DNA from: Mycolicibacterium fluoranthenivorans
Lineage (GTDB): Bacteria > Actinomycetota > Actinomycetes > Mycobacteriales > Mycobacteriaceae
DNA: 64,000 nucleotides
Direction of reading: 5' to 3'
NCBI RefSeq assembly: GCF_011758805.1
Contig: NZ_JAANOW010000001.1
Coordinates: 930,001-994,000 of the forward strand
Below are positions 1 to 64,000 of this stretch, piece after piece. A program made the position numbers and the translations under genes. Under the pieces are notes generated by a model that saw only the letters and a list, made by a program, of their open reading frames with translations, made no database searches and had not been told where the DNA came from. The first letter of the stretch is position 1. Each line of letters begins with the position of its first letter.

Positions 1-2
1 GT

Positions 3-1304
3 GTGCAGCCGTGGGGACTGGACAACGTCAATGTGCCCGCACCGGTGTTCAACGATATGCACGTCGTGAGCACACCGGCGACGCTGACCCTGCGGCAGGA
101 GTTCCTGGAGTTCGTGGGCACCTACGTCATCCACTGTCACCGGCTCAACCACGAGGACAACGGGTTGATGGCCACCATCAACGTCATCCCGGAGGTCTCG
201 TCGTATGCCGTCGCGGTTCCCGGCGGTCACGGCAGACCGGCCTCGATCCAGGTCCGGGACGGTGGCGAGAACGGGGCCGGCGACAGGGTGTTGCAGACCG
301 TCTATCCGTTCCCCGATTTCGAGGGCACCCCGTCGGTGGCGATGGCCGACGTGAACGGCGACGGCATCCTGGATCTGGTGGCCGGCACCGGAAAGGGCGT
401 GGCGCCCGAGGTGGTCGCATACGACGGCAACAACACTCGGGACGGACTGTTCAAGACCGAGCTCGCCCGGTTCGCGCCCTTCGACGCGGACTTCACCGGC
501 GGGGTGTCCGTGGCGGCCACCGATATCGACGGGAATGCACTGGCGGACAACATCATCGTCGGATCGGGTCCGGGGATGGAGTCGCAGATCAAGGTGTTCT
601 CGTCCACCCTGCCCGACATCGGAAAAGCCCCGGAGGTGTTCTCCGCCTTCACGCCCTATCCCGGCTCCCAGTCCGGTGTCACCCTGGCCACCGGCATGGT
701 CGAATCCGGGTCGGGCCGGGAGAGCGTCGTGACGGCACCCGGTCCCGGTGAGCCGCCGCTGATCAAGTCCTTCCGATGGGACCTGTACACCCCCACGGCC
801 AGGGCGCAGGCGAATGGCACGGCCACCCCGCAACACGCGGGCAAGCCGTCGGACCCGAAGATGACCGCGCAGTTCCTGGCCTACGACGAGACCTACCAAG
901 ATGGTGTCGCGCTGTCCACCGGCTGGGTTGCCGGGGCTGAGGGCGGCTCCAAGAGCATCATCACCAGCCAGCTCGGTGGTGCGGGCACGGTGGTGGTGTG
1001 GTCCAGCGGGTCGCTGCTCGACGGTCAGCCGGCCATATACCTGGACAACCCCAACCACCACGAGGGCGACGTCACATACCAGCAGATCTCGTCATTCGCA
1101 CCATTTCCGGCAGGGGGCGCCACCGTCGCCACCAGCAGCACCGTCTACGGCGCCGACCTGCTGGTGGCCGGCGGCAACGGCGAGGTACGCAAGTACGGAC
1201 TCGCGCGGTCCGCACCCGACGCGAAATCCCTGACGCCCAAGCTGATCACCTCGTTACCGCCGATCGCCGGGGCGGCGGGTGTGGTGCCGCTGGGCGGTCG
1301 CTAG
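3..1304 (+). CDS. Multicopper oxidase C-terminal part with FG-GAP-like domain (5' partial)
   Basis: The reading frame is already open at the window edge, so the N-terminal part lies outside. Residues about 10-65 are the last cupredoxin domain of a multicopper oxidase: the HCHRLNHEDNGLM stretch has the His-Cys-His...His...Met pattern of the type 1 and trinuclear copper ligands. Residues about 95-430 form a long tail with repeated beta-propeller (FG-GAP/VCBS-like) segments such as DVNGDGILDLVAG and DIDGNALADNIIVGSG. The likely role is oxidation of a metal or phenolic substrate outside the membrane, but the substrate cannot be read. The fusion of oxidase and propeller is uncommon. Its TAG stop shares the CTAG tetramer with the TAG of the convergent next gene. 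A contig-edge or start artefact is not excluded for the first residues. Confidence 0.8.
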   Translation: MQPWGLDNVNVPAPVFNDMHVVSTPATLTLRQEFLEFVGTYVIHCHRLNHEDNGLMATINVIPEVSSYAVAVPGGHGRPASIQVRDGGENGAGDRVLQTVYPFPDFEGTPSVAMADVNGDGILDLVAGTGKGVAPEVVAYDGNNTRDGLFKTELARFAPFDADFTGGVSVAATDIDGNALADNIIVGSGPGMESQIKVFSSTLPDIGKAPEVFSAFTPYPGSQSGVTLATGMVESGSGRESVVTAPGPGEPPLIKSFRWDLYTPTARAQANGTATPQHAGKPSDPKMTAQFLAYDETYQDGVALSTGWVAGAEGGSKSIITSQLGGAGTVVVWSSGSLLDGQPAIYLDNPNHHEGDVTYQQISSFAPFPAGGATVATSSTVYGADLLVAGGNGEVRKYGLARSAPDAKSLTPKLITSLPPIAGAAGVVPLGGR

Positions 1305-2248
1305 GGCAGGTGCCAGAACACCCTGGTCCCGAGATATACCGCCGCGGTGGTGGCTGCCATGACCGCGGCCACGGTGCCGATGCCCCGCCAGTTCGTCTTG
1401 GCCACAGGAGCATCCGGTGGCGGACGCAGCCAGTGTTTGAGCAGCGGGTTGACGTAATAGGGCATGGTGATGAAGCTCATGGCGAAGCTGGACAACAGAT
1501 TTCCGACCAGCATGCCCAACCACAACGGCATCTTCAACGGCGACAGCGCCAGCGACAGCAGTACCACCGTCGGGTAGAGGCCGACCCAGACGGCCAGGGA
1601 GGTCTTGACATCCGACGGCGGCGCCGCGGGTGCGCCGTGCTCGTCGAAGGCGAACCAGCTGCCGAATGAGTTGTCGATGGTGCGGGCGTGGAAGTCGGAG
1701 AACCGCTCGCCCTCGGCGAGGAGTGCGCGGCGTTCGGGGGAGATCAGCCAGGCATCCAGATCGTCGGCGTTCTCGTAGCGGTACAGCGCTGTCCACTCAT
1801 CCTGCACCCCGGCGACCGGGCGGAACAGTTCGGCGCCGCGGAACCCGCGGAACGTGCTCTCCGCCAACCGAAGCCGCTGCTGCCAGGCCAGGAAATCCTC
1901 GACGTGCTCCGGGCTCACCCGGTGACTGACCACCACCGTCACCAGCGGGTCGGTCCGGCGGGCGCCGCCGCCGATGACCTGCTGCGTGCCGGGGCCGTCG
2001 AGATAGTCCGCACCCGCGGCGAGGCGGTCCTGCCGGGTGGCGCTGTTGATCCAGGCCTGCACGTGGGCCACCGAATCGAACCGGTACACCACCACCCAGT
2101 CGGGTTGTACCGCGGTGGGCGGACTGACCTCGGCGGCCAGGAAGCCGGGGTACTCCGAGGCCGCCCGGTTCAGATCCAGTTGCCACGCTTCGAATTCACG
2201 CTCCTGGCCGGCGCGCACCCGCTGGCCGATGATGACGGTGGCCGCCAT
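1301..2248 (-). CDS. ABM-superfamily (COG3224-like) membrane protein, copy 1
   Basis: This 315-residue protein has two tandem antibiotic-biosynthesis-monooxygenase-like ferredoxin folds (residues about 1-90 and 100-190) followed by three hydrophobic segments near residues 210-310. I chose the ATG at 2248 because AGAGGAA lies 7 bases upstream; an in-frame ATG at 2272 has no ribosome site. With this start it is exactly as long as its paralogue at 7439-8386. It follows the molybdenum subunit gene by 27 bases and is probably in the same operon. Enzymatic activity is not evident: ABM folds also serve as small-molecule binding or heme-degrading domains. A membrane-tethered accessory role in the purine oxidation module is inference only. 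Confidence 0.8.
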   Translation of the reverse strand: MAATVIIGQRVRAGQEREFEAWQLDLNRAASEYPGFLAAEVSPPTAVQPDWVVVYRFDSVAHVQAWINSATRQDRLAAGADYLDGPGTQQVIGGGARRTDPLVTVVVSHRVSPEHVEDFLAWQQRLRLAESTFRGFRGAELFRPVAGVQDEWTALYRYENADDLDAWLISPERRALLAEGERFSDFHARTIDNSFGSWFAFDEHGAPAAPPSDVKTSLAVWVGLYPTVVLLSLALSPLKMPLWLGMLVGNLLSSFAMSFITMPYYVNPLLKHWLRPPPDAPVAKTNWRGIGTVAAVMAATTAAVYLGTRVFWHLP

Positions 2249-2275
2249 GTCGGTGTTCCTCTTCGCATCCATGGC

Positions 2276-5092
2276 TCAGGGGACCGGAACGGGTTCGTTG
2301 AGCCGCCGGAAGATGCGCTCGGGAGTCAACGGCAGCTCGCGAAACCGTATCCCGGTCGCGTCGTACAGGGCGTTGGCCAGCGCCGGCGCCACCGGGTTGA
2401 TACAGCATTCGGCCATCCCCTTGGACCGCATCGGTCCGACGGAATCGGTGGAGGGGACCAGTAGCACCTCGGTGCGTGGTGCGTCGGCATAGGTGGGAAT
2501 GCGGTAGTTGCGCAGGTTCGGATTGGTCATCACACCGTCGGCGTCGACATGGTGGTTCTCCGTCAGCACGAAGCCGATACCCTGCGCCACACCGCCTTCC
2601 ACCTGTCCACGGACCTGAGCCGGATTGATCACCACCCCGGCGTCGGTGGCCTGCACGCTGTACAGGATGCGGATCTCCCCGGTGACCCGGTGCACCGCGA
2701 TGCGGAACCCGTGGGTGTTGGACGTGACGCTGCGCGGCGACCCGTACGCCTTGCGGGCCTCGGTGAACCGGATACCCCGCTCGCGGCCGGCCGCCAGAAT
2801 CTCGGTCAGGAGCAGCCGGGTACCCGCGCAGTCCACCCCGTCGTCGAGCAGGACACAGTCGGCGACCGGCACCCCGGTATGCGACGCGGCGAAGCCCCGC
2901 AGCCGGTCCCGCAGGGCGAGGGCGGCCCGGTCCACCGCGTTACCGGCGACGAAAAGCCCGGCGCTGGCGAACGCCCCGGTGTCGAAGCCGGTCCGGTCCG
3001 TATCGGACTGCACCAGGTGGATGCGCGACGGTGTGGTGCCCAGCCGGGTGGCGGCGATCTGCACGTGCGCGGTGGAGGTGCCCTCACCGAATTCGACGGT
3101 GCCGACCGCGATCTGGTAGCTGCCGTCGTCACCCAAGGTGGCCCAGGCCTCCGAGATGTGCTCGGTGGGCGGGGCGGTCTCGTGCAGCGATGTCGCGGTG
3201 CCGACCCCGACCAGCCAGTCCGGGCCCATCGGCGGACCGTCTGCGTTGCGGGTCAGTGCCGCGTCCACCAGGTCGATGCACGCGGCGATGCCGTCCTCGG
3301 TGAACTCGACGTCGTCGGGATGGTCGTCCAGGGCCAGCAACGCATCCCCCGGCCGCACGATGTTGCGGCGGCGCAGCTCCAGTGGGTCGAGGCGCAGCTT
3401 CACGGCCAGTTCGTGGATCGCGGACTCCACGGCGAACGCCGGCTGTGTCATACCGTAGCCGCGTAGGGCACCGCTGGGCACCGTGTTGGTGTACACCGAG
3501 TAGGCATCGAATTTCTTGTTGGCACAACGGTACAACGCGATGGCGGCGGCCGCGGCGAACAACGTCTCCCCGCCGTGGTTGCCGTAGGCGCCGGTATTGG
3601 ACAGGTTGCGGAACTGGAATGCGGTCAGGGTGCCGTCGGCCTTCGCGCCGAGTTTCACCGTCACCTTCATCGGATGCCGGGGGGAGGCGGTGGTGAACTC
3701 CTCCTCACGGGTGTACTCGAAACTCACCGGCCGGCCGGTATCGAGCGCGGCCAACGCGGCCAGATCCTCGGAGATCACTTCCTGCTTGCCGCCGAAGCCA
3801 CCGCCGACCCGCATGCAGAACACCCGTACTTGGTCGGGGCGCAGGTCGAACAGGTGTGACAGTTTCACCTTCGCGATCGACGGCGACTGGGAGGCGGTGC
3901 GCACCACCAGCCTGATGTTCTTCCCGTCGCTTCGCTCGCCCCTGATGTTCTTCCCGTCGCTTCGCTCGCCCCTGAGGTCTTCCCCGTCGCTTCGCTCGCC
4001 CCTGACGTCTTCCCCGTCGCTGCGCTCGACCCAGGCGATGGACCCGTGCGTCTCCAGGTGCACATGCGCCACGCGCGGGGAGAAGTAGGTGGCCTCGTGG
4101 ATCACGTCGGCCTCGGCGAAACCGGCGTCCACATCGCCGATCTGGCCGTGCAGCTCGAGCAGGACGTTGCGCTCCGGGTCGCGCACGAACGGATCGTCGG
4201 AGCCGTGCAGCTGCGGTGCCCCGTCCGCCATCGCCTGCTCCGGGTCGAACACCGCGGGCAGCACCTCGTATTCGACGGCCACCCGGCGGCAGCCCTCCTC
4301 GGCGGCGGCGACGGAATCGGCCAGCACCGCGACCACCCGCTGCCCGACGAACCGCATCACGTTGTCCAGGATGTAGGTGTCATCGGGGTCGACCAGATGA
4401 TCGGTGTGGATGGCGGTGGTGAACCGTTTGCGCGGCACGTCTTTCCAGGTGTAGACCCGGTGCACTCCGGGTACCGCCAGCGCGGCGGTGGTGTCGATGG
4501 ACACGAGGCGGGCGTGCGCGTGTGGCGAGTGCAGCACCTTCAGGTGCAGCAGTCCGTCGATGGCGGTGTCCATGGTGAACTCGGCCCGTCCCGTCACCAC
4601 GTCCCGGCCCGCGGGGGCGCCCACGCTGGCACCCACCGCGTCGCCGGGTGCGGCCTCCTCGACTCCCACCCGCCCGTGCACCGCGTCTTCGATGGCCCGG
4701 TAACCGGTGCAGCGGCACAGATTCCCCTTCAGCGCGCGGGGCAGATCCTGGCACTGTTCCTCGGTGAGTGCGGCCGAGGTCATGATCATCCCGGCGGTGC
4801 AGAATCCGCACTGAAATCCCGGGGCGTCGAGGAACTGGCGCTGCATCGGGTGTAGATCGTCCGGGGTGCCCAGCCCTTCGATGGTGGTGACCGCACGACC
4901 GTCGGCCCGGAACGCCGGGGTGATACAACTGTGCACCGGGTTGCCGTCCAGCCACACCGTGCAGGCGCCGCAGTCACCGGCATCGCAACCCTTTTTCACC
5001 CCGTGCCAGCCGAGCGAACGCACGAAGGTGCGCAGGCACTGACCGGGTTGCGGTGCGGCGTCGAACGATCGGCCGTTGACGGTGTAGGTCAT
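2276..5092 (-). CDS. Xanthine dehydrogenase-type fused [2Fe-2S]/molybdopterin subunit
   Basis: The 938-residue product fuses two subunits that are often separate. Residues 1-150 hold the plant-type [2Fe-2S] ligands (CDAGDCGAC) and the second cluster (CGFC, CRCTGYR). The aldehyde oxidase/xanthine dehydrogenase hammerhead domain follows, then the molybdopterin domain with VGGGFGGKQ. Near the end KGMAECCINP carries the glutamate expected at the active base position. The FAD subunit is the upstream gene, overlapping by ATGA. With guanine deaminase divergent from it, xanthine or hypoxanthine is the likely substrate; another N-heterocycle or aldehyde is possible. AGGAG sits 8 bases before the ATG. 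Residues about 355-394 are four tandem ten-residue units of the form GERSDG(E/K)(D/N)xR inserted in a surface-loop position, unlike the family. Confidence 0.9.
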   Translation of the reverse strand: MTYTVNGRSFDAAPQPGQCLRTFVRSLGWHGVKKGCDAGDCGACTVWLDGNPVHSCITPAFRADGRAVTTIEGLGTPDDLHPMQRQFLDAPGFQCGFCTAGMIMTSAALTEEQCQDLPRALKGNLCRCTGYRAIEDAVHGRVGVEEAAPGDAVGASVGAPAGRDVVTGRAEFTMDTAIDGLLHLKVLHSPHAHARLVSIDTTAALAVPGVHRVYTWKDVPRKRFTTAIHTDHLVDPDDTYILDNVMRFVGQRVVAVLADSVAAAEEGCRRVAVEYEVLPAVFDPEQAMADGAPQLHGSDDPFVRDPERNVLLELHGQIGDVDAGFAEADVIHEATYFSPRVAHVHLETHGSIAWVERSDGEDVRGERSDGEDLRGERSDGKNIRGERSDGKNIRLVVRTASQSPSIAKVKLSHLFDLRPDQVRVFCMRVGGGFGGKQEVISEDLAALAALDTGRPVSFEYTREEEFTTASPRHPMKVTVKLGAKADGTLTAFQFRNLSNTGAYGNHGGETLFAAAAAIALYRCANKKFDAYSVYTNTVPSGALRGYGMTQPAFAVESAIHELAVKLRLDPLELRRRNIVRPGDALLALDDHPDDVEFTEDGIAACIDLVDAALTRNADGPPMGPDWLVGVGTATSLHETAPPTEHISEAWATLGDDGSYQIAVGTVEFGEGTSTAHVQIAATRLGTTPSRIHLVQSDTDRTGFDTGAFASAGLFVAGNAVDRAALALRDRLRGFAASHTGVPVADCVLLDDGVDCAGTRLLLTEILAAGRERGIRFTEARKAYGSPRSVTSNTHGFRIAVHRVTGEIRILYSVQATDAGVVINPAQVRGQVEGGVAQGIGFVLTENHHVDADGVMTNPNLRNYRIPTYADAPRTEVLLVPSTDSVGPMRSKGMAECCINPVAPALANALYDATGIRFRELPLTPERIFRRLNEPVPVP
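3911..4030 (-). repeat. Four-copy 30-bp in-frame tandem repeat inside the molybdenum subunit gene
   Basis: Four exact 30-base units lie at 3911-3940, 3941-3970, 3971-4000 and 4001-4030. The first two are identical and the others differ at a few bases. On the coding strand each unit encodes ERSDG(E/K)(D/N)(V/L/I)RG. The shared core on the plus strand is CCCGTCGCTTCGCTCGCC, whose complement contains GCGAAGC, a heptamer known to form an exceptionally stable DNA mini-hairpin. The same core occurs once more in the P450 gene at 37205-37223. Confidence 0.95.
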
Positions 5093-5901
5093 GCGCGCAG
5101 CTCCTGGGCGATCTCGTCGGCGAAGTGCTTGGTCAGGTGCCGCCGGTGGCCGGGGGTGCCGTTCGCGTCGTCGAACCAGACATCCTCGGGGAGTCCGTCG
5201 ATACGGTCCCGCAGCGCCGCCGGGTCGGGGTCGCCGGCGAAGGCCAGTTGAACCGGGCGAGTGGTGCCCGCGGTGAGGGTGATCAGCGTCGCGCCGTCAC
5301 GGCCTTTGGTGCCCACCAGGAACACGGTGGAGCGGCCCAGTGCGGTGAGCGTGAATACGCGATAGGCGACCCGCTTGCGCAGCGCGCGGTCGGGAATGTC
5401 GATACCGCGCAGCAGTTCGCCGGGGGCCAGCACGTTGCGATGGTCACCCGTCACGAAATCGGCTGCGGGAAAACTGCGTTCGGTCCCGTCGACGGCCTGG
5501 AGGCGGTATTCGGCCTCCAGTGCCACGGTGAGCGTGATCATCGGACCCGCGGGCAGGGACATGCAGATGTTGCCGCCGACGGTGGCCGCGTTCCAGACCT
5601 TGAACGAGGACAGAAAGGCCTCGCAACTGATCGGGATCAGCCGGGCTGCCGGCCACTGCGCGGGTGGGGCGAACGCGTACAGGCCGCCGATGGTGCACAT
5701 GGCGCCGATGTGCAGCCCGGCCTGCGACGTATCGAGTTCGCTCCAGCCCAACGGGACCAGATCGATGAGCCGGCGCAGCTTCGGCTGCGGATCGGAGAAC
5801 AGCCACGTGCCGCCGGCCAGCCAGGCGTCACCTGGACGCCACAGTGCGCCGGGAGGTTCGGTGGGTCGCCGGATGACCTCGGTGACGGTGTTGAGATCCA
5901 A
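5089..5901 (-). CDS. FAD-binding subunit of xanthine dehydrogenase-type enzyme
   Basis: The 270-residue product belongs to the FAD_binding_5/CO dehydrogenase flavoprotein family: an N-terminal FAD domain with WLAGGTWL and TIGG-like loops (IGAMCTIGGLYA), the GGNICMSLPAGP segment that contacts flavin, and a C-terminal domain. It passes electrons from the [2Fe-2S] clusters of the fused partner to an acceptor, probably NAD+. I chose the TTG at 5901 because AAGGAG stands 6 bases before it; the frame remains open to 5970 but without a comparable ribosome site. Its stop overlaps the start of the partner gene (ATGA), so the two are translationally coupled. It is somewhat shorter than stand-alone family members, with no visible break. 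Confidence 0.85.
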   Translation of the reverse strand: MDLNTVTEVIRRPTEPPGALWRPGDAWLAGGTWLFSDPQPKLRRLIDLVPLGWSELDTSQAGLHIGAMCTIGGLYAFAPPAQWPAARLIPISCEAFLSSFKVWNAATVGGNICMSLPAGPMITLTVALEAEYRLQAVDGTERSFPAADFVTGDHRNVLAPGELLRGIDIPDRALRKRVAYRVFTLTALGRSTVFLVGTKGRDGATLITLTAGTTRPVQLAFAGDPDPAALRDRIDGLPEDVWFDDANGTPGHRRHLTKHFADEIAQELRA

Positions 5902-5964
5902 GCCGGGCTCCTTCGGCTGAGTGCCCCCTGGTGTGTCGCTGACATTAAAGCCTGCCGGCCCGCT

Positions 5965-5989
5965 GGGCACGGGTTTTACCCACTTGCCC
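5965..5989. promoter_or_regulatory. Imperfect palindrome between the divergent xdh and guaD genes
   Basis: The segment begins GGGCACGGG and ends ACTTGCCC, with five outer bases pairing perfectly and weaker pairing inside. It sits in the 123-base divergent region shared by the xanthine dehydrogenase-type genes and guanine deaminase, where a purine-responsive repressor would be expected. No regulator gene is adjacent, so this is only a candidate operator. Confidence 0.3.
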
Positions 5990-6024
5990 GGCGATCCGCC
6001 GTTGGCCGTGGTCCCCTAGACACC

Positions 6025-7428
6025 GTGAGTCAAATCCACTTCGGACACATCTTCCACGTCTCGGGCAGCCCAGCGATCACCGACGCGCCCGGTGCCCTGA
6101 CGTCGATCCCCGACGGTGCGCTGGTACTCGACGGCCGCGGCCGGATCGCATTCTGCGGCAGCCGAACCGATATCCCGTCCGAGTACGCGGCCTCGGTGGT
6201 GCACGATCACCGGCACGGGTACCTGCTGCCCGGCTTCGTGGACACCCACATCCACTTCCCGCAGACCTACGCCGGAGACTCCTACGGCGGCGGGCAGCTA
6301 CTGGAATGGCTCACCCAGTGCATCTTCCCGTCGGAGTCGCGGTTCGCCGATCCCGACTTCGCCACCCGGGCCGCCGTCGAGTTCTGCGATCGGCGGATCG
6401 CCGCGGGTACGACGGCGGCCATGGTGTTCGGCTCGGCGTTCCCGCACGCGCAGGACGCGCTGTTCGCCGAGACACGACGGCGCGGGCTGCGGATCGTCAG
6501 TGGTCGCGGTATCCAGACCGTCGGCCCGGAATCGGCGGGCCCATTGCTGACGTCGGAGGCCGACGCCATCCGGCTCACCCGGGAGGAGATCGACAAGTGG
6601 CACGCCGCCGACACCGGTGATGTGGACACGGCCCTGCTGCACGTCGCCGTGGTGCCGCGGTTCTCCCTGTCGGTCACCACCGAGACCTTGAAAAACCTTG
6701 GCGAACTCTATGATTCGGTCCGCGACAGGGGTGTGTATGTGCACACCCACCTCAACGAGAACAACCGCCCGGGTACCGGAGAGATCGACGTGACGAAGTC
6801 GACCTACCAGGTGAAGTCGTATCTGGACACCTATGACGGCAAGTTCCTGCCGGGATCCGCGGTGGGCGGATCGAGCCTGTTGGGCCGGCGGACCATCTTG
6901 GCGCACGGCGTGCACTGCACCGACGAGGAGCTGGCCCGGATGGCCGAGACCGGCACGTCCATCTCGCACTGCCCGGTATCGCAGCTGTTCCTCGGGTCGG
7001 GCACCATGCCCTGGCGACGTACCGTGGCGGCAGGGGTGAACCTCTCGGCCGGAACGGATTTCGGCGGCGGCGACGAATGGCTGATCCCCCGCGTGCTGGG
7101 CGATGCGTTCAAGGTGCACATCTCCGAGGAGGGCAGCGCGGGAACGTCACTGCACCCGGCCGAGATGCTGTTCCTGGGCACCCTCGGCGGGGCCAGGGCA
7201 CTGGACATGGAGAGCCGGTTCGGCAATTTCGATATCGGCAAGGAGGCCGACTTCGTGGTCGTCGACCCGGCCCGGACCCCGGCGCTGGCCGCGGCGCTGA
7301 CCCACGGGGTGCGCTCAGCGGATCCCGATTTGGCGTGCGAACAAACACTTTTCGCGTTGCTGATGGGTCTGCGGGAATCGTCGATCGCGCAGGTTTACGT
7401 GCAGGGCCGGAAGTTGAATCCGGCGTAG
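6025..7428 (+). CDS. guaD: Guanine deaminase
   Basis: This 467-residue amidohydrolase hydrolyses guanine to xanthine and ammonia, the step before xanthine oxidation by the divergent operon. The first metal motif DTHIHFPQTYAG is typical of guanine deaminase, HTHLNEN carries the third histidine, ILAHGVHCTDEEL the fourth, and AGTDFGGG the catalytic aspartate. The length is near that of bacterial and eukaryotic guanine deaminases. The frame is open far upstream, but the protein similarity begins at the GTG at 6025 (SQIHFGHIFHVSG); no strong ribosome site precedes it, so the start is less certain than the identity. A methyl-type ABM protein gene follows 10 bases later, probably co-transcribed. Confidence 0.9.
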   Translation: MSQIHFGHIFHVSGSPAITDAPGALTSIPDGALVLDGRGRIAFCGSRTDIPSEYAASVVHDHRHGYLLPGFVDTHIHFPQTYAGDSYGGGQLLEWLTQCIFPSESRFADPDFATRAAVEFCDRRIAAGTTAAMVFGSAFPHAQDALFAETRRRGLRIVSGRGIQTVGPESAGPLLTSEADAIRLTREEIDKWHAADTGDVDTALLHVAVVPRFSLSVTTETLKNLGELYDSVRDRGVYVHTHLNENNRPGTGEIDVTKSTYQVKSYLDTYDGKFLPGSAVGGSSLLGRRTILAHGVHCTDEELARMAETGTSISHCPVSQLFLGSGTMPWRRTVAAGVNLSAGTDFGGGDEWLIPRVLGDAFKVHISEEGSAGTSLHPAEMLFLGTLGGARALDMESRFGNFDIGKEADFVVVDPARTPALAAALTHGVRSADPDLACEQTLFALLMGLRESSIAQVYVQGRKLNPA

Positions 7429-7438
7429 GGAGGATGCC

Positions 7439-8386
7439 ATGAGTGCCATCGCTGTCACCATCTTCCACCGCCCCGTCGACCGGCCGGCCTTCGATACCTG
7501 GGCCGGCGAGCTGCTCGCCGCGGCGCGCACCGCACCCGGATTCATCGATGCGGTGGTTTCGGTATATGACGACCCGCGCCTGGAACCGGCGATCTCGGCG
7601 ACCTTCGCCGGCGAGGGCCAGTTGCATGCCTGGCTGGACGGTGCGCAGCGCGCGGAGCTCCTGCGCGCCGGGCGGTTGCGCGGTGTGCACCAGGCCTCCT
7701 CCGATCTGGTGGTGGTGGAAGGACAGATCACCCCGCCGGGTATCGCGGTGTTCCGGCATCGCGTGTCCGCGGGCCGCGAGACCGACTTCATCACGGCGCA
7801 GGGCGATCTGACGGAGGCGAGCTCACGGTTCTCCGGGTATGAGGGCACCGTGGTGTTCCCGGCCGGCGCGGGGGAGCAGTGGATGACGCTGATCCGGTTC
7901 CGCACCGAGAGGCTGCTGTCGGGCTGGCTCAAATCACCGCAGCGCCTGGACGCGCTGCCGTCGTTGCGGTCGGCGCTGGACGGCGATTTCTCCACGTTCT
8001 CGCACACCACCCCGTTGGGTACCACGGTCCGGTTCGAGAACGGTGAGACCGAGATGACGCCGAGCTGGAAGACGGCGATGCTCGTGCTGATGGTGCTCTA
8101 CCCGACGGTGATGCTGCTGGCCCGGTTCGTGGGCCCGGTGCTGGACCGGTTCGGTGCGGAGCCCTGGCTGGCGATGTGGCTCAGCCAGGTGGCCAGTGTG
8201 TCCCTGCTCCAGTGGGTGCTGATGCCGTTCGCGGTCGCGCGGATGCGACGCTGGCTGGACCCCGTGGAAGGCAGGAGCGGGACGGTCACCGTGCGCGGAA
8301 CCGTGGTGATATTCGGGGTCTACGCCGTCACGTTGGTGGTGTTCGCGAGTATCACCTGGCTGCAGTTCTGGGACTACCCGCACTGA
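7439..8386 (+). CDS. ABM-superfamily (COG3224-like) membrane protein, copy 2
   Basis: The 315-residue paralogue of the 1301-2248 product has the same plan: two ABM-like folds, then three hydrophobic segments. Both proteins share the LYPTVxLL stretch at the first membrane segment and a basic loop before the last one. AGGGAGG lies 6 bases before the ATG, giving strong expression potential. It follows guaD by 10 bases. One copy rides on each of two divergent purine catabolism operons, which suggests they act with these enzymes, perhaps at the membrane. Biochemical function is unknown. Confidence 0.8.
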   Translation: MSAIAVTIFHRPVDRPAFDTWAGELLAAARTAPGFIDAVVSVYDDPRLEPAISATFAGEGQLHAWLDGAQRAELLRAGRLRGVHQASSDLVVVEGQITPPGIAVFRHRVSAGRETDFITAQGDLTEASSRFSGYEGTVVFPAGAGEQWMTLIRFRTERLLSGWLKSPQRLDALPSLRSALDGDFSTFSHTTPLGTTVRFENGETEMTPSWKTAMLVLMVLYPTVMLLARFVGPVLDRFGAEPWLAMWLSQVASVSLLQWVLMPFAVARMRRWLDPVEGRSGTVTVRGTVVIFGVYAVTLVVFASITWLQFWDYPH

Positions 8387-8539
8387 CCCGTACCGATGTG
8401 GTGGGTCGGTTCCTCGGCCGACCCGGGTGTCGTCCGATCGGTTGATCTGGAACCCGTTGGTGCCCCGCGCCCGAAACTGGGGGTCGCAGTCCCCGGATTC
8501 GTCTTGTAGGGTCCGAGCCGGGGGCATCGGCTTGGGACG

Positions 8540-9478
8540 ATGGGGGTTGCATTGTTGGCTTTCATCACCTCGCTGCGTCATCCGGACACTGCGCGGGACT
8601 ACGCGCATAACGAGCGTCTTCTCAAGGACACCCTGGACTCCATTGCGCTGCAGACGTCGGATGACTACGTCGTCATCGTCGTCGGCAACGTGCCGTTGTC
8701 TTTTCCGCTGCCCGACCGTGTCGTGTCGGTCGTCGTGGATTTTCCGCCACCGGTCGCGCCCGGCGCTGCGACGTCGTATCTCGACGTCGTGTGGGACAAG
8801 GGCACGAAACTGGGGATCGGACTGATCGCCGCCCGTGATTTCACGCCCGATTACGTGATGATCATCGACGCCGATGATTTCGTTCATCGCGATCTCGTGG
8901 CGTTCACCTCCGCGCATGCCGGCGCGCCGGGGTGGTACATCTCGCGCGGCTGGCGCTATTCCCGCGCGCGCAACGTGTACCGCAGTCTGCGCGCGTTCCA
9001 TCTCCAATGCGGCTCGTCCTACATCCTGCCCTTCGCCGCGTACGGCGTGCCGGCCGATGCGTCGGTCGCCTTCAGTCAAGCGCAGGTTCTCGATGTCTTC
9101 GGTGACCGGCTGGCGACGATCATCGGGTCCCATATGCGGGTGGTGCAGTGGGCGAGGCGACATGGCTATCCCCTTGCCCCACTGCGGTTCCGGGGCGCGG
9201 TGCACCACGTGGACACCGGTGAGAACCACTCCGGCGGCACGCTGGGCGGGTGGGCCAGAACGCTGTCGCCGACGATGCAACAGACCTACGGCATACCCTC
9301 GCGGCCTCCCACCGGGTCCCCGGTGCCCGAGGCGAACAGGCTCAGGTTGGTCCTCGAAACCCCATCGGCGCTCGCCACGAGTGCCTACAAGTATCTGCAG
9401 CGCACGTTGTTCTCGATGGTGACCGACGACCGACCGAGGTTCGATCTGAGGTCGCGCCCTGCGCGACTCGAGCGCTGA
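8540..9478 (+). CDS. Putative GT-A fold glycosyltransferase
   Basis: The 312-residue protein resembles family 2 glycosyltransferases: an N-terminal Rossmann-like half (NERLLKDTLDSI, then VIVVGN), and a DADDFVH motif near residue 113 that fits the metal-binding DxD of GT-A enzymes. The middle third is less typical and no membrane segment is seen, so it is probably cytosolic or peripheral. The 153-base upstream gap holds its promoter but no clear consensus site. It stands alone, converging on the amidase gene with only 8 bases between them. Donor and acceptor cannot be predicted. Confidence 0.65.
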   Translation: MGVALLAFITSLRHPDTARDYAHNERLLKDTLDSIALQTSDDYVVIVVGNVPLSFPLPDRVVSVVVDFPPPVAPGAATSYLDVVWDKGTKLGIGLIAARDFTPDYVMIIDADDFVHRDLVAFTSAHAGAPGWYISRGWRYSRARNVYRSLRAFHLQCGSSYILPFAAYGVPADASVAFSQAQVLDVFGDRLATIIGSHMRVVQWARRHGYPLAPLRFRGAVHHVDTGENHSGGTLGGWARTLSPTMQQTYGIPSRPPTGSPVPEANRLRLVLETPSALATSAYKYLQRTLFSMVTDDRPRFDLRSRPARLER

Positions 9479-9486
9479 TCCACCAA

Positions 9487-10500
9487 CTACCCGGACCGAT
9501 CCGGCAGTGTCGCCGCCGCGGCACGCAGCCGCCGGTGCATACCGCCGTAGGGGCTCACGGCCGGCAACAGACCGGTCGGGATCTTGGTGACCGCGCTGTA
9601 GTTGACATCGACGACGTTGGCCAGCGGTGACAGACACAGCTGGCTGCACAGCTGATACGCGTCGATCTCGCCGATACCGTGCAGGTCCGCCAGCCAGCGC
9701 ACCATCTCCACCTGGCTGCACCGCCAGGCGTCCTCCAGCGGTCGCGCCGATCCGACGGTCAGCAGGGCGTCGTCGTGTTCGAAACGTGGCCAGGCGGGCG
9801 CGCCGCCCTTGATGAGCTCCACGATGAGCGTGACGTGCATGGCGCCCTCGAGCGCGGTTCCACAGGTCTCGCCCTCGCCCTGGCGGTAGTGCCCGTCACC
9901 GACCGAGAACAGTGCACCCTCGACATTGACACCGAGATAGACGGTGGTCCCGGCACGCAGCTCAGGGGTGTCCATGTTCCCGCCGAAGTAGTCGGGCACC
10001 AGCGTGGTGCGCACCTCGCGCAGCGCGGGCGCCACACCCACCGTGCCGAGCATCGGGGCCAGCGGCAGGTCGACGGTGAAATCGCTCTCGTGCGCGACGA
10101 ACGTGGCGGTGCCGCGAGCCGCATCCACCTGGTAGATCCACGTCAGTTCGGGCAGCGGCGCCTGCAGCGTGGCGGTCCGGTCGGTGCCCGTGAGCGCGCC
10201 GAACAACGGGATCGTGGTGGACGCCGCCCAATCTCTGGCCGGTTCGATCGACACGAAGTGCAGCGCCAGCGTGTCACCCGGTTCGGCCCCGGTCACATAG
10301 AAGGGGCCGGTCTGCGGATTGAGCTCCTTGGGATTGAGCACCTGGCTGGGCTTGTCCTCGCGCGAGGTGACCCGGCCCGCGAAGGCATCCTCGGTCCACA
10401 GCCGCAGCACCGTGCCCGGTGCCACCTCCAGCGCCGGCTCGGCGCCGCCGAATGTCCATACGTACTGGTCCCGGGTCGGCGTGAACTCAACGATCTGCAT
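9487..10500 (-). CDS. Acetamidase/formamidase family amidohydrolase
   Basis: The 337-residue protein is of the FmdA/AmdA family, zinc-type amidases that cleave short aliphatic amides to acid and ammonia. Recognisable family features are the N-terminal jelly-roll start (EVAPGTVLRLWTEDAFAG), GPFYVTGAEPGDTL, DGHYRQGEGETCGTALEGAM with its probable metal and acid residues, and AYQLCSQLCLSPLANVVD. I chose the ATG at 10500, with AAAGG 6 bases upstream; the preceding in-frame TTG is unlikely. The gene overlaps the end of cbtA by 14 bases. Located beside a nitrile hydratase, it most likely consumes the amide product, completing nitrile to acid conversion. Formamide or acetamide specificity cannot be decided from sequence. 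Confidence 0.9.
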   Translation of the reverse strand: MQIVEFTPTRDQYVWTFGGAEPALEVAPGTVLRLWTEDAFAGRVTSREDKPSQVLNPKELNPQTGPFYVTGAEPGDTLALHFVSIEPARDWAASTTIPLFGALTGTDRTATLQAPLPELTWIYQVDAARGTATFVAHESDFTVDLPLAPMLGTVGVAPALREVRTTLVPDYFGGNMDTPELRAGTTVYLGVNVEGALFSVGDGHYRQGEGETCGTALEGAMHVTLIVELIKGGAPAWPRFEHDDALLTVGSARPLEDAWRCSQVEMVRWLADLHGIGEIDAYQLCSQLCLSPLANVVDVNYSAVTKIPTGLLPAVSPYGGMHRRLRAAAATLPDRSG

Positions 10501-11275
10501 ATGCAACCTTTCTGTCGGACGTGCGATGCAGCAGCATCGAGAAAGCGGTGCCGAGCACCACCCACATGAGTGCCGCCGCGGTGAGCGAGTCGGCTCGGAA
10601 GTCGGCCAGCAGCGCCGCGGGGAAACCCGGGAACACCACGGCCCCGGAGGTGTCGACCAGCGGCGTCGGGACCTCGTCGAACCGCGGCAGTGCCGCGGTG
10701 ATCAGGCAGACCGCCAGCACATAACCCCACCCGGCCAGCATCACCGAGGACCAGCGCCCGATCCGCGGTATCAGCCTGGCAGCGACGACGGTCGCCACCG
10801 CGGCCAGCAGCACCGACGCCACCAGGGCTGCCAGATAGCCGGCCGTGCGCGCGCCCGCGGAGTCCTCGTGACCGACCCCGGGGGGATTGGCGGGGAAGAC
10901 CATGAACGGGACGAGTGTGACGGCGACGAAACCGGCGGCGGCCAGTGTCATCGACACCCAGCGCGGATCGGCGGCGATCCGGTGCCGGGCCAGGAAGGTG
11001 GTCAGCATCCAGAAGGCGACCGCGAACAGCGCGCCGACGATCAGGCCGTACGCCACGATGCCCGTGCCCGCTCCGACGTTCTCCTGGACGACCCTGGTGA
11101 ACACCTCGTGCTCATGTGCGTGCTCACCGGTCAGTGTCTGTTCGGCGTGCGAACGCGCCTCCTCGAACCCGACGGCCTGGTCGACCAGTGGAGCGATCTG
11201 CCACCTCGTGTAGGCGAAGGTGGCAAGACCCGCGATGAGCCCGGAAGCCAGCCCGCAGCCGACGATCTTGTTCAT
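10487..11275 (-). CDS. cbtA: CbtA cobalt transporter subunit
   Basis: The 262-residue membrane protein matches CbtA: an N-terminal membrane segment (MNKIVGCGLASGLIAGL), a hydrophilic loop with the potential metal ligands GEHAHEHE, and several more membrane segments including the LVPFMVFPANPPGVGHED stretch seen in the family. CbtA acts with the small CbtB, whose gene is 10 bases upstream. The ATG at 11275 starts the family-like part; the frame runs further upstream through CbtB coding sequence and is ignored. The pair probably supplies cobalt to the nitrile hydratase encoded divergently. Stop and start overlap with the amidase gene indicate one three-gene operon. Confidence 0.85.
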   Translation of the reverse strand: MNKIVGCGLASGLIAGLATFAYTRWQIAPLVDQAVGFEEARSHAEQTLTGEHAHEHEVFTRVVQENVGAGTGIVAYGLIVGALFAVAFWMLTTFLARHRIAADPRWVSMTLAAAGFVAVTLVPFMVFPANPPGVGHEDSAGARTAGYLAALVASVLLAAVATVVAARLIPRIGRWSSVMLAGWGYVLAVCLITAALPRFDEVPTPLVDTSGAVVFPGFPAALLADFRADSLTAAALMWVVLGTAFSMLLHRTSDRKVAYADR

Positions 11276-11285
11276 GTCCGCGCGC

Positions 11286-11516
11286 TCAGTGGCAGGGGAA
11301 GCCCAGGACGTGCCGGGCGTCGTGGAGGAACTCGTGGACGTGGGTGTCGGCGCCGAACACCGATACCGCACCCTGGTCGAACCCGACGAAGTAGAAGGCG
11401 ATCAGTGCGAGCGCCGTCGTGGCGGTCAGCCAGAGCGCCGTTGCGGCCGTGGTGGCATCGGGTAGGGCGATGGCGGGTGCCTGCTCGATTGCGGACCGTG
11501 GTGTGCCTGAGGACAT
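11286..11516 (-). CDS. cbtB: CbtB cobalt transporter small subunit
   Basis: The 76-residue protein has one membrane span (about residues 25-47) and the CbtB C-terminal signature HVHEFLHDARHVLGFPCH, rich in histidine and ending Cys-His, a plausible cobalt capture site. AGGAG lies 8 bases before the ATG at 11516. It is the first gene of the cbtB-cbtA-amidase operon and is transcribed away from the nitrile hydratase genes. CbtAB genes are often controlled by cobalamin riboswitches, but no B12 box is seen here, which suits control by nitrile or amide rather than by vitamin B12. Confidence 0.88.
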   Translation of the reverse strand: MSSGTPRSAIEQAPAIALPDATTAATALWLTATTALALIAFYFVGFDQGAVSVFGADTHVHEFLHDARHVLGFPCH

Positions 11517-11552
11517 CTGAAGTACTCCTGGTTCTGTGTAATTACTTCCAAA

Positions 11553-11567
11553 ACGCAAATATTGCGT
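11553..11567. promoter_or_regulatory. Palindrome in the cbtB/nthB divergent control region
   Basis: ACGCAA-ATA-TTGCGT is a perfect inverted repeat with six-base arms, 37 bases upstream of the cbtB start, in an AT-rich patch. The whole 256-base region between cbtB and nthB must hold both promoters. The MarR protein encoded in the cluster is the natural candidate to bind it. The assignment is inference from position and symmetry. Confidence 0.5.
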
Positions 11568-11772
11568 ATGAACTAGTTACGCCTATGTGGGGCCGCCGGT
11601 CAACCGGTGCAACACGACATCAACGGAGGGAAATCTCCAGGTAACGAGAAGTGGTCTCTTGTAAATGCTCTGTTACGCATCGGGTTTACGGTTTGCTTAC
11701 CTGCGGAGATGGCGAGCATAGTTCCAGATGGAAGTATTAAGAACGAGAACTAATGATGGGAGATGTGCCGAT

Positions 11773-12465
11773 ATGCACGGTCCACATGACCTCGGTGGTC
11801 GCGAGGGCCTCGGCCCCGTCGATCCGGAGTTCCTCAAACCCGGCATCCCGGACTGGCGTTACCCGTTCGAGGGCCGGATGCATGCCATCACCGCGATGGC
11901 GATCGCCAAGGGTGCGTTCAACCTCGACGAGCAACGACACGGTATCGAGCTCATGAAATGGAGCGACTACCTGGATTCGACGTACTACGCGCACTGGTTG
12001 TTCTCCGTGGAGAAGCTGCTCAACGACAAGGGCTACATCTCCCACGAGGAGGTCGACGACCGGATGCGCGAGCTCGGCGCACCGTCGATGACGCCGCACC
12101 CGCAGAAGCCGGACACGTTGTCGCCGTTCGCCGAACAGATGATCGACGTGCTGTGGAAGGGGACGCCACACGATGTGCCCGCGGAGGCGCCGCCCGCCTA
12201 CGAGGTGGGCGCCGAGGTGATGGTCCGCAACCTGCGCGAGGCCACGCACAACCGGTTGCCGGGCTACCTACCCAAGGCCAAGGGGGTCGTCGTCAAGCAG
12301 TACGGCGCGTTCCACGACCCCGCGGCAAGTGCGCACCGACAGGTCGACGAGGCCAACCAGCTCTACATGGTGCGGTTCACCTCCACGGAGTTGTGGGGTG
12401 CGGAAGCCGCCGAGGAATTCGATCTGTACGCCGACCTGTTCGAGACCTACCTCGAGCCGGCCTGA
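11773..12465 (+). CDS. nthB: Nitrile hydratase beta subunit
   Basis: The 230-residue protein is the beta chain of nitrile hydratase, which hydrates nitriles to amides. The start MHGPHDLGGREGLGPV is the family hallmark, RYPFEGRMHAI and the Arg-rich DYLDSTYYAHWL segment follow, and the C-terminal SH3-like domain has VRNL, HTRLPGYLP-like (HNRLPGYLPKAKG) and LYMVRFTSTELWG. GGGAG stands 10 bases before the ATG at 11773. The gene order beta, alpha, accessory is the one typical of cobalt-type enzymes. The alpha gene starts 18 bases downstream. The subunit contributes arginines that hydrogen-bond the oxidised cysteines of the alpha-subunit metal site. Confidence 0.95.
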   Translation: MHGPHDLGGREGLGPVDPEFLKPGIPDWRYPFEGRMHAITAMAIAKGAFNLDEQRHGIELMKWSDYLDSTYYAHWLFSVEKLLNDKGYISHEEVDDRMRELGAPSMTPHPQKPDTLSPFAEQMIDVLWKGTPHDVPAEAPPAYEVGAEVMVRNLREATHNRLPGYLPKAKGVVVKQYGAFHDPAASAHRQVDEANQLYMVRFTSTELWGAEAAEEFDLYADLFETYLEPA

Positions 12466-12483
12466 ACCAAGGAGAACACTGAA

Positions 12484-13080
12484 ATGGATTGGCTTTCACT
12501 GTCCGACGTCGAGGCGCGGGTCAACGCGCTGGAGTCGTTGATGGTCGAGAAGGGCTTGGCCGAGCATGAGGCCGTCGACGCCGTGGTGGCGTCGTTCGAG
12601 AACGATATGGGCCCGGTCAACGGGGCCAGGGTGGTGGCCCGGGCCTGGACCGACCCGGCGTACCGGCAATGGCTGCTCGACGATGCCACCGCGGCGATCG
12701 CGGATATGGGCTTCACCGGCTTGCAGACCGAACACATGGTGGCGGTGGAGAACACCGCGGAGCGGCACAATGTCGTCGTGTGCACGCTGTGCTCGTGCTA
12801 CCCGTGGACCCTGCTGGGCATCCCGCCGGCGTGGTTCAAGTATCCGCAGTACCGGGCCCGGGTGGTGAAAGAGCCGCGCAGCGTGCTCGCCGAATTCGGG
12901 GTGACCCTGCCGGACGGGGTGGCAATCGACGTATGGGACAGCAGTGCCGAGATCCGGTACCTGGTGATCCCGCAACGCCCTGCGGGCACCGAAGATCTGA
13001 CCGTCGACGAACTGATCCCGCTGATCAGCCGGGACTCGATGGTGGGGACAGCGCTCGTGACGGCTGCGGGAGCAGCGTGA
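12484..13080 (+). CDS. nthA: Nitrile hydratase alpha subunit, cobalt type
   Basis: The 198-residue alpha chain carries the metal-binding claw CTLCSC at residues 100-105, followed by YPWTLLGIPPAWFK. Threonine at the second position of the claw (CTLCSC rather than CSLCSC) marks the cobalt-dependent class. The three cysteines bind Co(III), two of them post-translationally oxidised. AAGGAG lies before the ATG at 12484. The stop overlaps the accessory gene start in ATGA, coupling their translation. Together with nthB it makes the alpha2-beta2 enzyme that turns nitriles into amides in the cytosol. Confidence 0.96.
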   Translation: MDWLSLSDVEARVNALESLMVEKGLAEHEAVDAVVASFENDMGPVNGARVVARAWTDPAYRQWLLDDATAAIADMGFTGLQTEHMVAVENTAERHNVVVCTLCSCYPWTLLGIPPAWFKYPQYRARVVKEPRSVLAEFGVTLPDGVAIDVWDSSAEIRYLVIPQRPAGTEDLTVDELIPLISRDSMVGTALVTAAGAA

Positions 13081-13484
13081 TGAGCGCGCCGGTGATCGAC
13101 CTGGCCGGGTTCGACGACCCCGAGGGTGTCGCGGCGCTCCCGCGGTCCAACGGCGAGTTGGTGTTCGATGCGCCTTGGCAGGGGCGGCTTTTCGGGCTCG
13201 TGGTGCATCTCTGCAGGGCGGGTGCGTTCGAATGGGATGAGTTCAAGGCTCATCTGATCGCGGCCATCGACGATTCGGGAATCGACGAAACATGCGATCC
13301 CGCAGTGTATTACCGGCAGTTCGGGGAGGCCTTCTGTCGCCTCGCCGCGGAGAAGGACTTCTTCGACGCGCAGGCATTCGAGCAGCGGACGGTGCTGGAG
13401 GCGCAGCGGCTGTCGCACGATGACCATGACCATGACCACGACCATGACCATGATCACGGCCATGACCACCACCACGGCCACTGA
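13080..13484 (+). CDS. Nitrile hydratase accessory protein with histidine-rich tail
   Basis: The 134-residue protein aligns with the nitrile hydratase accessory/activator family (LPR..., VFDAPWQGRLFGLVVHL, GAFEWDEFKAHLI, VYYRQFGEAFCRLAAEKDFF). Such proteins escort cobalt and the alpha subunit during assembly. The last 22 residues contain 12 histidines, mostly alternating with aspartate, encoded by CATGAC-type repeats at about 13415-13481. I know of no such tail as a constant family feature; it looks like a metal store or cobalt-binding extension. The ATG at 13080 overlaps the nthA stop. The repeat could have expanded by slippage. Confidence 0.88.
   Translation: MSAPVIDLAGFDDPEGVAALPRSNGELVFDAPWQGRLFGLVVHLCRAGAFEWDEFKAHLIAAIDDSGIDETCDPAVYYRQFGEAFCRLAAEKDFFDAQAFEQRTVLEAQRLSHDDHDHDHDHDHDHGHDHHHGH
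13415..13481 (+). repeat. CATGAC-type short tandem repeats encoding the His-Asp tail
   Basis: Hexamer units GACCAT and GACCAC alternate through the 3' end of the accessory gene, producing His-Asp dipeptides. Codons vary between CAT and CAC, so the tract is an expanded but partly diverged microsatellite-like repeat kept in frame. Confidence 0.85.
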
Positions 13485-13496
13485 ACGGGAGACAGC

Positions 13497-14021
13497 GTGA
13501 CCATGTCGAAAGCCACGGCGCTGTCGATCAGCGTCGGCGTGTTCGGGATGCTGTCGACGTTGATGACGGCGACGGTGTGGAATCTCCCCGTGTGGGTGCT
13601 GTTCCTGGCCTGGGCGTCCTTCTTCTTCGTCGGGTCCGGCCCGTCCGGGCTGGTCAAGTCGGTCGCCTGTAACTGGACCGGCATCGTGATCGCCACGGTG
13701 ACGCTGCTGGCGGTCAGCGGGACCGCGGGTGCGGTGTGGTTGTCCATCGCGGTCGGTATCGGAAGCTTTGCCATGGTGCAGGTTTCGCGCCTGCGCTGGA
13801 TATCGGCGACACCGGCCATCGTGTTCGGATTCGCCATGACGGTCGGCACCATCGCGGCGACCGGCAACGGGATCACGTCGGTCGGTCTGTCCCATCCGGC
13901 GTTGGTCGCCGGGGTGACGGCACTGGTCGGTGCCTGTTTCGGGGTGGCCTCCGAGTACGGGGCCGCGGTGATCGAGCGGGTGGCCGGCGCACGCAATAGT
14001 GAAGCGCCGCAGCCCGTCTAG
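13497..14021 (+). CDS. DUF1097 family membrane protein
   Basis: This 174-residue protein has five to six hydrophobic segments and the features of the DUF1097 family (E. coli YcdZ-like): WASFFFVGSGPSGLVKSVACNWTG and AIVFGFAM. GGGAG is 5 bases before the GTG at 13497, which I prefer to the ATG at 13503. It sits 12 bases after the accessory gene and is followed by a terminator-like hairpin, so it is the last gene of the nth operon. A role in passage of nitrile, amide or cobalt is possible from context, but the family has no established function. Confidence 0.8.
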   Translation: MTMSKATALSISVGVFGMLSTLMTATVWNLPVWVLFLAWASFFFVGSGPSGLVKSVACNWTGIVIATVTLLAVSGTAGAVWLSIAVGIGSFAMVQVSRLRWISATPAIVFGFAMTVGTIAATGNGITSVGLSHPALVAGVTALVGACFGVASEYGAAVIERVAGARNSEAPQPV

Positions 14022-14032
14022 GGCTGCGGCGC
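14004..14032 (+). terminator. Perfect 12-bp hairpin at the end of the nitrile hydratase operon
   Basis: Arms GCGCCGCAGCCC (14004-14015) and its exact complement (14021-14032) enclose the five-base loop GTCTA, and the stem overlaps the DUF1097 stop codon. There is no run of T after it, as is usual for mycobacterial terminators. Confidence 0.75.
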
Positions 14033-14068
14033 ATCACCGGTTGAGATACCCTCTATCTGCAATAGTTC

Positions 14069-14539
14069 ATGATGAAATCAATTGCCACCGAAGCCCCCGG
14101 GAGCGTCGTGCAGATCTCCACCAGCATCGAAAGTGTTGCGGAAGTGTTCTTTCGAGCCGAACGCAGCTGGACCGATGCGTTGTTGCGCGGTCTGCTGGAT
14201 GCGGACGTGAGCAGTATCGAAGGCTGGCGGGTGCTGGGCGCGTTGCGCAGCGGCGATGGTTTCACGATGAGCGATATGGCGACGACGATGGCGATCCCAC
14301 CGCCCACGCTGACGCGGATCGTGGACAAGCTCGTCGACGGTGGGTTCGTCCTGCGCCGGGTCGATGCGACCGATCGGCGCCGGGTGTTGATCTACCTCTC
14401 GGCAAGAGGGAAGACCAAGGTGCGGCGGCTGACCAAACAGGAGTCCGTCGTCAAGGGTGCGCTCATCGAGGAGCTCGGCGAGGACGCCGCCGTGCACTTC
14501 CTGCAGACGCTGGCCCGCGTCGGCGATCTGTCGCTCTAG
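14069..14539 (+). CDS. MarR-family transcriptional regulator
   Basis: The 156-residue protein is a winged-helix MarR regulator: SSIEGWRVLGALRSGDGFTMSDMATTMAIPPPTLTRIVDKLVDGGFVLRR is followed by the DRRRVLIYLSARGK wing. Adjacent ATGs at 14069 and 14072 cannot be separated. It lies between the nth operon and an AmiC-like gene. Rhodococcus rhodochrous J1 nitrile hydratase clusters are known to use a paired AmiC-like and MarR-like regulator (NhhC and NhhD), so the same arrangement here points to amide-responsive control of nthBA. Confidence 0.85.
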   Translation: MMKSIATEAPGSVVQISTSIESVAEVFFRAERSWTDALLRGLLDADVSSIEGWRVLGALRSGDGFTMSDMATTMAIPPPTLTRIVDKLVDGGFVLRRVDATDRRRVLIYLSARGKTKVRRLTKQESVVKGALIEELGEDAAVHFLQTLARVGDLSL

Positions 14540-14643
14540 GACCGCCGAACGCGGGCACGACGCAACTTTTCCGGATACGAACAGTTGCGCAATGCGCAGG
14601 TAACCGGGATCCGTCACGATAGCCAGACACGCCAGGACAACGG
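14540..14643. promoter_or_regulatory. Control region upstream of the AmiC-like gene
   Basis: The 104-base gap holds inverted arms CGCAACT and AGTTGCG about 15 bases apart, then overlapping TTGCGCAA and TGCGCA palindromes. The TTGCG core also occurs in the palindrome upstream of cbtB, so the same regulator may bind both. No promoter elements are certain. Confidence 0.35.
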
Positions 14644-15738
14644 GTGGACGGAGACACAACGGTGAAGCTGAGCCGATCCGATGCCCCCACGGTCAACGTC
14701 GCCCTGGTGATCCCGCGCAGCGGGTCGGCCGGTATCTACGGGCCCTCCTGCGAGGCGTGCGCCGAACTGGCCATCAGCGATCTCAACGACACCAGTGGAC
14801 TGTTCGGCCGCCAGGTCCGCCTGGTGCCCGTCGACGGCAGTCGCACCCCGGCCGCCGTCGCCGCCGATATCGCCCGGATGATCGACCACGGCGCGATCGA
14901 CGCGGTCACCGGCTGGCACATCTCTCCGGTGCGCAAGGCGATCGCCAGGGTCACCGCCGGTCGGGTGCCCTATGTGTACGGCCCCCTGTACGAGGGCGGT
15001 GAACGCACCCCCGGCTTGTTCCTGACGGGGGAGACCCCGTCGCGGCAGCTGCTGCCCGCGATGGACTGGATGAAGGCCGAGTACGGCATCGACCGCTGGA
15101 TCGTGATCGGCAACGACTACATCTGGCCGCGACAGACCGGAGCGGCGGCGGCCTCGCACGCCAGGGGCAACGGTGTGCCGTTGGTCGCGGAGATCTACGT
15201 GCCGCTGGGCACCCAGGATTTCTCGGCGGCGATCCGCGATGTCGAACTCACGTCGGCCACCGGTGTGCTGTTACTACTGGTGGGCGGTGACGGCGTCGCG
15301 TTCAATCGACAGTTCGCCGCGACCGGACTCGACAGCGCGGTGCCCAGGCTCAGCCCGCATGTCGAGGAGAACATGCTGATGGCCAGCGGTAGCGACAGCA
15401 ACCACGGATTATTCGCCGCCGCAGGCTATTTCGAAGCCCTCAACACCACCGCGTCGATGGACTTCGCGGCGCACTACTACCGCCGGTACGGGCCGGCCGC
15501 GCCCGCGCTGAACAGTATCGGCGAGTCCTGTTATGAGGCGCTGACACTGTTCGTGGCGCTGGCATCGCGGGCCGGATCGCTCGATATCGCCGCCATGACC
15601 GCAGCCGCGGCGAACCTGACCTATATCAGCCCGCGTGGCGAGGTCACCATGTGCGGGAACCAGATGTCACAGGACGTCTACGTAGCAGAGGCGATCGATC
15701 TGGAGTTCGAGGTGCGGGCCCGCATCTCGGCGGCGTGA
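14644..15738 (+). CDS. AmiC/FmdD-like amide-sensing periplasmic-binding-fold protein (cytosolic)
   Basis: The 364-residue protein has the type I periplasmic-binding fold of branched-chain amino acid/urea/amide receptors (VNVALVIPRSGSAGIYGPSC at the start, DAVTGWHISPVRKAIARV, YVYGPLYEGGERTPGLFLTG). It lacks a signal peptide or lipobox, which matches cytosolic sensors such as Pseudomonas AmiC rather than transporter receptors. No ABC permease genes are near. It most likely reads amide levels and works with the upstream MarR regulator on the nitrile hydratase operon. The GTG at 14644 has AGGA 6 bases upstream; a GTG at 14662 is also possible. Confidence 0.82.
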   Translation: MDGDTTVKLSRSDAPTVNVALVIPRSGSAGIYGPSCEACAELAISDLNDTSGLFGRQVRLVPVDGSRTPAAVAADIARMIDHGAIDAVTGWHISPVRKAIARVTAGRVPYVYGPLYEGGERTPGLFLTGETPSRQLLPAMDWMKAEYGIDRWIVIGNDYIWPRQTGAAAASHARGNGVPLVAEIYVPLGTQDFSAAIRDVELTSATGVLLLLVGGDGVAFNRQFAATGLDSAVPRLSPHVEENMLMASGSDSNHGLFAAAGYFEALNTTASMDFAAHYYRRYGPAAPALNSIGESCYEALTLFVALASRAGSLDIAAMTAAAANLTYISPRGEVTMCGNQMSQDVYVAEAIDLEFEVRARISAA

Positions 15739-15745
15739 GCGACGT

Positions 15746-16156
15746 TCAGAACTCACACCACGTCCACTCGTCGTCCTCACGCACGAACGCGATGTCATCG
15801 GGGTCGTCGCCGTCGTTCTCGATGACGGCCTCGGCGGTGTCACCGGTGATCGCCAGTTCGGTGATCGCAAGGTCCAGCAGGCCGGACCCGCTGCGCGCCT
15901 CCTGCAACGCGTCCTCGTCGAACTCGCTCTGACCGCGCATCTCCGCGCACATGAGGTCGCGCAGTGCGCCGAACCGGCGGTCGTTCCAGGCCTGCTCGAA
16001 GCGCTCGACCAGGTCGGTGATCTGGTCCTCGTCGGATTGGGGCAGCGCGGTGACCCCCGAGGGCGCCATCGCCGTACCCGGCGTCTCCCGGGTGCAGCCG
16101 GTCAGCGCGATGGCCGAGCCGATCAGTGCAGGAACGAGAAGGCCGGCCAGCCACAT
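15746..16156 (-). CDS. Small secreted lipoprotein, function unknown
   Basis: The 136-residue product starts with a lipoprotein signal peptide ending in LTGC at about residues 17-20, so the mature protein should be lipid-anchored outside. The rest is acidic and contains [30 protein letters not shown], typical of small alpha-beta (DUF4878/NTF2-like) mycobacterial lipoproteins, and a C-terminal [12 protein letters not shown] strand. The ATG at 16156 lies two bases past the stop of the CYTH gene, so the two are co-transcribed. An upstream in-frame ATG at 16198 would place the signal peptide internally and is rejected. Confidence 0.75.
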
Positions 16157-16157
16157 A

Positions 16158-16775
16158 TCAGGTCCCTTCGAATCGGTTGTGGCCCAACGTGTCGACAAAG
16201 CTCGGTCCCTGCCGGGTGAGCTGGCTCCGGTAGGCGTCCGCCCAGCCGCTGAACGGATGGTGTGCCAGGTACTCGTTGCGGAACCGGTCGTCCTCGGACA
16301 CCTCGGTGGCGCAGAACTCGGGGATCGTCAGGTCGACCACGGGCCCGCCGCGTTCGACCTCGGCCAGCACCAGTGGGGCGTTGGTGCCCAGGAACCGGTC
16401 GAGCACCCAGCCGTCCTCGCCCAGCCAGACCGAGTAGCGGATCTTGGCGACCACATGAGCGGCCCGGCGCACGATCTGTCCCGCGACCATCGGATCGAGC
16501 TCGCGCTCGGCCTCGTAGCGGGTGCCGCCGGCCGCGGGGCCCTTGGCGGTCATGGTGCCGATCGACTCGTCGCCCAGCGCCTCCACCAGTTCGCCGGGAG
16601 TGCGGTCCGGCTCGGCGGGGGCCGGACCCTGGACCCGGATGCGCACCGCGTACCCGTCGGCGGCGAACACATAGGCCTGCACGATCAGGGCGGGGCTCGG
16701 ATCCGAGGCGGCGAGGGCGGGCAGTTCATGGACGACGAACTTCCGCTCGAACTCGAAATCACCGTAGCCGGACAT
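16158..16775 (-). CDS. CYTH domain protein
   Basis: The 205-residue protein opens with FEFERKF, the ExExK signature of CYTH phosphohydrolases and cyclases, and continues with alternating charged beta strands ([51 protein letters not shown]) that line the family tunnel with Arg, Lys and Glu. Members act on triphosphates such as thiamine triphosphate or inorganic triphosphate, or make cAMP; the substrate is not decidable. The ATG at 16775 sits divergent from clpB. Confidence 0.85.
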
Positions 16776-16889
16776 ATCCCGACGTTAGACCGGTACCTGG
16801 CCGAATGCCGTGATGACGGATGCCGTGATTGGGGATGTGGTGGATTCGGTATCCGGAATCAGCGGACAAATCCGACAAAATTCTCTAGA

Positions 16890-16922
16890 GTTGAGCGGAA
16901 CAGACTCAAGATTGTCGGCGTT
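16890..16922 (+). promoter_or_regulatory. HAIR element for HspR with an embedded SigH-type promoter, upstream of clpB
   Basis: GTTGAGC-N7-ACTCAAG at 16890-16910 matches the HspR-associated inverted repeat CTTGAGT-N7-ACTCAAG with two mismatches in the left arm. The spacer begins GGAAC (16897-16901), and CGTT follows at 16919-16922 after 17 bases, which fits the SigH promoter consensus GGAA(C/T)-N16-20-CGTT. Both HspR repression and SigH activation of clpB are established in M. tuberculosis. Bound HspR would cover the -35 element. Confidence 0.8.
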
Positions 16923-16988
16923 GTTCAAGGCGACAAGCATTTTCGGCAGCCCCTTGGAAGGCTGTCCCACCCAAGAAGGAGAGGTGTC

Positions 16989-19535
<2,547 letters not shown>

Positions 19536-19546
19536 CCCTGCTGATG

Positions 19547-19605
19547 CCCAGTGGCCACTTGTTGCACGGTTTCGTTCCCCACCTGTGCAACAAGTGGCCA
19601 TTGGG
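19547..19605. terminator. Long stem-loop after clpB
   Basis: Two 21-base arms (19547-19567 and 19585-19605) pair at 20 positions plus one G-T wobble, with a 17-base loop. The core is GGCCACTTGTTGCAC and its complement. There is no T tract. The most likely role is transcription termination after clpB; a repeated intergenic element cannot be excluded. Confidence 0.6.
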
Positions 19606-19685
19606 TTCGGTGTTTGTGCAAGTAACCGGGTTGTGACCTTAACGAGTTCGAGACAACCGGGTCCCAGCAAGTAGGCTAGGCCCCA

Positions 19686-20507
19686 ATGGTCCCTCTCTGG
19701 TTCACGCTCTCCGCACTCTGTTTCACAGGGGCGGCAGTGTTGTTGTATGTCGATATCGACCGTCGGCGCGGGTTGGGCCGGCGGCGTAAGTCGTGGGCGA
19801 AGTCGCATGGCTTCGACTACGAGCACGAATCCAGCGAAATCCTGGATCGCTGGAAGCGTGGCGTGATGTCCACCGTCGGTGAGCACGTCACCGCCCGCAA
19901 TGTGGTGCTCGGTCAGATCCGGGGCGAGGCCGTGTTCATCTTCGATCTCGACGATGTGGCCACGGTGATCGCCCTGCACCGCAAGATCGGCACGAACGTC
20001 GTGGTCGATCTGCGGCTCAAGGACATCAAGGAACCCCGCGAGAGCGATATCTGGCTGCTCGGCGCGATCGGCCCGAGGATGGTGTACTCCACCAACCTCG
20101 ATGCCGCCCGCCGTGCCTGCGACCGTCGGATGGTGACGTTCGCCCACACCGCGCCCGACTGTGCCGAGATCATGTGGAACGAGCAGAACTGGACGCTGGT
20201 GGCCATGCCGATCAGCAGCAGCCGCGCCCAGTGGGACGAAGGCCTGCGTACGGTGCGGCAGTTCAACGATCTGCTGCGCGTCCTGCCGCCCATTCCTCAG
20301 CCCGGCCGCAACGGCGTCGGCGTGCACGCCGGTCAGCCCGCCCTCGCTCGCCGCAGCGGTTCGCCGAGCCGCCCGTTGCTGCCCCGGCCGGCCGAACTGC
20401 CCGCCGGGCGTGGTGACCTGCCGCCCAGCCGTGCGGATGTGAGTCGCTACGTCGACCAGCGCACCCCGGTGCGCAATGGCCGGCAATCGCCGCACTACCA
20501 GCGGTGA
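19686..20507 (+). CDS. Conserved membrane-anchored hypothetical protein (Rv0383c-like)
   Basis: The 273-residue protein has one N-terminal membrane segment (residues 3-22), then a basic patch (DRRRGLGRRRKSW) and a soluble mixed domain, ending in a Pro/Arg-rich low-complexity tail. Position directly after clpB is that of M. tuberculosis Rv0383c, annotated there as a possible secreted protein. No catalytic motif is visible. It overlaps the following SDR gene by four bases (GTGA), so the two are coupled. Confidence 0.7.
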   Translation: MVPLWFTLSALCFTGAAVLLYVDIDRRRGLGRRRKSWAKSHGFDYEHESSEILDRWKRGVMSTVGEHVTARNVVLGQIRGEAVFIFDLDDVATVIALHRKIGTNVVVDLRLKDIKEPRESDIWLLGAIGPRMVYSTNLDAARRACDRRMVTFAHTAPDCAEIMWNEQNWTLVAMPISSSRAQWDEGLRTVRQFNDLLRVLPPIPQPGRNGVGVHAGQPALARRSGSPSRPLLPRPAELPAGRGDLPPSRADVSRYVDQRTPVRNGRQSPHYQR

Positions 20508-21289
20508 CCCGACCTGCCACACCCGTAGCGCTGATCACCGGGCCCACCTCGGGTATCGGTGCGGGCTTCGCCCGGCGCTACGCCGCCGACGGCTACGACC
20601 TGGTCCTGGTGGCCCGTGACGCCACCCGGCTGGAACAGCTGGCCGACGAACTGCGTGATCATGCCGGCGTCGCCGTCGAGGTGCTGCCCGCCGATCTGGC
20701 GGTCGAGGCCGACCGCCGTCGGGTCTGCGACCGGCTGGCCGCCGGGGTGCAGGTACTGGTCAACAACGCCGGCTTCGGCACCTCGGGCGAGTTCTGGAAA
20801 GCGGACTACGCCACGCTGCAGTCCCAGCTCGACGTCAATGTCACCGCCGTCATGGCGCTGACCCACGCCGCGCTGCCCGCCATGCTGGCAGCCGGGCAGG
20901 GCACCGTCATCAACGTCGCCAGCGTGGCCGGGCTGATGCCGGGCCGCGGCTCCACCTATTCGGCATCCAAGGCCTGGGTCATCGCGTTTTCCGAGGGACT
21001 GGCCAACGGGCTGAGCGGCACGGGGGTGAGTGTGCACGCGCTGTGCCCGGGCTTCGTGCACACCGAGTTCCACGACCGGGCCGGCATCGAGATGTCGGGC
21101 ACGCCGTCATGGTTCTGGCTGGAGGTGCCCGACGTCGTGCGCGACTGCTTGACCGCGGTGGCCAAGGGCGAGGTGGTGATCATCCCCGGCGTGCAGTACA
21201 AGGCGCTGACCACGGTGAGCCGGCTGGTACCTCGGAGCCTGGTGCGCGGCGTGACCAAACGCGTGGGTAAGGGTCGCGGGCGGACCTGA
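20504..21289 (+). CDS. Short-chain dehydrogenase/reductase
   Basis: The 261-residue classical SDR has the nucleotide-binding GPTSGIG near residue 13, NNAG (LVNNAGF), the catalytic serine (NVASVAGL) and YSASK, so it should be a functional NAD(P)H oxidoreductase. The Arg in VARDAT after the second strand suggests NADP preference. The GTG at 20504 overlaps the previous stop. The position corresponds to pyrE in the M. tuberculosis arrangement as I remember it, so this is a local difference. Substrate unknown; C-terminal basic tail may touch the membrane. Confidence 0.88.
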   Translation: MTRPATPVALITGPTSGIGAGFARRYAADGYDLVLVARDATRLEQLADELRDHAGVAVEVLPADLAVEADRRRVCDRLAAGVQVLVNNAGFGTSGEFWKADYATLQSQLDVNVTAVMALTHAALPAMLAAGQGTVINVASVAGLMPGRGSTYSASKAWVIAFSEGLANGLSGTGVSVHALCPGFVHTEFHDRAGIEMSGTPSWFWLEVPDVVRDCLTAVAKGEVVIIPGVQYKALTTVSRLVPRSLVRGVTKRVGKGRGRT

Positions 21290-21290
21290 A

Positions 21291-22190
21291 ATGCGGATGA
21301 GGACCGTGTTGGCGGCAGCGCTGGTGCTGATGCTCGCGGCGTGTTCTGGCGGTGACACCTCGAGTGGGCCGTACGGCGCGCAGCAGGCGCGCATCGGTGA
21401 ATCGCTGACCGTTGCGGGCTGGAACGTGTCGGTGGCCAATCTGCGTTTCGACGCCGACCGGGTGCTCGTCGATATCGACGCCGCGCCGGCCCAGACCGGC
21501 GGAGCGCACGTCAAACCCGAGAGCCTGCGCCTCGGCCTGTACGGTGCGTTGGCCCATCCGATCGAGTCGAACGCGATCGGCGGTTGCGCCGACGCGGCCA
21601 ACCTCGGCCTGCAGCCTGCCGCCATGCAAACCGCCGGCCCCGAACATCTCAGCGGCACAGTCTGTCTGGGACCGTTGCGGGACCAGAGTCAGGTGCGTGG
21701 GGTGTACCTGTACTCACCCGAGGAGCGCATCCCGAAGACCACGGTGGCCTGGCCCGCGGCCTTCCCCGTCGGGCTGATGCCCACCGGGGACAGCGAGGCG
21801 GGTCTGGTGCTGCAGTCCACCAGCGTGGACGCGTTCCGTGCCGACGGCGCCCAACTCGCGCCGTCCGCGCTCGGCGATCCGACGGCCTTCTCCGGTAACG
21901 GTTACATGCTGATCGGGCTGTCCATCGACGGCACGGCGCAGCGATACCGCGACGACTCGGCCAAACGCGGCGGCCCGCTCATGGTGCTCACCGGTCCGAC
22001 CCTGCCGGGAAACGGTCTGTCCCATGCCTGTTCGGCGTACGGGGCGTCGCTGCTGGTCCTCCCCGAGGCTTCCCTGGACGCGGTGGCCATCCGCGCCTCG
22101 ATGTGCACGCAGGGTGAGATCAACGCCGCACTGCTCTACCCCACGGTCTCGGTGGTGGGCACCCACGCGGCGCTGTGGACCACGGCGTGA
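21291..22190 (+). CDS. Conserved lipoprotein (Rv0381c-like)
   Basis: The 299-residue product starts with a hydrophobic signal ending LAAC at about residues 15-18, a good lipobox, so it is a cell-envelope lipoprotein. The mature part is beta-rich with two conserved-looking cysteine pairs (GGCADA, GTVCLG, SHACSA, ASMCTQ) and resembles no enzyme I recognise. It sits one base after the SDR gene and its end overlaps the methyltransferase start, so it belongs to the same operon. Position matches Rv0381c. Confidence 0.72.
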   Translation: MRMRTVLAAALVLMLAACSGGDTSSGPYGAQQARIGESLTVAGWNVSVANLRFDADRVLVDIDAAPAQTGGAHVKPESLRLGLYGALAHPIESNAIGGCADAANLGLQPAAMQTAGPEHLSGTVCLGPLRDQSQVRGVYLYSPEERIPKTTVAWPAAFPVGLMPTGDSEAGLVLQSTSVDAFRADGAQLAPSALGDPTAFSGNGYMLIGLSIDGTAQRYRDDSAKRGGPLMVLTGPTLPGNGLSHACSAYGASLLVLPEASLDAVAIRASMCTQGEINAALLYPTVSVVGTHAALWTTA

Positions 22191-22831
22191 GCCTGGGCCC
22201 CGGTCCGACCGAGTGGGGCGAGACGCCCGGCGTGGGTCCCTGGGCGGGATCGCTGCCGGATGATCCGCGCTATGACCCGGAGTTGTTGCGCGACGGCGAT
22301 ACCCGCAATGTCGTCGACGCCTACCGGTATTGGACCCGTGAGGCGATCATCGCGGACATCGACCAACGCCGACACGCGCTGCACATCGCGATCGAGAACT
22401 TCGGCAGCGATGCCAATATCGGCACCGTCGTACGCACCGCCAACGCCTTCGCCGTGCACACCGTGCACATCGTGGGCCGGCGTCGCTGGAACCGGCGCGG
22501 GGCCATGGTCACCGACCGCTACCAGCGGCTGCAGCACCACGACAGCACCGCCGAACTGCTGGACTTCGCCCGCGGGGCGGGGCTGAGCGTCGTTGCGGTG
22601 GACAACGTGCCGGGCTCGGTCCCACTGGAAACCACCGTCCTGCCCCGCGATTGCCTGCTGGTGTTCGGGCAGGAGGGACCGGGGATCACCCCGGAGATCA
22701 GCGCCGGCGCCGAACTGACCGTGTCGATCGCCCAATTCGGCTCGACCCGCAGCATCAACGCCGGGGTGGCCGCCGGCATCGCCATGCACGCATGGATCCG
22801 CACCCATGCCGACGTAACAGGCGCATGGTAG
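22187..22831 (+). CDS. SpoU/TrmH-family RNA 2'-O-methyltransferase (Rv0380c-like)
   Basis: The 214-residue protein carries the three SPOUT motifs: NIGTVVRTANAF (motif 1), LVFGQEGPGI (motif 2) and SIAQFGSTRSINAGVAAGIAM (motif 3, with the knot-forming loop that binds S-adenosylmethionine). It should methylate a ribose in tRNA or rRNA; the target is not readable, although the YGTW-like substrate domain of rRNA enzymes is absent, favouring tRNA. I prefer the GTG at 22187, which overlaps the lipoprotein stop as GTGA, over the GTG at 22175. Confidence 0.88.
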   Translation: MSLGPGPTEWGETPGVGPWAGSLPDDPRYDPELLRDGDTRNVVDAYRYWTREAIIADIDQRRHALHIAIENFGSDANIGTVVRTANAFAVHTVHIVGRRRWNRRGAMVTDRYQRLQHHDSTAELLDFARGAGLSVVAVDNVPGSVPLETTVLPRDCLLVFGQEGPGITPEISAGAELTVSIAQFGSTRSINAGVAAGIAMHAWIRTHADVTGAW

Positions 22832-22866
22832 GTCCTCGTAAGCCCTGAGTAGGGCAGTATCGACGC

Positions 22867-23982
22867 ATGGATCAGGTGTGGGCCAACCGTGCAGCCAGTT
22901 CCGAAGCCGCCGTCGCCACACGGCACCTGAAGCGACTGTGGGGTCTGCCGGGCACCCAGCTCGGTGTCGTGGCCTGGCCCGCGGCCCGCAAGCAGAAATC
23001 CTTCGGGACCTGGCACTACTGGTGGCAGGCCCACCTGCTGGACTGCCTGGTCGACGCCCAGCTGCGCGATCCCGACCCGGTCCGGATCGCGAAGATCACC
23101 CGGCAGATCCGCGGACATCACCTGCGCAACCTCAGGTGGACCAACGATTACTACGACGATATGGCGTGGCTGGCGCTGGCCCTCGAACGGGCCGGACGGC
23201 TGGCCGGGGTCCACCGGGAAGGCGCGCTCAAGACACTGTCCGAACAGTTCCTCAACGCCTGGGTTCCCGAGGACGGCGGCGGCATCCCATGGCGCAAACA
23301 GGACCAGTTCTTCAACGCGCCGGCCAACGGCCCGGCCGGCATCTTCCTGGCCCGTTACGAGGACCGGCAACGCCGCGCGCAGCAGATGGCGGACTGGATC
23401 GACGAAACCCTCATCGACCCGGAGACCCATCTGGTGTTCGACGGCATCAAGGCCGGCTCGTTGGTGCGGGCCCAGTACACCTACTGCCAGGGCGTGGTGC
23501 TGGGCCTGGAAACCGAACTCGCCGCCCGCACGCAGGACCCGGAACACGCGCCCCGGGTGCACCGGCTGGTGGCCGCCGTGCGGGAACACATGACCACCGA
23601 CGGCGTCATCCAGGGCGCCGGCGGTGGCGACGGCGGGCTGTTCAACGCGATCCTGGCCCGGTATCTGGCATTCGTGGTCACCGACCTTCCCGGGGACACC
23701 CCGCAGGACGACGCGGCGCGGGCGACGGCGCGGGAGGTGGTGCTCACCTCCGCGCAGTCGGCGTGGGACTACCGCCAGACCGTCGACGGGCTGCCGTTGT
23801 TCGGTGCGTTCTGGGACCGCGCGGCCGAACTGCCCACCGCGGGCGGCGCCGAGGCGCAGTTCGTCGAGGGGGCGGTGAACGCGTCCGAGATCCCCGAACG
23901 CGATCTGTCGGTGCAGTTGTCGGGCTGGATGTTGATGGAGGCGGCACACACCCTCACCGTCGAGACACCGGCACCGGAATGA
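22867..23982 (+). CDS. GH76 family alpha-1,6-mannanase-like hydrolase (Rv0365c-like)
   Basis: The 371-residue protein shows the GH76 signature NDYYDDMAWLALAL with its two catalytic aspartates near residues 97-98, and the helix-rich (alpha/alpha)6 layout (TYCQGVVLG, GGDGGLFNAILARYLA). No signal peptide is seen, so it would act in the cytosol, where the mannosylated lipoglycan precursors or imported oligosaccharides are possible substrates. The neighbourhood and position match Rv0365c. It is 35 bases beyond the methyltransferase gene and converges with the DedA gene. Confidence 0.85.
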   Translation: MDQVWANRAASSEAAVATRHLKRLWGLPGTQLGVVAWPAARKQKSFGTWHYWWQAHLLDCLVDAQLRDPDPVRIAKITRQIRGHHLRNLRWTNDYYDDMAWLALALERAGRLAGVHREGALKTLSEQFLNAWVPEDGGGIPWRKQDQFFNAPANGPAGIFLARYEDRQRRAQQMADWIDETLIDPETHLVFDGIKAGSLVRAQYTYCQGVVLGLETELAARTQDPEHAPRVHRLVAAVREHMTTDGVIQGAGGGDGGLFNAILARYLAFVVTDLPGDTPQDDAARATAREVVLTSAQSAWDYRQTVDGLPLFGAFWDRAAELPTAGGAEAQFVEGAVNASEIPERDLSVQLSGWMLMEAAHTLTVETPAPE

Positions 23983-23988
23983 CCGCGG

Positions 23989-24005
23989 CCCGCCTCTGGG
24001 GCGGG
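23989..24005. terminator. Short GC hairpin between convergent GH76 and DedA genes
   Basis: CCCGCC-TCTGG-GGCGGG forms a six-base stem in the 39-base convergent gap. It could serve both strands but is weak. Confidence 0.4.
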
Positions 24006-24021
24006 GTCAGGCCGCCCAGGC

Positions 24022-24693
24022 TCAGACGCTGTCGGTGGAGTTCTTGGCGGCCTTGCGGCGCTTGTACCACTCCCAGATCATCGGAGCCAGGGATGCGACG
24101 GCGATCAGGATGAAGATCGGCTCCAGCAGTTTCTGGATGACCTCGAACTGGCCCAGCCCGTAGCCGAGCAGCGTCAGGCCGACGCCCCAGAGCACCGCGC
24201 CGATGATGTTGTAGAGCGTGAACACCGTGTACCGCATCTTGGCAGCACCCGCGGTGATCGGCGCGAGGGTCCGCACGATCGGGATGAACCGGGCCAGCAC
24301 GATGGCGAACGGGCCGCGCTGCTCGAAGAAGGCGTGGGCCTCATCGAGGTATTTCTGCTTGAGCACCTTGGCATCCGGTGTGAACATCGCGGTGCCCAGG
24401 TAGCGGCCGACGAAATAGCCGACCTGGCCGCCGAGGATCGCCGCGATCGGGATGAACACCAGCAGCTGCCACAGCTGGAAATTGGTGTCCACCTGGGCGC
24501 TCTGGGCGGCCGTGCCGGCGGCCAGCATGCCCGCCACGAACAGCAGCGTGTCACCGGGAAGGATGGGGAACAGCACGCCGGATTCGATGAAGACGACGAC
24601 CAGGATGCCCACCAGGGCCCAGGTGCCGAACTGCTCGATCAGCTTCAGCGGGTCGAGGAAATCCGGCATCAGGGCCAGATGGGTGGTGGTCAT
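24022..24693 (-). CDS. DedA-family membrane protein (Rv0364-like)
   Basis: The 223-residue protein has five to six membrane segments and the DedA/SNARE-associated motifs: ESGVLFPILPGDTLLFVAG near residues 38-56, GGQVGYFVGRYLG, and the FIPIVRTLAPITAGAAKM stretch with the essential Arg. DedA proteins act in lipid scrambling (undecaprenyl phosphate or phosphatidylethanolamine) and in proton-motive-force homeostasis. The cytosolic end is Lys/Arg-rich. I chose the ATG at 24693 (MTTTHLALMPDF); a TTG further up is unlikely. It lies 26 bases after an LpqH-like gene. Confidence 0.9.
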   Translation of the reverse strand: MTTTHLALMPDFLDPLKLIEQFGTWALVGILVVVFIESGVLFPILPGDTLLFVAGMLAAGTAAQSAQVDTNFQLWQLLVFIPIAAILGGQVGYFVGRYLGTAMFTPDAKVLKQKYLDEAHAFFEQRGPFAIVLARFIPIVRTLAPITAGAAKMRYTVFTLYNIIGAVLWGVGLTLLGYGLGQFEVIQKLLEPIFILIAVASLAPMIWEWYKRRKAAKNSTDSV

Positions 24694-24719
24694 GAGGCCC
24701 CAAGATACCGGGGAAATCG

Positions 24720-25208
24720 TCAAGGGCAGGCGACGGCGAGCTGGTAGGTGGTCGGGACGACGCGCGCCGGATTCGTCGAATCGGTGCCGGCGCCGCTCCC
24801 GGTGACCGTGAGGGTGTCGCCGTGGCGGAAGGCCTGCGGCGCGTCCTCGGAGACGTCGGCGGCGTAACCGATCGAGATCCCGCCGGCATCCCCGATGGTC
24901 ACCGACCGTACCGACGGCATGTCGTCATCGGTGATCACCACCGTCACCCCGAACGAGGTCTGGCCGATGGTGTACCGGGCGAATCCGTCGGCGGCCGAGC
25001 AGACCACCGGGCCGATGGGCCCGACGTCGCGGCCGTTGACGATCAGCTGCGCCTGCCCCGCGGGCACGGTGGTGGCCAGCACCGGCGGAGGCGGAGCGGC
25101 GGGCGGCGGGGTGGTCGACGTCGGTGCGGGTGCCGGCTGCGGGGCACATCCGGCCACCAGCAGCAGGGCACCCGAGGTGAGGAAAGCGAGTGCCGGACGG
25201 GTGCGCAC
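24720..25208 (-). CDS. LpqH (19 kDa antigen)-family lipoprotein
   Basis: The 162-residue product has a signal peptide ending LVAGC (residues about 17-21), a Pro/Ala/Thr-rich linker, and the mycobacterial 19 kDa lipoprotein fold (GQAQLIVNGRDVG, PVVCSAADG, YTIGQTSFGVTVVITDDD, YQLAVACP) with the usual pair of cysteines. Such proteins are surface-exposed, often O-mannosylated lipoproteins and TLR2 ligands. The start is GTG at 25208. It is divergent from fba. Confidence 0.82.
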   Translation of the reverse strand: MRTRPALAFLTSGALLLVAGCAPQPAPAPTSTTPPPAAPPPPVLATTVPAGQAQLIVNGRDVGPIGPVVCSAADGFARYTIGQTSFGVTVVITDDDMPSVRSVTIGDAGGISIGYAADVSEDAPQAFRHGDTLTVTGSGAGTDSTNPARVVPTTYQLAVACP

Positions 25209-25297
25209 CCGCGCAACGCTAACCGAGACGGTCGCTTCGGTCAGGGTTCGCCCGAGAACGAAGGGCCCCAGTGCCGGCCCACCGGCTTCTTGTCATA

Positions 25298-25310
25298 CTG
25301 ACCTGGTCAG
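25298..25310. promoter_or_regulatory. Palindrome in the fba promoter region
   Basis: CTGACC-T-GGTCAG is a perfect 6+1+6 inverted repeat 26 bases before the fba start. It is preceded by CATACT (25294-25299), which could be a -10 element, so the palindrome would cover the transcription start. No regulator is known for it. Confidence 0.35.
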
Positions 25311-25335
25311 CCGGACTGCCGAGAGGAAGATCGAA

Positions 25336-26373
25336 ATGCCCATCGCCACGCCCGAGGTCTACGCCGAGATGCTGGGCCGTGCCAAGGAGCACTCCTTCGC
25401 TTTCCCGGCCATCAACTGTGTCGGCTCGGAGAGCATCAACGCCGCAATCAAGGGCTTCGCCGACGCGGGCAGCGACGGCATCATCCAGTTCTCCACGGGC
25501 GGAGCAGAATTCGGCTCCGGTCTCGGCGTCAAGGATATGGTGACCGGCGCCGTCGCGCTGGCCGAGTTCGCCCACGTCGTCGCCGCGAAGTACGACATCA
25601 CCGTTGCGCTGCACACCGATCACTGCCCCAAGGACAAGCTCGACACCTACGTGCGTCCGCTGCTGGCGATCTCCGCCGAGCGGGTGGCCAAGGGCCAGGA
25701 CCCGCTGTTCCAGTCGCACATGTGGGACGGGTCGGCGGTGCCGATCGACGAGAACCTGCAGATCGGCCAGGAACTGCTGAAGCTGGCCGCCGCGGCCAAG
25801 ATCATCCTCGAGGTCGAGATCGGCGTCGTCGGTGGTGAAGAGGACGGTGTCGAGGCCGAGATCAACGACAAGCTCTACACCACGGCCGCCGATTTCGAGA
25901 AGACGATCGAGGCGCTCGGCGCCGGCGAGCACGGTAAGTACCTGCTGGCCGCGACGTTCGGCAACGTGCACGGCGTGTACAAGCCGGGCAACGTCAAGCT
26001 CAAGCCCGAGGTGCTCAAGGAAGGCCAGGAGGTGGCCGCGGCCAAGCTCGGCCTGCCCGCCGGCAGCAAGCCTTTCGACTTCGTCTTCCACGGCGGTTCG
26101 GGCTCGCTGAAGTCCGAGATCGAGGATTCGCTGAAGTACGGCGTGGTCAAGATGAACGTCGACACCGACACCCAGTACGCGTTCACCCGGCCGATCGTCG
26201 GGCACATGTTCACCAACTACGACGGTGTGCTCAAGGTCGACGGTGAAGTCGGCAACAAGAAGGTCTACGACCCGCGCAGCTACCTGAAGAAGGCTGAGGC
26301 GTCGATGACCGAGCGTGTCATCGAGGCGTGCAACGACCTGCACAGCGCCGGCCGGAGTGTCTCCGCGGGCTGA
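25336..26373 (+). CDS. fba: Class II fructose-bisphosphate aldolase
   Basis: The 345-residue zinc-dependent aldolase cleaves fructose-1,6-bisphosphate to dihydroxyacetone phosphate and glyceraldehyde-3-phosphate, and runs in reverse in gluconeogenesis. Zinc-binding and active-site motifs are clear: ALHTDHCPK, EVEIGVVGGEEDG, ATFGNVHGVYKPG, VFHGGSGS and KMNVDTDTQYAFTRP. Length and sequence fit the mycobacterial enzyme. The ATG at 25336 has AGAGGAAG 7 bases upstream; the frame extends further upstream antisense to the LpqH-like gene and is not used. A hairpin follows the gene. Confidence 0.97.
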   Translation: MPIATPEVYAEMLGRAKEHSFAFPAINCVGSESINAAIKGFADAGSDGIIQFSTGGAEFGSGLGVKDMVTGAVALAEFAHVVAAKYDITVALHTDHCPKDKLDTYVRPLLAISAERVAKGQDPLFQSHMWDGSAVPIDENLQIGQELLKLAAAAKIILEVEIGVVGGEEDGVEAEINDKLYTTAADFEKTIEALGAGEHGKYLLAATFGNVHGVYKPGNVKLKPEVLKEGQEVAAAKLGLPAGSKPFDFVFHGGSGSLKSEIEDSLKYGVVKMNVDTDTQYAFTRPIVGHMFTNYDGVLKVDGEVGNKKVYDPRSYLKKAEASMTERVIEACNDLHSAGRSVSAG

Positions 26374-26385
26374 GCCGCTCGCGAT

Positions 26386-26428
26386 TTCGGCGTGTTTCGT
26401 TGCGGTGCACGCAGCGAAACACGCCGAA
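26386..26428. terminator. Bidirectional-type stem-loop between fba and its convergent neighbour
   Basis: TTCGGCGTGTTTCGTTGC (26386-26403) pairs with 26411-26428 over 18 base pairs with one G-T wobble and a seven-base loop. It fills most of the 62-base convergent gap, so it probably ends transcripts from both sides. Confidence 0.7.
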
Positions 26429-26435
26429 GTCGTCT

Positions 26436-27149
26436 CTAGGAGTTCTGGCAGATCTTCCACTGGGCGTCGCGGAGCTGCAGATCGAAACTGCGGGTGGAGC
26501 GGATCTGCGGGGCGTAGGCCATGAAGGTCGTGACATTGGCCTCGGCGTGATCGTCGTGCACGATCACCTGGTCGATGCTGGCCACCACCGGATACTGCTT
26601 GGCGGCGGCGACCCTGGCGTGCGTCTCGGCCCAGGCCTTGTCGTTGTACTGCGCGTAGCTGTCGCGGGTCGCGCCGCAGGTGATGCTGCGCAGTGTCGCC
26701 AGATCACCCTTCTGGATGGCCCCGTCGAAACTACCGATCGTGGTGCGGACCAGCTGCTCCTGTGACACCGCGGCAGTGCTCTTGCGGGTCAGCAGCACGG
26801 TGCCCAGCACCGCCAGGGCCACCAGGGCCGCGATGACCAGCACCACCGCGATGACCCAGCCCCAGCTGCGCCGCGTCCGGACCGGCCTGGCTGCCTCGCC
26901 TCGCGGTGGAATGACTTGCGGTGCAACGTTCTTGGTGACACCACTGTGCTGTGCCGCGATGAGCTCGGTGGTGTCCTCGGCGGAGAAGATCTCGGTCGGG
27001 GGTTCGGGCACCGCATCGATGATCTGCGTGGAGCCGTCGAATCCCGACGGCGCCGTGAACCGACGCTCGAGCCCGTCGCCGTCCGGTGTCTCTTCTCCTG
27101 TTCGGCTGGCGGATTCCTGCTCTTCGTCCGGCCCTGTTGGGTTCGACAT
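26436..27149 (-). CDS. Single-span membrane protein (Rv0361-like)
   Basis: The 237-residue protein has a long acidic, disordered N-terminal part (1-90), a basic patch, one strong membrane segment (about residues 97-120) and an extracytoplasmic domain with two cysteines (ITCGAT, WKICQNS) resembling DUF4878-type folds. The orientation is N-terminus inside. Its position next to fba matches Rv0361. The 44191-44628 product has a related plan. Function unknown. Confidence 0.72.
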   Translation of the reverse strand: MSNPTGPDEEQESASRTGEETPDGDGLERRFTAPSGFDGSTQIIDAVPEPPTEIFSAEDTTELIAAQHSGVTKNVAPQVIPPRGEAARPVRTRRSWGWVIAVVLVIAALVALAVLGTVLLTRKSTAAVSQEQLVRTTIGSFDGAIQKGDLATLRSITCGATRDSYAQYNDKAWAETHARVAAAKQYPVVASIDQVIVHDDHAEANVTTFMAYAPQIRSTRSFDLQLRDAQWKICQNS

Positions 27150-27230
27150 TCCTGCTGCGGTCCTCCCTTGCCGACGCTACTGCGCAAGCCTAGCGATTGC
27201 CTGTAAATGTCGGCACGGCACAATGGCCTT

Positions 27231-27647
27231 ATGACACGCATGGGTGATCTGCTTGGGCCGGACCCGGTGTTCTTGCCGGGTGATGTCGAGGCGGAGGAGG
27301 AGCTCGACGCGGGGGAGAACCCGGCGATCGTCGCAGCCGCGCATCCCAGCGCGTCGGTGGCCTGGGCCGCGCTGGCCGAGGAAGCGCTGGCCGACGACAA
27401 GGCGATCACCGCCTACGCCTACGCCCGCACCGGTTACCACCGCGGCCTGGACCAGTTGCGCCGCAACGGTTGGAAGGGTTTCGGGCCGGTGCCCTACAGC
27501 CACGAGCCCAATCGCGGCTTCCTGCGCTGTGTGGCGGCGCTGGCGAAAGCCGCCGACGCCATCGGCGAGACACCCGAGTACGCGCGCTGCCTCGATCTGC
27601 TCGACGACTGCGACCCGGCCGCACGTTCGCAGCTGGGTCTCGGCTAG
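27231..27647 (+). CDS. DUF3151 family protein (Rv0360c-like)
   Basis: The 138-residue cytosolic protein has the actinobacterial DUF3151 layout: LLGPDPVFLPGD at the start, then tetratricopeptide-like helices (WAALAEEALADDKAITAYAYARTGYHRGLDQLRRNGWKG) and PVPYSHEPNRGFLRCVAALAKAA. I chose the ATG at 27231, where family similarity begins; an in-frame ATG at 27207 is possible. It is divergent from the membrane protein gene and directly precedes the glycosidase gene. Function unknown. Confidence 0.8.
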   Translation: MTRMGDLLGPDPVFLPGDVEAEEELDAGENPAIVAAAHPSASVAWAALAEEALADDKAITAYAYARTGYHRGLDQLRRNGWKGFGPVPYSHEPNRGFLRCVAALAKAADAIGETPEYARCLDLLDDCDPAARSQLGLG

Positions 27648-27676
27648 TTCCCAGGAACCGCTGCCAGGCTCAGTGA

Positions 27677-28780
27677 ATGGGCAGGCTGCGGACATCGTTG
27701 ATCGCCGTTCTCGGCGTCGCTGCGGTGGTGGGTGCCGGTGCGGGGGGCGTCGTCGCCGAGGCCCTGCACCGCCCGGGTGCCGACAGCCCGGTCGCCAAGG
27801 TCGCCGAATGGGCGCGTGACCACGGGCTGGGCGATGAGGTCACCTGGCTGGAGCGCTGGCAGTATCGGCTGGACCAGCCCGCGGTGGGTGGTGCGCCCGC
27901 GGGTGGCATCCCGACCCCGGAGGGGGTGGTGCAGGCCGCCACGTCGGCGACCCTGCCCCCGGCGCCGCTGCCACCGCTGGCCGGCGGCGCCCCGCTACCC
28001 GGTGAGGGGATGTGGCGCACCGTCGTCGCCGTCGGTGGGCGCCCCGCGGTACAGGTGGCCGCGCTGCGTCCGGACGCCTCGCACACCTCGTTCGTGGCCG
28101 GGGTGATGCGGATGGATCCGGCCCTGGTGCGCGGCCAGTTGCGGCCGGGCACCATCGATCCCGGCGGTTCATGGCAGGCGTCGGCAGCATTGACCGCAAC
28201 GGAGCGGGCGGGCACGGCGGTGGCGTTCAATGCCGGTTTCCGGCTGAACGACCACAGCTATGGCGGCTACTACAGCGAGGGCCGCACCGTCGTGCCACTG
28301 ATCGACGGTGATGCCAGCCTGGTGTTGCACACCGACGGCACCGCCGATGTCGGCGCGTGGAACCGCGAGGTGCGGATGGGGCCGACGGTCGCCAGCGTCC
28401 GGCAGAACCTGGTGCCCTTGGTGGACGACGGACAGGTCAACCCGTCCTGTGCCACCGGAGGGCCACGGGAGTGGGGCAAGACGGTCGGGCAGACGGCCTA
28501 TATTCATCGCTCCGGATTCGGGATCACCAACACGGGTGCCGAGGTGTACGTCGCCGGTCCGGCACTGTCGGTGTGCACCCTCGGGCACCTGTTGACCGAT
28601 GCGGGTGTGGTGCGCGGGATGGAACTCGACATCAACCCGGACTGGGTCAGTGGCGCGTACTTCCAGAGACAGCCCGACGGTTCCCTGTCGGGGCACAAGT
28701 TGTTCCCGGCCGAGAAGGTGGACGCCGGGCACTACCTGCGGCCGTCCAGCCGCGACTGGTTCGCCTGGTTCGTCCGCTAG
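27677..28780 (+). CDS. Secreted phosphodiester glycosidase-family (NAGPA-like) protein
   Basis: The 367-residue product has an N-terminal hydrophobic segment (residues 7-28) acting as signal or anchor, a Pro-rich linker, and a NAGPA-type domain: NAGFRLNDHSYGGYYSEGRTV and the late MELDINPDWVSGAYF resemble the conserved N-G-F and D-G-G-S-type motifs of phosphodiester glycosidases. The expected role is hydrolysis of sugar phosphodiesters in the cell envelope; no substrate is known in mycobacteria. The final four bases overlap the convergent CDF gene. Confidence 0.72.
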   Translation: MGRLRTSLIAVLGVAAVVGAGAGGVVAEALHRPGADSPVAKVAEWARDHGLGDEVTWLERWQYRLDQPAVGGAPAGGIPTPEGVVQAATSATLPPAPLPPLAGGAPLPGEGMWRTVVAVGGRPAVQVAALRPDASHTSFVAGVMRMDPALVRGQLRPGTIDPGGSWQASAALTATERAGTAVAFNAGFRLNDHSYGGYYSEGRTVVPLIDGDASLVLHTDGTADVGAWNREVRMGPTVASVRQNLVPLVDDGQVNPSCATGGPREWGKTVGQTAYIHRSGFGITNTGAEVYVAGPALSVCTLGHLLTDAGVVRGMELDINPDWVSGAYFQRQPDGSLSGHKLFPAEKVDAGHYLRPSSRDWFAWFVR

Positions 28781-29673
28781 CAGTGGGTGGACTGCTCACA
28801 GTCGCCCGCGCCCTCGGGCGGTTCGACCTGCACGGTCGCGTGCTCCAGCCCACGGGCGGCCAGCACCGCGCGGGTGTCCTCCAGCACCTGGGCCGAGTTG
28901 CCGCGGCAGGTGACGTGTGCGGTGGCCATGTCCTTGCCCGGCACCAGCGTCCACACGTGCAGATCGTGTACCCCGGTGACCCCGTCGACGGCCGCCAGCG
29001 CGGTGCGCAGTTCATCGACGTCGATGTGGTGCGGTGACGATTCGGACAGGATCCGCAGCGCGGCCCGGGCCAGCGCGAAGGCGCGGGGCAGCACCCACAG
29101 CGCGACCAGGACGGCGACCACCACATCGGCGTAGGGCCAGGCGGTGGTGACGGTGACGATGCCGGCGATCAGCACACCGATGCTGCCGACGGTGTCTGCG
29201 ACGACCTCCATGTAGGCGCCCTTGACCGCCAGGCTCGCCTCGGACTGCGACCGCAGTAGCAGCACGACCACCGCGTTGGCGAGCAGGCCCACCAGCGCGA
29301 CGACGATCATCGGCATGCCGGGCACCTCGGGTGCGTCGCCGAGCCGTTCGAACGCCTCGTACAGGATGAATCCGGCGACTCCGAGCAGCAGGACGGCGTT
29401 GGCGACCGCGGTGAAGACCTCGGCGCGATGCCAGCCGTAGGTGCGCGCGGCGGAGGTCGAGCCGCGCCGGGCCAACAGCACCGCCGTCAGGCCCATGAAC
29501 ATGGCGACCAGGTCGGTGAGCATGTGGCCGGCGTCGGCGAGCAGGGCGATCGAGTTGATCGTCAGCGCGGTCACGAGCTCGACGACGAAGAACACCGACA
29601 GGATCGCCGCGCCGAGGATCATCCGGCTGACGCGGGTCTCGCTGCCGTGGCTGTGGTCATGTCCTGCACCCAT
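28777..29673 (-). CDS. Cation diffusion facilitator (zinc/cobalt-type exporter)
   Basis: The 298-residue protein has six membrane segments and the CDF architecture: N-terminal GHDHSHGSE histidines, HMLTD in the second span with the usual His and Asp metal ligands, an EVVADTVGS segment in the fifth span where most zinc exporters have HVxxD, and a C-terminal cytoplasmic domain (HHIDVDELRTAL, VHDLHVWTLVPGKDMATAHV). Glu in place of the second His may change metal choice. It exports divalent metal by proton exchange. The ATG at 29673 appears to be on a leaderless transcript behind an ArsR-type operator. Confidence 0.9.
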   Translation of the reverse strand: MGAGHDHSHGSETRVSRMILGAAILSVFFVVELVTALTINSIALLADAGHMLTDLVAMFMGLTAVLLARRGSTSAARTYGWHRAEVFTAVANAVLLLGVAGFILYEAFERLGDAPEVPGMPMIVVALVGLLANAVVVLLLRSQSEASLAVKGAYMEVVADTVGSIGVLIAGIVTVTTAWPYADVVVAVLVALWVLPRAFALARAALRILSESSPHHIDVDELRTALAAVDGVTGVHDLHVWTLVPGKDMATAHVTCRGNSAQVLEDTRAVLAARGLEHATVQVEPPEGAGDCEQSTHC

Positions 29674-29679
29674 GCCCGT

Positions 29680-29712
29680 GAATATATGCGCAAACTCGCA
29701 TATGTCGCAAGG
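29680..29712 (-). promoter_or_regulatory. Leaderless promoter of the CDF gene with metal-repressor-type operator
   Basis: Read on the minus strand, TTGCGA is followed after 18 bases by TATATT, and the ATG begins 7 bases after that, the spacing of mycobacterial leaderless promoters. Between them lies ATATGCG-N6-CGCATAT (29684-29703), a perfect seven-base inverted repeat like ArsR/SmtB operators, overlapping the -10 element. No regulator gene is beside it. Confidence 0.65.
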
Positions 29713-29713
29713 G

Positions 29714-30493
29714 TCAGACCCAGGCGGACCAGAACCGGGTCAGCTGTCCGCCGATGGCCACCAGCTGCTGGGGCACCCCGGACAGGTCGACGAACCAGAA
29801 CACCACGTCGAAGAACACCCGGTTGAGCTGGGGGACCATCAGCAGGATGAACAGGATGATGAATCCCCACTGCTTGGCCGGTTCCAGTGCCCGGCGGGTG
29901 TCGGCACTCAGATGCGGTTCCAGTGCGCCGTAGCCGTCCAGGCCGGGGACCGGAAGCAGATTCAGCAGCAGCGCCGTCACCTGCAGGAAGCCCAGGAAGG
30001 CCACGCCGGACCAGAACACGCCATGGGCGGAGTCGAAGAACAGGGCCGTGACGGCTAGCAGCAGCACCGCCAGGACCGCATTGGCCAACGGACCGGCCAG
30101 GCTGACCTGCGTGCGCTGCCTGGGGGTCATCCAGGACGTCCGCACGTACACGGCACCACCCGGCAGGCCGATCCCGCCGATGGCGATGATCGCCAGGGGC
30201 AGCGCGATCGACAGCAGTGGGCTGGAGTACTTCAGCGGGTTCAGGGTCAGGTAGCCGCGGATCTCGACATCGCGGTCGCCGAACCGCCACGCGGTATAGG
30301 CATGGCCGAACTCGTGCAGGCACAACGACACCAGCCAGCCCGCGACGACGAAGATGAACACCGCCACGTACGAGAGCGGGCGCACGGTGTCCTGGCAGAA
30401 CCAGGCCAGGCCCCCACCTGCCGCCGTGAGCGCAACGATCGCCAGGAAGACCGGGCTGGGACGCACCGATTGATGCAGGGGCCGGATGTTCAC
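29714..30493 (-). CDS. M50-family site-2-type membrane metalloprotease (Rv0359-like)
   Basis: The 259-residue integral membrane protein has the zinc motif HEFGH (SLCLHEFGHAYTAWRFGD) in an early span and the second metal motif LNLLPVPGLDGYGAL in a later one, typical of the small site-2 protease group. It should cut within or near the membrane. The substrate is unknown; the family processes anti-sigma factors and other anchored proteins. Its stop leaves a 40-base gap before the CDF start that holds the operator. Position matches Rv0359. Confidence 0.88.
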   Translation of the reverse strand: MNIRPLHQSVRPSPVFLAIVALTAAGGGLAWFCQDTVRPLSYVAVFIFVVAGWLVSLCLHEFGHAYTAWRFGDRDVEIRGYLTLNPLKYSSPLLSIALPLAIIAIGGIGLPGGAVYVRTSWMTPRQRTQVSLAGPLANAVLAVLLLAVTALFFDSAHGVFWSGVAFLGFLQVTALLLNLLPVPGLDGYGALEPHLSADTRRALEPAKQWGFIILFILLMVPQLNRVFFDVVFWFVDLSGVPQQLVAIGGQLTRFWSAWV

Positions 30494-30538
30494 CCCACGA
30501 AAGCTACCGGCCCGGTTCCTCTGCGCGCTGCGCTCGTG

Positions 30539-33150
<2,612 letters not shown>

Positions 33151-33220
33151 CCCGCAGACGTGCTACCGTCAGTTGCGCGCATTTTGGTTGACGCGCTTGT
33201 AAATGAGGGAAGTAAGTTCA

Positions 33221-33424
33221 ATGGCACAGGGCACTGTGAAATGGTTCAACAGTGAAAAAGGCTTCGGCTTCATCGCTCCCGATGGTGGGGCTGCCGACGT
33301 TTTCGTTCACTACTCCGAGATCACCGGAAACGGTTACCGCTCGCTCGAGGAGAACGCTCGCGTTCAGTTCGAGGTCGAGCAGGGCGCGAAAGGCCCGCAG
33401 GCGGTAGGCGTCTCGCTCATCTGA
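33221..33424 (+). CDS. cspA: Cold-shock protein (CspA family)
   Basis: The 67-residue single-domain protein has the RNP1 motif KGFGFI and RNP2 DVFVHY of nucleic-acid-binding cold-shock proteins, with WFNSEKGFG at the surface. It works as an RNA chaperone. GAGGGAAG is 8 bases before the ATG at 33221, and the 70-base upstream region has TTGCGC and TGTAAAT-type promoter elements. A strong hairpin follows. A second copy elsewhere in the genome is expected, so the symbol is a family name. Confidence 0.93.
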
Positions 33425-33444
33425 GCGAGAATCAGAGCTTCTGA

Positions 33445-33477
33445 GGGCCGGCGCGGTGAGACCGCGCCGGCCCTTCT
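33445..33477 (+). terminator. Terminator after the cold-shock gene
   Basis: A perfect 13-bp stem (GGGCCGGCGCGGT and complement, 33445-33457 and 33461-33473) with a GAG loop is followed by TTCT. It lies 20 bases after the stop, and is the best intrinsic-type terminator in the window. Confidence 0.85.
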
Positions 33478-33552
33478 CGCTTGCCTGATGGTCATCGACG
33501 ATTCACGCCACCGACGCGTATCCGCCGATGGAATTGTGAAGACTGGAAATCG

Positions 33553-33687
33553 ATGACTTACTTGAATTTGATTCATATGAATCGCGCGTGCCGAAGCCCG
33601 GGCTGCACCGCCGCGCCCGTCGCCGGGACCCGCCATTGCGGCCACCACGGCATCGCCCGGCATTTCGCGAGTCTGCGGCAGAAGTAG
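33553..33687 (+). CDS. Small putative zinc-binding protein
   Basis: A 44-codon frame from the ATG at 33553 encodes a hydrophobic start and then CRSPGCTAAPVAGTRHCGHH: a CxxPGC-N-CxxH arrangement seen in small zinc-ribbon or HNH-adjacent proteins. GGA lies just upstream but no full ribosome site is evident. An ATG at 33577 would give a 36-residue version with the whole motif. It sits between the cold-shock terminator and a membrane protein gene. The motif supports coding, but the frame is short and unproven. Confidence 0.4.
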   Translation: MTYLNLIHMNRACRSPGCTAAPVAGTRHCGHHGIARHFASLRQK

Positions 33688-33728
33688 ATTCGCCCGCAGC
33701 GCACACCGCGGGATGCGAACATGACGCG

Positions 33729-34394
33729 GTGAGCACGCCACTTCAATTTCACCGCCTGACCACCCCGCGGGCCGCGGCCGCCGCGGGTGTGCTGTTCTCC
33801 GTGCTGTTCACCGCCTCTTTGGTGCTGTTGTGGACCACCGTGCCGGAAGGCGGTGCGCACGGCAGCCAGTGGACGGTGGCGGGCAGCGGTCACCTCAAAA
33901 CGGCGGCGGCGCTGATGCCGTTCGCCGGGATCGCGTTCCTCTGGTTCATCGGGGTGGTGCGTGACGGGTTCGCCGGTGTGGAGGACAAGTTCTTCTCCAC
34001 GGTGTTCCTGGGCGCGGGCCTGCTGTTCCTGGCCATGGTGTTCGCCACCACCTCGGTGGGAATCGGCTTGGCGCACAGCAGTACTGACGTGACAGATCCG
34101 GGTGCGCGCGCGGAAGTGGTGGCCTTTGCCACCATGGCGCTGACCGCGCTCGGCAAGACCTACGCACTGCGGATGGCCGCGGTGTTCATGATCTCGTTGG
34201 CGACGATCTGGCTCAAATCGGGTGTGATGCCCCACTGGCTGGTGTGGACCACCTACATCACGGCGGTGGTCGTTCTGGTGGCCGCCGATACGTCCGTCTG
34301 GCTGATGCTTGTCTTCCCGGTATGGGTGCTGTTGGTCAGCGTCATGCTGCTCGGACGCTCCGGGGTGATCCATCTGCCCGACGCCATCGAGTGA
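33729..34394 (+). CDS. Integral membrane protein, function unknown
   Basis: The 221-residue protein has six hydrophobic segments in evenly spaced pairs (AAAAAGVLFSVLFTASLVLLW, TAAALMPFAGIAFLWFIGVV, TVFLGAGLLFLAMVFATTSVGIGL, FMISLATIWLK, and two near the end). No transporter motif is recognised. The start is GTG at 33729, where the hydrophobic plan begins; the frame is open further back. It may be co-transcribed with the small zinc-binding frame. The gene converges on the frameshifted HNH gene. Confidence 0.7.
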   Translation: MSTPLQFHRLTTPRAAAAAGVLFSVLFTASLVLLWTTVPEGGAHGSQWTVAGSGHLKTAAALMPFAGIAFLWFIGVVRDGFAGVEDKFFSTVFLGAGLLFLAMVFATTSVGIGLAHSSTDVTDPGARAEVVAFATMALTALGKTYALRMAAVFMISLATIWLKSGVMPHWLVWTTYITAVVVLVAADTSVWLMLVFPVWVLLVSVMLLGRSGVIHLPDAIE

Positions 34395-34403
34395 CGAGTT
34401 CGC

Positions 34404-35961
34404 TCAGAACGGTGGTGGTTTCGCGTTCTGTTCGAGGGTGTGTTGGTTGAGGCGGCGTTCGGCGTTGATCCGGGCGGCGTGGGTGTGGGCGCGGGTGCGG
34501 CGGCGGCGGGGCATGGCCAGCCCCCGACCCCCGACGCCGCTGCCGGTGGCGGCTGGTGTCGGTGGTGGCGCCGGGGTGTGAATGGGTTTGTCGGGGAACA
34601 GGATCCGGGTCAGCGGCACCGTGGTGTAGGTATGCCCGGCGGAGTTGGTCCAGGTGTGTGTCCCGTCGGGATGCTGGACGGTGCTCCAGCCGGCGAAGGT
34701 TTTGAGTAGGTGATGGGTACGGCACAGCGCGGCGAGATTTCCGGGGTGGGTGGCCCCACCCGGCCACGGCACGCTGTGGTCGAGGTCGCAGTACTGGGCG
34801 CCACGGTGACAGCCGGGGAAAGTACAGGTCAGGTCGCGGGTGCGGACCCAGGCCGCCAGCTTCGCCGAGGGCCGGTACCGCGGCTCAGCGGTGAGGTCGT
34901 TGGTGTCGGCGAGGGTGGTGACCCGGGCGCCGGTGGCGACGAGTTCAGCGACCAGCGGGGCGGGCACGACACCGCCACCGGGGATGACCCCCGGGGTGCC
35001 GGTCACCGCGGCCGGGCCGCGCAGGCCCTGCAGGCCGTCACCGTGCACGCCGGGATCACGCGCCGGGGTGTCGGGTTCAGGCTCAGGATCGGGGCCTGGT
35101 TGCGGATCCTCGGGCCCCGGCGCGGGATTACCGGGAACCACACCCGTTGCCGCACCCGGCACTGTCTCGGTGAGTACGTAGACCGTCACCGCGGCTGAGC
35201 GGGGATCCACCCCGGCGGCCGGGCAGCCGGGCTCCCCACACAGACACGTCAGCCGCTCGGCGTTCGGGTCGACGGCCAGTAATCCCATGGCGTCGGCGCG
35301 GCGCTGCCCGACCGTCCGCGGATCACCCTCGCAGACTGTGGCGGCGAGGGCGGTGAGCCGGGCCCGCAGCACCGCGGCGTCGGTGGCCAGCAGCCGCCCC
35401 CACACCGCGACGGTGCCGGCGGGATCCTCCTGGGCCCCGAACTCGATGCACCGGGATCGGGCCGCGGTGCGGGCGCAGTGCACCGCGACCGGATCGAATT
35501 TCTCGATCCACACATCGATGGCGGTCTCGGTGTTCTTCTGCGAGAGCACCCCCAACGTCGGGGCAACCCCGGCCAGCGCGGCGTCGATCAACGCCAACGC
35601 CTCCGGTATCGGTGACCAGCCGGGTCCGCCAGGTGATCGCGGCGGCGGTTTTGGCCGAGATCTCCCCGTGCTCGAGCAGGGCCCCCACTTTCGGGAGCCG
35701 ATCCCGCAACGCGAGGGCGATGCGCATCTGCCCGGCCGCACTCTCCCGGGACAACCCACAGCCGGCCGATATTTCCGCGGCGGCGTACTCCCACCCATCC
35801 AACGCCGCAGACGCCCGCGCTTCGTCTTCGTCCTTGCAGTGCCAGTCGACCAGAGCGGCGATGATCGCCCACCGCCGCGCCGCGGCCACTGCCTCAGCCC
35901 GGGTCGCGGCGCGCAACGCCTCGATCAGCGCCGCATCCCCCACGCCACCCAAGTCGAACAT
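34404..35961 (-). pseudogene. DUF222/HNH endonuclease (REP13E12-like), split by a frameshift
   Basis: The N-terminal half (35961 to about 35610) encodes a typical DUF222 domain and ends in ITWRTRLVTD. The remaining part, in the next frame, resumes with PEALALIDAALAG and runs to the stop at 34404, including the HNH site (CTFPGCHRGAQYCDLDHSVPWPGG, NLAALCRTHH). The join needs one extra base skipped at about 35607-35610 (GTCACCGATACCGGAG on the coding strand, where one base is surplus). Together the two parts make a full family protein of about 519 residues. REP13E12 genes are often broken in mycobacteria. A sequencing error or programmed frameshift is the alternative. An SOS box covers the start codon. 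Confidence 0.85.
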
Positions 35962-35969
35962 ATGTTCAC
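35954..35969. promoter_or_regulatory. LexA-type SOS box over the HNH gene start codon
   Basis: TCGAAC-ATAT-GTTCAC matches the mycobacterial SOS box TCGAAC-N4-GTTCGA at 10 of 12 positions, including a central perfect palindrome GAACATATGTTC. Its ATG (35959-35961 on the minus strand) is the gene start, so a bound LexA would block a leaderless or short-leader transcript. Several 13E12-family genes of M. tuberculosis are known LexA targets. Confidence 0.75.
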
Positions 35970-35996
35970 ACTACAACGACCCGCCGACACGGCACG

Positions 35997-36027
35997 GAAG
36001 TTATCCACAGACCCGAAGTTATCCACA
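35997..36027. repeat. Two GAAGTTATCCACA direct repeats with perfect DnaA-type boxes
   Basis: GAAGTTATCCACA occurs at 35997-36009 and 36015-36027, an 18-base period. TTATCCACA is the classic DnaA box (mycobacterial genomes mainly use TTGTCCACA). They lie 30-70 bases upstream of the SOS-controlled HNH gene. DnaA binding here is possible but untested. Confidence 0.6.
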
Positions 36028-36033
36028 ACTCCA

Positions 36034-36116
36034 CGCCCGCACCAGGATTCGATTCCGGGCAGTCGGGCCCGCAGCGGTCTCTCGTCGAACGCATCGGCGA
36101 GTTGCGCCACCGCGCC
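36034..36116 (-). other. tRNA-Leu-like remnant
   Basis: On the minus strand, GGTGGCGCAACTCGCCGATGCG resembles a tRNA-Leu D arm, and GGAATCGAATCCTGG resembles a T arm. The span of about 83 bases fits a class II tRNA, and the translation contains the GAVAQLAD type of peptide commonly read through tRNA genes. The acceptor and anticodon stems do not pair, so this is at most a degenerate remnant. Confidence 0.3.
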
Positions 36117-36192
36117 GTGGCCGAAACAATAAGTGGTGCAATCCTTCTCGTGCGATTCGTGCCGGAGCCGAGGATGGACCGACTGTCCAGAG

Positions 36193-36390
36193 CTACGGCG
36201 CTTCGCGCAGTGCGCCGGCCGGGCAGAGCTTGACGGCCTCGCGGGCGTGATCCTCTTCGCCGGCGGGCACCTCGTCATTGAGCAGCACCACGATGCCGTC
36301 CTCGTCCTGGTCGAACACGGCCTCGGCCACCATCACGCAGTTGCCCGCGGAGATACACGCGTCGCGGTCGGCATCGATATGCATGGTCAT
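36193..36390 (-). CDS. [3Fe-4S] ferredoxin
   Basis: The 65-residue acidic protein has the single-cluster pattern C-x5-C (CISAGNC) and a C-terminal CPAGAL, the three cysteines of P450-associated [3Fe-4S] ferredoxins. It passes electrons to the P450 encoded upstream. The ATG at 36390 overlaps the P450 end by two bases plus a run of purines (AAGGGGTGAG) as ribosome site. No ferredoxin reductase gene lies next to it. Confidence 0.9.
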   Translation of the reverse strand: MTMHIDADRDACISAGNCVMVAEAVFDQDEDGIVVLLNDEVPAGEEDHAREAVKLCPAGALREAP

Positions 36391-36391
36391 C

Positions 36392-37648
36392 TCACCCCTT
36401 CTCATCCCTCCACGTCACTGCCAACGAACGTAGTCCGTAGATGAAGTGGAACGACCGGAATTCGACATCGGCGAAATCCTCGGCCAGCTCCAGTCCGGGA
36501 AACCGGCGGAACAACGCCGGGAACGCGATACGCATCTCCATCCGGGCCAGCGGCGCACCCAGGCAGTGGTGCACGCCGTGGCCGAAGGCGAGGTGCCCCG
36601 GCGCGCCGCGGCGCACGTCGAGAACATCGGGGTCGGCGACGAACCCGGGGTCCCGATTGCCCGACGGCAGCGAGGCGAACACCAGGTTGCCCGCCGGAAT
36701 CACTGTCCCGGCCACCTCGACATCGGCGGTGGTGAACCGCGGAATCGCGTGCTGTACCACCGACAGCCAGCGCAGCAGTTCCTCGATGGCGGGTGCGACG
36801 GCGTCGGGATCGTCGCGGATCAACGCCAGTTGGTCAGGGTGGCGCAGCAACGCCAGCGTGCCCAGCCCCAGCATGTTCGACGTGGTCTCGTGGCCGGCCA
36901 GCAACAGCAGACCGGCGATGCCGACCAGTTCGTCGTCGGTCAGTTCGGTGCCGTGCTCGCGGATCAGCATGCCGAGGATGTCCTCGCCGGGAGTGCGTCG
37001 AGCGGTGAGTACCAGCCCCCGCATGTAATCGCGGCTTTCGCGCTGCAACGTCATCCGCTGCGCGATCGGCAGCGACAGGTCGAGCTGGCGCCCCGAGCGT
37101 TCCTGGAAGTCGGCGCGGTCCTCGTACGGCACGCCGAGCAGCTCGCAGATCACCAGCGACGGTATGGGCAGCGCGAATTCGGAGATCAGATCTGTGCTTG
37201 ATCCCCCGTCGCTTCGCTCGCCCCCGACTGGCGCCGCTGCCGCAGCCATCGCGTCCAACCGCTGGTCGACGATCTCGGTGATCCGCGGCTCCAGCCGCTT
37301 CATCCGGCGGATGGTGAACTCCGGGGTGAGGAATCGGCGCAGCCGTTGATGCTCCGGCGGATCCTGCGCCAGCAGATTGCCCGCCCGCGCACTGGCCTGC
37401 TCCTCCACCGAGACCTCCGGTGCCCCGGGCAGGGTGAAACCGGGCGGTCGGCTGTTGGAGAAGTGCTCGTGATCAGCGAGGACGGCCTTGACGTCGTCGT
37501 GCCGGGTGATCAGGTAAGCCCGGTTGCCCAGCGGGCCGGTGACGGACTGCACGCCCGCCGAATCCCGGAGGGCGGCCAGTTCTGGTGTTGGGTCGAAGCC
37601 GTTGCGCCGCATGTGCACCGGCAGTCTCGGCTCCTCGGTGAGGGTCAT
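36392..37648 (-). CDS. Cytochrome P450
   Basis: The 418-residue P450 has the I-helix AGHETT, the ExxR (EELLRW), RFTTAD, and the haem-binding FGHGVHHCLGAPLARME. It should hydroxylate a lipid, sterol-derived or xenobiotic substrate using the adjacent ferredoxin. Around residues 142-149, the sequence GGERSDGGSS interrupts the otherwise regular AAAxP...DLISEFALPIPS region. This is the same GERSDG element as in the molybdenum subunit gene. The gene starts at the ATG at 37648, and the ferredoxin gene overlaps its end. Confidence 0.93.
   Translation of the reverse strand: MTLTEEPRLPVHMRRNGFDPTPELAALRDSAGVQSVTGPLGNRAYLITRHDDVKAVLADHEHFSNSRPPGFTLPGAPEVSVEEQASARAGNLLAQDPPEHQRLRRFLTPEFTIRRMKRLEPRITEIVDQRLDAMAAAAAPVGGERSDGGSSTDLISEFALPIPSLVICELLGVPYEDRADFQERSGRQLDLSLPIAQRMTLQRESRDYMRGLVLTARRTPGEDILGMLIREHGTELTDDELVGIAGLLLLAGHETTSNMLGLGTLALLRHPDQLALIRDDPDAVAPAIEELLRWLSVVQHAIPRFTTADVEVAGTVIPAGNLVFASLPSGNRDPGFVADPDVLDVRRGAPGHLAFGHGVHHCLGAPLARMEMRIAFPALFRRFPGLELAEDFADVEFRSFHFIYGLRSLAVTWRDEKG
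37205..37223 (-). repeat. Single GERSDG element inside the P450 gene
   Basis: CCCGTCGCTTCGCTCGCCC on the plus strand is identical over 18 bases to the core of the tandem repeat at 3911-4030. It is in frame and gives GERSDG in both proteins, which are otherwise unrelated. Spread of a short palindrome-like element into coding regions is the simplest reading. Confidence 0.8.
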
Positions 37649-37704
37649 GACCAGACGTTACCCGCCGAACACAAAGTCCTTGATCAGCGCGTTGACGACG
37701 GCCG

Positions 37705-38460
37705 TCAGGCGAGGATCGGCAGCAAGGAGTGCACGATGTGCACCGCAGCGTGGGCAACCTGGGTGGTGTACAGGGTGAAGTCGATATCTGGGTCGTGTCC
37801 GGCGAGGTCCGACAGGGCGCGTATCACCAGCCAGGGCACACCGAACGCGGCGCAGACCTGGGCCACCGCGGCGCCTTCCATCTCGATGGCCGACCCGCCC
37901 AGATCACGGTGCAGGCGCATCCGGGTGGCATCGCAGTGCAGGTAGGCATCGCCGGACACGATGGTGCCGAACGTGATCAGCGGTGCACGGTCTTGTCCGC
38001 CGGCTTCGGCGTCGAGAAACGGAAGCAGGACCGAGGACAGTTTGCGCTGCACCCGGCCCAGCAGGTTTTCGTCCACGCTGAAACCGAGTTCGTCGGTCGG
38101 GTTGAAGAACCGTACGTGTCCGGGCTGATACAGCGAAAGCTGTTCCTCTTCAATGATTCCGGAGTCCATGGCCACGATCTTCTCGGCGACGACGATATCG
38201 CCGATGGCCAGTTCCGGGCTGAGTCCGCCTGCGACACCGGTGAAGATGACGGCGTCGCAGCCGAACCTGTTGATCAACAGGGTGGTCGCGGTCGCGGCGT
38301 TCACCTTGCCCATCCCGGACTCGGCGGCCACCACGCGATGCCCGTCGATGGATCCGGCGGCGAACGTCCACTGCGCCATCTCGGTGTGCACGACGTCCCC
38401 CATGAGTTCGGCGAAACTGGCCAGCTCGTCCGGGATCGCGCACAACACGCCAATCGTCAT
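37705..38460 (-). CDS. mtnN: 5'-Methylthioadenosine/S-adenosylhomocysteine nucleosidase
   Basis: The 251-residue protein of the PNP_UDP_1 family cleaves methylthioadenosine and S-adenosylhomocysteine to adenine and the thioribose or ribosylhomocysteine. Conserved features: ESGMGKVNAA, the substrate loop FTGVAGGL, and EMEGAAVAQVC with the catalytic-pocket Glu, followed by VIRALSDLAG with the catalytic Asp. Length is slightly above the E. coli enzyme. It stands between P450 and MMPL genes; the relation is unclear. Confidence 0.9.
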   Translation of the reverse strand: MTIGVLCAIPDELASFAELMGDVVHTEMAQWTFAAGSIDGHRVVAAESGMGKVNAATATTLLINRFGCDAVIFTGVAGGLSPELAIGDIVVAEKIVAMDSGIIEEEQLSLYQPGHVRFFNPTDELGFSVDENLLGRVQRKLSSVLLPFLDAEAGGQDRAPLITFGTIVSGDAYLHCDATRMRLHRDLGGSAIEMEGAAVAQVCAAFGVPWLVIRALSDLAGHDPDIDFTLYTTQVAHAAVHIVHSLLPILA

Positions 38461-38469
38461 ACCGCCACG

Positions 38470-40452
38470 CTATCGGTCGGCGTGCAGTCCCGGCCACCAG
38501 ATGCGCGGCCCGATCAGGGTGAACAGCGCCGGGATGATGACGGTGCGCACCACGAACGTGTCCAGCAGGATGCCCAGGCCGACGATGATGCCCAGCTGGG
38601 TCAGCACGATCAGCGGCAGGACCCCGAGCACGCAGAACACCGCGGCCAGCACGATGCCCGCGCTGGTGATCACGGCACCGGTCGCCGACACCGCCCGCAC
38701 GATGCCCTGCCGGTTGCCGAAGGCCGGGGTCTCCTCGTGTGCGCGGGTGACCAGGAAGATGGTGTAGTCCACACCCAGCGCCACCAGGAACAGGAAGGCG
38801 AACAGCGGGGTTCCGTTGTCCAGCGCGGGGAATCCGAACAGGTGCACGCTGGCCCAGCCGCCGAGGCCCAGCGCCGCCAACGCACTGAGCACCGTCACCG
38901 CCACCAGGAGCACCGGCGCCAGCATCGAGCGCAGCAGGACGAACAGCACCGCCAGCACCACGGCCAGGATCGCCGGGATCACCACCAGTCGGTCTCGCTG
39001 GGCCGCCGCGGCGGTGTCGCGGGCCTGGGCATCCGAGCCGCCCACCACTGCGGCGCCGTCCACGCGGTGCACCGAATCGCGAAGGGCGTCAACGATGGTG
39101 AACGCCTTCGAGGAGGCGGGCGCGGCGTCGAGCACCACCGACCATTGTGTCAACCCCGTGTTCGACTGTCCCGCAGGGAGGACCGACGTCACGCCCGGGG
39201 TGCCCGCGATGGCGCGCTGGATCGCGTCGGCCGAGGCGCTGGGGCCGATGACGCGGGTGGGATCGGTCAGTCCACCGGGGAAATGGGCGGCCAGGGTGTC
39301 GTACCCGGCCACCGATTCGGCCTGCACCCGGAACTGCTGGGTCTGGGACAACCCGACCGGGGTGGTGAACAGCCCGGCGCACAGGGCGGCCAGGCCGGCC
39401 AGGGCCACCGTCGCGACCACGGCCGGTCGGCGGGCCACCCCGGCGGCGATGCGGTGCCAGATACCGCTCTCGGTAAGCGGTTTGGCATGCGACCCGGTCG
39501 TCGGGACGAACGGCCAGAACAGCTTGCGCCCGCACAACCCCAGCAGTGGGGGCAGCACCAGCAGCACGAAGACTGCTGCGACCACCAAACCGGCGGCGGA
39601 CTGCACACCGAGGCTGCGGTTGCTCGGCGCCGACGCGAACAGCAGGGTCAGCAGGGCCAGCACCACGGTGGCGTTACTGGCCAGGATGGCCGGGGCGGCG
39701 GCGCGCAGTGCCACGCGCAGCGCGTCGCGGTGGTCTTCGCGTACGTGCAGTTCCTCGCGATAGCGCGAGATCAGCAGCAGCGCATAGTTGGTGCCCGCGC
39801 CGAAGACCAGCACGCTGGTGATACCGCCGGTGGATCCGTCCGGGCTGAGCCCCACGCCCGAGGCCACCGCCGACCCCACGACGCTGCCCACCCGGTCGGC
39901 GAAGGCGATGACCAGCAGCGGTACCAGCCACAGCACCGGCGAGCGGTAGGTGATGATGAGCAGCAACGCCACCACCGTCGCGGTCACGGCCAGGAGCGTG
40001 ATATTGGCTCCGGCAAAGGAATTGGCGATATCGGCGCCGAACGCGGGGCCGCCGGTGACCTGTGCCTGCAGACCTGGCGGCAAGCGCTTGGCGGTCTCGG
40101 CGCGCAGGTCGCGCACCGCGTCGTTGAGTGCGAAGCCGGACAAGTCCGCGGGCAGCGGCGCGACCACCACGGCAGCCTTACCGTCCTCGGAGACGCGTGC
40201 CCCGGCGCCGGCGGCGGTGATATCGGCCGCGGACAGCACCGCCCCGTCCGTGCGCGTCACCACGATGATCGCCGGAACGCGATCACCGCCCGGGAAGTCG
40301 GCCCGCAGTGCGTCTGCGCGGGCCGATTCGGCGGCGGCCGGGACGGACACCGGTGACTGCGATGCGGAATCGCCCGCACCGAGCAGGGCCATCAGGGCAC
40401 CGGAGGTGACCACGACGATCAGGGCCAGGGCCCACGAGAGGCGAGCAGACAT
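38470..40452 (-). CDS. MMPL-family RND transporter
   Basis: The 660-residue protein has the MMPL plan: one N-terminal span, an extracellular domain, five spans, a second extracellular domain, and five more spans. The proton-relay motifs are GTNYALLLISRYREEL in the first half and GVDYTIFLVTRAHEE in the second; the first has Asn where Asp is usual. Substrate is probably a lipid or drug-like molecule. It is divergent from a MarR gene with an AT-rich 50-base control region. The ATG at 40452 is used; an in-frame TTG upstream is unlikely. Confidence 0.9.
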   Translation of the reverse strand: MSARLSWALALIVVVTSGALMALLGAGDSASQSPVSVPAAAESARADALRADFPGGDRVPAIIVVTRTDGAVLSAADITAAGAGARVSEDGKAAVVVAPLPADLSGFALNDAVRDLRAETAKRLPPGLQAQVTGGPAFGADIANSFAGANITLLAVTATVVALLLIITYRSPVLWLVPLLVIAFADRVGSVVGSAVASGVGLSPDGSTGGITSVLVFGAGTNYALLLISRYREELHVREDHRDALRVALRAAAPAILASNATVVLALLTLLFASAPSNRSLGVQSAAGLVVAAVFVLLVLPPLLGLCGRKLFWPFVPTTGSHAKPLTESGIWHRIAAGVARRPAVVATVALAGLAALCAGLFTTPVGLSQTQQFRVQAESVAGYDTLAAHFPGGLTDPTRVIGPSASADAIQRAIAGTPGVTSVLPAGQSNTGLTQWSVVLDAAPASSKAFTIVDALRDSVHRVDGAAVVGGSDAQARDTAAAAQRDRLVVIPAILAVVLAVLFVLLRSMLAPVLLVAVTVLSALAALGLGGWASVHLFGFPALDNGTPLFAFLFLVALGVDYTIFLVTRAHEETPAFGNRQGIVRAVSATGAVITSAGIVLAAVFCVLGVLPLIVLTQLGIIVGLGILLDTFVVRTVIIPALFTLIGPRIWWPGLHADR

Positions 40453-40502
40453 ACACAAAATATTTCAGATACTTAACTATTAATCAACTGTATGATCCGC
40501 GC
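40453..40502. promoter_or_regulatory. AT-rich divergent control region between MMPL and MarR genes
   Basis: The 50-base gap is much richer in A and T than its surroundings and contains ATACTTAACTATTAATCAAC followed by TGTAT, with TTAACTATTAA at the centre. It must hold two divergent promoters and the probable operator of the MarR protein. No exact palindrome of useful length is present. Confidence 0.45.
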
Positions 40503-40970
40503 ATGCCACCGCAGCGCCACCGCGCCGATCTGGAAGCCCAGATCGCGGCGGACGCGCGGGCACTGACCGCCGAGTCCGAACAGATCGGCCGTTCCTTCGC
40601 GAGTCAGCACGACCTGGGCGCCAATGACTTTCGGGCGCTCCTGCACATCATGGTGGCCGAATCCGCGGGAACCCCGCTGACCGCCGGGGATCTGCGCAAG
40701 CTGCTCGGGACCTCGGGTGCGGCCATCACCTACCTGGTGGAGCGGATGATCGCCTCCGGGCACCTGCGCCGCGATATCGATCCCGCCGACCGGCGAAAGG
40801 TGATCCTGCGCCACGACGAGCACGGCCTGACCGTCGGCCGGAAGTTCTTCGCCCCGCTGGCCCAGCTCAACTCACGTGCCCTGGCCGACCTGCCCGATGC
40901 GGACCTGGAGGCGGCTCATCGGGTGCTCACCGCGCTCGTCGGCGCCATGCAGGAGTTCAGCGGCGGTTGA
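40503..40970 (+). CDS. MarR-family regulator
   Basis: The 155-residue winged-helix protein has the MarR recognition helix region (TAGDLRKLLGTSGAAITYLVERMIASGHLRRD) and the wing (DRRKVILRHDEHGL). Position back to back with the MMPL transporter suggests it represses that exporter and is released by its substrate. The stop overlaps the antiporter gene (convergent) by 14 bases. Confidence 0.87.
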   Translation: MPPQRHRADLEAQIAADARALTAESEQIGRSFASQHDLGANDFRALLHIMVAESAGTPLTAGDLRKLLGTSGAAITYLVERMIASGHLRRDIDPADRRKVILRHDEHGLTVGRKFFAPLAQLNSRALADLPDADLEAAHRVLTALVGAMQEFSGG

Positions 40971-42552
40971 GCGTCGCCTCTTCCAGGTCCAGCCCGCGCA
41001 ACACCGAGCGCAGCACCTCGTCGTCGATGTTCCCGGCGTCGCGCTCGGCGATGAACGTCGCGCGTTCGGCGGCCAGCATCTCCAGCCGCAGCCGACGGAA
41101 CGCCGAGGCCGGGCTCTCGCCGAGCTCTTCCTCACTGCGTCCCAATCGCTCCCAGGCCGAGTTGCGCCGGGCGGTGTTCCATTTGTGCAGGACCGCCGCG
41201 GCACCGTCGCGCATGGCGTTACCGCCGGCGCGCTGCTCTTCGAGGAGTTCGTCGAGCCGCTCGGCGGCCGCCCTGGCCGCCTTGTCCTGTGCGGCGGCCT
41301 CGGCGAGGGCGTCCTGCTGTTCGTCATCACCGCGCACGCAGAAGTGCCGGATCACCCAGGGCAGGGTCAGGCCGTGCAGCAGCAGGGTGCCGACCACCAC
41401 CACGAACGTGAGGAACACCAGTTGCGGGCGGCCCGGGAACGGGTCCCCGCTGAGTGTCGTGAGCGGCACACCGAACGCCGCGGCCAGTGACACCACGCCG
41501 CGCATCCCGGCCCACGCCAGGACGAAGACCTCGGCGGGCCCGGGGCGCGGTTCGTTCTCGCGGACCCGTTTGATCAGCAGCCGCGGCGTGTAGGCGAACA
41601 CGAACACCCAGGCGATGCGCACCGCGATCACCGTCGCCAGCACCGAGACCGAGGACACGGCGATCGTGACGAACGAGATGCCGGTGAGCTCGTGCACCAC
41701 CTCGGGCAGTTGCAGCCCGATCAGCAGGAAGGCGAACGATTCCAGGATGAGCTGCAGCGCCTTCCACACGGCGTCATCCTGCAGTCGGGTGGCGTAACCG
41801 GCCTCCGTCGAGCGCTGCCCGAGGATGAGGGCGGCGACCACGACCGCCAGCACACCGGAGCCGTGGATCTCCTCGGCCAGCAGATAGATGACGAACGGGG
41901 CGATGAGCCCGATGGCGCTCTCCACCAGCGGGTCGTCCAGCCGGTGCCGGATGAACGCGATCACCCAACCCACGGCCAGCCCGACCACGAGTCCGCCGGC
42001 CACCGCCAGCCCGAACGTGGCCAGCCCCGAGCCCCAGGTCGCCGACGCCCCGATCGCCGCCGCCAGCGCCACCTTGTAGGCGGTCAGGGCGGTGGCGTCG
42101 TTGAGCAGGCTCTCCCCGCCGAGCAGCGTCATGATCTGCCGGGGCAGCCCGAGCCGGCGGCCGACCGCCGTCGCCGACACCGCGTCGGGCGGCGCCACGA
42201 TCGCCCCCAAGGTCAGCGCCGCGGCGACGGTCAGCTCCGGCACGGTATGGAACGCGACGAACCCGACGGCCAGCGTCGTCGCCAGCGGCAGGCCCACGGC
42301 CAGCAAGCCGATCGGCCGGATGTGCTGGCGCATGGTGACGTAGCTGCTCTCCAAACCGGCCGACCACAACAACGGCGGCAGGATGACGTTGAGCACCAGC
42401 TCGGGGTCCAGCTCGACGGAGCCGAAGCCCGGGATGGCGCTGGCCGCCAGCCCGGCCACCACCAGGGCCAGCGGGGCCGACACGTCGAAGCGGCGGCTGA
42501 CACCCGCCAGCAGCACCGCCGCCGCCAGCACCGCCAGCAGTGTGCCTTCCAT
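40957..42552 (-). CDS. Na+/H+ antiporter (CPA1/NhaP type)
   Basis: The 531-residue protein has about 12 membrane segments followed by a charged cytosolic C-terminal region of about 120 residues (Glu, Arg, Ala-rich). APPDAVSATAVGRRLGLP and GESLLNDATAL are CPA1 core motifs, the latter including the ion-binding Asp. It exchanges Na+ or K+ for protons. Divergent to it is a UBP-type zinc-finger gene; such fingers are sometimes fused to or adjacent to antiporters of this type. The start ATG at 42552 is followed directly by the first span. Confidence 0.9.
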   Translation of the reverse strand: MEGTLLAVLAAAVLLAGVSRRFDVSAPLALVVAGLAASAIPGFGSVELDPELVLNVILPPLLWSAGLESSYVTMRQHIRPIGLLAVGLPLATTLAVGFVAFHTVPELTVAAALTLGAIVAPPDAVSATAVGRRLGLPRQIMTLLGGESLLNDATALTAYKVALAAAIGASATWGSGLATFGLAVAGGLVVGLAVGWVIAFIRHRLDDPLVESAIGLIAPFVIYLLAEEIHGSGVLAVVVAALILGQRSTEAGYATRLQDDAVWKALQLILESFAFLLIGLQLPEVVHELTGISFVTIAVSSVSVLATVIAVRIAWVFVFAYTPRLLIKRVRENEPRPGPAEVFVLAWAGMRGVVSLAAAFGVPLTTLSGDPFPGRPQLVFLTFVVVVGTLLLHGLTLPWVIRHFCVRGDDEQQDALAEAAAQDKAARAAAERLDELLEEQRAGGNAMRDGAAAVLHKWNTARRNSAWERLGRSEEELGESPASAFRRLRLEMLAAERATFIAERDAGNIDDEVLRSVLRGLDLEEATLNRR

Positions 42553-42611
42553 ACCGCGAACCCCCCTTGCCGGACGGTGCGCGTGTTCGCCCGCCCGTAT
42601 CCTTGATCAAT

Positions 42612-42941
42612 ATGCTGAAGAGATCACGTCGGCGCGCGGCGGGAACTCCTGCGGCCGCCGGAGCCACTGCCTCCCGCTCGTGTGAGCATCTTCAGGCCGC
42701 GGTGGGCATCGTAGAGCCGGAGCCCGTCACCCCGGGACGTTGCCAGGAATGCGAAGCCGATGGCGAGCACGCGTGGGCGCATCTGCGGATGTGTCTGACC
42801 TGTGGTCATGTCGGCTGCTGTGATTCCAGCCCGCTCCAGCACGCCTCGGCGCATTTCCACCAGACCGGACATGCCGTGATGCGCTCGGCCGAACCGGGTG
42901 AATCCTGGCGTTGGTGCTACATCGATATCCGGTTGGGCTGA
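42612..42941 (+). CDS. UBP-type zinc finger protein
   Basis: The 109-residue protein has the Zn-UBP (HUL-type) fold: CEHLQ, CQECEADGEHAWAHLRMCLTCGHVGCCDSS and HASAHFHQTGHAVMRSAEP, giving the Cys and His pattern that binds zinc. In eukaryotes this domain binds ubiquitin C-termini; bacteria have no ubiquitin, so a role in the adjacent antiporter is an inference. The Arg-rich N-terminus may bind membrane or nucleic acid. The ATG at 42612 is divergent from the antiporter start, 59 bases away. Confidence 0.85.
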   Translation: MLKRSRRRAAGTPAAAGATASRSCEHLQAAVGIVEPEPVTPGRCQECEADGEHAWAHLRMCLTCGHVGCCDSSPLQHASAHFHQTGHAVMRSAEPGESWRWCYIDIRLG

Positions 42942-42964
42942 CGATCTGGCAGGCTGGGTGGGCA

Positions 42965-44194
42965 ATGACTGACGCGAAGAACGCCCCGGTTCCCGGCCCG
43001 GCACCCATCGTGATGCTGCTCGGCTCGGGTGAAACGAGTCGCGAACTGGCGCTGGCTTTTCAGCGGCTGGGCGCCTCGGTGGTCGCGGTGGATCGGTACG
43101 CGGACGCACCCGCGCACCTGGTCGCCGACCGTGCCCTGGTGGTCAAGATGAACGATCGGGACGCGCTGGCCGCGGTGATCGCCAAGGAACAGCCGCATTT
43201 CGTGGTGGTCGAATCGGGTGTGGTCGCCACCGACGCGCTGGCTGTCGCCACCGACGGTGTGCAGCACGTCCCGATGGTCTTCCCGACCCCCGAGGCCACT
43301 CGCCTGAGCCTGGATCGCGAGGGTCTTCGCCGGCTGGCCGCCGATGAGCTCGGCTTGCCCACCGCGCCGTTCTGGTTCGCCGGGTCGGCCGCCGAATTGG
43401 CCACCGTCGCCGAGCACGCCGGTTTCCCGCTCACCGTGACACCGGTGCAGGGCGCCCCCGGCGACGGCGTATCGGTGCTGCTGCGCGCCGAAGACGTCGA
43501 GCCGGCCTGGAACCGCGCGGTCGCCGCCGGGCACACCACCCACAACCGGGTGATGGCCGAGACGGTGGTCGACGTGGACGACGAGGTGACGCTGCTGACG
43601 GTCCGCACCACCGGGCCGACCGGACCGGCCGTCCATTTCTGCGAGGTGATCGGGCGCCGCACCGCCGAGGACGGCACCCTGTCCACCTGGCAGCCGCACC
43701 GGTTGTCGCCCGCCGCGCTGGACGCGGCCAAGTCGATCGCGGCCCGCATCGTGAATTCACTGGGCGGGCGCGGGGTCTTCGGGGTGGATCTGCTGGTCCG
43801 CGGTGACGAGGTGTACTTCGCCACGGTGCGGCCCCGCCCGGACGACACCGGCCTGCTGACGGCGCGCACCCAGCGGTTGTCCGAGTTCGAACTTCATGCC
43901 CGCGCGGTACTCGGCCTGTCGGTGGACACCATCATGGTGTCGCCCGGCGCGGCGGAGGTGGCCTACGGCGGCGCCGATACGACCACCCAACCCGCGGACC
44001 CGGGGGAGATGCTCGCCGTCCTGGCCGAAGCGCTGGCGGTGGCCGAGAGCGACGTCCGCCTGTTCAACCGGCTCGACGAGTCCGACGGCCGGTACCGGCT
44101 GGGCGCCGCCCTGGCGACCGCACCCGATGTGACGGTGGCCCGGGACCGCGCGCAGCGCACCTCGCATGTGCTGCGTAAGCTCTGGCAGTCGTGA
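42965..44194 (+). CDS. purT: PurT-like formate-dependent GAR transformylase
   Basis: The 409-residue protein aligns over its whole length with PurT, which makes formylglycinamide ribonucleotide from GAR, formate and ATP. Shared stretches include MLLGSGE, VAVDRYADAPAHLVADR, LDREGLRRLAADELGLPT, TAED...SWQPHRLSP, and RPRPDDTG, LSEFELHARAVLGL. The ATP-grasp signatures differ: the P-loop region reads TPVQGAPGDG instead of KPVMSSSGKG (residues 159-168), and the metal-ligand segment reads ATVRPRPDD instead of SEVSPRPHD (286-294). It may be an altered enzyme. Synteny with Rv0389, rhodanese and metZ is kept. Confidence 0.8.
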   Translation: MTDAKNAPVPGPAPIVMLLGSGETSRELALAFQRLGASVVAVDRYADAPAHLVADRALVVKMNDRDALAAVIAKEQPHFVVVESGVVATDALAVATDGVQHVPMVFPTPEATRLSLDREGLRRLAADELGLPTAPFWFAGSAAELATVAEHAGFPLTVTPVQGAPGDGVSVLLRAEDVEPAWNRAVAAGHTTHNRVMAETVVDVDDEVTLLTVRTTGPTGPAVHFCEVIGRRTAEDGTLSTWQPHRLSPAALDAAKSIAARIVNSLGGRGVFGVDLLVRGDEVYFATVRPRPDDTGLLTARTQRLSEFELHARAVLGLSVDTIMVSPGAAEVAYGGADTTTQPADPGEMLAVLAEALAVAESDVRLFNRLDESDGRYRLGAALATAPDVTVARDRAQRTSHVLRKLWQS

Positions 44195-44628
44195 GCGACC
44201 AGGACGACCAGCAGGACCGACCGACCGCCGCCCCCTTCCTGGGCGCGCTCGTCATCATCGTCATTGTGATCACCGTGATTTTTGTGCTGAACCGCCAGAG
44301 CGGTGGCGGGGATCCCGAACAGATCGGCACTGCCGTATCGGGTCAGAACGACGCCCTGCAGCGGCAGGACTACCAGGATTTCGTGAAGTACACCTGCAAG
44401 GAACAGCAGGGCACGCAGGATGACGTCCTTGCCCGGCAACGTAATTCAGCGGCCACGCGCGGAGAACGCTATGTGGACGGCGTCGGCAATGTGGTGGTGA
44501 ACGGCGATCGCGCCACCGCCAAGGCGACCTACCACTTCAACAACGCGCCGGACACCTTGGTCGGCGCCGATCTGGTACTCGTCCGCGAGGACGGGTCGTG
44601 GAAGATCTGCTCGGCGACTCCGGGCTAA
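44191..44628 (+). CDS. Single-span membrane protein with extracytoplasmic domain
   Basis: The 145-residue product has one membrane segment (residues about 15-33) and an external domain of about 105 residues with two cysteines (KYTCKE, WKICSA), resembling the 26436-27149 product and mycobacterial DUF4878-like domains. The GTG at 44191 overlaps the purT stop (GTGA). Its function is unknown. It is probably inserted in the purT-rhodanese-metZ operon. Confidence 0.7.
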   Translation: MSDQDDQQDRPTAAPFLGALVIIVIVITVIFVLNRQSGGGDPEQIGTAVSGQNDALQRQDYQDFVKYTCKEQQGTQDDVLARQRNSAATRGERYVDGVGNVVVNGDRATAKATYHFNNAPDTLVGADLVLVREDGSWKICSATPG

Positions 44629-44671
44629 CCCTTGTTACCCGTGCGGACCACGCGCTACTACGGTGTGAGGT

Positions 44672-45091
44672 GTGTCCACACCCTACGCAGGAGACATCAC
44701 GCCGCAGGAAGCCTGGAAGCTGCTGGCCGACGACCCCAGCGCCGTTCTGGTCGACTGTCGCACCGAGGCGGAATGGCGTTTCGTGGGGGTGCCTGATCTG
44801 GCCGAGCTGCGGCGCGATGTGGTCTACGTCGAGTGGAACAAGAGCAACGGCTCACACAACGACGGCTTCCTCGACGATCTGACCGGTGCGGGTGTCACGC
44901 CCGGCGAGCGCCCGGTGATCTTCCTGTGCCGGTCCGGGAACCGGTCCATCGGCGCGGCCGTCGCCGCCACCGAAGCCGGTATCGCGCCGTCGTACAACGT
45001 GCTCGACGGATTCGAGGGCAATCTCGACGAGAACGGCCACCGGGGCGCAACCGGCTGGAAAGCGGTCGGCCTGCCTTGGAAACAGACGTAG
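44672..45091 (+). CDS. Rhodanese-like sulfurtransferase (Rv0390-like)
   Basis: The 139-residue single rhodanese domain has DCRTEAEW, a WNKSNGSHNDGFLDDL insertion, and the active loop LCRSGNRS with Cys86 as the persulfide-carrying residue. It transfers sulfane sulfur; position beside metZ in this and the M. tuberculosis genome suggests sulfur delivery in methionine or cysteine metabolism. The start is GTG at 44672. Confidence 0.9.
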   Translation: MSTPYAGDITPQEAWKLLADDPSAVLVDCRTEAEWRFVGVPDLAELRRDVVYVEWNKSNGSHNDGFLDDLTGAGVTPGERPVIFLCRSGNRSIGAAVAATEAGIAPSYNVLDGFEGNLDENGHRGATGWKAVGLPWKQT

Positions 45092-45105
45092 CGACAGACG
45101 TAGCG
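45082..45105 (+). repeat. Duplicated 12-base unit at the rhodanese stop
   Basis: ACAGACGTAGCG occurs twice in tandem (45082-45093 and 45094-45105), with the rhodanese TAG stop in the first copy. It fills half of the 45-base gap before metZ. A recent slippage duplication is the simplest reading. Confidence 0.7.
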
Positions 45106-45136
45106 ACAGAGTGCACAACAGAGCGAGGGTCAGTTC

Positions 45137-46360
45137 ATGAGTGAGGTTCCATCGGTCCGGATTCCGGCGGCCCTGCCCGACGGCGTCAGCCAGGCCACCA
45201 TCGGTGTCCGCGGCGGGCTGCTGCGGTCGGGTTTCGAGGAGACCGCGGAAGCCCTCTATCTCACCTCCGGTTATGTCTACGAGTCGGCGGCGAGTGCGGA
45301 GCAGGCGTTCACCGGTGAGATCGACCGGTACGTGTACTCGCGCTACGGCAACCCCACCATCTCGATGTTCGAGGAGCGGCTGCGGCTCATCGAGGATGCC
45401 CCGGCGGCCTTCGCCACGGCCACCGGGATGGCGGCGGTCTTCACCGCGCTCGGCGCGCTGTTGGGTGCGGGGGATCGGCTGGTGGCTGCCCGCAGCCTGT
45501 TCGGGTCCTGTTTCGTGGTGTGTAACGAGATCCTGCCGCGCTGGGGTGTCGAGACGGTGTTCGTGGACGGCGAAGACCTCTCGCAGTGGGAGGAAGCCCT
45601 GAGCAAGCCCACCCAGGCCGTGTTCTTCGAGACCCCGTCCAACCCGATGCAGTCGCTGGTGGATATCGCCGCGGTCTCCGAACTGGCGCATGCTGCCGGC
45701 GCGAAGGTGGTGCTGGACAACGTCTTCGCCACCCCGTTGCTGCAGCAGGGCATGCCGCTGGGTGCGGACGTGGTGGTGTATTCGGGCACCAAGCACATCG
45801 ACGGCCAGGGCCGGGTGCTGGGCGGTGCGATCCTGGGCGACAAGGAGTACATCGACGGGCCGGTGCAGAAGCTGATGCGCCACACCGGCCCGGCGATCAG
45901 CGCGTTCAACGCCTGGATCCTGCTGAAAGGCCTTGAGACGCTGGCCGTCCGGGTGGACTACTCGAACCGGTCTGCGCAGCGCATCGCCGAATTTCTGGAA
46001 GGCCAGGCCGGGGTGAACTGGGTGAGATACCCGTTCCTGGAATCACATCCGCAATTCGACCTGGCCAAACGGCAGATGCGCGGCGGCGGGACCGTGGTCA
46101 CCTTCGAGTTGGCCGCCGGAAAGCATGGATCTGCGAAGGATCGCGCCTTCGAGGTGCTCGACAAACTCCAGGTCATCGACATCTCCAACAACCTGGGCGA
46201 CGCCAAATCGCTGATCACCCACCCGGCCACCACCACGCACCGCGCGATGGGGCCGGAGGGCCGGGCCGCCATCGGCCTGGGTGACGGGGTGGTGCGCATC
46301 TCGGTCGGCCTGGAAGGGACCGAGGACCTGATCGCGGATCTGGACCGGGCGCTGGGCTGA
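45137..46360 (+). CDS. metZ: O-succinylhomoserine sulfhydrylase
   Basis: The 407-residue PLP enzyme of the Cys/Met metabolism family makes homocysteine from an O-acylated homoserine and sulfide. Conserved features: YSRYGNPT, TATGMAA, FFETPSNP, VVLDNVFATPLLQ and the PLP lysine in SGTKHIDGQ (Lys219). Family members split into sulfhydrylases and cystathionine synthases; the neighbouring rhodanese and the gene order as in M. tuberculosis (Rv0391) support MetZ. The ATG at 45137 has GAGGG upstream. Confidence 0.92.
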   Translation: MSEVPSVRIPAALPDGVSQATIGVRGGLLRSGFEETAEALYLTSGYVYESAASAEQAFTGEIDRYVYSRYGNPTISMFEERLRLIEDAPAAFATATGMAAVFTALGALLGAGDRLVAARSLFGSCFVVCNEILPRWGVETVFVDGEDLSQWEEALSKPTQAVFFETPSNPMQSLVDIAAVSELAHAAGAKVVLDNVFATPLLQQGMPLGADVVVYSGTKHIDGQGRVLGGAILGDKEYIDGPVQKLMRHTGPAISAFNAWILLKGLETLAVRVDYSNRSAQRIAEFLEGQAGVNWVRYPFLESHPQFDLAKRQMRGGGTVVTFELAAGKHGSAKDRAFEVLDKLQVIDISNNLGDAKSLITHPATTTHRAMGPEGRAAIGLGDGVVRISVGLEGTEDLIADLDRALG

Positions 46361-46363
46361 GCG

Positions 46364-46765
46364 GTGTCACGGGACAACGCAGCGAAGAAGGCCCGCCGCA
46401 AGAAGCGTCAGGCCGCCCATCGGATCTCCACCGCGGCCTTCGAGCAGGTGGCGGCCATCGAGGATGCGGTGGTGGCCGACCTCGCCGAGTTCGACGAGCG
46501 AATCACCTTACGCGGCTGGATCTTTGACGAGGAAGAATCCAACGACGACTATGCGGTCTGGTTCTTCGAGCCGTCCGGGGCGCAGGTCGCCGACGGGCTG
46601 CCGGTGACGTCACTGTGGCTGGACGCCACCGAGGACGGCGCGATCGTGCGGGTGGTCCTGGTCGGCACCACGACGCAGCACCCGTTCACCCACGACCAGC
46701 TGTTCGAGCACCTGCAGGTGATCGAGGACTACCGGAACGGTGACCCGGTCCCGGAGTTCGGCTAG
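46364..46765 (+). CDS. Conserved hypothetical protein
   Basis: The 133-residue protein has a strongly basic first 20 residues (KKARRKKRQAAHR), suggesting nucleic-acid contact, then an acidic alpha-beta domain with WIFDEEESNDDYAVWFFEPSG and HDQLFEHLQVIEDYRNG. I cannot assign it to a family. The GTG at 46364 lies 3 bases after metZ and the xylulokinase gene follows after 12 bases, so it is in the same transcription unit. Confidence 0.7.
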   Translation: MSRDNAAKKARRKKRQAAHRISTAAFEQVAAIEDAVVADLAEFDERITLRGWIFDEEESNDDYAVWFFEPSGAQVADGLPVTSLWLDATEDGAIVRVVLVGTTTQHPFTHDQLFEHLQVIEDYRNGDPVPEFG

Positions 46766-46777
46766 GGTCTGCAACCC

Positions 46778-48181
46778 ATGGCCCTCATCGCGGGAATCGA
46801 CTCCTCCACGCAGTCCTGCAAGGTGATCGTCTGCGACGCCGACACCGGACGTGTCGTGCGGGAGGGGCGGGCCCGTCATCCCGACGGTACCGAAATCGAG
46901 CCGTCGGCATGGGAATCCGCTGCCGGGGTGGCCATCGCAGACGCCGGCGGGCTCGATGACGTCTCCGCGGTATCGGTCGGTGCGCAGCAGCACGGCATGG
47001 TGTGCCTGGACGAACAGGGTCAGGTGGTGCGGCCCGCGCTGCTGTGGAACGACACCCGTTCGGCGCCGGCGGCAGCGGATCTGGTGACCGAGCTCGGCGG
47101 GCCGCAGGCCTGGGCCGACGCGGTCGGCGTGGTGCCGTTGGCGGCCATCACGGTGTCCAAACTGCGTTGGCTGGCCGACCACGAACCGGCCGCCGCCGAC
47201 CGCACCGCCACGGTGTGCCTGCCGCACGACTGGCTGAGCTGGCGGTTGGGTGGCCAGACCGATCCGGCCGCCGTCGTCACCGACCGCAGCGATGCCAGCG
47301 GCACCGGCTACTACGACGCCGGCACCGGCGAGTACCGCACCGATCTTCTGGAGCTGGCCCTGCGTGGCCGCCGCCCCGCCCTCCCGCGGGTGCTGGCACC
47401 CGGAGACGGCATCGCGGCCGCAGGCCGGGTGTTCGGCGCCGGATTGGGCGACAATGCCGCTGCCGCAATGGGTTTGGGAGCCGTCGAGGGGGACGTCATC
47501 GTCTCGATCGGCACCTCGGGGGTGGTCTCGGCGGTCGCCGCGGTCCCGGTCAGGGACGCCGAAGGATTCGTCGCCGGTTTCGCCGACGGGACCGGCCGGC
47601 ACCTGCCGCTGGTGTGCACGCTCAACGGGGCACGGGTGCTCGATGCCGCGGCCACCCTGCTGCGTGTCGACCACGACGAGCTGTCCCGGCTGGCCTGTTC
47701 GGCCCCGCCTGGCAGCGACGGCCTGGTGCTGGTGCCGTACCTGGAAGGGGAGCGGACGCCCAACCGTCCCGACGCGACCGGTGCGGTGCACGGCCTGCGG
47801 GTGGGCAATGCCACCGCCGCCAACCTGGCCCGGGCCGCGGTGGAAGGTCTGCTGTGCGCGCTGGCCGACGGGCTCGACCACCTCACCGATCTGGGGGTGC
47901 CGGCGCGGCGGGTGTTGCTGGTCGGTGGTGGCGCCAGATCGCAGGCGTTGCGTGAGATCGCACCCACCGTCTTCGGTGTCCCCGTGCAGGTGCCGGACCC
48001 GGCCGAATACGTCGCGCTCGGCGCGGCGCGCCAGGCCGCGTGGGCGCTGACCGGTTCGCTGCCGGAGTGGAACCCACCGGCCGCCGCGCGCTACGAGGCC
48101 GACGTCGTGCCCGCGGTGCGGGCACGGTATGCCGAGGTCCGCGACCTCACGTCCTCGGTGCCGGCCGGCCGCCGTGAGTGA
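46778..48181 (+). CDS. xylB: Xylulokinase (FGGY carbohydrate kinase)
   Basis: The 467-residue FGGY kinase phosphorylates D-xylulose, or a related polyol ketose, at O-5. Signatures: [37 protein letters not shown], and the catalytic [17 protein letters not shown] aspartate, plus the C-terminal [14 protein letters not shown] nucleotide site. No isomerase or sugar transporter is adjacent, so xylulose specificity rests on similarity only. It shares its last 8 bases with the LysR start. Confidence 0.82.
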
Positions 48182-49091
48182 AGTGACGCTGCGGCAGTTG
48201 CGCTACTTCGCCGCCCTGGGCGAGGAGTTGAACTACCGCCGCGCCGCCGAGCGCCTGTTCATCACCCAGCCGGCACTGTCCACCGCGATCAAAGCGCTGG
48301 AGCAGGCGTTCGGGGTGGTGCTGTTCACCCGCAGCACCCGGGAGGTCGCGCTCACCGATCTGGGGGCGGCCTGGCTGCCGCAGGTGCAGCAGGCCCTGGC
48401 CGGGGTGGACGCGGTGGTGGACAACCTGGTGACGTTGTCGGGTACCCGCCAGGGCCGGCTGCGGCTGGGATATCTGATCGGCACCGGCGCCGACCTGCTC
48501 TTCCGCATCGTGCGCCATTTCGAGGCCGCCTATCCCGAGGTCAGCGTCGAGCCGATCGAGTTCGATTTCGCCGACCCGACCGCGGGTTTGTCCTCGGGTG
48601 CCACCGAGGTGGCGCTGATCAGGCCGCCGGTGGATCTTCCCGAACATCGGATGCTGATCCTGGATTCCGAATCCTGGGTGGCCTGCCTGCCCAGGGATCA
48701 TCCGCTGGCCGGTCGGCATGAGGTGGGGATCGCCGAACTGCTCGACGACCCGATCGTGTGCGCACCGCTGACGGCCGGCCCGTGGCGGGATTACTGGCTG
48801 GCGATGGATGTCCGCGGGAACCGGCCGCCGACCATCGCCGCGGTCGCCGCGACGTACGAGGCCGAGACGACGTCGATCGCGCGGGGCCTGGGCATCAGTT
48901 TCACCACCTCGTCGGTGGCCCGGTTCTATGACCGCCCCGGCATCGTTTACGTGCCGATAACAGACCGGCCGCCGAGCCACACGGCGCTGGCGTGGAATCC
49001 GGCGGCCCTGTCTCCCCAGGCGGATGCGCTGGTCAGGCACGTGCAGGCGCATTGGAGCTTCGGCGACACCCCGGACGATCCACCACGCTGA
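48174..49091 (+). CDS. LysR-family transcriptional regulator
   Basis: The 305-residue protein has the LysR winged helix-turn-helix ([58 protein letters not shown]) and a type 2 periplasmic-fold effector domain. I use the GTG at 48174, which starts [11 protein letters not shown]; upstream in-frame codons belong to the xylB end. A T-N11-A operator (TGATAA-N7-TTATCA) follows its stop and precedes the permease, so it likely controls the permease-transaminase-racemase operon and itself. Confidence 0.9.
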
Positions 49092-49107
49092 TAAACAGCG
49101 GTTATCA
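49089..49107. promoter_or_regulatory. LysR-type operator upstream of the permease gene
   Basis: TGATAA-ACAGCGG-TTATCA is a perfect inverted repeat with six-base arms and a T-N11-A core, the standard LysR box, overlapping the LysR stop codon and 90 bases before the permease start. It is the most likely binding site of the regulator just upstream. Confidence 0.6.
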
Positions 49108-49196
49108 ATCCATCAAAACATCGAACTTCCGGTGACCGGCCGTCGGCGTTTTCCTTACATCAGTCGCTGTTCCATTCCGCCTGACCTGGAGTGACC

Positions 49197-50708
49197 ATGA
49201 CCGATACCCCGGTACGCCCCACTGATGTCCCCGCTACATCGCCGCCCGCACTCGATTCCGAGGACGCCAAGCTGGCCGAACTCGGTTACGCCCAGAAGCT
49301 GGACCGCTCCGTCGGCACCCTGGCGTCCTTCGCGATCGGCTTCGCCACCATCAGCGCCACCACGGCGGTGTTCACCGGCTTCGGCGCGGGCTACTTCACC
49401 GCCGGGGCGCCGTTCGTGTGGACCCTGCTGCTGGCCGGTGCGGTGTTCGCGCTGTGGGCCTTCATCGCGGCCGACCTGACCGCCAAGCTGCCCCTGGCCG
49501 GGTACTCGTACCAGTGGATCAGCCGGATCAACGGGCCGAACCTGGCCTGGTTCACCGGGTTCATCGCGCTGATGGGCTGGGTCTGCGGGATGACCGGTGT
49601 CGGCTTCATCCTGTCCGGCTACCTCGGCGGCCTGTTCGGCTGGAGCATGAGCCAGAGCGCACAGATCCTGCTCGCCATCGCGGTGGTCTTCGTCTGCGTG
49701 CTGATCAACATCTACGGCGTCCGGTTCGCCACCATGGTGAACAACATCGGCGTCAGCCTGGAACTGGTCATCACGGTCGGCGCCACCTTGCTGGTCGCGG
49801 TTCTCGCCTTCTCCGCACCGGAGAACCACCAGCCCATCTCGGTGCTGTTCACCGGCGGTGAATCCGGGGACAAGGACTCCTACCTGCTGGCCTGGCTGGC
49901 CGCCGCGCTCGGCCCGTTCTTCGGTCTCATCGGTGTGGAGTCCGGCGCCGATGTCGCCGAGGAGACCAAGAACGCCCGGCAGGTGGTGCCCAAGACGATG
50001 TTCTACGCGCTGGTCACGTCGATCGTCATCGAACTGCTGATGTACATCGTCTACGTGTTGGCCATCCGCGATACCGCCGCCGTCGCCGCCAACCAGGGCG
50101 CGCCCATCGAGGAGATCATCAACCAGCAGGCCGGCCCCGTCGTCACCAAAATCGTGGTGGCCGTGGCGCTGACGAACATCCTGGCGTGTCTGCTGGCCAA
50201 CATCCTGGTGGCCACCCGGCTGACCTACTCGATGGCCCGGGACAACATGCTGCCGTTCTCGCACATCTGGCGGCATGTCTCGCCCAAGAGCAAGGCGCCC
50301 ACCTACGCGGTGCTCGGACTGGGCGTGCTGTCCGCGCTGCTGCTGTGCTCGGCACTGGTGAACGAGCAGGCGTTCAACTACATCATCGGCATCGCCTCGC
50401 TGCTGTTCTTCTTCGTCTACATCCTGCAGACCATCGGCCTGCTCATCGGGTACAAGCGCGGCACCATCCCGGTGGGCGAGCCGGGCACGTTCGACCTGGG
50501 CCGCTGGCGGCTCCCGCTGTACGTCACCGCGCTGGTGGTGTTCCTCGGCGTCGCCGTCGCGCTGCTGTTCCTGCCGCAGTTCACCAACAACAAATGGGTC
50601 TTCCTCGGCATCGTCGCCATCGCGGCGCTGTGGTGGGCCACCGGCCTGAAGGCGCGGCTGGCCCGCGGCGACGCCGGTGCCGACTACGTCAAGACCCACG
50701 CCTCGTAG
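49197..50708 (+). CDS. APC-family amino acid/amine permease
   Basis: The 503-residue protein has about 12 membrane segments and the amino acid-polyamine-organocation consensus (SFAIGFATISATTAVFTGFG, PLAGYSYQWI, GVESGADVAEETKNARQVVPK). GGAG lies 5 bases before the ATG at 49197, so I reject the GTG 6 bases upstream. It precedes the transaminase by 21 bases, suggesting uptake of the amine or amino acid that the transaminase and racemase use. Confidence 0.88.
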   Translation: MTDTPVRPTDVPATSPPALDSEDAKLAELGYAQKLDRSVGTLASFAIGFATISATTAVFTGFGAGYFTAGAPFVWTLLLAGAVFALWAFIAADLTAKLPLAGYSYQWISRINGPNLAWFTGFIALMGWVCGMTGVGFILSGYLGGLFGWSMSQSAQILLAIAVVFVCVLINIYGVRFATMVNNIGVSLELVITVGATLLVAVLAFSAPENHQPISVLFTGGESGDKDSYLLAWLAAALGPFFGLIGVESGADVAEETKNARQVVPKTMFYALVTSIVIELLMYIVYVLAIRDTAAVAANQGAPIEEIINQQAGPVVTKIVVAVALTNILACLLANILVATRLTYSMARDNMLPFSHIWRHVSPKSKAPTYAVLGLGVLSALLLCSALVNEQAFNYIIGIASLLFFFVYILQTIGLLIGYKRGTIPVGEPGTFDLGRWRLPLYVTALVVFLGVAVALLFLPQFTNNKWVFLGIVAIAALWWATGLKARLARGDAGADYVKTHAS

Positions 50709-50729
50709 AACCGAAAGGACTCAACCACA

Positions 50730-51749
50730 ATGACTCTCGCAGATGCAGGAACCTCCAATCTCGTCGCCGTCGAGCCCGGCGCCGCCATCCGGGAGGACAC
50801 CCCGGCCGGTTCGGTGATCCAGTACAGCGATTACGAACTCGACACCTCCAGCCCGTTCGCGGGCGGGGTGGCCTGGATCGAAGGCGAGTACATGCCCGCC
50901 GAAGAAGCCAAGATCTCGATCTTCGACACCGGCTTCGGTCACTCCGACCTGACCTACACCGTGGCGCATGTCTGGCACGGCAACATCTTCCGGCTCGGCG
51001 ATCATCTGGACCGGCTCCTCGACGGGGCCCGCAAGCTGCGGCTGGATGCGGGGCTCACCAAGGACGAGCTCGCCGAGATCACCAAGAAGTGCGTCTCGCT
51101 GTCGCAGCTGCGTGAGTCGTTCGTGAACCTGACCGTCACCCGCGGATACGGAAAGCGCAAGGGCGAGAAGGATCTCACCAAGCTCACCCATCAGGTGTAC
51201 ATCTACGCCATCCCGTACCTGTGGGCGTTCCCGCCGGCCGAGCAGATCTTCGGCACCACCGCCATCGTGCCACGCCACGTCCGTCGGGCCGGTCGCAACA
51301 CCGTCGACCCGACCATCAAGAACTACCAGTGGGGTGACCTCACCGCCGCCAGCTTCGAGGCCAAGGATCGTGGCGCGCGTACCGCGATCCTGCTCGACTC
51401 CGACAACTGCGTCGCGGAGGGCCCCGGCTTCAACGTGTGCATCGTCAAGGACGGCAAGCTGGCGTCTCCGTCGCGAAATGCCTTGCCCGGCATCACCCGG
51501 AAGACGGTCTTCGAGCTGGCCGACCAGATGGGCATCGAGGCCACCCTGCGTGACGTGACCAGTCACGAGCTCTACGAGGCCGACGAGCTGATGGCCGTGA
51601 CCACCGCCGGCGGCGTCACCCCGATCAACTCCCTCGACGGTGAGGCGATCGGGAACGGCGAACCCGGCCCGATGACCGTGGCGATCCGGGACCGGTTCTG
51701 GGCGTTGATGGACGAGCCCTCCCCGTTGATCGAAGCGATCGAATACTGA
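50730..51749 (+). CDS. Class IV aminotransferase resembling (R)-selective amine transaminase
   Basis: The 339-residue PLP fold type IV enzyme has the PLP lysine in VDPTIKNYQWGDL (Lys197), with GYGKRKGEKD and EGPGFNVCIVKDG at the active site. From memory it closely resembles the (R)-selective amine:pyruvate transaminase described from M. vanbaalenii and its Arthrobacter relative (SVIQYSDYEL, FDTGFGHSDLTYTVAHVWHGNIFRL). It may transfer the amino group of (R)-amines or D-alanine to pyruvate-type acceptors. The physiological amine is unknown. A branched-chain or D-amino acid aminotransferase is the alternative. Confidence 0.85.
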   Translation: MTLADAGTSNLVAVEPGAAIREDTPAGSVIQYSDYELDTSSPFAGGVAWIEGEYMPAEEAKISIFDTGFGHSDLTYTVAHVWHGNIFRLGDHLDRLLDGARKLRLDAGLTKDELAEITKKCVSLSQLRESFVNLTVTRGYGKRKGEKDLTKLTHQVYIYAIPYLWAFPPAEQIFGTTAIVPRHVRRAGRNTVDPTIKNYQWGDLTAASFEAKDRGARTAILLDSDNCVAEGPGFNVCIVKDGKLASPSRNALPGITRKTVFELADQMGIEATLRDVTSHELYEADELMAVTTAGGVTPINSLDGEAIGNGEPGPMTVAIRDRFWALMDEPSPLIEAIEY

Positions 51750-52879
51750 GTCCCGAGGCGGTCGTCGACCTGGCGGCCATCGCACACAACGTCGGTGTTC
51801 TGCGCGAGCGGTCCGGCGCCGAGGTCATCGCGGTGGTCAAGGCCGACGGGTACGGGCACGGCGCGGTCGCCGTGGCTCGTGCTGCGCTGGCGGCCGGGGC
51901 GAGCGAACTCGGGGTCGCCACGGTGGGCGAGGCCCTGGCGTTGCGCCGGGCGGGCGTCACCGCGCCGGTGATCGCGTGGTTGCACGCGCCGTCAACGGAT
52001 TTCGTCGCTGCGGTGCAGGCCGGCGTCGAGGTGGTGGTGTCCACGCCGGGGCAGTTGGACGCGGTCGTCGCCGCGGCACACCGGCTGGGCCGTACTGCCA
52101 CCGTCGGTGTCAAGGTCGATACCGGTCTGGCCCGCAGTGGGGTGTCCGAACGCGACTGGCCCGATGTCTGTGCGCTGCTCAAAGACGAGGCGCTGGTGCT
52201 GCGCACGGTGATGTGTCACCTGGCCCGTGGCGATGAACCGGGTCATCCGCTCAATGCCGGCCAGGCCGCCGGGCTCGATGACCGCGTCGTGGACCTGCGC
52301 CGGGCCGGACTGCGACCGCAGCGGGTGCATCTGGCCAATTCGGCTGCCGCGCTGACGGATCGGAGTCTGGCCCGGGATATCGTGCGAACGGGTATCGCGA
52401 TCTACGGGCGCAGCCCGGTGCCCGCCCTCGGCGACTTCGGGCTGACACCCGCGATGACGATGACCGCCGAGGTGGCGCAGGTCAGGAGAATCCGCGGCGG
52501 GCAAGGTGTTTCGTACAACCACGCCTGGGTCGCGCCGGCTGACACCGTGGTGGGTGTGCTGGCCTGCGGGTACGCCGACGGGGTGCCCCGTGCGCTGAGC
52601 AACCGGCTGCCGGTGCACATCAACGGCCGCCGCTTCGACGGGGTCGGCCGGATCTGCATGGACCAGCTGGTGGTGGACCTCGGCCACGACGGCGGTGGCG
52701 TGACCGAGGGAGATCGGGCGGTGCTGTTCGGTGGTGCCGGTGTGACCGCCGGCGACTGGGCGAACGCCACCGGCACCATCGACTACGAGATCCTCACCGG
52801 GATCGGGGGGCGCACCGAGCGGCGCTATTTGCCGCCGGACTCGATGACGCCCTGGGCGGCCCGGGCGCGGTCCTCGTAG
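51746..52879 (+). CDS. alr: Alanine racemase, predicted CTG start
   Basis: The 377-residue fold III PLP enzyme has the PLP lysine in AVVKADGYGHGA (Lys32), the second catalytic Tyr in GVSYNHAWVAP, and HLANSAAAL and GYADGVPRALSN. It interconverts L- and D-alanine. The first standard start codon, GTG at 51833, would begin only two residues before the PLP lysine, deleting the first strand (AVVDLAAIAHNVGVLRERSG). The frame upstream has no ATG, GTG or TTG; the CTG at 51746 overlaps the transaminase TGA (CTGA) and gives a normal N-terminus. It is shorter at the C-terminus than cell-wall Alr enzymes. Another alr for peptidoglycan probably exists elsewhere. Confidence 0.85.
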   Translation: MSPEAVVDLAAIAHNVGVLRERSGAEVIAVVKADGYGHGAVAVARAALAAGASELGVATVGEALALRRAGVTAPVIAWLHAPSTDFVAAVQAGVEVVVSTPGQLDAVVAAAHRLGRTATVGVKVDTGLARSGVSERDWPDVCALLKDEALVLRTVMCHLARGDEPGHPLNAGQAAGLDDRVVDLRRAGLRPQRVHLANSAAALTDRSLARDIVRTGIAIYGRSPVPALGDFGLTPAMTMTAEVAQVRRIRGGQGVSYNHAWVAPADTVVGVLACGYADGVPRALSNRLPVHINGRRFDGVGRICMDQLVVDLGHDGGGVTEGDRAVLFGGAGVTAGDWANATGTIDYEILTGIGGRTERRYLPPDSMTPWAARARSS

Positions 52880-53685
52880 GCCTTGCGCTTGGACTTGTCG
52901 AACTCCAGGAACACCTTGTCCAGGCCGAGTGCCTTGTTCAGTGCCCGCCGGCCCTTGGGTGGGAGCATCTGCGCGGCCTGTGCGGTGAACCGCAGCGGCG
53001 GCGGCACCGACACATGGGTCTTGGGCTTGTCCAAGGTCTTGACGATGGCGGCGGCAATATCTTCGGGTTCCACGGGCTTGATCGCGCCGCTGGACTTGGT
53101 GCCCGAGATCAGCTCGGTGTTGGTGAACGGCGGCATGACCACCGAGACGTTGACGCCGTACGGCGCCATCTCGTCGGCCAGCGCGGTCGACAGTCCGACC
53201 ACGGCGTACTTGGCGCCGACGTAGACCACCTGGCCGGGCAGCGGGATCAGGCCCGACAGTGAGGCGATGTTGATGACGTGACCGCTGCGCCGCTTGACCA
53301 TCTCCGGCAGCGCGAGCTGGCAGCCGGTGAGCACGCCGTACACGTTGACCTCCAGCGATGACCGGATCGACTGTTCGGTCTCGTCCAGGAACGCCCCGAC
53401 CGGCATCACGCCGGCATTGTTGATCAGCACGTCGATGTGGCCGCCACCGTCGGTGCGGGCCTTGTCCAGGAACGTCGCGAAGGACTCCCGGTCGGTCACG
53501 TCCAGGGGGTAGCCGGAAACCTGCCCAAGCTTGGTGAGTTCGACGACGGCCGACTCCTGCAACGCGACGTCGCGGTCACCGATGACGACGCGGGCGCCGC
53601 GAGCCAGCAGGGCCTTGGCGGTGGCATAGCCGATACCGCGAGCGGCGCCGGTGATCGCGATGGTCTTGCCCCTGATGTTGTCCAT
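52825..53685 (-). CDS. Short-chain dehydrogenase/reductase
   Basis: The 286-residue SDR has GAARGIG for the nucleotide, NNAG (LINNAGVMP), catalytic Ser in NIASLSGL and YVGAK in place of the usual YxxxK spacing (Y-V-G-A-K), so it should be active. A C-terminal extension (RFTAQAAQMLPPKGRRALNKALG) resembles lipid-modifying SDRs. I use the ATG at 53685; an upstream extension is rejected. Its end overlaps alr by 55 bases in convergent orientation. Confidence 0.85.
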   Translation of the reverse strand: MDNIRGKTIAITGAARGIGYATAKALLARGARVVIGDRDVALQESAVVELTKLGQVSGYPLDVTDRESFATFLDKARTDGGGHIDVLINNAGVMPVGAFLDETEQSIRSSLEVNVYGVLTGCQLALPEMVKRRSGHVINIASLSGLIPLPGQVVYVGAKYAVVGLSTALADEMAPYGVNVSVVMPPFTNTELISGTKSSGAIKPVEPEDIAAAIVKTLDKPKTHVSVPPPLRFTAQAAQMLPPKGRRALNKALGLDKVFLEFDKSKRKAYEDRARAAQGVIESGGK

Positions 53686-53831
53686 GGGACCGAACTTTAC
53701 ATGTGTCAAGTTTCTCGCGAAAGTGTGCTCCAGGTTCCGTACGGGCACGGTGTGTGGATCGAGTTGTCCGTCGGTTTGGTGGCTGCCGACCGGCGATCTG
53801 GAGTGCGGGACGCGCGGCTTCGGCGGCTATG

Positions 53832-54974
53832 TCACCGAGCGCTGTCCGATGCGCGACCGGTCCAGACTTCGCGAGCGAGGGTGCTCGTGAGCTCTGACTG
53901 CGCGTGCGCACCCACGAAGGTGGCCTGCATCCGGAGTGCTTCCAGGGCGGCGGACTCGCTTCGGGGGAACATCACCGCCTCGTAGGCCGCCAACGCCGCC
54001 TCGGTGTCACCCGGATGGGCGGCGATCGCCGCGCCGAGTTCGGCGCCGTCCAACATCGCCAGGTTCGCGCCCTCGCCCGACGGCGGCGACAGGTGGGCAG
54101 CGTCGCCGAGCAGCGTCACGCCCGGGGTGCGATCCCAGCGGTGATCGGTCGGCAGCGTGTGGATCATCCGGACCGTCGGTCCGGTGTCGCAGTCGGTGAT
54201 CAGCGCCGTGAGTTCGGGTGCCCAGCCGTCGAATTCGGCTGCGACGCAGGCGGTGTCAGTGAGGTCGACGGCGGCGATCCATTCGGCCGGCCGGTGCAGC
54301 GCGACATAGGCGTGCAGCACGGCGTTCGGCTCACGATGGGCGCCGATCCACTTGCCCGGCGCGACGGCGAACATCGAGCCCGCGCCGACCGCCGCGGCGG
54401 CACCGGGGTGGCGCGTATCGGCGTCGTGCAGATAGGTTTCGACGAACGTCATACCGGCGTAGCCGGGTGATGCGTCCGAGACCAGCGGCCGGATCTTCGA
54501 CCATGCGCCGTCGGCGCCGACCAGCAGTTCGGTGCGTACCGAGCCGCCGTCGGTGAAGCTCAGCTCGTGCCGGCCGTCGCCGAGCGGTCGGGCACCCGCC
54601 ACCTTGTGGCCCCACCGCACCGTGTCCGCGGGCAGCGAGTCCAGCAGCACCCGGCGCAGTTCGCCGCGCAGTACCTCGGGACGAAGCCCGGCGCCGTCGT
54701 CGGGCTCGTCGATGAGCACCGTGCCATCTGGTGCCAGCAGTCGGTCCGCCTCGGCGCCCACGTGGATGATCGCGCGGAATTGTTCGGTCAGTCCGGCCAG
54801 CTCCAGCGCGGGCTGACCGGTGTCGTGATGAATGTCCAGCTGTCCGCCCTGGGCCCGGCTGCCCACAGACGTTTCCGCCTCGTACACGGCGCTGGCGATG
54901 CCGTGCACGTGCAGTACCCGTGCCAGCACCAGCCCACCGATGCCTGCGCCCACGATCGTCACGCGCGTCGTCAT
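53832..54974 (-). CDS. FAD-dependent monooxygenase (TetX/PHBH-like)
   Basis: The 380-residue protein has the Rossmann GAGIGGLVLARVL at the start, the FAD/NADPH motif DGAWSKIRPLV, and GDAAHLSPPSGEGANLAMLDG near residue 300 of group A flavin monooxygenases. TetX-type hydroxylases fit its size best. Substrate could be an antibiotic or aromatic compound. AAGGGGG lies 6 bases before the ATG at 54974. A TetR gene is divergent with a shared palindrome, so the pair is a self-contained inducible unit. Confidence 0.87.
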   Translation of the reverse strand: MTTRVTIVGAGIGGLVLARVLHVHGIASAVYEAETSVGSRAQGGQLDIHHDTGQPALELAGLTEQFRAIIHVGAEADRLLAPDGTVLIDEPDDGAGLRPEVLRGELRRVLLDSLPADTVRWGHKVAGARPLGDGRHELSFTDGGSVRTELLVGADGAWSKIRPLVSDASPGYAGMTFVETYLHDADTRHPGAAAAVGAGSMFAVAPGKWIGAHREPNAVLHAYVALHRPAEWIAAVDLTDTACVAAEFDGWAPELTALITDCDTGPTVRMIHTLPTDHRWDRTPGVTLLGDAAHLSPPSGEGANLAMLDGAELGAAIAAHPGDTEAALAAYEAVMFPRSESAALEALRMQATFVGAHAQSELTSTLAREVWTGRASDSAR

Positions 54975-54985
54975 CCAGCCCCCTT

Positions 54986-55022
54986 TGGAACGTTGTTCCA
55001 ACCAGGTTGGAACAACGTTCCA
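54986..55022. promoter_or_regulatory. 37-bp perfect palindrome, TetR operator
   Basis: TGGAACGTTGTTCCAACC-A-its complement makes a perfect 18+1+18 inverted repeat. Within it are two shorter palindromes, GGAAC-GTT-GTTCC and GGAAC-AAC-GTTCC, so two TetR dimers could bind side by side. It lies 11 bases before the monooxygenase start and 3 bases before the TetR start. Confidence 0.85.
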
Positions 55023-55025
55023 CAC

Positions 55026-55691
55026 ATGTCAAGATGGGGCGTGGCCGAACGCCGGACGGATGCCCTGTCGAAGGAGCGCATCGTCGAGGCCGCGATCGAG
55101 ATCCTCGACACCGACGGCGAGGGCGCGCTGACCTTCCGGGCGCTCGCCGCCCGACTGGCCACCGGCAGCGGGGCGATCTACCACCACGTCCCAGACAAAA
55201 ACACGCTGCTCGCCGCGGCGACCGACAGCATCGTCACCCGCGCCATGGCCGGGGTGGCCGGCGATCTGGCGCCGGCAGACGCGATCCGGGCTATCGCGGT
55301 GGGTCTGTTCGACACCATCGACGAGCATCCCTGGGTCGGTGCTCAGCTGCACCGCCACCCCCGGTCGGCGCTACTGCGGATCTTCGAAGGTATCGGCGGC
55401 CGGATCCGGGCGCTCGGTGTTCCCGAAGCGGCGCAGTTCAATTCGGCGTCCGCGCTGACGAACTACATCCTGGGCGTCGCGGCGCAGAACGCCGAGAACG
55501 CCCGGTCACAGGGGGCGGGGGCGGACCGCACCGCGTTTCTCGCCGACGTGGTGCGGCAGTGGACGCGCAACGACCCCGCGCGGTACCCGTTCGTCCACTC
55601 GGTGGCGGCCCAGCTCCGCGATCACGACGACCGCGAGCAGTTCCTGGCCGGGATCGACCTGATCCTGGCGGGGATGGACACCCTGAGCTAA
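55026..55691 (+). CDS. TetR-family repressor
   Basis: The 221-residue TetR protein has the helix-turn-helix GALTFRALAARLATGSGAIYHHVPDKNTLLAAATDS and a C-terminal ligand domain (TetR_C-like, with EHPWVGAQLHRHPR and QNAENARSQ). It probably represses itself and the divergent monooxygenase by binding the 37-bp palindrome that ends 3 bases before its ATG. Start ATG at 55026; the stop overlaps the barstar stop by 4 bases. Confidence 0.9.
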   Translation: MSRWGVAERRTDALSKERIVEAAIEILDTDGEGALTFRALAARLATGSGAIYHHVPDKNTLLAAATDSIVTRAMAGVAGDLAPADAIRAIAVGLFDTIDEHPWVGAQLHRHPRSALLRIFEGIGGRIRALGVPEAAQFNSASALTNYILGVAAQNAENARSQGAGADRTAFLADVVRQWTRNDPARYPFVHSVAAQLRDHDDREQFLAGIDLILAGMDTLS

Positions 55692-55966
55692 TTCTTCAAC
55701 CACAGGTCGACGCCGTTGTCGACGAACACCCGCAGCAGCGTGCTCCACACCGGTTCGCCGATCGCCGCCCTGGGTCCCTGATACGGGGCCAGGACGAACC
55801 GGAAACCGCCCTCCTCCGGTGTGCCGAAGCCGCCGCGCAGGCAATCGGCCAGGGCGTCGAGGTTCGACCCGAAATAGCCGCCGTCACCGTTGACCGCACG
55901 GCCGACCTCGGTATAGAAGTCCGCTGCCGACCCGATCCGGGACCCGTCGATCCGATACGTCTTCAC
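55688..55966 (-). CDS. Barstar-family RNase inhibitor
   Basis: The 92-residue acidic protein resembles barstar (YRIDGSRIGSAADFYTEVGRAV, FGSNLDALADCLRGGF, VDLWLKN). It would inhibit the barnase-type RNase encoded just upstream. The GTG at 55966 overlaps that gene's stop in GTGA, so inhibitor translation is coupled to toxin translation. Its lack of a signal peptide means it stays in the cytosol and protects the producer before or without secretion. Confidence 0.85.
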   Translation of the reverse strand: MKTYRIDGSRIGSAADFYTEVGRAVNGDGGYFGSNLDALADCLRGGFGTPEEGGFRFVLAPYQGPRAAIGEPVWSTLLRVFVDNGVDLWLKN

Positions 55967-56370
55967 ACGCCTCCGATCAGGCAGAACGATTCGTAGTGAT
56001 CGCCGGTGTAGTAGAACTCGGGCGGCCGGATCAGGGGTTGCCCACCGGTGACGATGCGGCGGGTCCCGCGGTGGGATTGACCCGGGGTGGGCACCGTGTA
56101 CTCGTGGTAGTAGCCGCGCTCCCGCTTGGGCAGCCTGCCCTCGTAGTTGCCGAACACCACACCGTCGTTGCGGGGGTAGGGAAATGGGCCGCCGGACTCG
56201 ATGCGGTGCACGGTCTCGCCGGCCTGCGGGGGCAGACCACCCAGGTCGCACGTGCCGTCCGCGGGGCCGGCCGTCGGGGTGGCCGTCGGAGTGGCCGTCG
56301 GAGTGGTGGTGCAGCCGGCCAACAGGCCACACACCAGTGCCACCACCACCGCTGCCGCCCGCATCGGCAC
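55963..56370 (-). CDS. Barnase-family secreted lipoprotein ribonuclease
   Basis: The 135-residue protein begins with a lipoprotein signal ending LLAGC (about residues 16-20), a PTA-type repeat linker, then a ribonuclease N1/T1/barnase domain: YHEYTVPTPGQS with the catalytic Glu, RGTRRIVTGG with Arg, and GDHYESF with His. It should cleave RNA after guanine once outside the membrane. An inhibitor gene overlaps its end. The lipid anchor is unusual for barnase types and suggests contact-dependent or envelope action. Confidence 0.83.
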   Translation of the reverse strand: MPMRAAAVVVALVCGLLAGCTTTPTATPTATPTAGPADGTCDLGGLPPQAGETVHRIESGGPFPYPRNDGVVFGNYEGRLPKRERGYYHEYTVPTPGQSHRGTRRIVTGGQPLIRPPEFYYTGDHYESFCLIGGV

Positions 56371-56457
56371 GACGCTAGCAGGCCGGATTTCCGATCATGG
56401 TGATCCGATCACCCCCATCCGGAATGCACCTGGCGCGGACACGTTAGACATGAGGTG

Positions 56458-57567
56458 ATGACCGTTCCGCTCTCCGTCCTCGACCTCGCGCCGATCAGCG
56501 CGGGCAGCGACGCGGCCACGGCACTGCGCAACACCGTCGACCTGGCCAGGCATGCCGAACTGTGGGGTTACCGCCGCTATTGGTTGGCCGAGCATCACTA
56601 TGTCGCGGTGGCCAGCTCGTCGCCCGCGGTGCTGATCGGCCAGATCGCCGCAGCGACCCGCACCATCCAGGTGGGCGCGGCCGCGGTGCAGCTCGGATAC
56701 ACCACCGCCATCGCCGTGGTCGAGAGCTTCGGCATCCTGGACGCGTTCTATCCGGGCCGTATCGATCTGGGGGTCGGCCGGTCGGGTCAGCGCCGCACCG
56801 AGTCGCTGCGGCCGGCGTCGCGCATACCCACACCTGCGCGGGAACGGCATGAGGTGGACGGCGTGGTGGTGCCCGCCCCGTTCGACGTCGGTGCAGTCAT
56901 GCGCACTCCGCGGCTGCGGGCCATCATGGCCACCCTGCAGCAACCGGACGCGGTCTCGCCGGATTTCGGCGATCAGGTGGCCGATATCGTGGCCCTGATC
57001 AGCGGCACCTACCGGGCCGGGGGTTTCGAGGCGCATGCGACACCTGGGGAGTCGAAGACGTTGTGGCCGTGGGTCTTCGGTAGTTCCAAGGGGCAGAGCG
57101 CCCGGGTGGCCGGTGCGCTGGGGCTGCCGTTCGTGGCCAGCTACCACATCACCCCGGCCACCGCGCTGGAGGCGGTGGCCGCCTACCGCAACGCTTTTCG
57201 TCCCTCGGCCGCGCTGGCCCAACCCTATGTGGTGGTATCGGCCGATGTGGTGGCTGCCGACGACGAGAAGACCGCGCGCCATCTGGCCGGCAGCTACGGC
57301 CACTGGGTGCACTCCGTCCGCGCCGGGGGCGGTGCCGTGCCGTATCCGGACCCCGACACCGTGGCTCCGCTGACCGAGGAGCAGCTGGCCCTCGTGCAGG
57401 ACCGGATCGACACCCAATTCGTCGGTGATGCCGATCAGGTGGCCGACCGACTGGCTGCGCTGCAGCGCGTGACCGGCGCCGACGAACTCGTCATCACCTC
57501 GGTGACCCACCGCCACGAGGACAGGCTGCGGTCCCATGAGCTGATCGCCAAGAGGTGGGCGAGCTAG
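56458..57567 (+). CDS. Luciferase-like (LLM) flavin oxidoreductase
   Basis: The 369-residue protein belongs to the FMN or F420-binding LLM family, MsnO8-like group: LDLAPISAGS, EHHYVAVASSSPAVLIGQIAAAT, DLGVGRSGQRRTESL and WVFGSSKGQSARVAGALGLPFV with a TIM-barrel plan. It may be a monooxygenase or F420 reductase; neighbouring fgd1 makes F420H2, a link by distance only. The ATG at 56458 has AGG just before it; a GTG one codon up is also possible. Confidence 0.82.
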   Translation: MTVPLSVLDLAPISAGSDAATALRNTVDLARHAELWGYRRYWLAEHHYVAVASSSPAVLIGQIAAATRTIQVGAAAVQLGYTTAIAVVESFGILDAFYPGRIDLGVGRSGQRRTESLRPASRIPTPARERHEVDGVVVPAPFDVGAVMRTPRLRAIMATLQQPDAVSPDFGDQVADIVALISGTYRAGGFEAHATPGESKTLWPWVFGSSKGQSARVAGALGLPFVASYHITPATALEAVAAYRNAFRPSAALAQPYVVVSADVVAADDEKTARHLAGSYGHWVHSVRAGGGAVPYPDPDTVAPLTEEQLALVQDRIDTQFVGDADQVADRLAALQRVTGADELVITSVTHRHEDRLRSHELIAKRWAS

Positions 57568-57576
57568 GCTCGTGTC

Positions 57577-57867
57577 GTGTCGCAAACGACCGTCGGGCTG
57601 CTGATCCTGGCGGCGGCCCTGTTGACGGCGCTGGCCGGGGTCGGCCTGCGCCTCGTCGTCGGCCGCAACAGCGATTCCCCTGCGATGCGACGGACCGTGA
57701 TCGCCTTGCGTGGCAATGTGATCGGGCGGGTGCTGTTCGGCCGAGTCCTCACCGACCCGTTCGACGACGATGAGCTGGACGGGATGATCCTGATGCCGGC
57801 CATCGTCTTGGCCTGCGGACTGTTCCTGACCGGGGTGTTCCTGCTCGGCTACGACGTGCTCACGTGA
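57577..57867 (+). CDS. Small two-span membrane protein
   Basis: The 96-residue protein has two hydrophobic segments (residues 7-25 and 72-92) and a hydrophilic loop rich in Arg and acidic residues (DPFDDDELDG). It follows the LLM gene by nine bases and probably shares its transcript. The start is GTG at 57577. The end overlaps the convergent methyltransferase gene by 8 bases. Function unknown. Confidence 0.65.
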   Translation: MSQTTVGLLILAAALLTALAGVGLRLVVGRNSDSPAMRRTVIALRGNVIGRVLFGRVLTDPFDDDELDGMILMPAIVLACGLFLTGVFLLGYDVLT

Positions 57868-58612
57868 GGCGGGTGCACAGCACCGCCAGCGCGTCGTTGG
57901 TGGCGTGGACACCGGCCGCGCCGATCGTCGCGGTCAGCCGAGACCGCAGTTCGCCCTGTTCGGCCTGAGGTAGCCGTAGCACATTGGAGTAGGTCGTCAC
58001 CAGATCAACCCAGGCCTCGCACGCGTAGTGCGGGTGCTCGACATAGCGCCGGCGGTCACCCACCAGGCCGGCGGCGGCGAGCAGCGGGTCGAGGTGCGTG
58101 CCCTCGACATCGGTCGAGGGCCGCTGCCATTCCTCGAGGATGCCCTCGTAGGCGCGGCCGAGTTCGGCCGGGCTCGGGGTGACGGGCACGATACGGTTCC
58201 ACAGCAGCGCCAGCCGGCCGCCGGGAGCCAGCAGGGTGCGGACCTTGCGCAGCCCCGCTTCCGGGTCCACCCAGTGAAACGACTGCGCGAACACCACCAG
58301 GTCGAAGGTGCGGCCCCTCGCGTCCCAGTCCTCGAAACTGGACACCTCCACGGCGAGGCCTTTCTGTGCGGCGATCTCGGCCATCTGCGGATCGGGTTCC
58401 ACCGCCAGCACGTCGGCGCCCGCGTCGCGCAACTGCGCGGTCGCGATACCGGTGCCCGCACCGACATCGAGCACCCGAATACCTTGGCGCTCAACCAGAT
58501 CCGCGATGAGCGCGGCGGGGTAGCGCGGGCGGTGCCGGTCGTAACGCGCTGCGGCGGAGCCGAACGAGTTCGCCCGCTCCCGGTCACGATGGACCGGTGC
58601 CCGGCCGGTCAC
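57860..58612 (-). CDS. SAM-dependent class I methyltransferase
   Basis: The 250-residue enzyme has motif I VLDVGAGTGIAT, an acidic DVLAVEPDPQM at the second strand, and FDLVVFAQSFHWVDP as the post-III region, typical of UbiE/Methyltransf_11 enzymes for small molecules. The GTG at 58612 overlaps the stop of the MBL gene (GTGA), so both are coupled. An upstream in-frame ATG at 58654 would overlap the MBL gene more and is not needed. Confidence 0.86.
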   Translation of the reverse strand: MTGRAPVHRDRERANSFGSAAARYDRHRPRYPAALIADLVERQGIRVLDVGAGTGIATAQLRDAGADVLAVEPDPQMAEIAAQKGLAVEVSSFEDWDARGRTFDLVVFAQSFHWVDPEAGLRKVRTLLAPGGRLALLWNRIVPVTPSPAELGRAYEGILEEWQRPSTDVEGTHLDPLLAAAGLVGDRRRYVEHPHYACEAWVDLVTTYSNVLRLPQAEQGELRSRLTATIGAAGVHATNDALAVLCTRLT

Positions 58613-59346
58613 CGGGCCGCCTGCCGGACGGCGTCGCGCACCGGGCCGCGCCATACCGGTCCGTGACCGGGCAGCACCACCTCGGTGTCGAGCATGCCCA
58701 GCGCGTCCAGGCTGCGCAGGCAGCTCTGCTGATCGTGGTTGAACAGGCCGGGCAGCAACTGCGGACCTCGTCGCGAGCTCAACGGATGCCCCGTCACCAG
58801 GGCGTCGCCGCTGACGAGCACGCCGTCCACCAGATAGGAGCAGTGCCCGCCGGTGTGGCCGGGGGTGGGGATGGCCGTCGGGGTGCCCGGCAGGGTGGCC
58901 GCGATGTCCTCACCCAGGGCCTGGGTGCCCGGGATGCCCTCCCTGGTCAGCGCGCCCTTGCCGATGATGGCGGCCGTCCAGGCCAGGTACCGGGGCTGCC
59001 AGATCCGCGTCACCAGATCGATCGGCGCCACCTGCTCCAGGTATTCGCGCTTGGCGTGGCCGACCTCGGCTGCGTGCGTATACACCGGCGTGCCAAGGGT
59101 TTTCGCAAACCCGATGGCGGAACCGAAATGGTCGACGTGCGCGTGGGTGAGCAAGAAGGCGCGCACGTCCTGCATCTGGAAGCCGAGCCGGCGCACCGAT
59201 TCGACGACGTCCCCGCGTTGACCCGGATAGCCGGCGTCGATGACCAGCACACCGTTGCCGTCGGTCACCAGCGTCCAGTTGACCAGGTCGGTCTGCACGA
59301 AATGCACGGTGTCGGTGACAGCTGTCAATTCGATCGAAGCGCCCAC
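58609..59346 (-). CDS. Metallo-beta-lactamase-fold hydrolase (Rv0406c-like)
   Basis: The 245-residue protein has THAHVDHFGS, GHTGGHCSYL, SGDALVTG and GHGPVW: the two-metal ligand set of MBL hydrolases. The position beside fgd1 matches Rv0406c. I use the GTG at 59346, which leaves about 72 bases for divergent promoters; the frame extends to 59418, touching fgd1. Substrate unknown; a glyoxalase II or hydroxyacylglutathione-like role is possible. Confidence 0.84.
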   Translation of the reverse strand: MGASIELTAVTDTVHFVQTDLVNWTLVTDGNGVLVIDAGYPGQRGDVVESVRRLGFQMQDVRAFLLTHAHVDHFGSAIGFAKTLGTPVYTHAAEVGHAKREYLEQVAPIDLVTRIWQPRYLAWTAAIIGKGALTREGIPGTQALGEDIAATLPGTPTAIPTPGHTGGHCSYLVDGVLVSGDALVTGHPLSSRRGPQLLPGLFNHDQQSCLRSLDALGMLDTEVVLPGHGPVWRGPVRDAVRQAAR

Positions 59347-59418
59347 CGGGTCGAGTCTAGGCGGGCCGCTGGCCGGGGCTTGGGAATAGAAGTGCAGGGC
59401 AGGGAGTAGAAAAGACAC

Positions 59419-60429
59419 GTGGCTGAACTCAAATTGGGGTACAAGGCATCAGCGGAACAGTTCGCTCCGCGCGAGCTCGTGGAGTTGGCCGTGGCGGCCG
59501 AGGCACATGGCATGGACAGCGCCACCGTCAGCGATCACTTCCAGCCGTGGCGGCACGAGGGCGGACACGCCCCGTTCTCACTGGCATGGATGACGGCGGT
59601 CGGCGAGCGCACCGAACGGTTGGTCCTGGGCACCTCGGTGCTGACCCCGACCTTCCGGTACAACCCGGCGGTCATCGCGCAGGCATTCGCCACGATGGGC
59701 TGTCTGTATCCGGACCGGATCTTCCTCGGTGTCGGAACCGGGGAGGCGCTCAACGAGATCGCCACCGGCTACGAGGGCGAGTGGCCGGAGTTCAAGGAGC
59801 GCTACGCGCGGCTGCGCGAGTCGGTCCGCCTGATGCGCGAACTGTGGCTGGGCGACCGCGTCGACTTCGACGGCGAGTTCTACAAGACCAAGGGCGCCTC
59901 GATCTACGACGTACCCGAGGGCGGTATCCCGATCTACATCGCCGCGGGCGGGCCGCAGGTGGCCAAGTACGCGGGCCGCGCGGGTGACGGTTTCATCTGC
60001 ACCTCGGGCAAGGGTGAGGAGCTCTACAAGGACAAGCTCATCCCCGCCATGCGCGAAGGTGCCGAGGCCGCCGGGAAGAACCCCGACGATATCGACCGGA
60101 TGATCGAGATCAAGATCTCCTATGACACCGACCCGGAGCTGGCGCTGGAGAACACCCGGTTTTGGGCGCCGCTGTCGCTGACCGCCGAGCAGAAGCACTC
60201 CATCGACGATCCGATCGAGATGGAGAAGGCCGCCGACGCACTGCCCATCGAGCAGGTGGCCAAGCGCTGGATCGTCGCCTCGGATCCCGACGAGGCCGTC
60301 GAGAAGGTGGCCGACTACGTCACGTGGGGCCTGAACCACCTGGTGTTCCACGCGCCCGGCCATGACCAGCGCCGCTTCCTCGAACTGTTCAAGCGGGACC
60401 TGGAGCCCCGGCTGCGCAAGCTGGGATAG
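59419..60429 (+). CDS. fgd1: F420-dependent glucose-6-phosphate dehydrogenase
   Basis: The 336-residue TIM-barrel LLM enzyme oxidises glucose-6-phosphate and reduces cofactor F420, supplying F420H2 in mycobacteria. The opening [35 protein letters not shown] (with the catalytic His) and [24 protein letters not shown] match Fgd1. F420H2 is needed for nitroimidazole activation and quinone or redox defence. The start is GTG at 59419. The end abuts the convergent GntR stop. Confidence 0.95.
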
Positions 60430-61224
60430 TCAGGCGCTCACGATGCGCTCCACCATGCCGTCGTCGGCCCGGCGTTCCCGTACCGGGTGCGAGTGGGCCA
60501 CGGCGGACACGGTGGCGGTGAGCCGCACCCGGTCCGCGCGGAACAGGTCGTAGGCGTACTCGAACGGCCTGCCGGCCGCGTCGCGAGCCACCCGGGTGAT
60601 CGCCAGCAGCGGTTTGCGATGCGCGATGTCCAGCCACTGCGCCTCGCGCGGACTGGCGCTGACCACCTCGATGGTTTCGTTGGTCGTGGCCGGCACCAGG
60701 CCGTAGCGCACCCGCAGCAGCTCGTAGAGGGAACCACCCAGGGGCTGCTCCAGCAGATCACCGACCTGCTCGGTGATGAAACAGGACATGTCCACCGACA
60801 GCGGTACCCCGTCGGCGTAGCGCAGTCGCCGGATGACGAACACCTCGGCATCCTCGGCGATCTCCAGCGCCGCGGATTCGGCGACGGTGGCCGGCCTGCG
60901 GTCGGTGGCCAGCACCTTGGTGGCGCTGGTGTGGCCGCCGCTCTGCAGGAGTGCGGGCAGCCCGGCCTGTTCGGCGGCGCCGCGCTGCACCATATCCGCG
61001 CGGATGAAGGTCCCGCCGGCGCGACCGGTGCGCCGTTCCAGCACGCCGGCCTGGCTCAGGGGCAGCAGCGCGCTGCGCAGCGTCGCACGCGACACCGCGA
61101 ACCTCTCGGCCATCTCCCGCTCGGTGCCCAGTCGTGAACCCGGCCGCAATGCCCCGCTGGACAGCATCGACAGAATGCGCCGGCGCACATCCTCGGCGAC
61201 CGCACCCCCCGCCGTCTCTTCCAT
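60430..61224 (-). CDS. GntR-family regulator (HutC-type)
   Basis: The 264-residue regulator has an N-terminal winged helix-turn-helix (LRPGSRLGTEREMAERFAVSRATLRSALLPLSQAGVLERR) and a UTRA-type effector domain (SVDMSCFITEQVGDLLEQPLGGSLYELLRVRYGL), as in HutC/FarR. It probably controls the SDR, kinase and permease genes that follow. ATG at 61224. Confidence 0.88.
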   Translation of the reverse strand: MEETAGGAVAEDVRRRILSMLSSGALRPGSRLGTEREMAERFAVSRATLRSALLPLSQAGVLERRTGRAGGTFIRADMVQRGAAEQAGLPALLQSGGHTSATKVLATDRRPATVAESAALEIAEDAEVFVIRRLRYADGVPLSVDMSCFITEQVGDLLEQPLGGSLYELLRVRYGLVPATTNETIEVVSASPREAQWLDIAHRKPLLAITRVARDAAGRPFEYAYDLFRADRVRLTATVSAVAHSHPVRERRADDGMVERIVSA

Positions 61225-61243
61225 GGTCAGGCCTCTTCCGCGA

Positions 61244-62020
61244 TCAGTTGATGATCGCGTCCAGGGATTCGGGAAGCACCTGACCGCCGTCGACGGCGAT
61301 GGACTGACCGGTGATGTAGGCCGCCTCGGCGGTGGCCAGGAAGGCGGCCAGGTGACCGATGTCCTCCGGGGTGCCCAGGGCGCCGGCCGGAATGGACCGC
61401 GCCATGCTGGCGATGTACTCCTCGCCGTTTTCCGCCATGCCCTCACTCATGATGTTACCGGGCAGGATCGCGTTGACGGTGATCTTGTGCGGCGCCAGTT
61501 CGATCGCCGCGGTGCGCATGAACCCCAGCTGCGCCGCTTTGGTGGCCCCGTAGTGCGACCAGCCCGGGTAGCCGGTGATGGGCCCGGTGATCGACGAGGT
61601 CAGGATGATGCGGCCGCTCCCGGAGGCGATCAGCGCGTCCAGGCAGGCCTGCACCGCGAAGAAGGTGCCGTTGACGTTGATCCCCATGATCTCGTTGAGC
61701 TGCTCCACGGTCATGGTGGCCAGGGGAGCATCGGGGAAGATCCCGGCGTTGGCGCACAACACGTCCAGACCGCCGAAGGCATCGATGACCGTCGCGGCCA
61801 TCTCCGTACACGACTGCCGGTCGCTGACATCGACGCGAACCCCGACGACCTTTCCGGGGCCCAGCTCGTCGAGGGCGGCGACGGTCTCGTCGAGGCCGGC
61901 CGCCGAGCGCGCCGCGACGGCCACGTCGGCCCCGGCGCGGGCGAAGACGCCGGCGATCCCGCGGCCGATTCCCTTGCTGCCGCCGGTCACCAGTACCGAG
62001 CGGGACTGCAGGTCGAACAT
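61244..62020 (-). CDS. Short-chain dehydrogenase/reductase
   Basis: The 258-residue SDR has GGSKGIG, NAGIFPD (a CANAG motif), the catalytic Ser in [11 protein letters not shown] and YGATKAA. AAGGAG is 4 bases before the ATG at 62020. It lies between the GntR and kinase genes and probably oxidises the substrate imported by the downstream permease or made by the kinase group. Substrate unknown. Confidence 0.87.
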
Positions 62021-62028
62021 GTGTCTCC

Positions 62029-63018
62029 TTAACGTAACCAGGTGTGATCGTCGAGATAGCGTTCGGCCAGTCGGGCGGTCCCGACGGCGTATCCGGGACC
62101 GATCGCGATGGCCGCGTCGGCGTCGGCATGCGAGGCGATCCATGCGGTGAGCTGGATGCGCCGCAGCATGACGAATGTCGGGATGAGCGCCAGATGCGCC
62201 TCGGGCAGCGTACGCACCTTGGTGTACCCGCGCAGCCACTCGGCCACGATGCGCTCGGCTTCGGGGGTGTCCTCGATCCAGGACACCACCGCGCCCAGAT
62301 CTGCCAGGTGCCAGCCCCACCCGGAATCGTCGAAGTCGATCACGGTGATCCCGTCCGACGGTGCCGCCGGGTCGACCATCAGGTTCGACAGCCGCAGATC
62401 CGCATGGATCAGCCCGAATCTATCCGCGCCGGTGCCGAATTCGGACAGTTCCTCGGTGACGCGATGGACCGCACGCGTGATGGATGCCCGGTCGGTGTCG
62501 GCAAGGGCCGATGCCTCGCGCCAGTCGCCCCACCGCGCGCCGGGGCCGAGGATGTCGTCGAGATCCCAGCGGAACCGGGTGAAGCCCGCCGGCACGGGCC
62601 AGCCCTGCACGTGTTCGTGCATGATCGCCGTCAACTCGCCCAGGGTCGCGAACCCGACGGAGTCCGGAACCTCCTCGGCGGTGCAACCCGGGATCACGGT
62701 GACGGCGTCGACATAGAGGTGACGGTCGCCCACGATGGCGGTCACCACCTCGTCACCGACGCAGGAGTGCACCAATTCGGGAGTCTTGACCGCGGTTTCG
62801 GTGCGCAGGGCGCCCATCCAGGCCAGCTCCGAGCGGATGGCCTCCAGTGAGTGATACCCGGGCCGGTGTACCCGCAGCACGATCGGGTCGTCGTCGCACA
62901 CCAGATAGGTGGCGTTCTCGGACAGACTCAGCAGGCGCAACGGGGTATCGAGGTCGCGCCGATAGGCGGGGAGCGCCGCCCGGGCGAAGCGCTCATGGTC
63001 GGCAGGCAATCCCGGCAT
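62029..63018 (-). CDS. APH-family phosphotransferase
   Basis: The 329-residue kinase-like protein has the Brenner-type [13 protein letters not shown] motif with the catalytic Asp and [17 protein letters not shown] with the metal Asp of aminoglycoside or hydroxylysine/choline kinase folds. The start is ATG at 63018. Adjacent SDR and amino acid permease favour an amino alcohol or amino acid derivative as substrate; antibiotic resistance is less likely from context. Confidence 0.83.
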
Positions 63019-63051
63019 GCCGACCAGTGTGGGCCAAGTATCGACCCAAAG

Positions 63052-63236
63052 CAGACCAAATAGCCGAGATTTACCTCGCTGTTGCAAAAGCTGCCAGGCT
63101 CGAAACGTGCCGGAAACAATGCGTGTGACGACTGAGTTTCCCAGTTGACCAAGCAATCTCGACGAGGTAACAATGGCCGACGTTGCAGTTCGTCACCGAC
63201 ATCGGCGCCGGTGACATTCCGATACCAGACCAAATA
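63052..63236. repeat. Direct repeat CAGACCAAATA flanking the kinase/permease divergent region
   Basis: The 11-base sequence CAGACCAAATA is present at 63052-63062 and again at 63226-63236, near the kinase start and near the permease start respectively. TTACCTCG at 63071-63078 and its complement at 63163-63170 add an 8-base inverted pair. Two copies bracketing a divergent region suit a GntR-controlled promoter. The remaining bases of the 252-base gap show no other clear signal. Confidence 0.4.
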
Positions 63237-63270
63237 ATGGTCACCAGAAATGCCCTCAGATTGGGATTCA

Positions 63271-64000
63271 ATGAGCGAGATCATCGATCCACCGGCGCCC
63301 GCGGGCGCCGACACCATCCAGCGCCTCAAACCGAACGCGGTCGGGCTGGTCGGTGTGCTGTTCATGGCGGTCGCCACCGCTGCACCGATCACCGCCATGG
63401 TCGGCAACGTGCCGATCTCGGTCGGCTTCGGTAACGGCGCGTACGCGCCGGCCGGCTATTTCGTCGCCACCATCGTGCTGACCCTGTTCGCCATCGGCTA
63501 CGCCAAGATGAGCAAGCACATCACCGCCACGGGTGCTTTCTACGGTTACATCTCACACGGCCTGGGACGCATCGTCGGGTTGGGCGCGGGCTTCTTGACC
63601 GCGCTGGCGTACATGGTGTTCGAGGCGTCGTTGATCGGCATCTTCTCCTTCTTCGGCAACGACCTGTTCTCCTCGCTGTTCAACGTCCATGTGCCGTGGA
63701 TCGTCTTCGCGTTGGTGATGCTGGCCGTCAATGCCCTGCTGACCTACTTCGACATCAACCTGGCCGCCAAGGTGCTCGGCGTCTTCCTGGTCACCGAGAT
63801 CGTGATGCTCGCGCTGATGGCGTTCTCGGTGCTGTTCACCGGTGGCGGCCCGCAGGGCTGGTCCTGGGGTTCGCTCAACCCGCTCAACGGTTTTCACAGC
63901 CTGTCGGGTGTCGTCACGGGCGCCGACGGGTCCACGATCGCCGTCGCCGGCTCCGCGGGTGTCGGCCTGTTCTTCGCGTTCTGGTCCTGGGTCGGTTTCG
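63271..64000 (+). CDS. APC-family amino acid permease (3' partial)
   Basis: The reading frame from the ATG at 63271 stays open to the window end (243 codons). It begins SEIIDPPAPAGADTIQRLKPNAVGLVG, and has at least six membrane segments including APITAMVGNVPISVGFGNG and SKHITATGAFYGYISHGLG, typical of APC permeases. The missing part is the C-terminal half. It is divergent from the kinase gene and, with SDR and GntR, forms an uptake and catabolism unit for an amino acid or amine. Confidence 0.85.
   Translation, partial: MSEIIDPPAPAGADTIQRLKPNAVGLVGVLFMAVATAAPITAMVGNVPISVGFGNGAYAPAGYFVATIVLTLFAIGYAKMSKHITATGAFYGYISHGLGRIVGLGAGFLTALAYMVFEASLIGIFSFFGNDLFSSLFNVHVPWIVFALVMLAVNALLTYFDINLAAKVLGVFLVTEIVMLALMAFSVLFTGGGPQGWSWGSLNPLNGFHSLSGVVTGADGSTIAVAGSAGVGLFFAFWSWVGF

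Follow-up and report, generated by a model that had tools for sequence, protein, structure and literature searches.

The closest described systems share some of the properties of the repeat reported here. REP and REPIN sequences, which go with RAYT (Y1) transposases, are short, high-copy and hairpin-bearing and have no open reading frame. Our repeat has all of these features; it differs in that its own genome has no Y1 match, its arrays are direct and tandem without inverted pairs within 300 bp, it is frequent in genes, and, unlike in the REP/RAYT system, an imperfect palindrome is no better than chance. Unlike classical insertion sequences and MITEs, it shows no fixed-length target duplication. 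In excerpts of PMC3914561 the MIRUs measure 46–101 bp and occupy 41 loci in M. tuberculosis H37Rv. As described there, they resemble our repeat in being dispersed over a mycobacterial chromosome as tandem, minisatellite-like units of varying copy number; ours is set apart, by description and not by sequence, by its unit of about 30 bp (27–33), its 23-bp core, its 66 examined clusters and its presence in unrelated metabolic genes as well. The Rickettsia palindromic elements are about 150 bp and lie in frame in unrelated metabolic genes with a conserved peptide, according to excerpts of PMC10969869. By that partial account our repeat is like them in its in-frame insertion, with a conserved peptide, into unrelated protein genes, and unlike these elements (palindromic by name) in being about 30 bp long, non-palindromic and tandem-prone, with 44 of 66 clusters outside genes or at their ends. 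The repeat thus resembles a tiny MIRU-like minisatellite that inserts into proteins as the Rickettsia elements do, and it lacks features by which both are defined (length, palindrome).

The window, a stretch of 64,000 nucleotides of M. fluoranthenivorans DNA, carries the repeat in two genes. In what follows G numbers denote genomes and L numbers loci, and the genome of origin (6.41 Mb, 6 contigs) is G000. The features are:

37205..37222, minus strand: core of the P450 repeat, the 18-mer CCCGTCGCTTCGCTCGCC (coding strand GGCGAGCGAAGCGACGGG, residues GERSDG)
36392..37648, minus strand: cytochrome P450 gene, 418 aa, host of the insertion (Pfam p450, 1.6e-31)
37193..37246, minus strand: P450 segment A135-T152, which includes the 33-bp insertion (54 bp, compared with 21 bp in G234)
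3923..3940, minus strand: exact core in the molybdenum enzyme array (motif search of the window)
3953..3970, minus strand: exact core in the same array, 30 bp on (motif search of the window)
3983..4000, minus strand: exact core in the same array, a further 30 bp on (motif search of the window)
4013..4030, minus strand: degenerate core with two mismatches and a GCGCAGC kernel (motif search of the window)
3911..4032, minus strand: tandem array in the molybdenum gene, period 30, 4.1 copies (tandem repeat analysis)
2276..5092, minus strand: molybdenum hydroxylase-like gene of 938 aa whose repeat linker is 40 residues long (open reading frame and homologue comparison)

In the window CCCGTCGCTTCGCTCGCC therefore occurs once exactly in the P450 gene, and three times exactly plus once with two mismatches in the molybdenum gene; shuffled windows gave a mean of 0.54 matches with up to three mismatches, and 0 of 100 shuffles reached five. 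The initial annotation had reported that the P450 element equals the molybdenum gene core base for base, which we confirm, except that its end falls at 37222 and not 37223; by eye the identity of the two copies extends to 20–21 bases. The P450 translation reads ...AAAAAPVGGERSDGGSSTDLISEF, with GGERSDGG beginning at residue 142, and the reading frame of this copy is that of the GERSDG units in the molybdenum gene.

The genome of origin contains 79 exact 18-mers and none of the reversed pattern; with the ninth base left as N and up to two mismatches allowed, the counts are 173 and 15. Of 248 genomes in the genus, our own included, 119 have exact copies, with counts up to 103 (G070), and the other 129 have none; the reversed control was 0 in every genome. 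G234, the nearest sampled relative by its P450 gene (83%), has 47 copies, and G239, the next (78%), has none. An order-level sample of 160 genomes yielded eight positives, all from our own genus or from a second genus in its family, the latter represented by G324 (31 copies) and G317 (one); the exact core was found in 0 of 139 genomes from other families of the order, and the reversed controls were 0 there too. These counts rule out a chance product of high-GC codon use. The repeat is a real dispersed family of mycobacteria, and apparently an undescribed one, since a full-text literature search, in a collection from which subscription journals are mostly absent, returned no published description. 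Its closest printed trace, in excerpts of PMC10117815, is rep-PCR primer 3 of M. intracellulare, taken from an unnamed repeat, a 50-bp sequence in pbpA; it has 11 bases, GAGCGAAGCGA, in common with the kernel defined below and its flanks differ, and those excerpts contain no in-frame, array or mobility analysis. Because the number of exact copies varies within one genus, from 0 to 103, a search for the responsible gene is feasible.

By sequence comparison, the repeat in both genes of the window is an insertion. No core with up to two mismatches is present inside the P450 gene of any of 80 named relatives (labelled almost all Mycobacterium or Mycolicibacterium), and so it is not ancestral in the P450 family; the 80 loci contain just two core matches (in L063 and in L098), both in a different gene about 1.9 kb upstream. 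Segment A135-T152 is 33 bp longer than in G234, and both PDB relatives with an alignment shown have an 11-residue gap at this point. Among the 120 molybdenum enzyme homologues listed, 103 could be parsed at the site (17 could not), and in 102 of these the linker has 5 residues, compared with 40 in our protein; the one exception, in Mycolicibacterium sp. Y3, has 20. The earlier view of a small dispersed element lying in frame in unrelated genes is thus borne out, both by these two insertions and by the genome-wide count.

We then compared filled sites with empty alleles in relatives, 28 sites of our own genome in G234 and G239 and 26 sites of G198 in G096 and G187. At L235 and L242 of G198 the two alleles differ by 30 bp and are otherwise unchanged between the flanking anchors (flanks 98% and 96%). 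In G096, 12 of the 26 sites are empty with flanks of 94–99%, and the differences are 30 bp (L235, L242, L243, L250, L258), 33 bp (L236, L255), 20 bp (L245), 60 bp (two-unit L248 and L251), 63 bp (two-unit L239) and 67 bp (L241, two degenerate units). Twelve are still filled (L233, L234, L237, L240, L244, L246, L253, L254, L257, L259, L260, L261), some of them degenerate and L246 with a single unit; at L262 the array is shorter by one unit, and L256 shows part of a core. Against the more distant G187 the differences are 30 bp (L233 and L259, at 90%, and L235, L242, L258), 60 bp (L248), 33 bp (L236, L250, L255), 29 bp (L256) and 19 bp (L245), with 21 bp at L253 and 9 bp at L261 in changed surroundings. 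Our own genome against G234 and G239 (76–91%) gives 30 bp at L131, L134, L143, L151 and L152, and in some comparisons at L130 and L137; 33 bp at L138 (position 7615) and L154, and in one comparison at L124 and L150; 60 or 54 bp at L145 (two units), 78 bp at L028 (three) and 108 bp at L148 (four); and 19–27, 36 or 45 bp at L004, L022, L027, L122, L123, L124, L126 and L142 (24 bp at L142). L020 and L128 gave no alignment. Two loci labelled M. iranicum (L098 and L106, 88.7% over 5.2 kb) differ by exactly 30 bp. In most empty-allele comparisons the insert is therefore 27–33 bp long, or about 30 bp.

Some of these differences may run in the other direction. Three sites carry the element at the same place in our genome and G198 and are empty in G234 and G239: L124/L257 (aroE-like), L126/L259 (the gap-pgk gap) and L028/L258 (monooxygenase-like), the last also empty in G096 and G187. 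Such sites may reflect loss in parallel or more than one insertion at the same spot; since the nearer relatives are the empty ones, parallel loss is probably common and some apparent insertions may be losses. Partial cores are kept in some empty alleles (L233 in G187, M. iranicum H39), which argues that loss happens as well. The number of units also varies at shared sites (L004, L127, L237, L246, L262): L004 has one where L165 of G234 has two, and L127 has two where L163 has one, so that L004 and L127 are possible VNTR typing markers in environmental mycobacteria.

The anatomy of the repeat was taken from 66 clusters of our own genome among the matches listed; seven N-variant sites lie outside this set. 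The conserved part is CCGG-GGCGAGCGNAGCGACGGG-RRA, about 23 bases long with CCGG weak, and a C/C/G signal at +9 to +11 continues the 30-bp register. An insert of about 30 bp thus combines this conserved core of some 23 bp with variable bases, and tandem arrays are frequent. Their spacing is mostly 30 bp, and 27–33 bp overall except for one of 90: inside predicted genes it is 30 in 17 of 18 cases, outside genes 31 (five), 33 (two), 30 (two), 32 (one) and 27 (one), and in edge clusters 30 (three) and 90 (one). The wider range outside genes suggests that the unit is by itself about 30–31 bp and that reading frames select 30. Between relatives, array length varies in full units of about 30 bp.

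The kernel of the repeat is GCGNAGC, in which N is the variable base of the repeat. Excerpts of PMC4686876 describe GCGNAGC as a GNA mini-hairpin, with loops GNA or GNNA and any N, and give a melting temperature of 78°C for GCGAAGC. In 304 kb of our own sequence (twenty stretches at even spacing, together with the window, itself selected because of the finding) GAGCGAAGCGAC occurs nine times exactly and seven times as a one-base variant, five of the seven varying at N; the reversed control gave 0 exact and two variants, and another word 0 exact and eight variants spread over seven positions. In the collected cores (own genome, G198, G034, G324) N is A in 158, C in 20, G in 19 and T in one. Because N is the third base of an Arg codon in the GERSDG frame, part of this variation can be synonymous drift. 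The element had been called palindromic, which our folding does not support: typed composite units (DNA on both strands, and one unit as RNA on both strands) gave no better folding than their shuffles did (z between 0.16 and 1.01), with fold parameters that have no special GNA-loop term that we know of, and the hairpin content is limited to the 7-base GCGNAGC mini-hairpin.

Placement was assessed against gene calls from a simple home-made gene finder, with no curated annotation. Forty of the 66 clusters are inside genes, 18 of them within 60 bp of a gene end, and 26 are outside genes or on an edge, against an intergenic background of 10.3% in twenty 12-kb stretches of our own genome (binomial 5.5e-10). 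This is not what would be expected of an element that spreads through coding DNA in particular, as had been proposed. The recommended check of strand and frame showed a bias: deep in genes there are 17 sense and 5 antisense clusters (p 0.017), with sense frames GERSDG 10, ASEATG 7 and RAKRR 0. Near gene ends 11 are sense and 7 antisense (5, 5 and 1 in the same three frames). For clusters outside genes, orientation splits 13:13 with the left neighbour as reference and 16:10 with the right one; the latter would allow a mild sense preference there. As orientation outside genes is about even and one sense frame goes unused, the sense bias deep in genes is best read as mainly selection on the encoded peptide. 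Among the matches listed, a hand count on the C1 arm right of dnaA gives about 27 clusters in one orientation and 10 in the other, which may be explicable by gene orientation alone. The 28 of 66 clusters that lie sense in genes amount to some thirty predicted genes, each gaining about 10 residues; some of these hosts, which we take to be AroA, AroE and Gnd, read like core metabolism. The repeat is in effect a natural insertion-scanning experiment that marks places in enzymes that tolerate insertion.

Strong conservation of the core and the many copies near gene ends might also be expected of a functional DNA signal under selection, such as a protein-binding or uptake site, and not of a mobile repeat. 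A signal would not readily be missing from 129 of 248 congeneric genomes, or differ so sharply among near relatives (none in G239, 47 in G234, 79 in our own); in addition, copies originate by insertion of about 30 bp and not by point change, and between genes any orientation preference is unclear. We consider such a signal extremely improbable.

We favor, at a probability of about 0.5, a high-copy, very short interspersed repeat whose arrays arise by slippage, whose survival is governed by purifying selection and which spreads as a single strand marked by the mini-hairpin. Replication slippage would alter the number of units in arrays. Under purifying selection, copies would persist in intergenic DNA, close to the ends of genes or in loops; those deep in genes would mostly be sense copies in the GERSDG and ASEATG frames with lengths in multiples of three. 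For spread, the GCGNAGC ultra-stable DNA mini-hairpin may serve as the handle, and some enzyme or repair route may move the element in the form of a short, folded single strand, without a fixed target duplication. The evidence for the single-strand step is one kernel statistic, the five of seven variants at N; evidence against the explanation as a whole is that whole units fold like shuffles and that lengths of 20 (L245), 24 (L142), 29 (L256), 33 bp and others occur besides 30.

The junctions show no fixed target duplication: overlaps are 1 base at L235, 0 at L242, 2 at the M. iranicum loci and 15 at L243. At L243 the element is flanked in the filled site by a perfect direct repeat of 15 bp, a pattern more in keeping with duplication than with blunt insertion. 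A duplication signal at a shift of 30 is weak: z is 1.8 with the 38 single copies and 2.7 with all 66 clusters. The near-absence of overlap at the 30-bp inserts L235 and L242 is also what one might see if fragments of about 30 nucleotides, protected from nucleases by the mini-hairpin, were captured as filler at double-strand breaks by nonhomologous end joining (Ku/LigD), a pathway that mycobacteria have. Fragments with this mini-hairpin are remarkably nuclease-resistant in excerpts of PMC4686876. Captured fragments should bring donor flanks with them, however, and a full-length donor was found for 0 of 6 inserts, so we regard filler capture as decidedly unlikely.

New copies might instead be made from existing ones by template switching or gene conversion, primed by short homology in the target. 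The P450 copy (window 37193–37246) and L017 (G000 C1:1309005–1309054) are alike in their flanks on both sides of the core, with a flank score of 15, the best of 561 own-genome pairs, and 88% identity over 50 bases including the core; flank pairs in G198 reach 16 (two copies of one locus) and 15. By a second measure, however, the P450-L017 pair scores 13, which 3 of 1221 between-genome pairs reach too. Among 34 own and 36 G198 isolated copies, flank similarity is 2.39 and 2.42 within genomes and 2.40 between them, and 5.83 and 5.91 against 5.84 when one-base offsets are allowed and known orthologous pairs removed. Downstream linkers pooled from our genome and G198 (orthologous sites included) exceed column shuffles by 3.5–4.5 sd, and those of G198 alone by about 2 sd, but our own linkers alone are not above shuffles and pooled upstream linkers are only 1 sd above. 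For six recent G198 inserts, one other locus (L256) matches at 94% over 33 columns and three more at 90–93% over 29–31 columns; none of the six has a second full-length match, and the longest exact partial match is 28 bases. Parts of the core in the empty alleles noted above might have primed such copying. At 30 empty sites, though, the match to the element was 5.13, compared with 4.97 ± 0.20 elsewhere in the loci (p 0.22; one relative per site, after removal of relatives with core pieces and of comparisons in which the alleles differed by under 18 bp or over 30 bp remained between anchors). Copying from other copies is thus an unlikely source of the inserts.

A short, high-copy repeat with a mini-hairpin could also be a non-autonomous element moved in trans by a REP-associated (RAYT) or IS200/IS605 Y1 transposase. 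A PF01797 match is present in the genome with most copies, G070 (103), and also in G037 (10 copies) and G002 (7). Our own genome, with 79 copies, has none; PF01797 is found in 21 of 118 genomes of the genus, of which the majority have few copies or none; and G096 (50), G112 (37), G090 (31) and G034 (22), very probably searched, are not among the 21. No inverted core pairs within 300 bp occur in the own and G198 loci examined. A resident enzyme in our genome is contradicted by these results, while a lost or plasmid-borne one falls outside them; overall we find movement by a Y1 transposase very improbable.

No mobilising gene was found when our genome was searched for Y1 (PF01797) and 60 of its loci were compared for a parent element. 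In that all-versus-all comparison the 45 of 925 matches listed are mostly arrays, and the non-array ones among them (L130/L156, L133/L134, L027/L153, L023/L145) do not span the core. As to a vehicle, the 138-bp array has no match in plasmids or phages, and the exact motif occurs in one contig of the viral_contigs set (L353:12042–12059, IMGVR_UViG_3300015204_000021). The direct question is then what moves a 30-bp DNA. We suggest, tentatively and as a doubtful case, that the repeat may represent a new class of mobile DNA, a unit of about 30 bp that would be recognised as single-stranded DNA through GCGNAGC, be inserted by some enzyme with neither a fixed target duplication nor donor flanks and with no homology at the target, and comprise several kernel-sharing mycobacterial subfamilies.

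Two further repeats were seen. At L229:1780–1906 (G000 C1, about 3,201,779–3,201,905) is a sister repeat, a 35-bp array of 3.6 copies that has the GAGCGAAGCGAC kernel and different flanks, AGGAGCGAAGCGACCCGGGAATTGGCACGGCGGGC. At 13420–13480 of the window there is a short tandem repeat with periods of 6 and 18 bp (ATGACC; GACCATGACCATGACCAC), which is unrelated to the element of about 30 bp.
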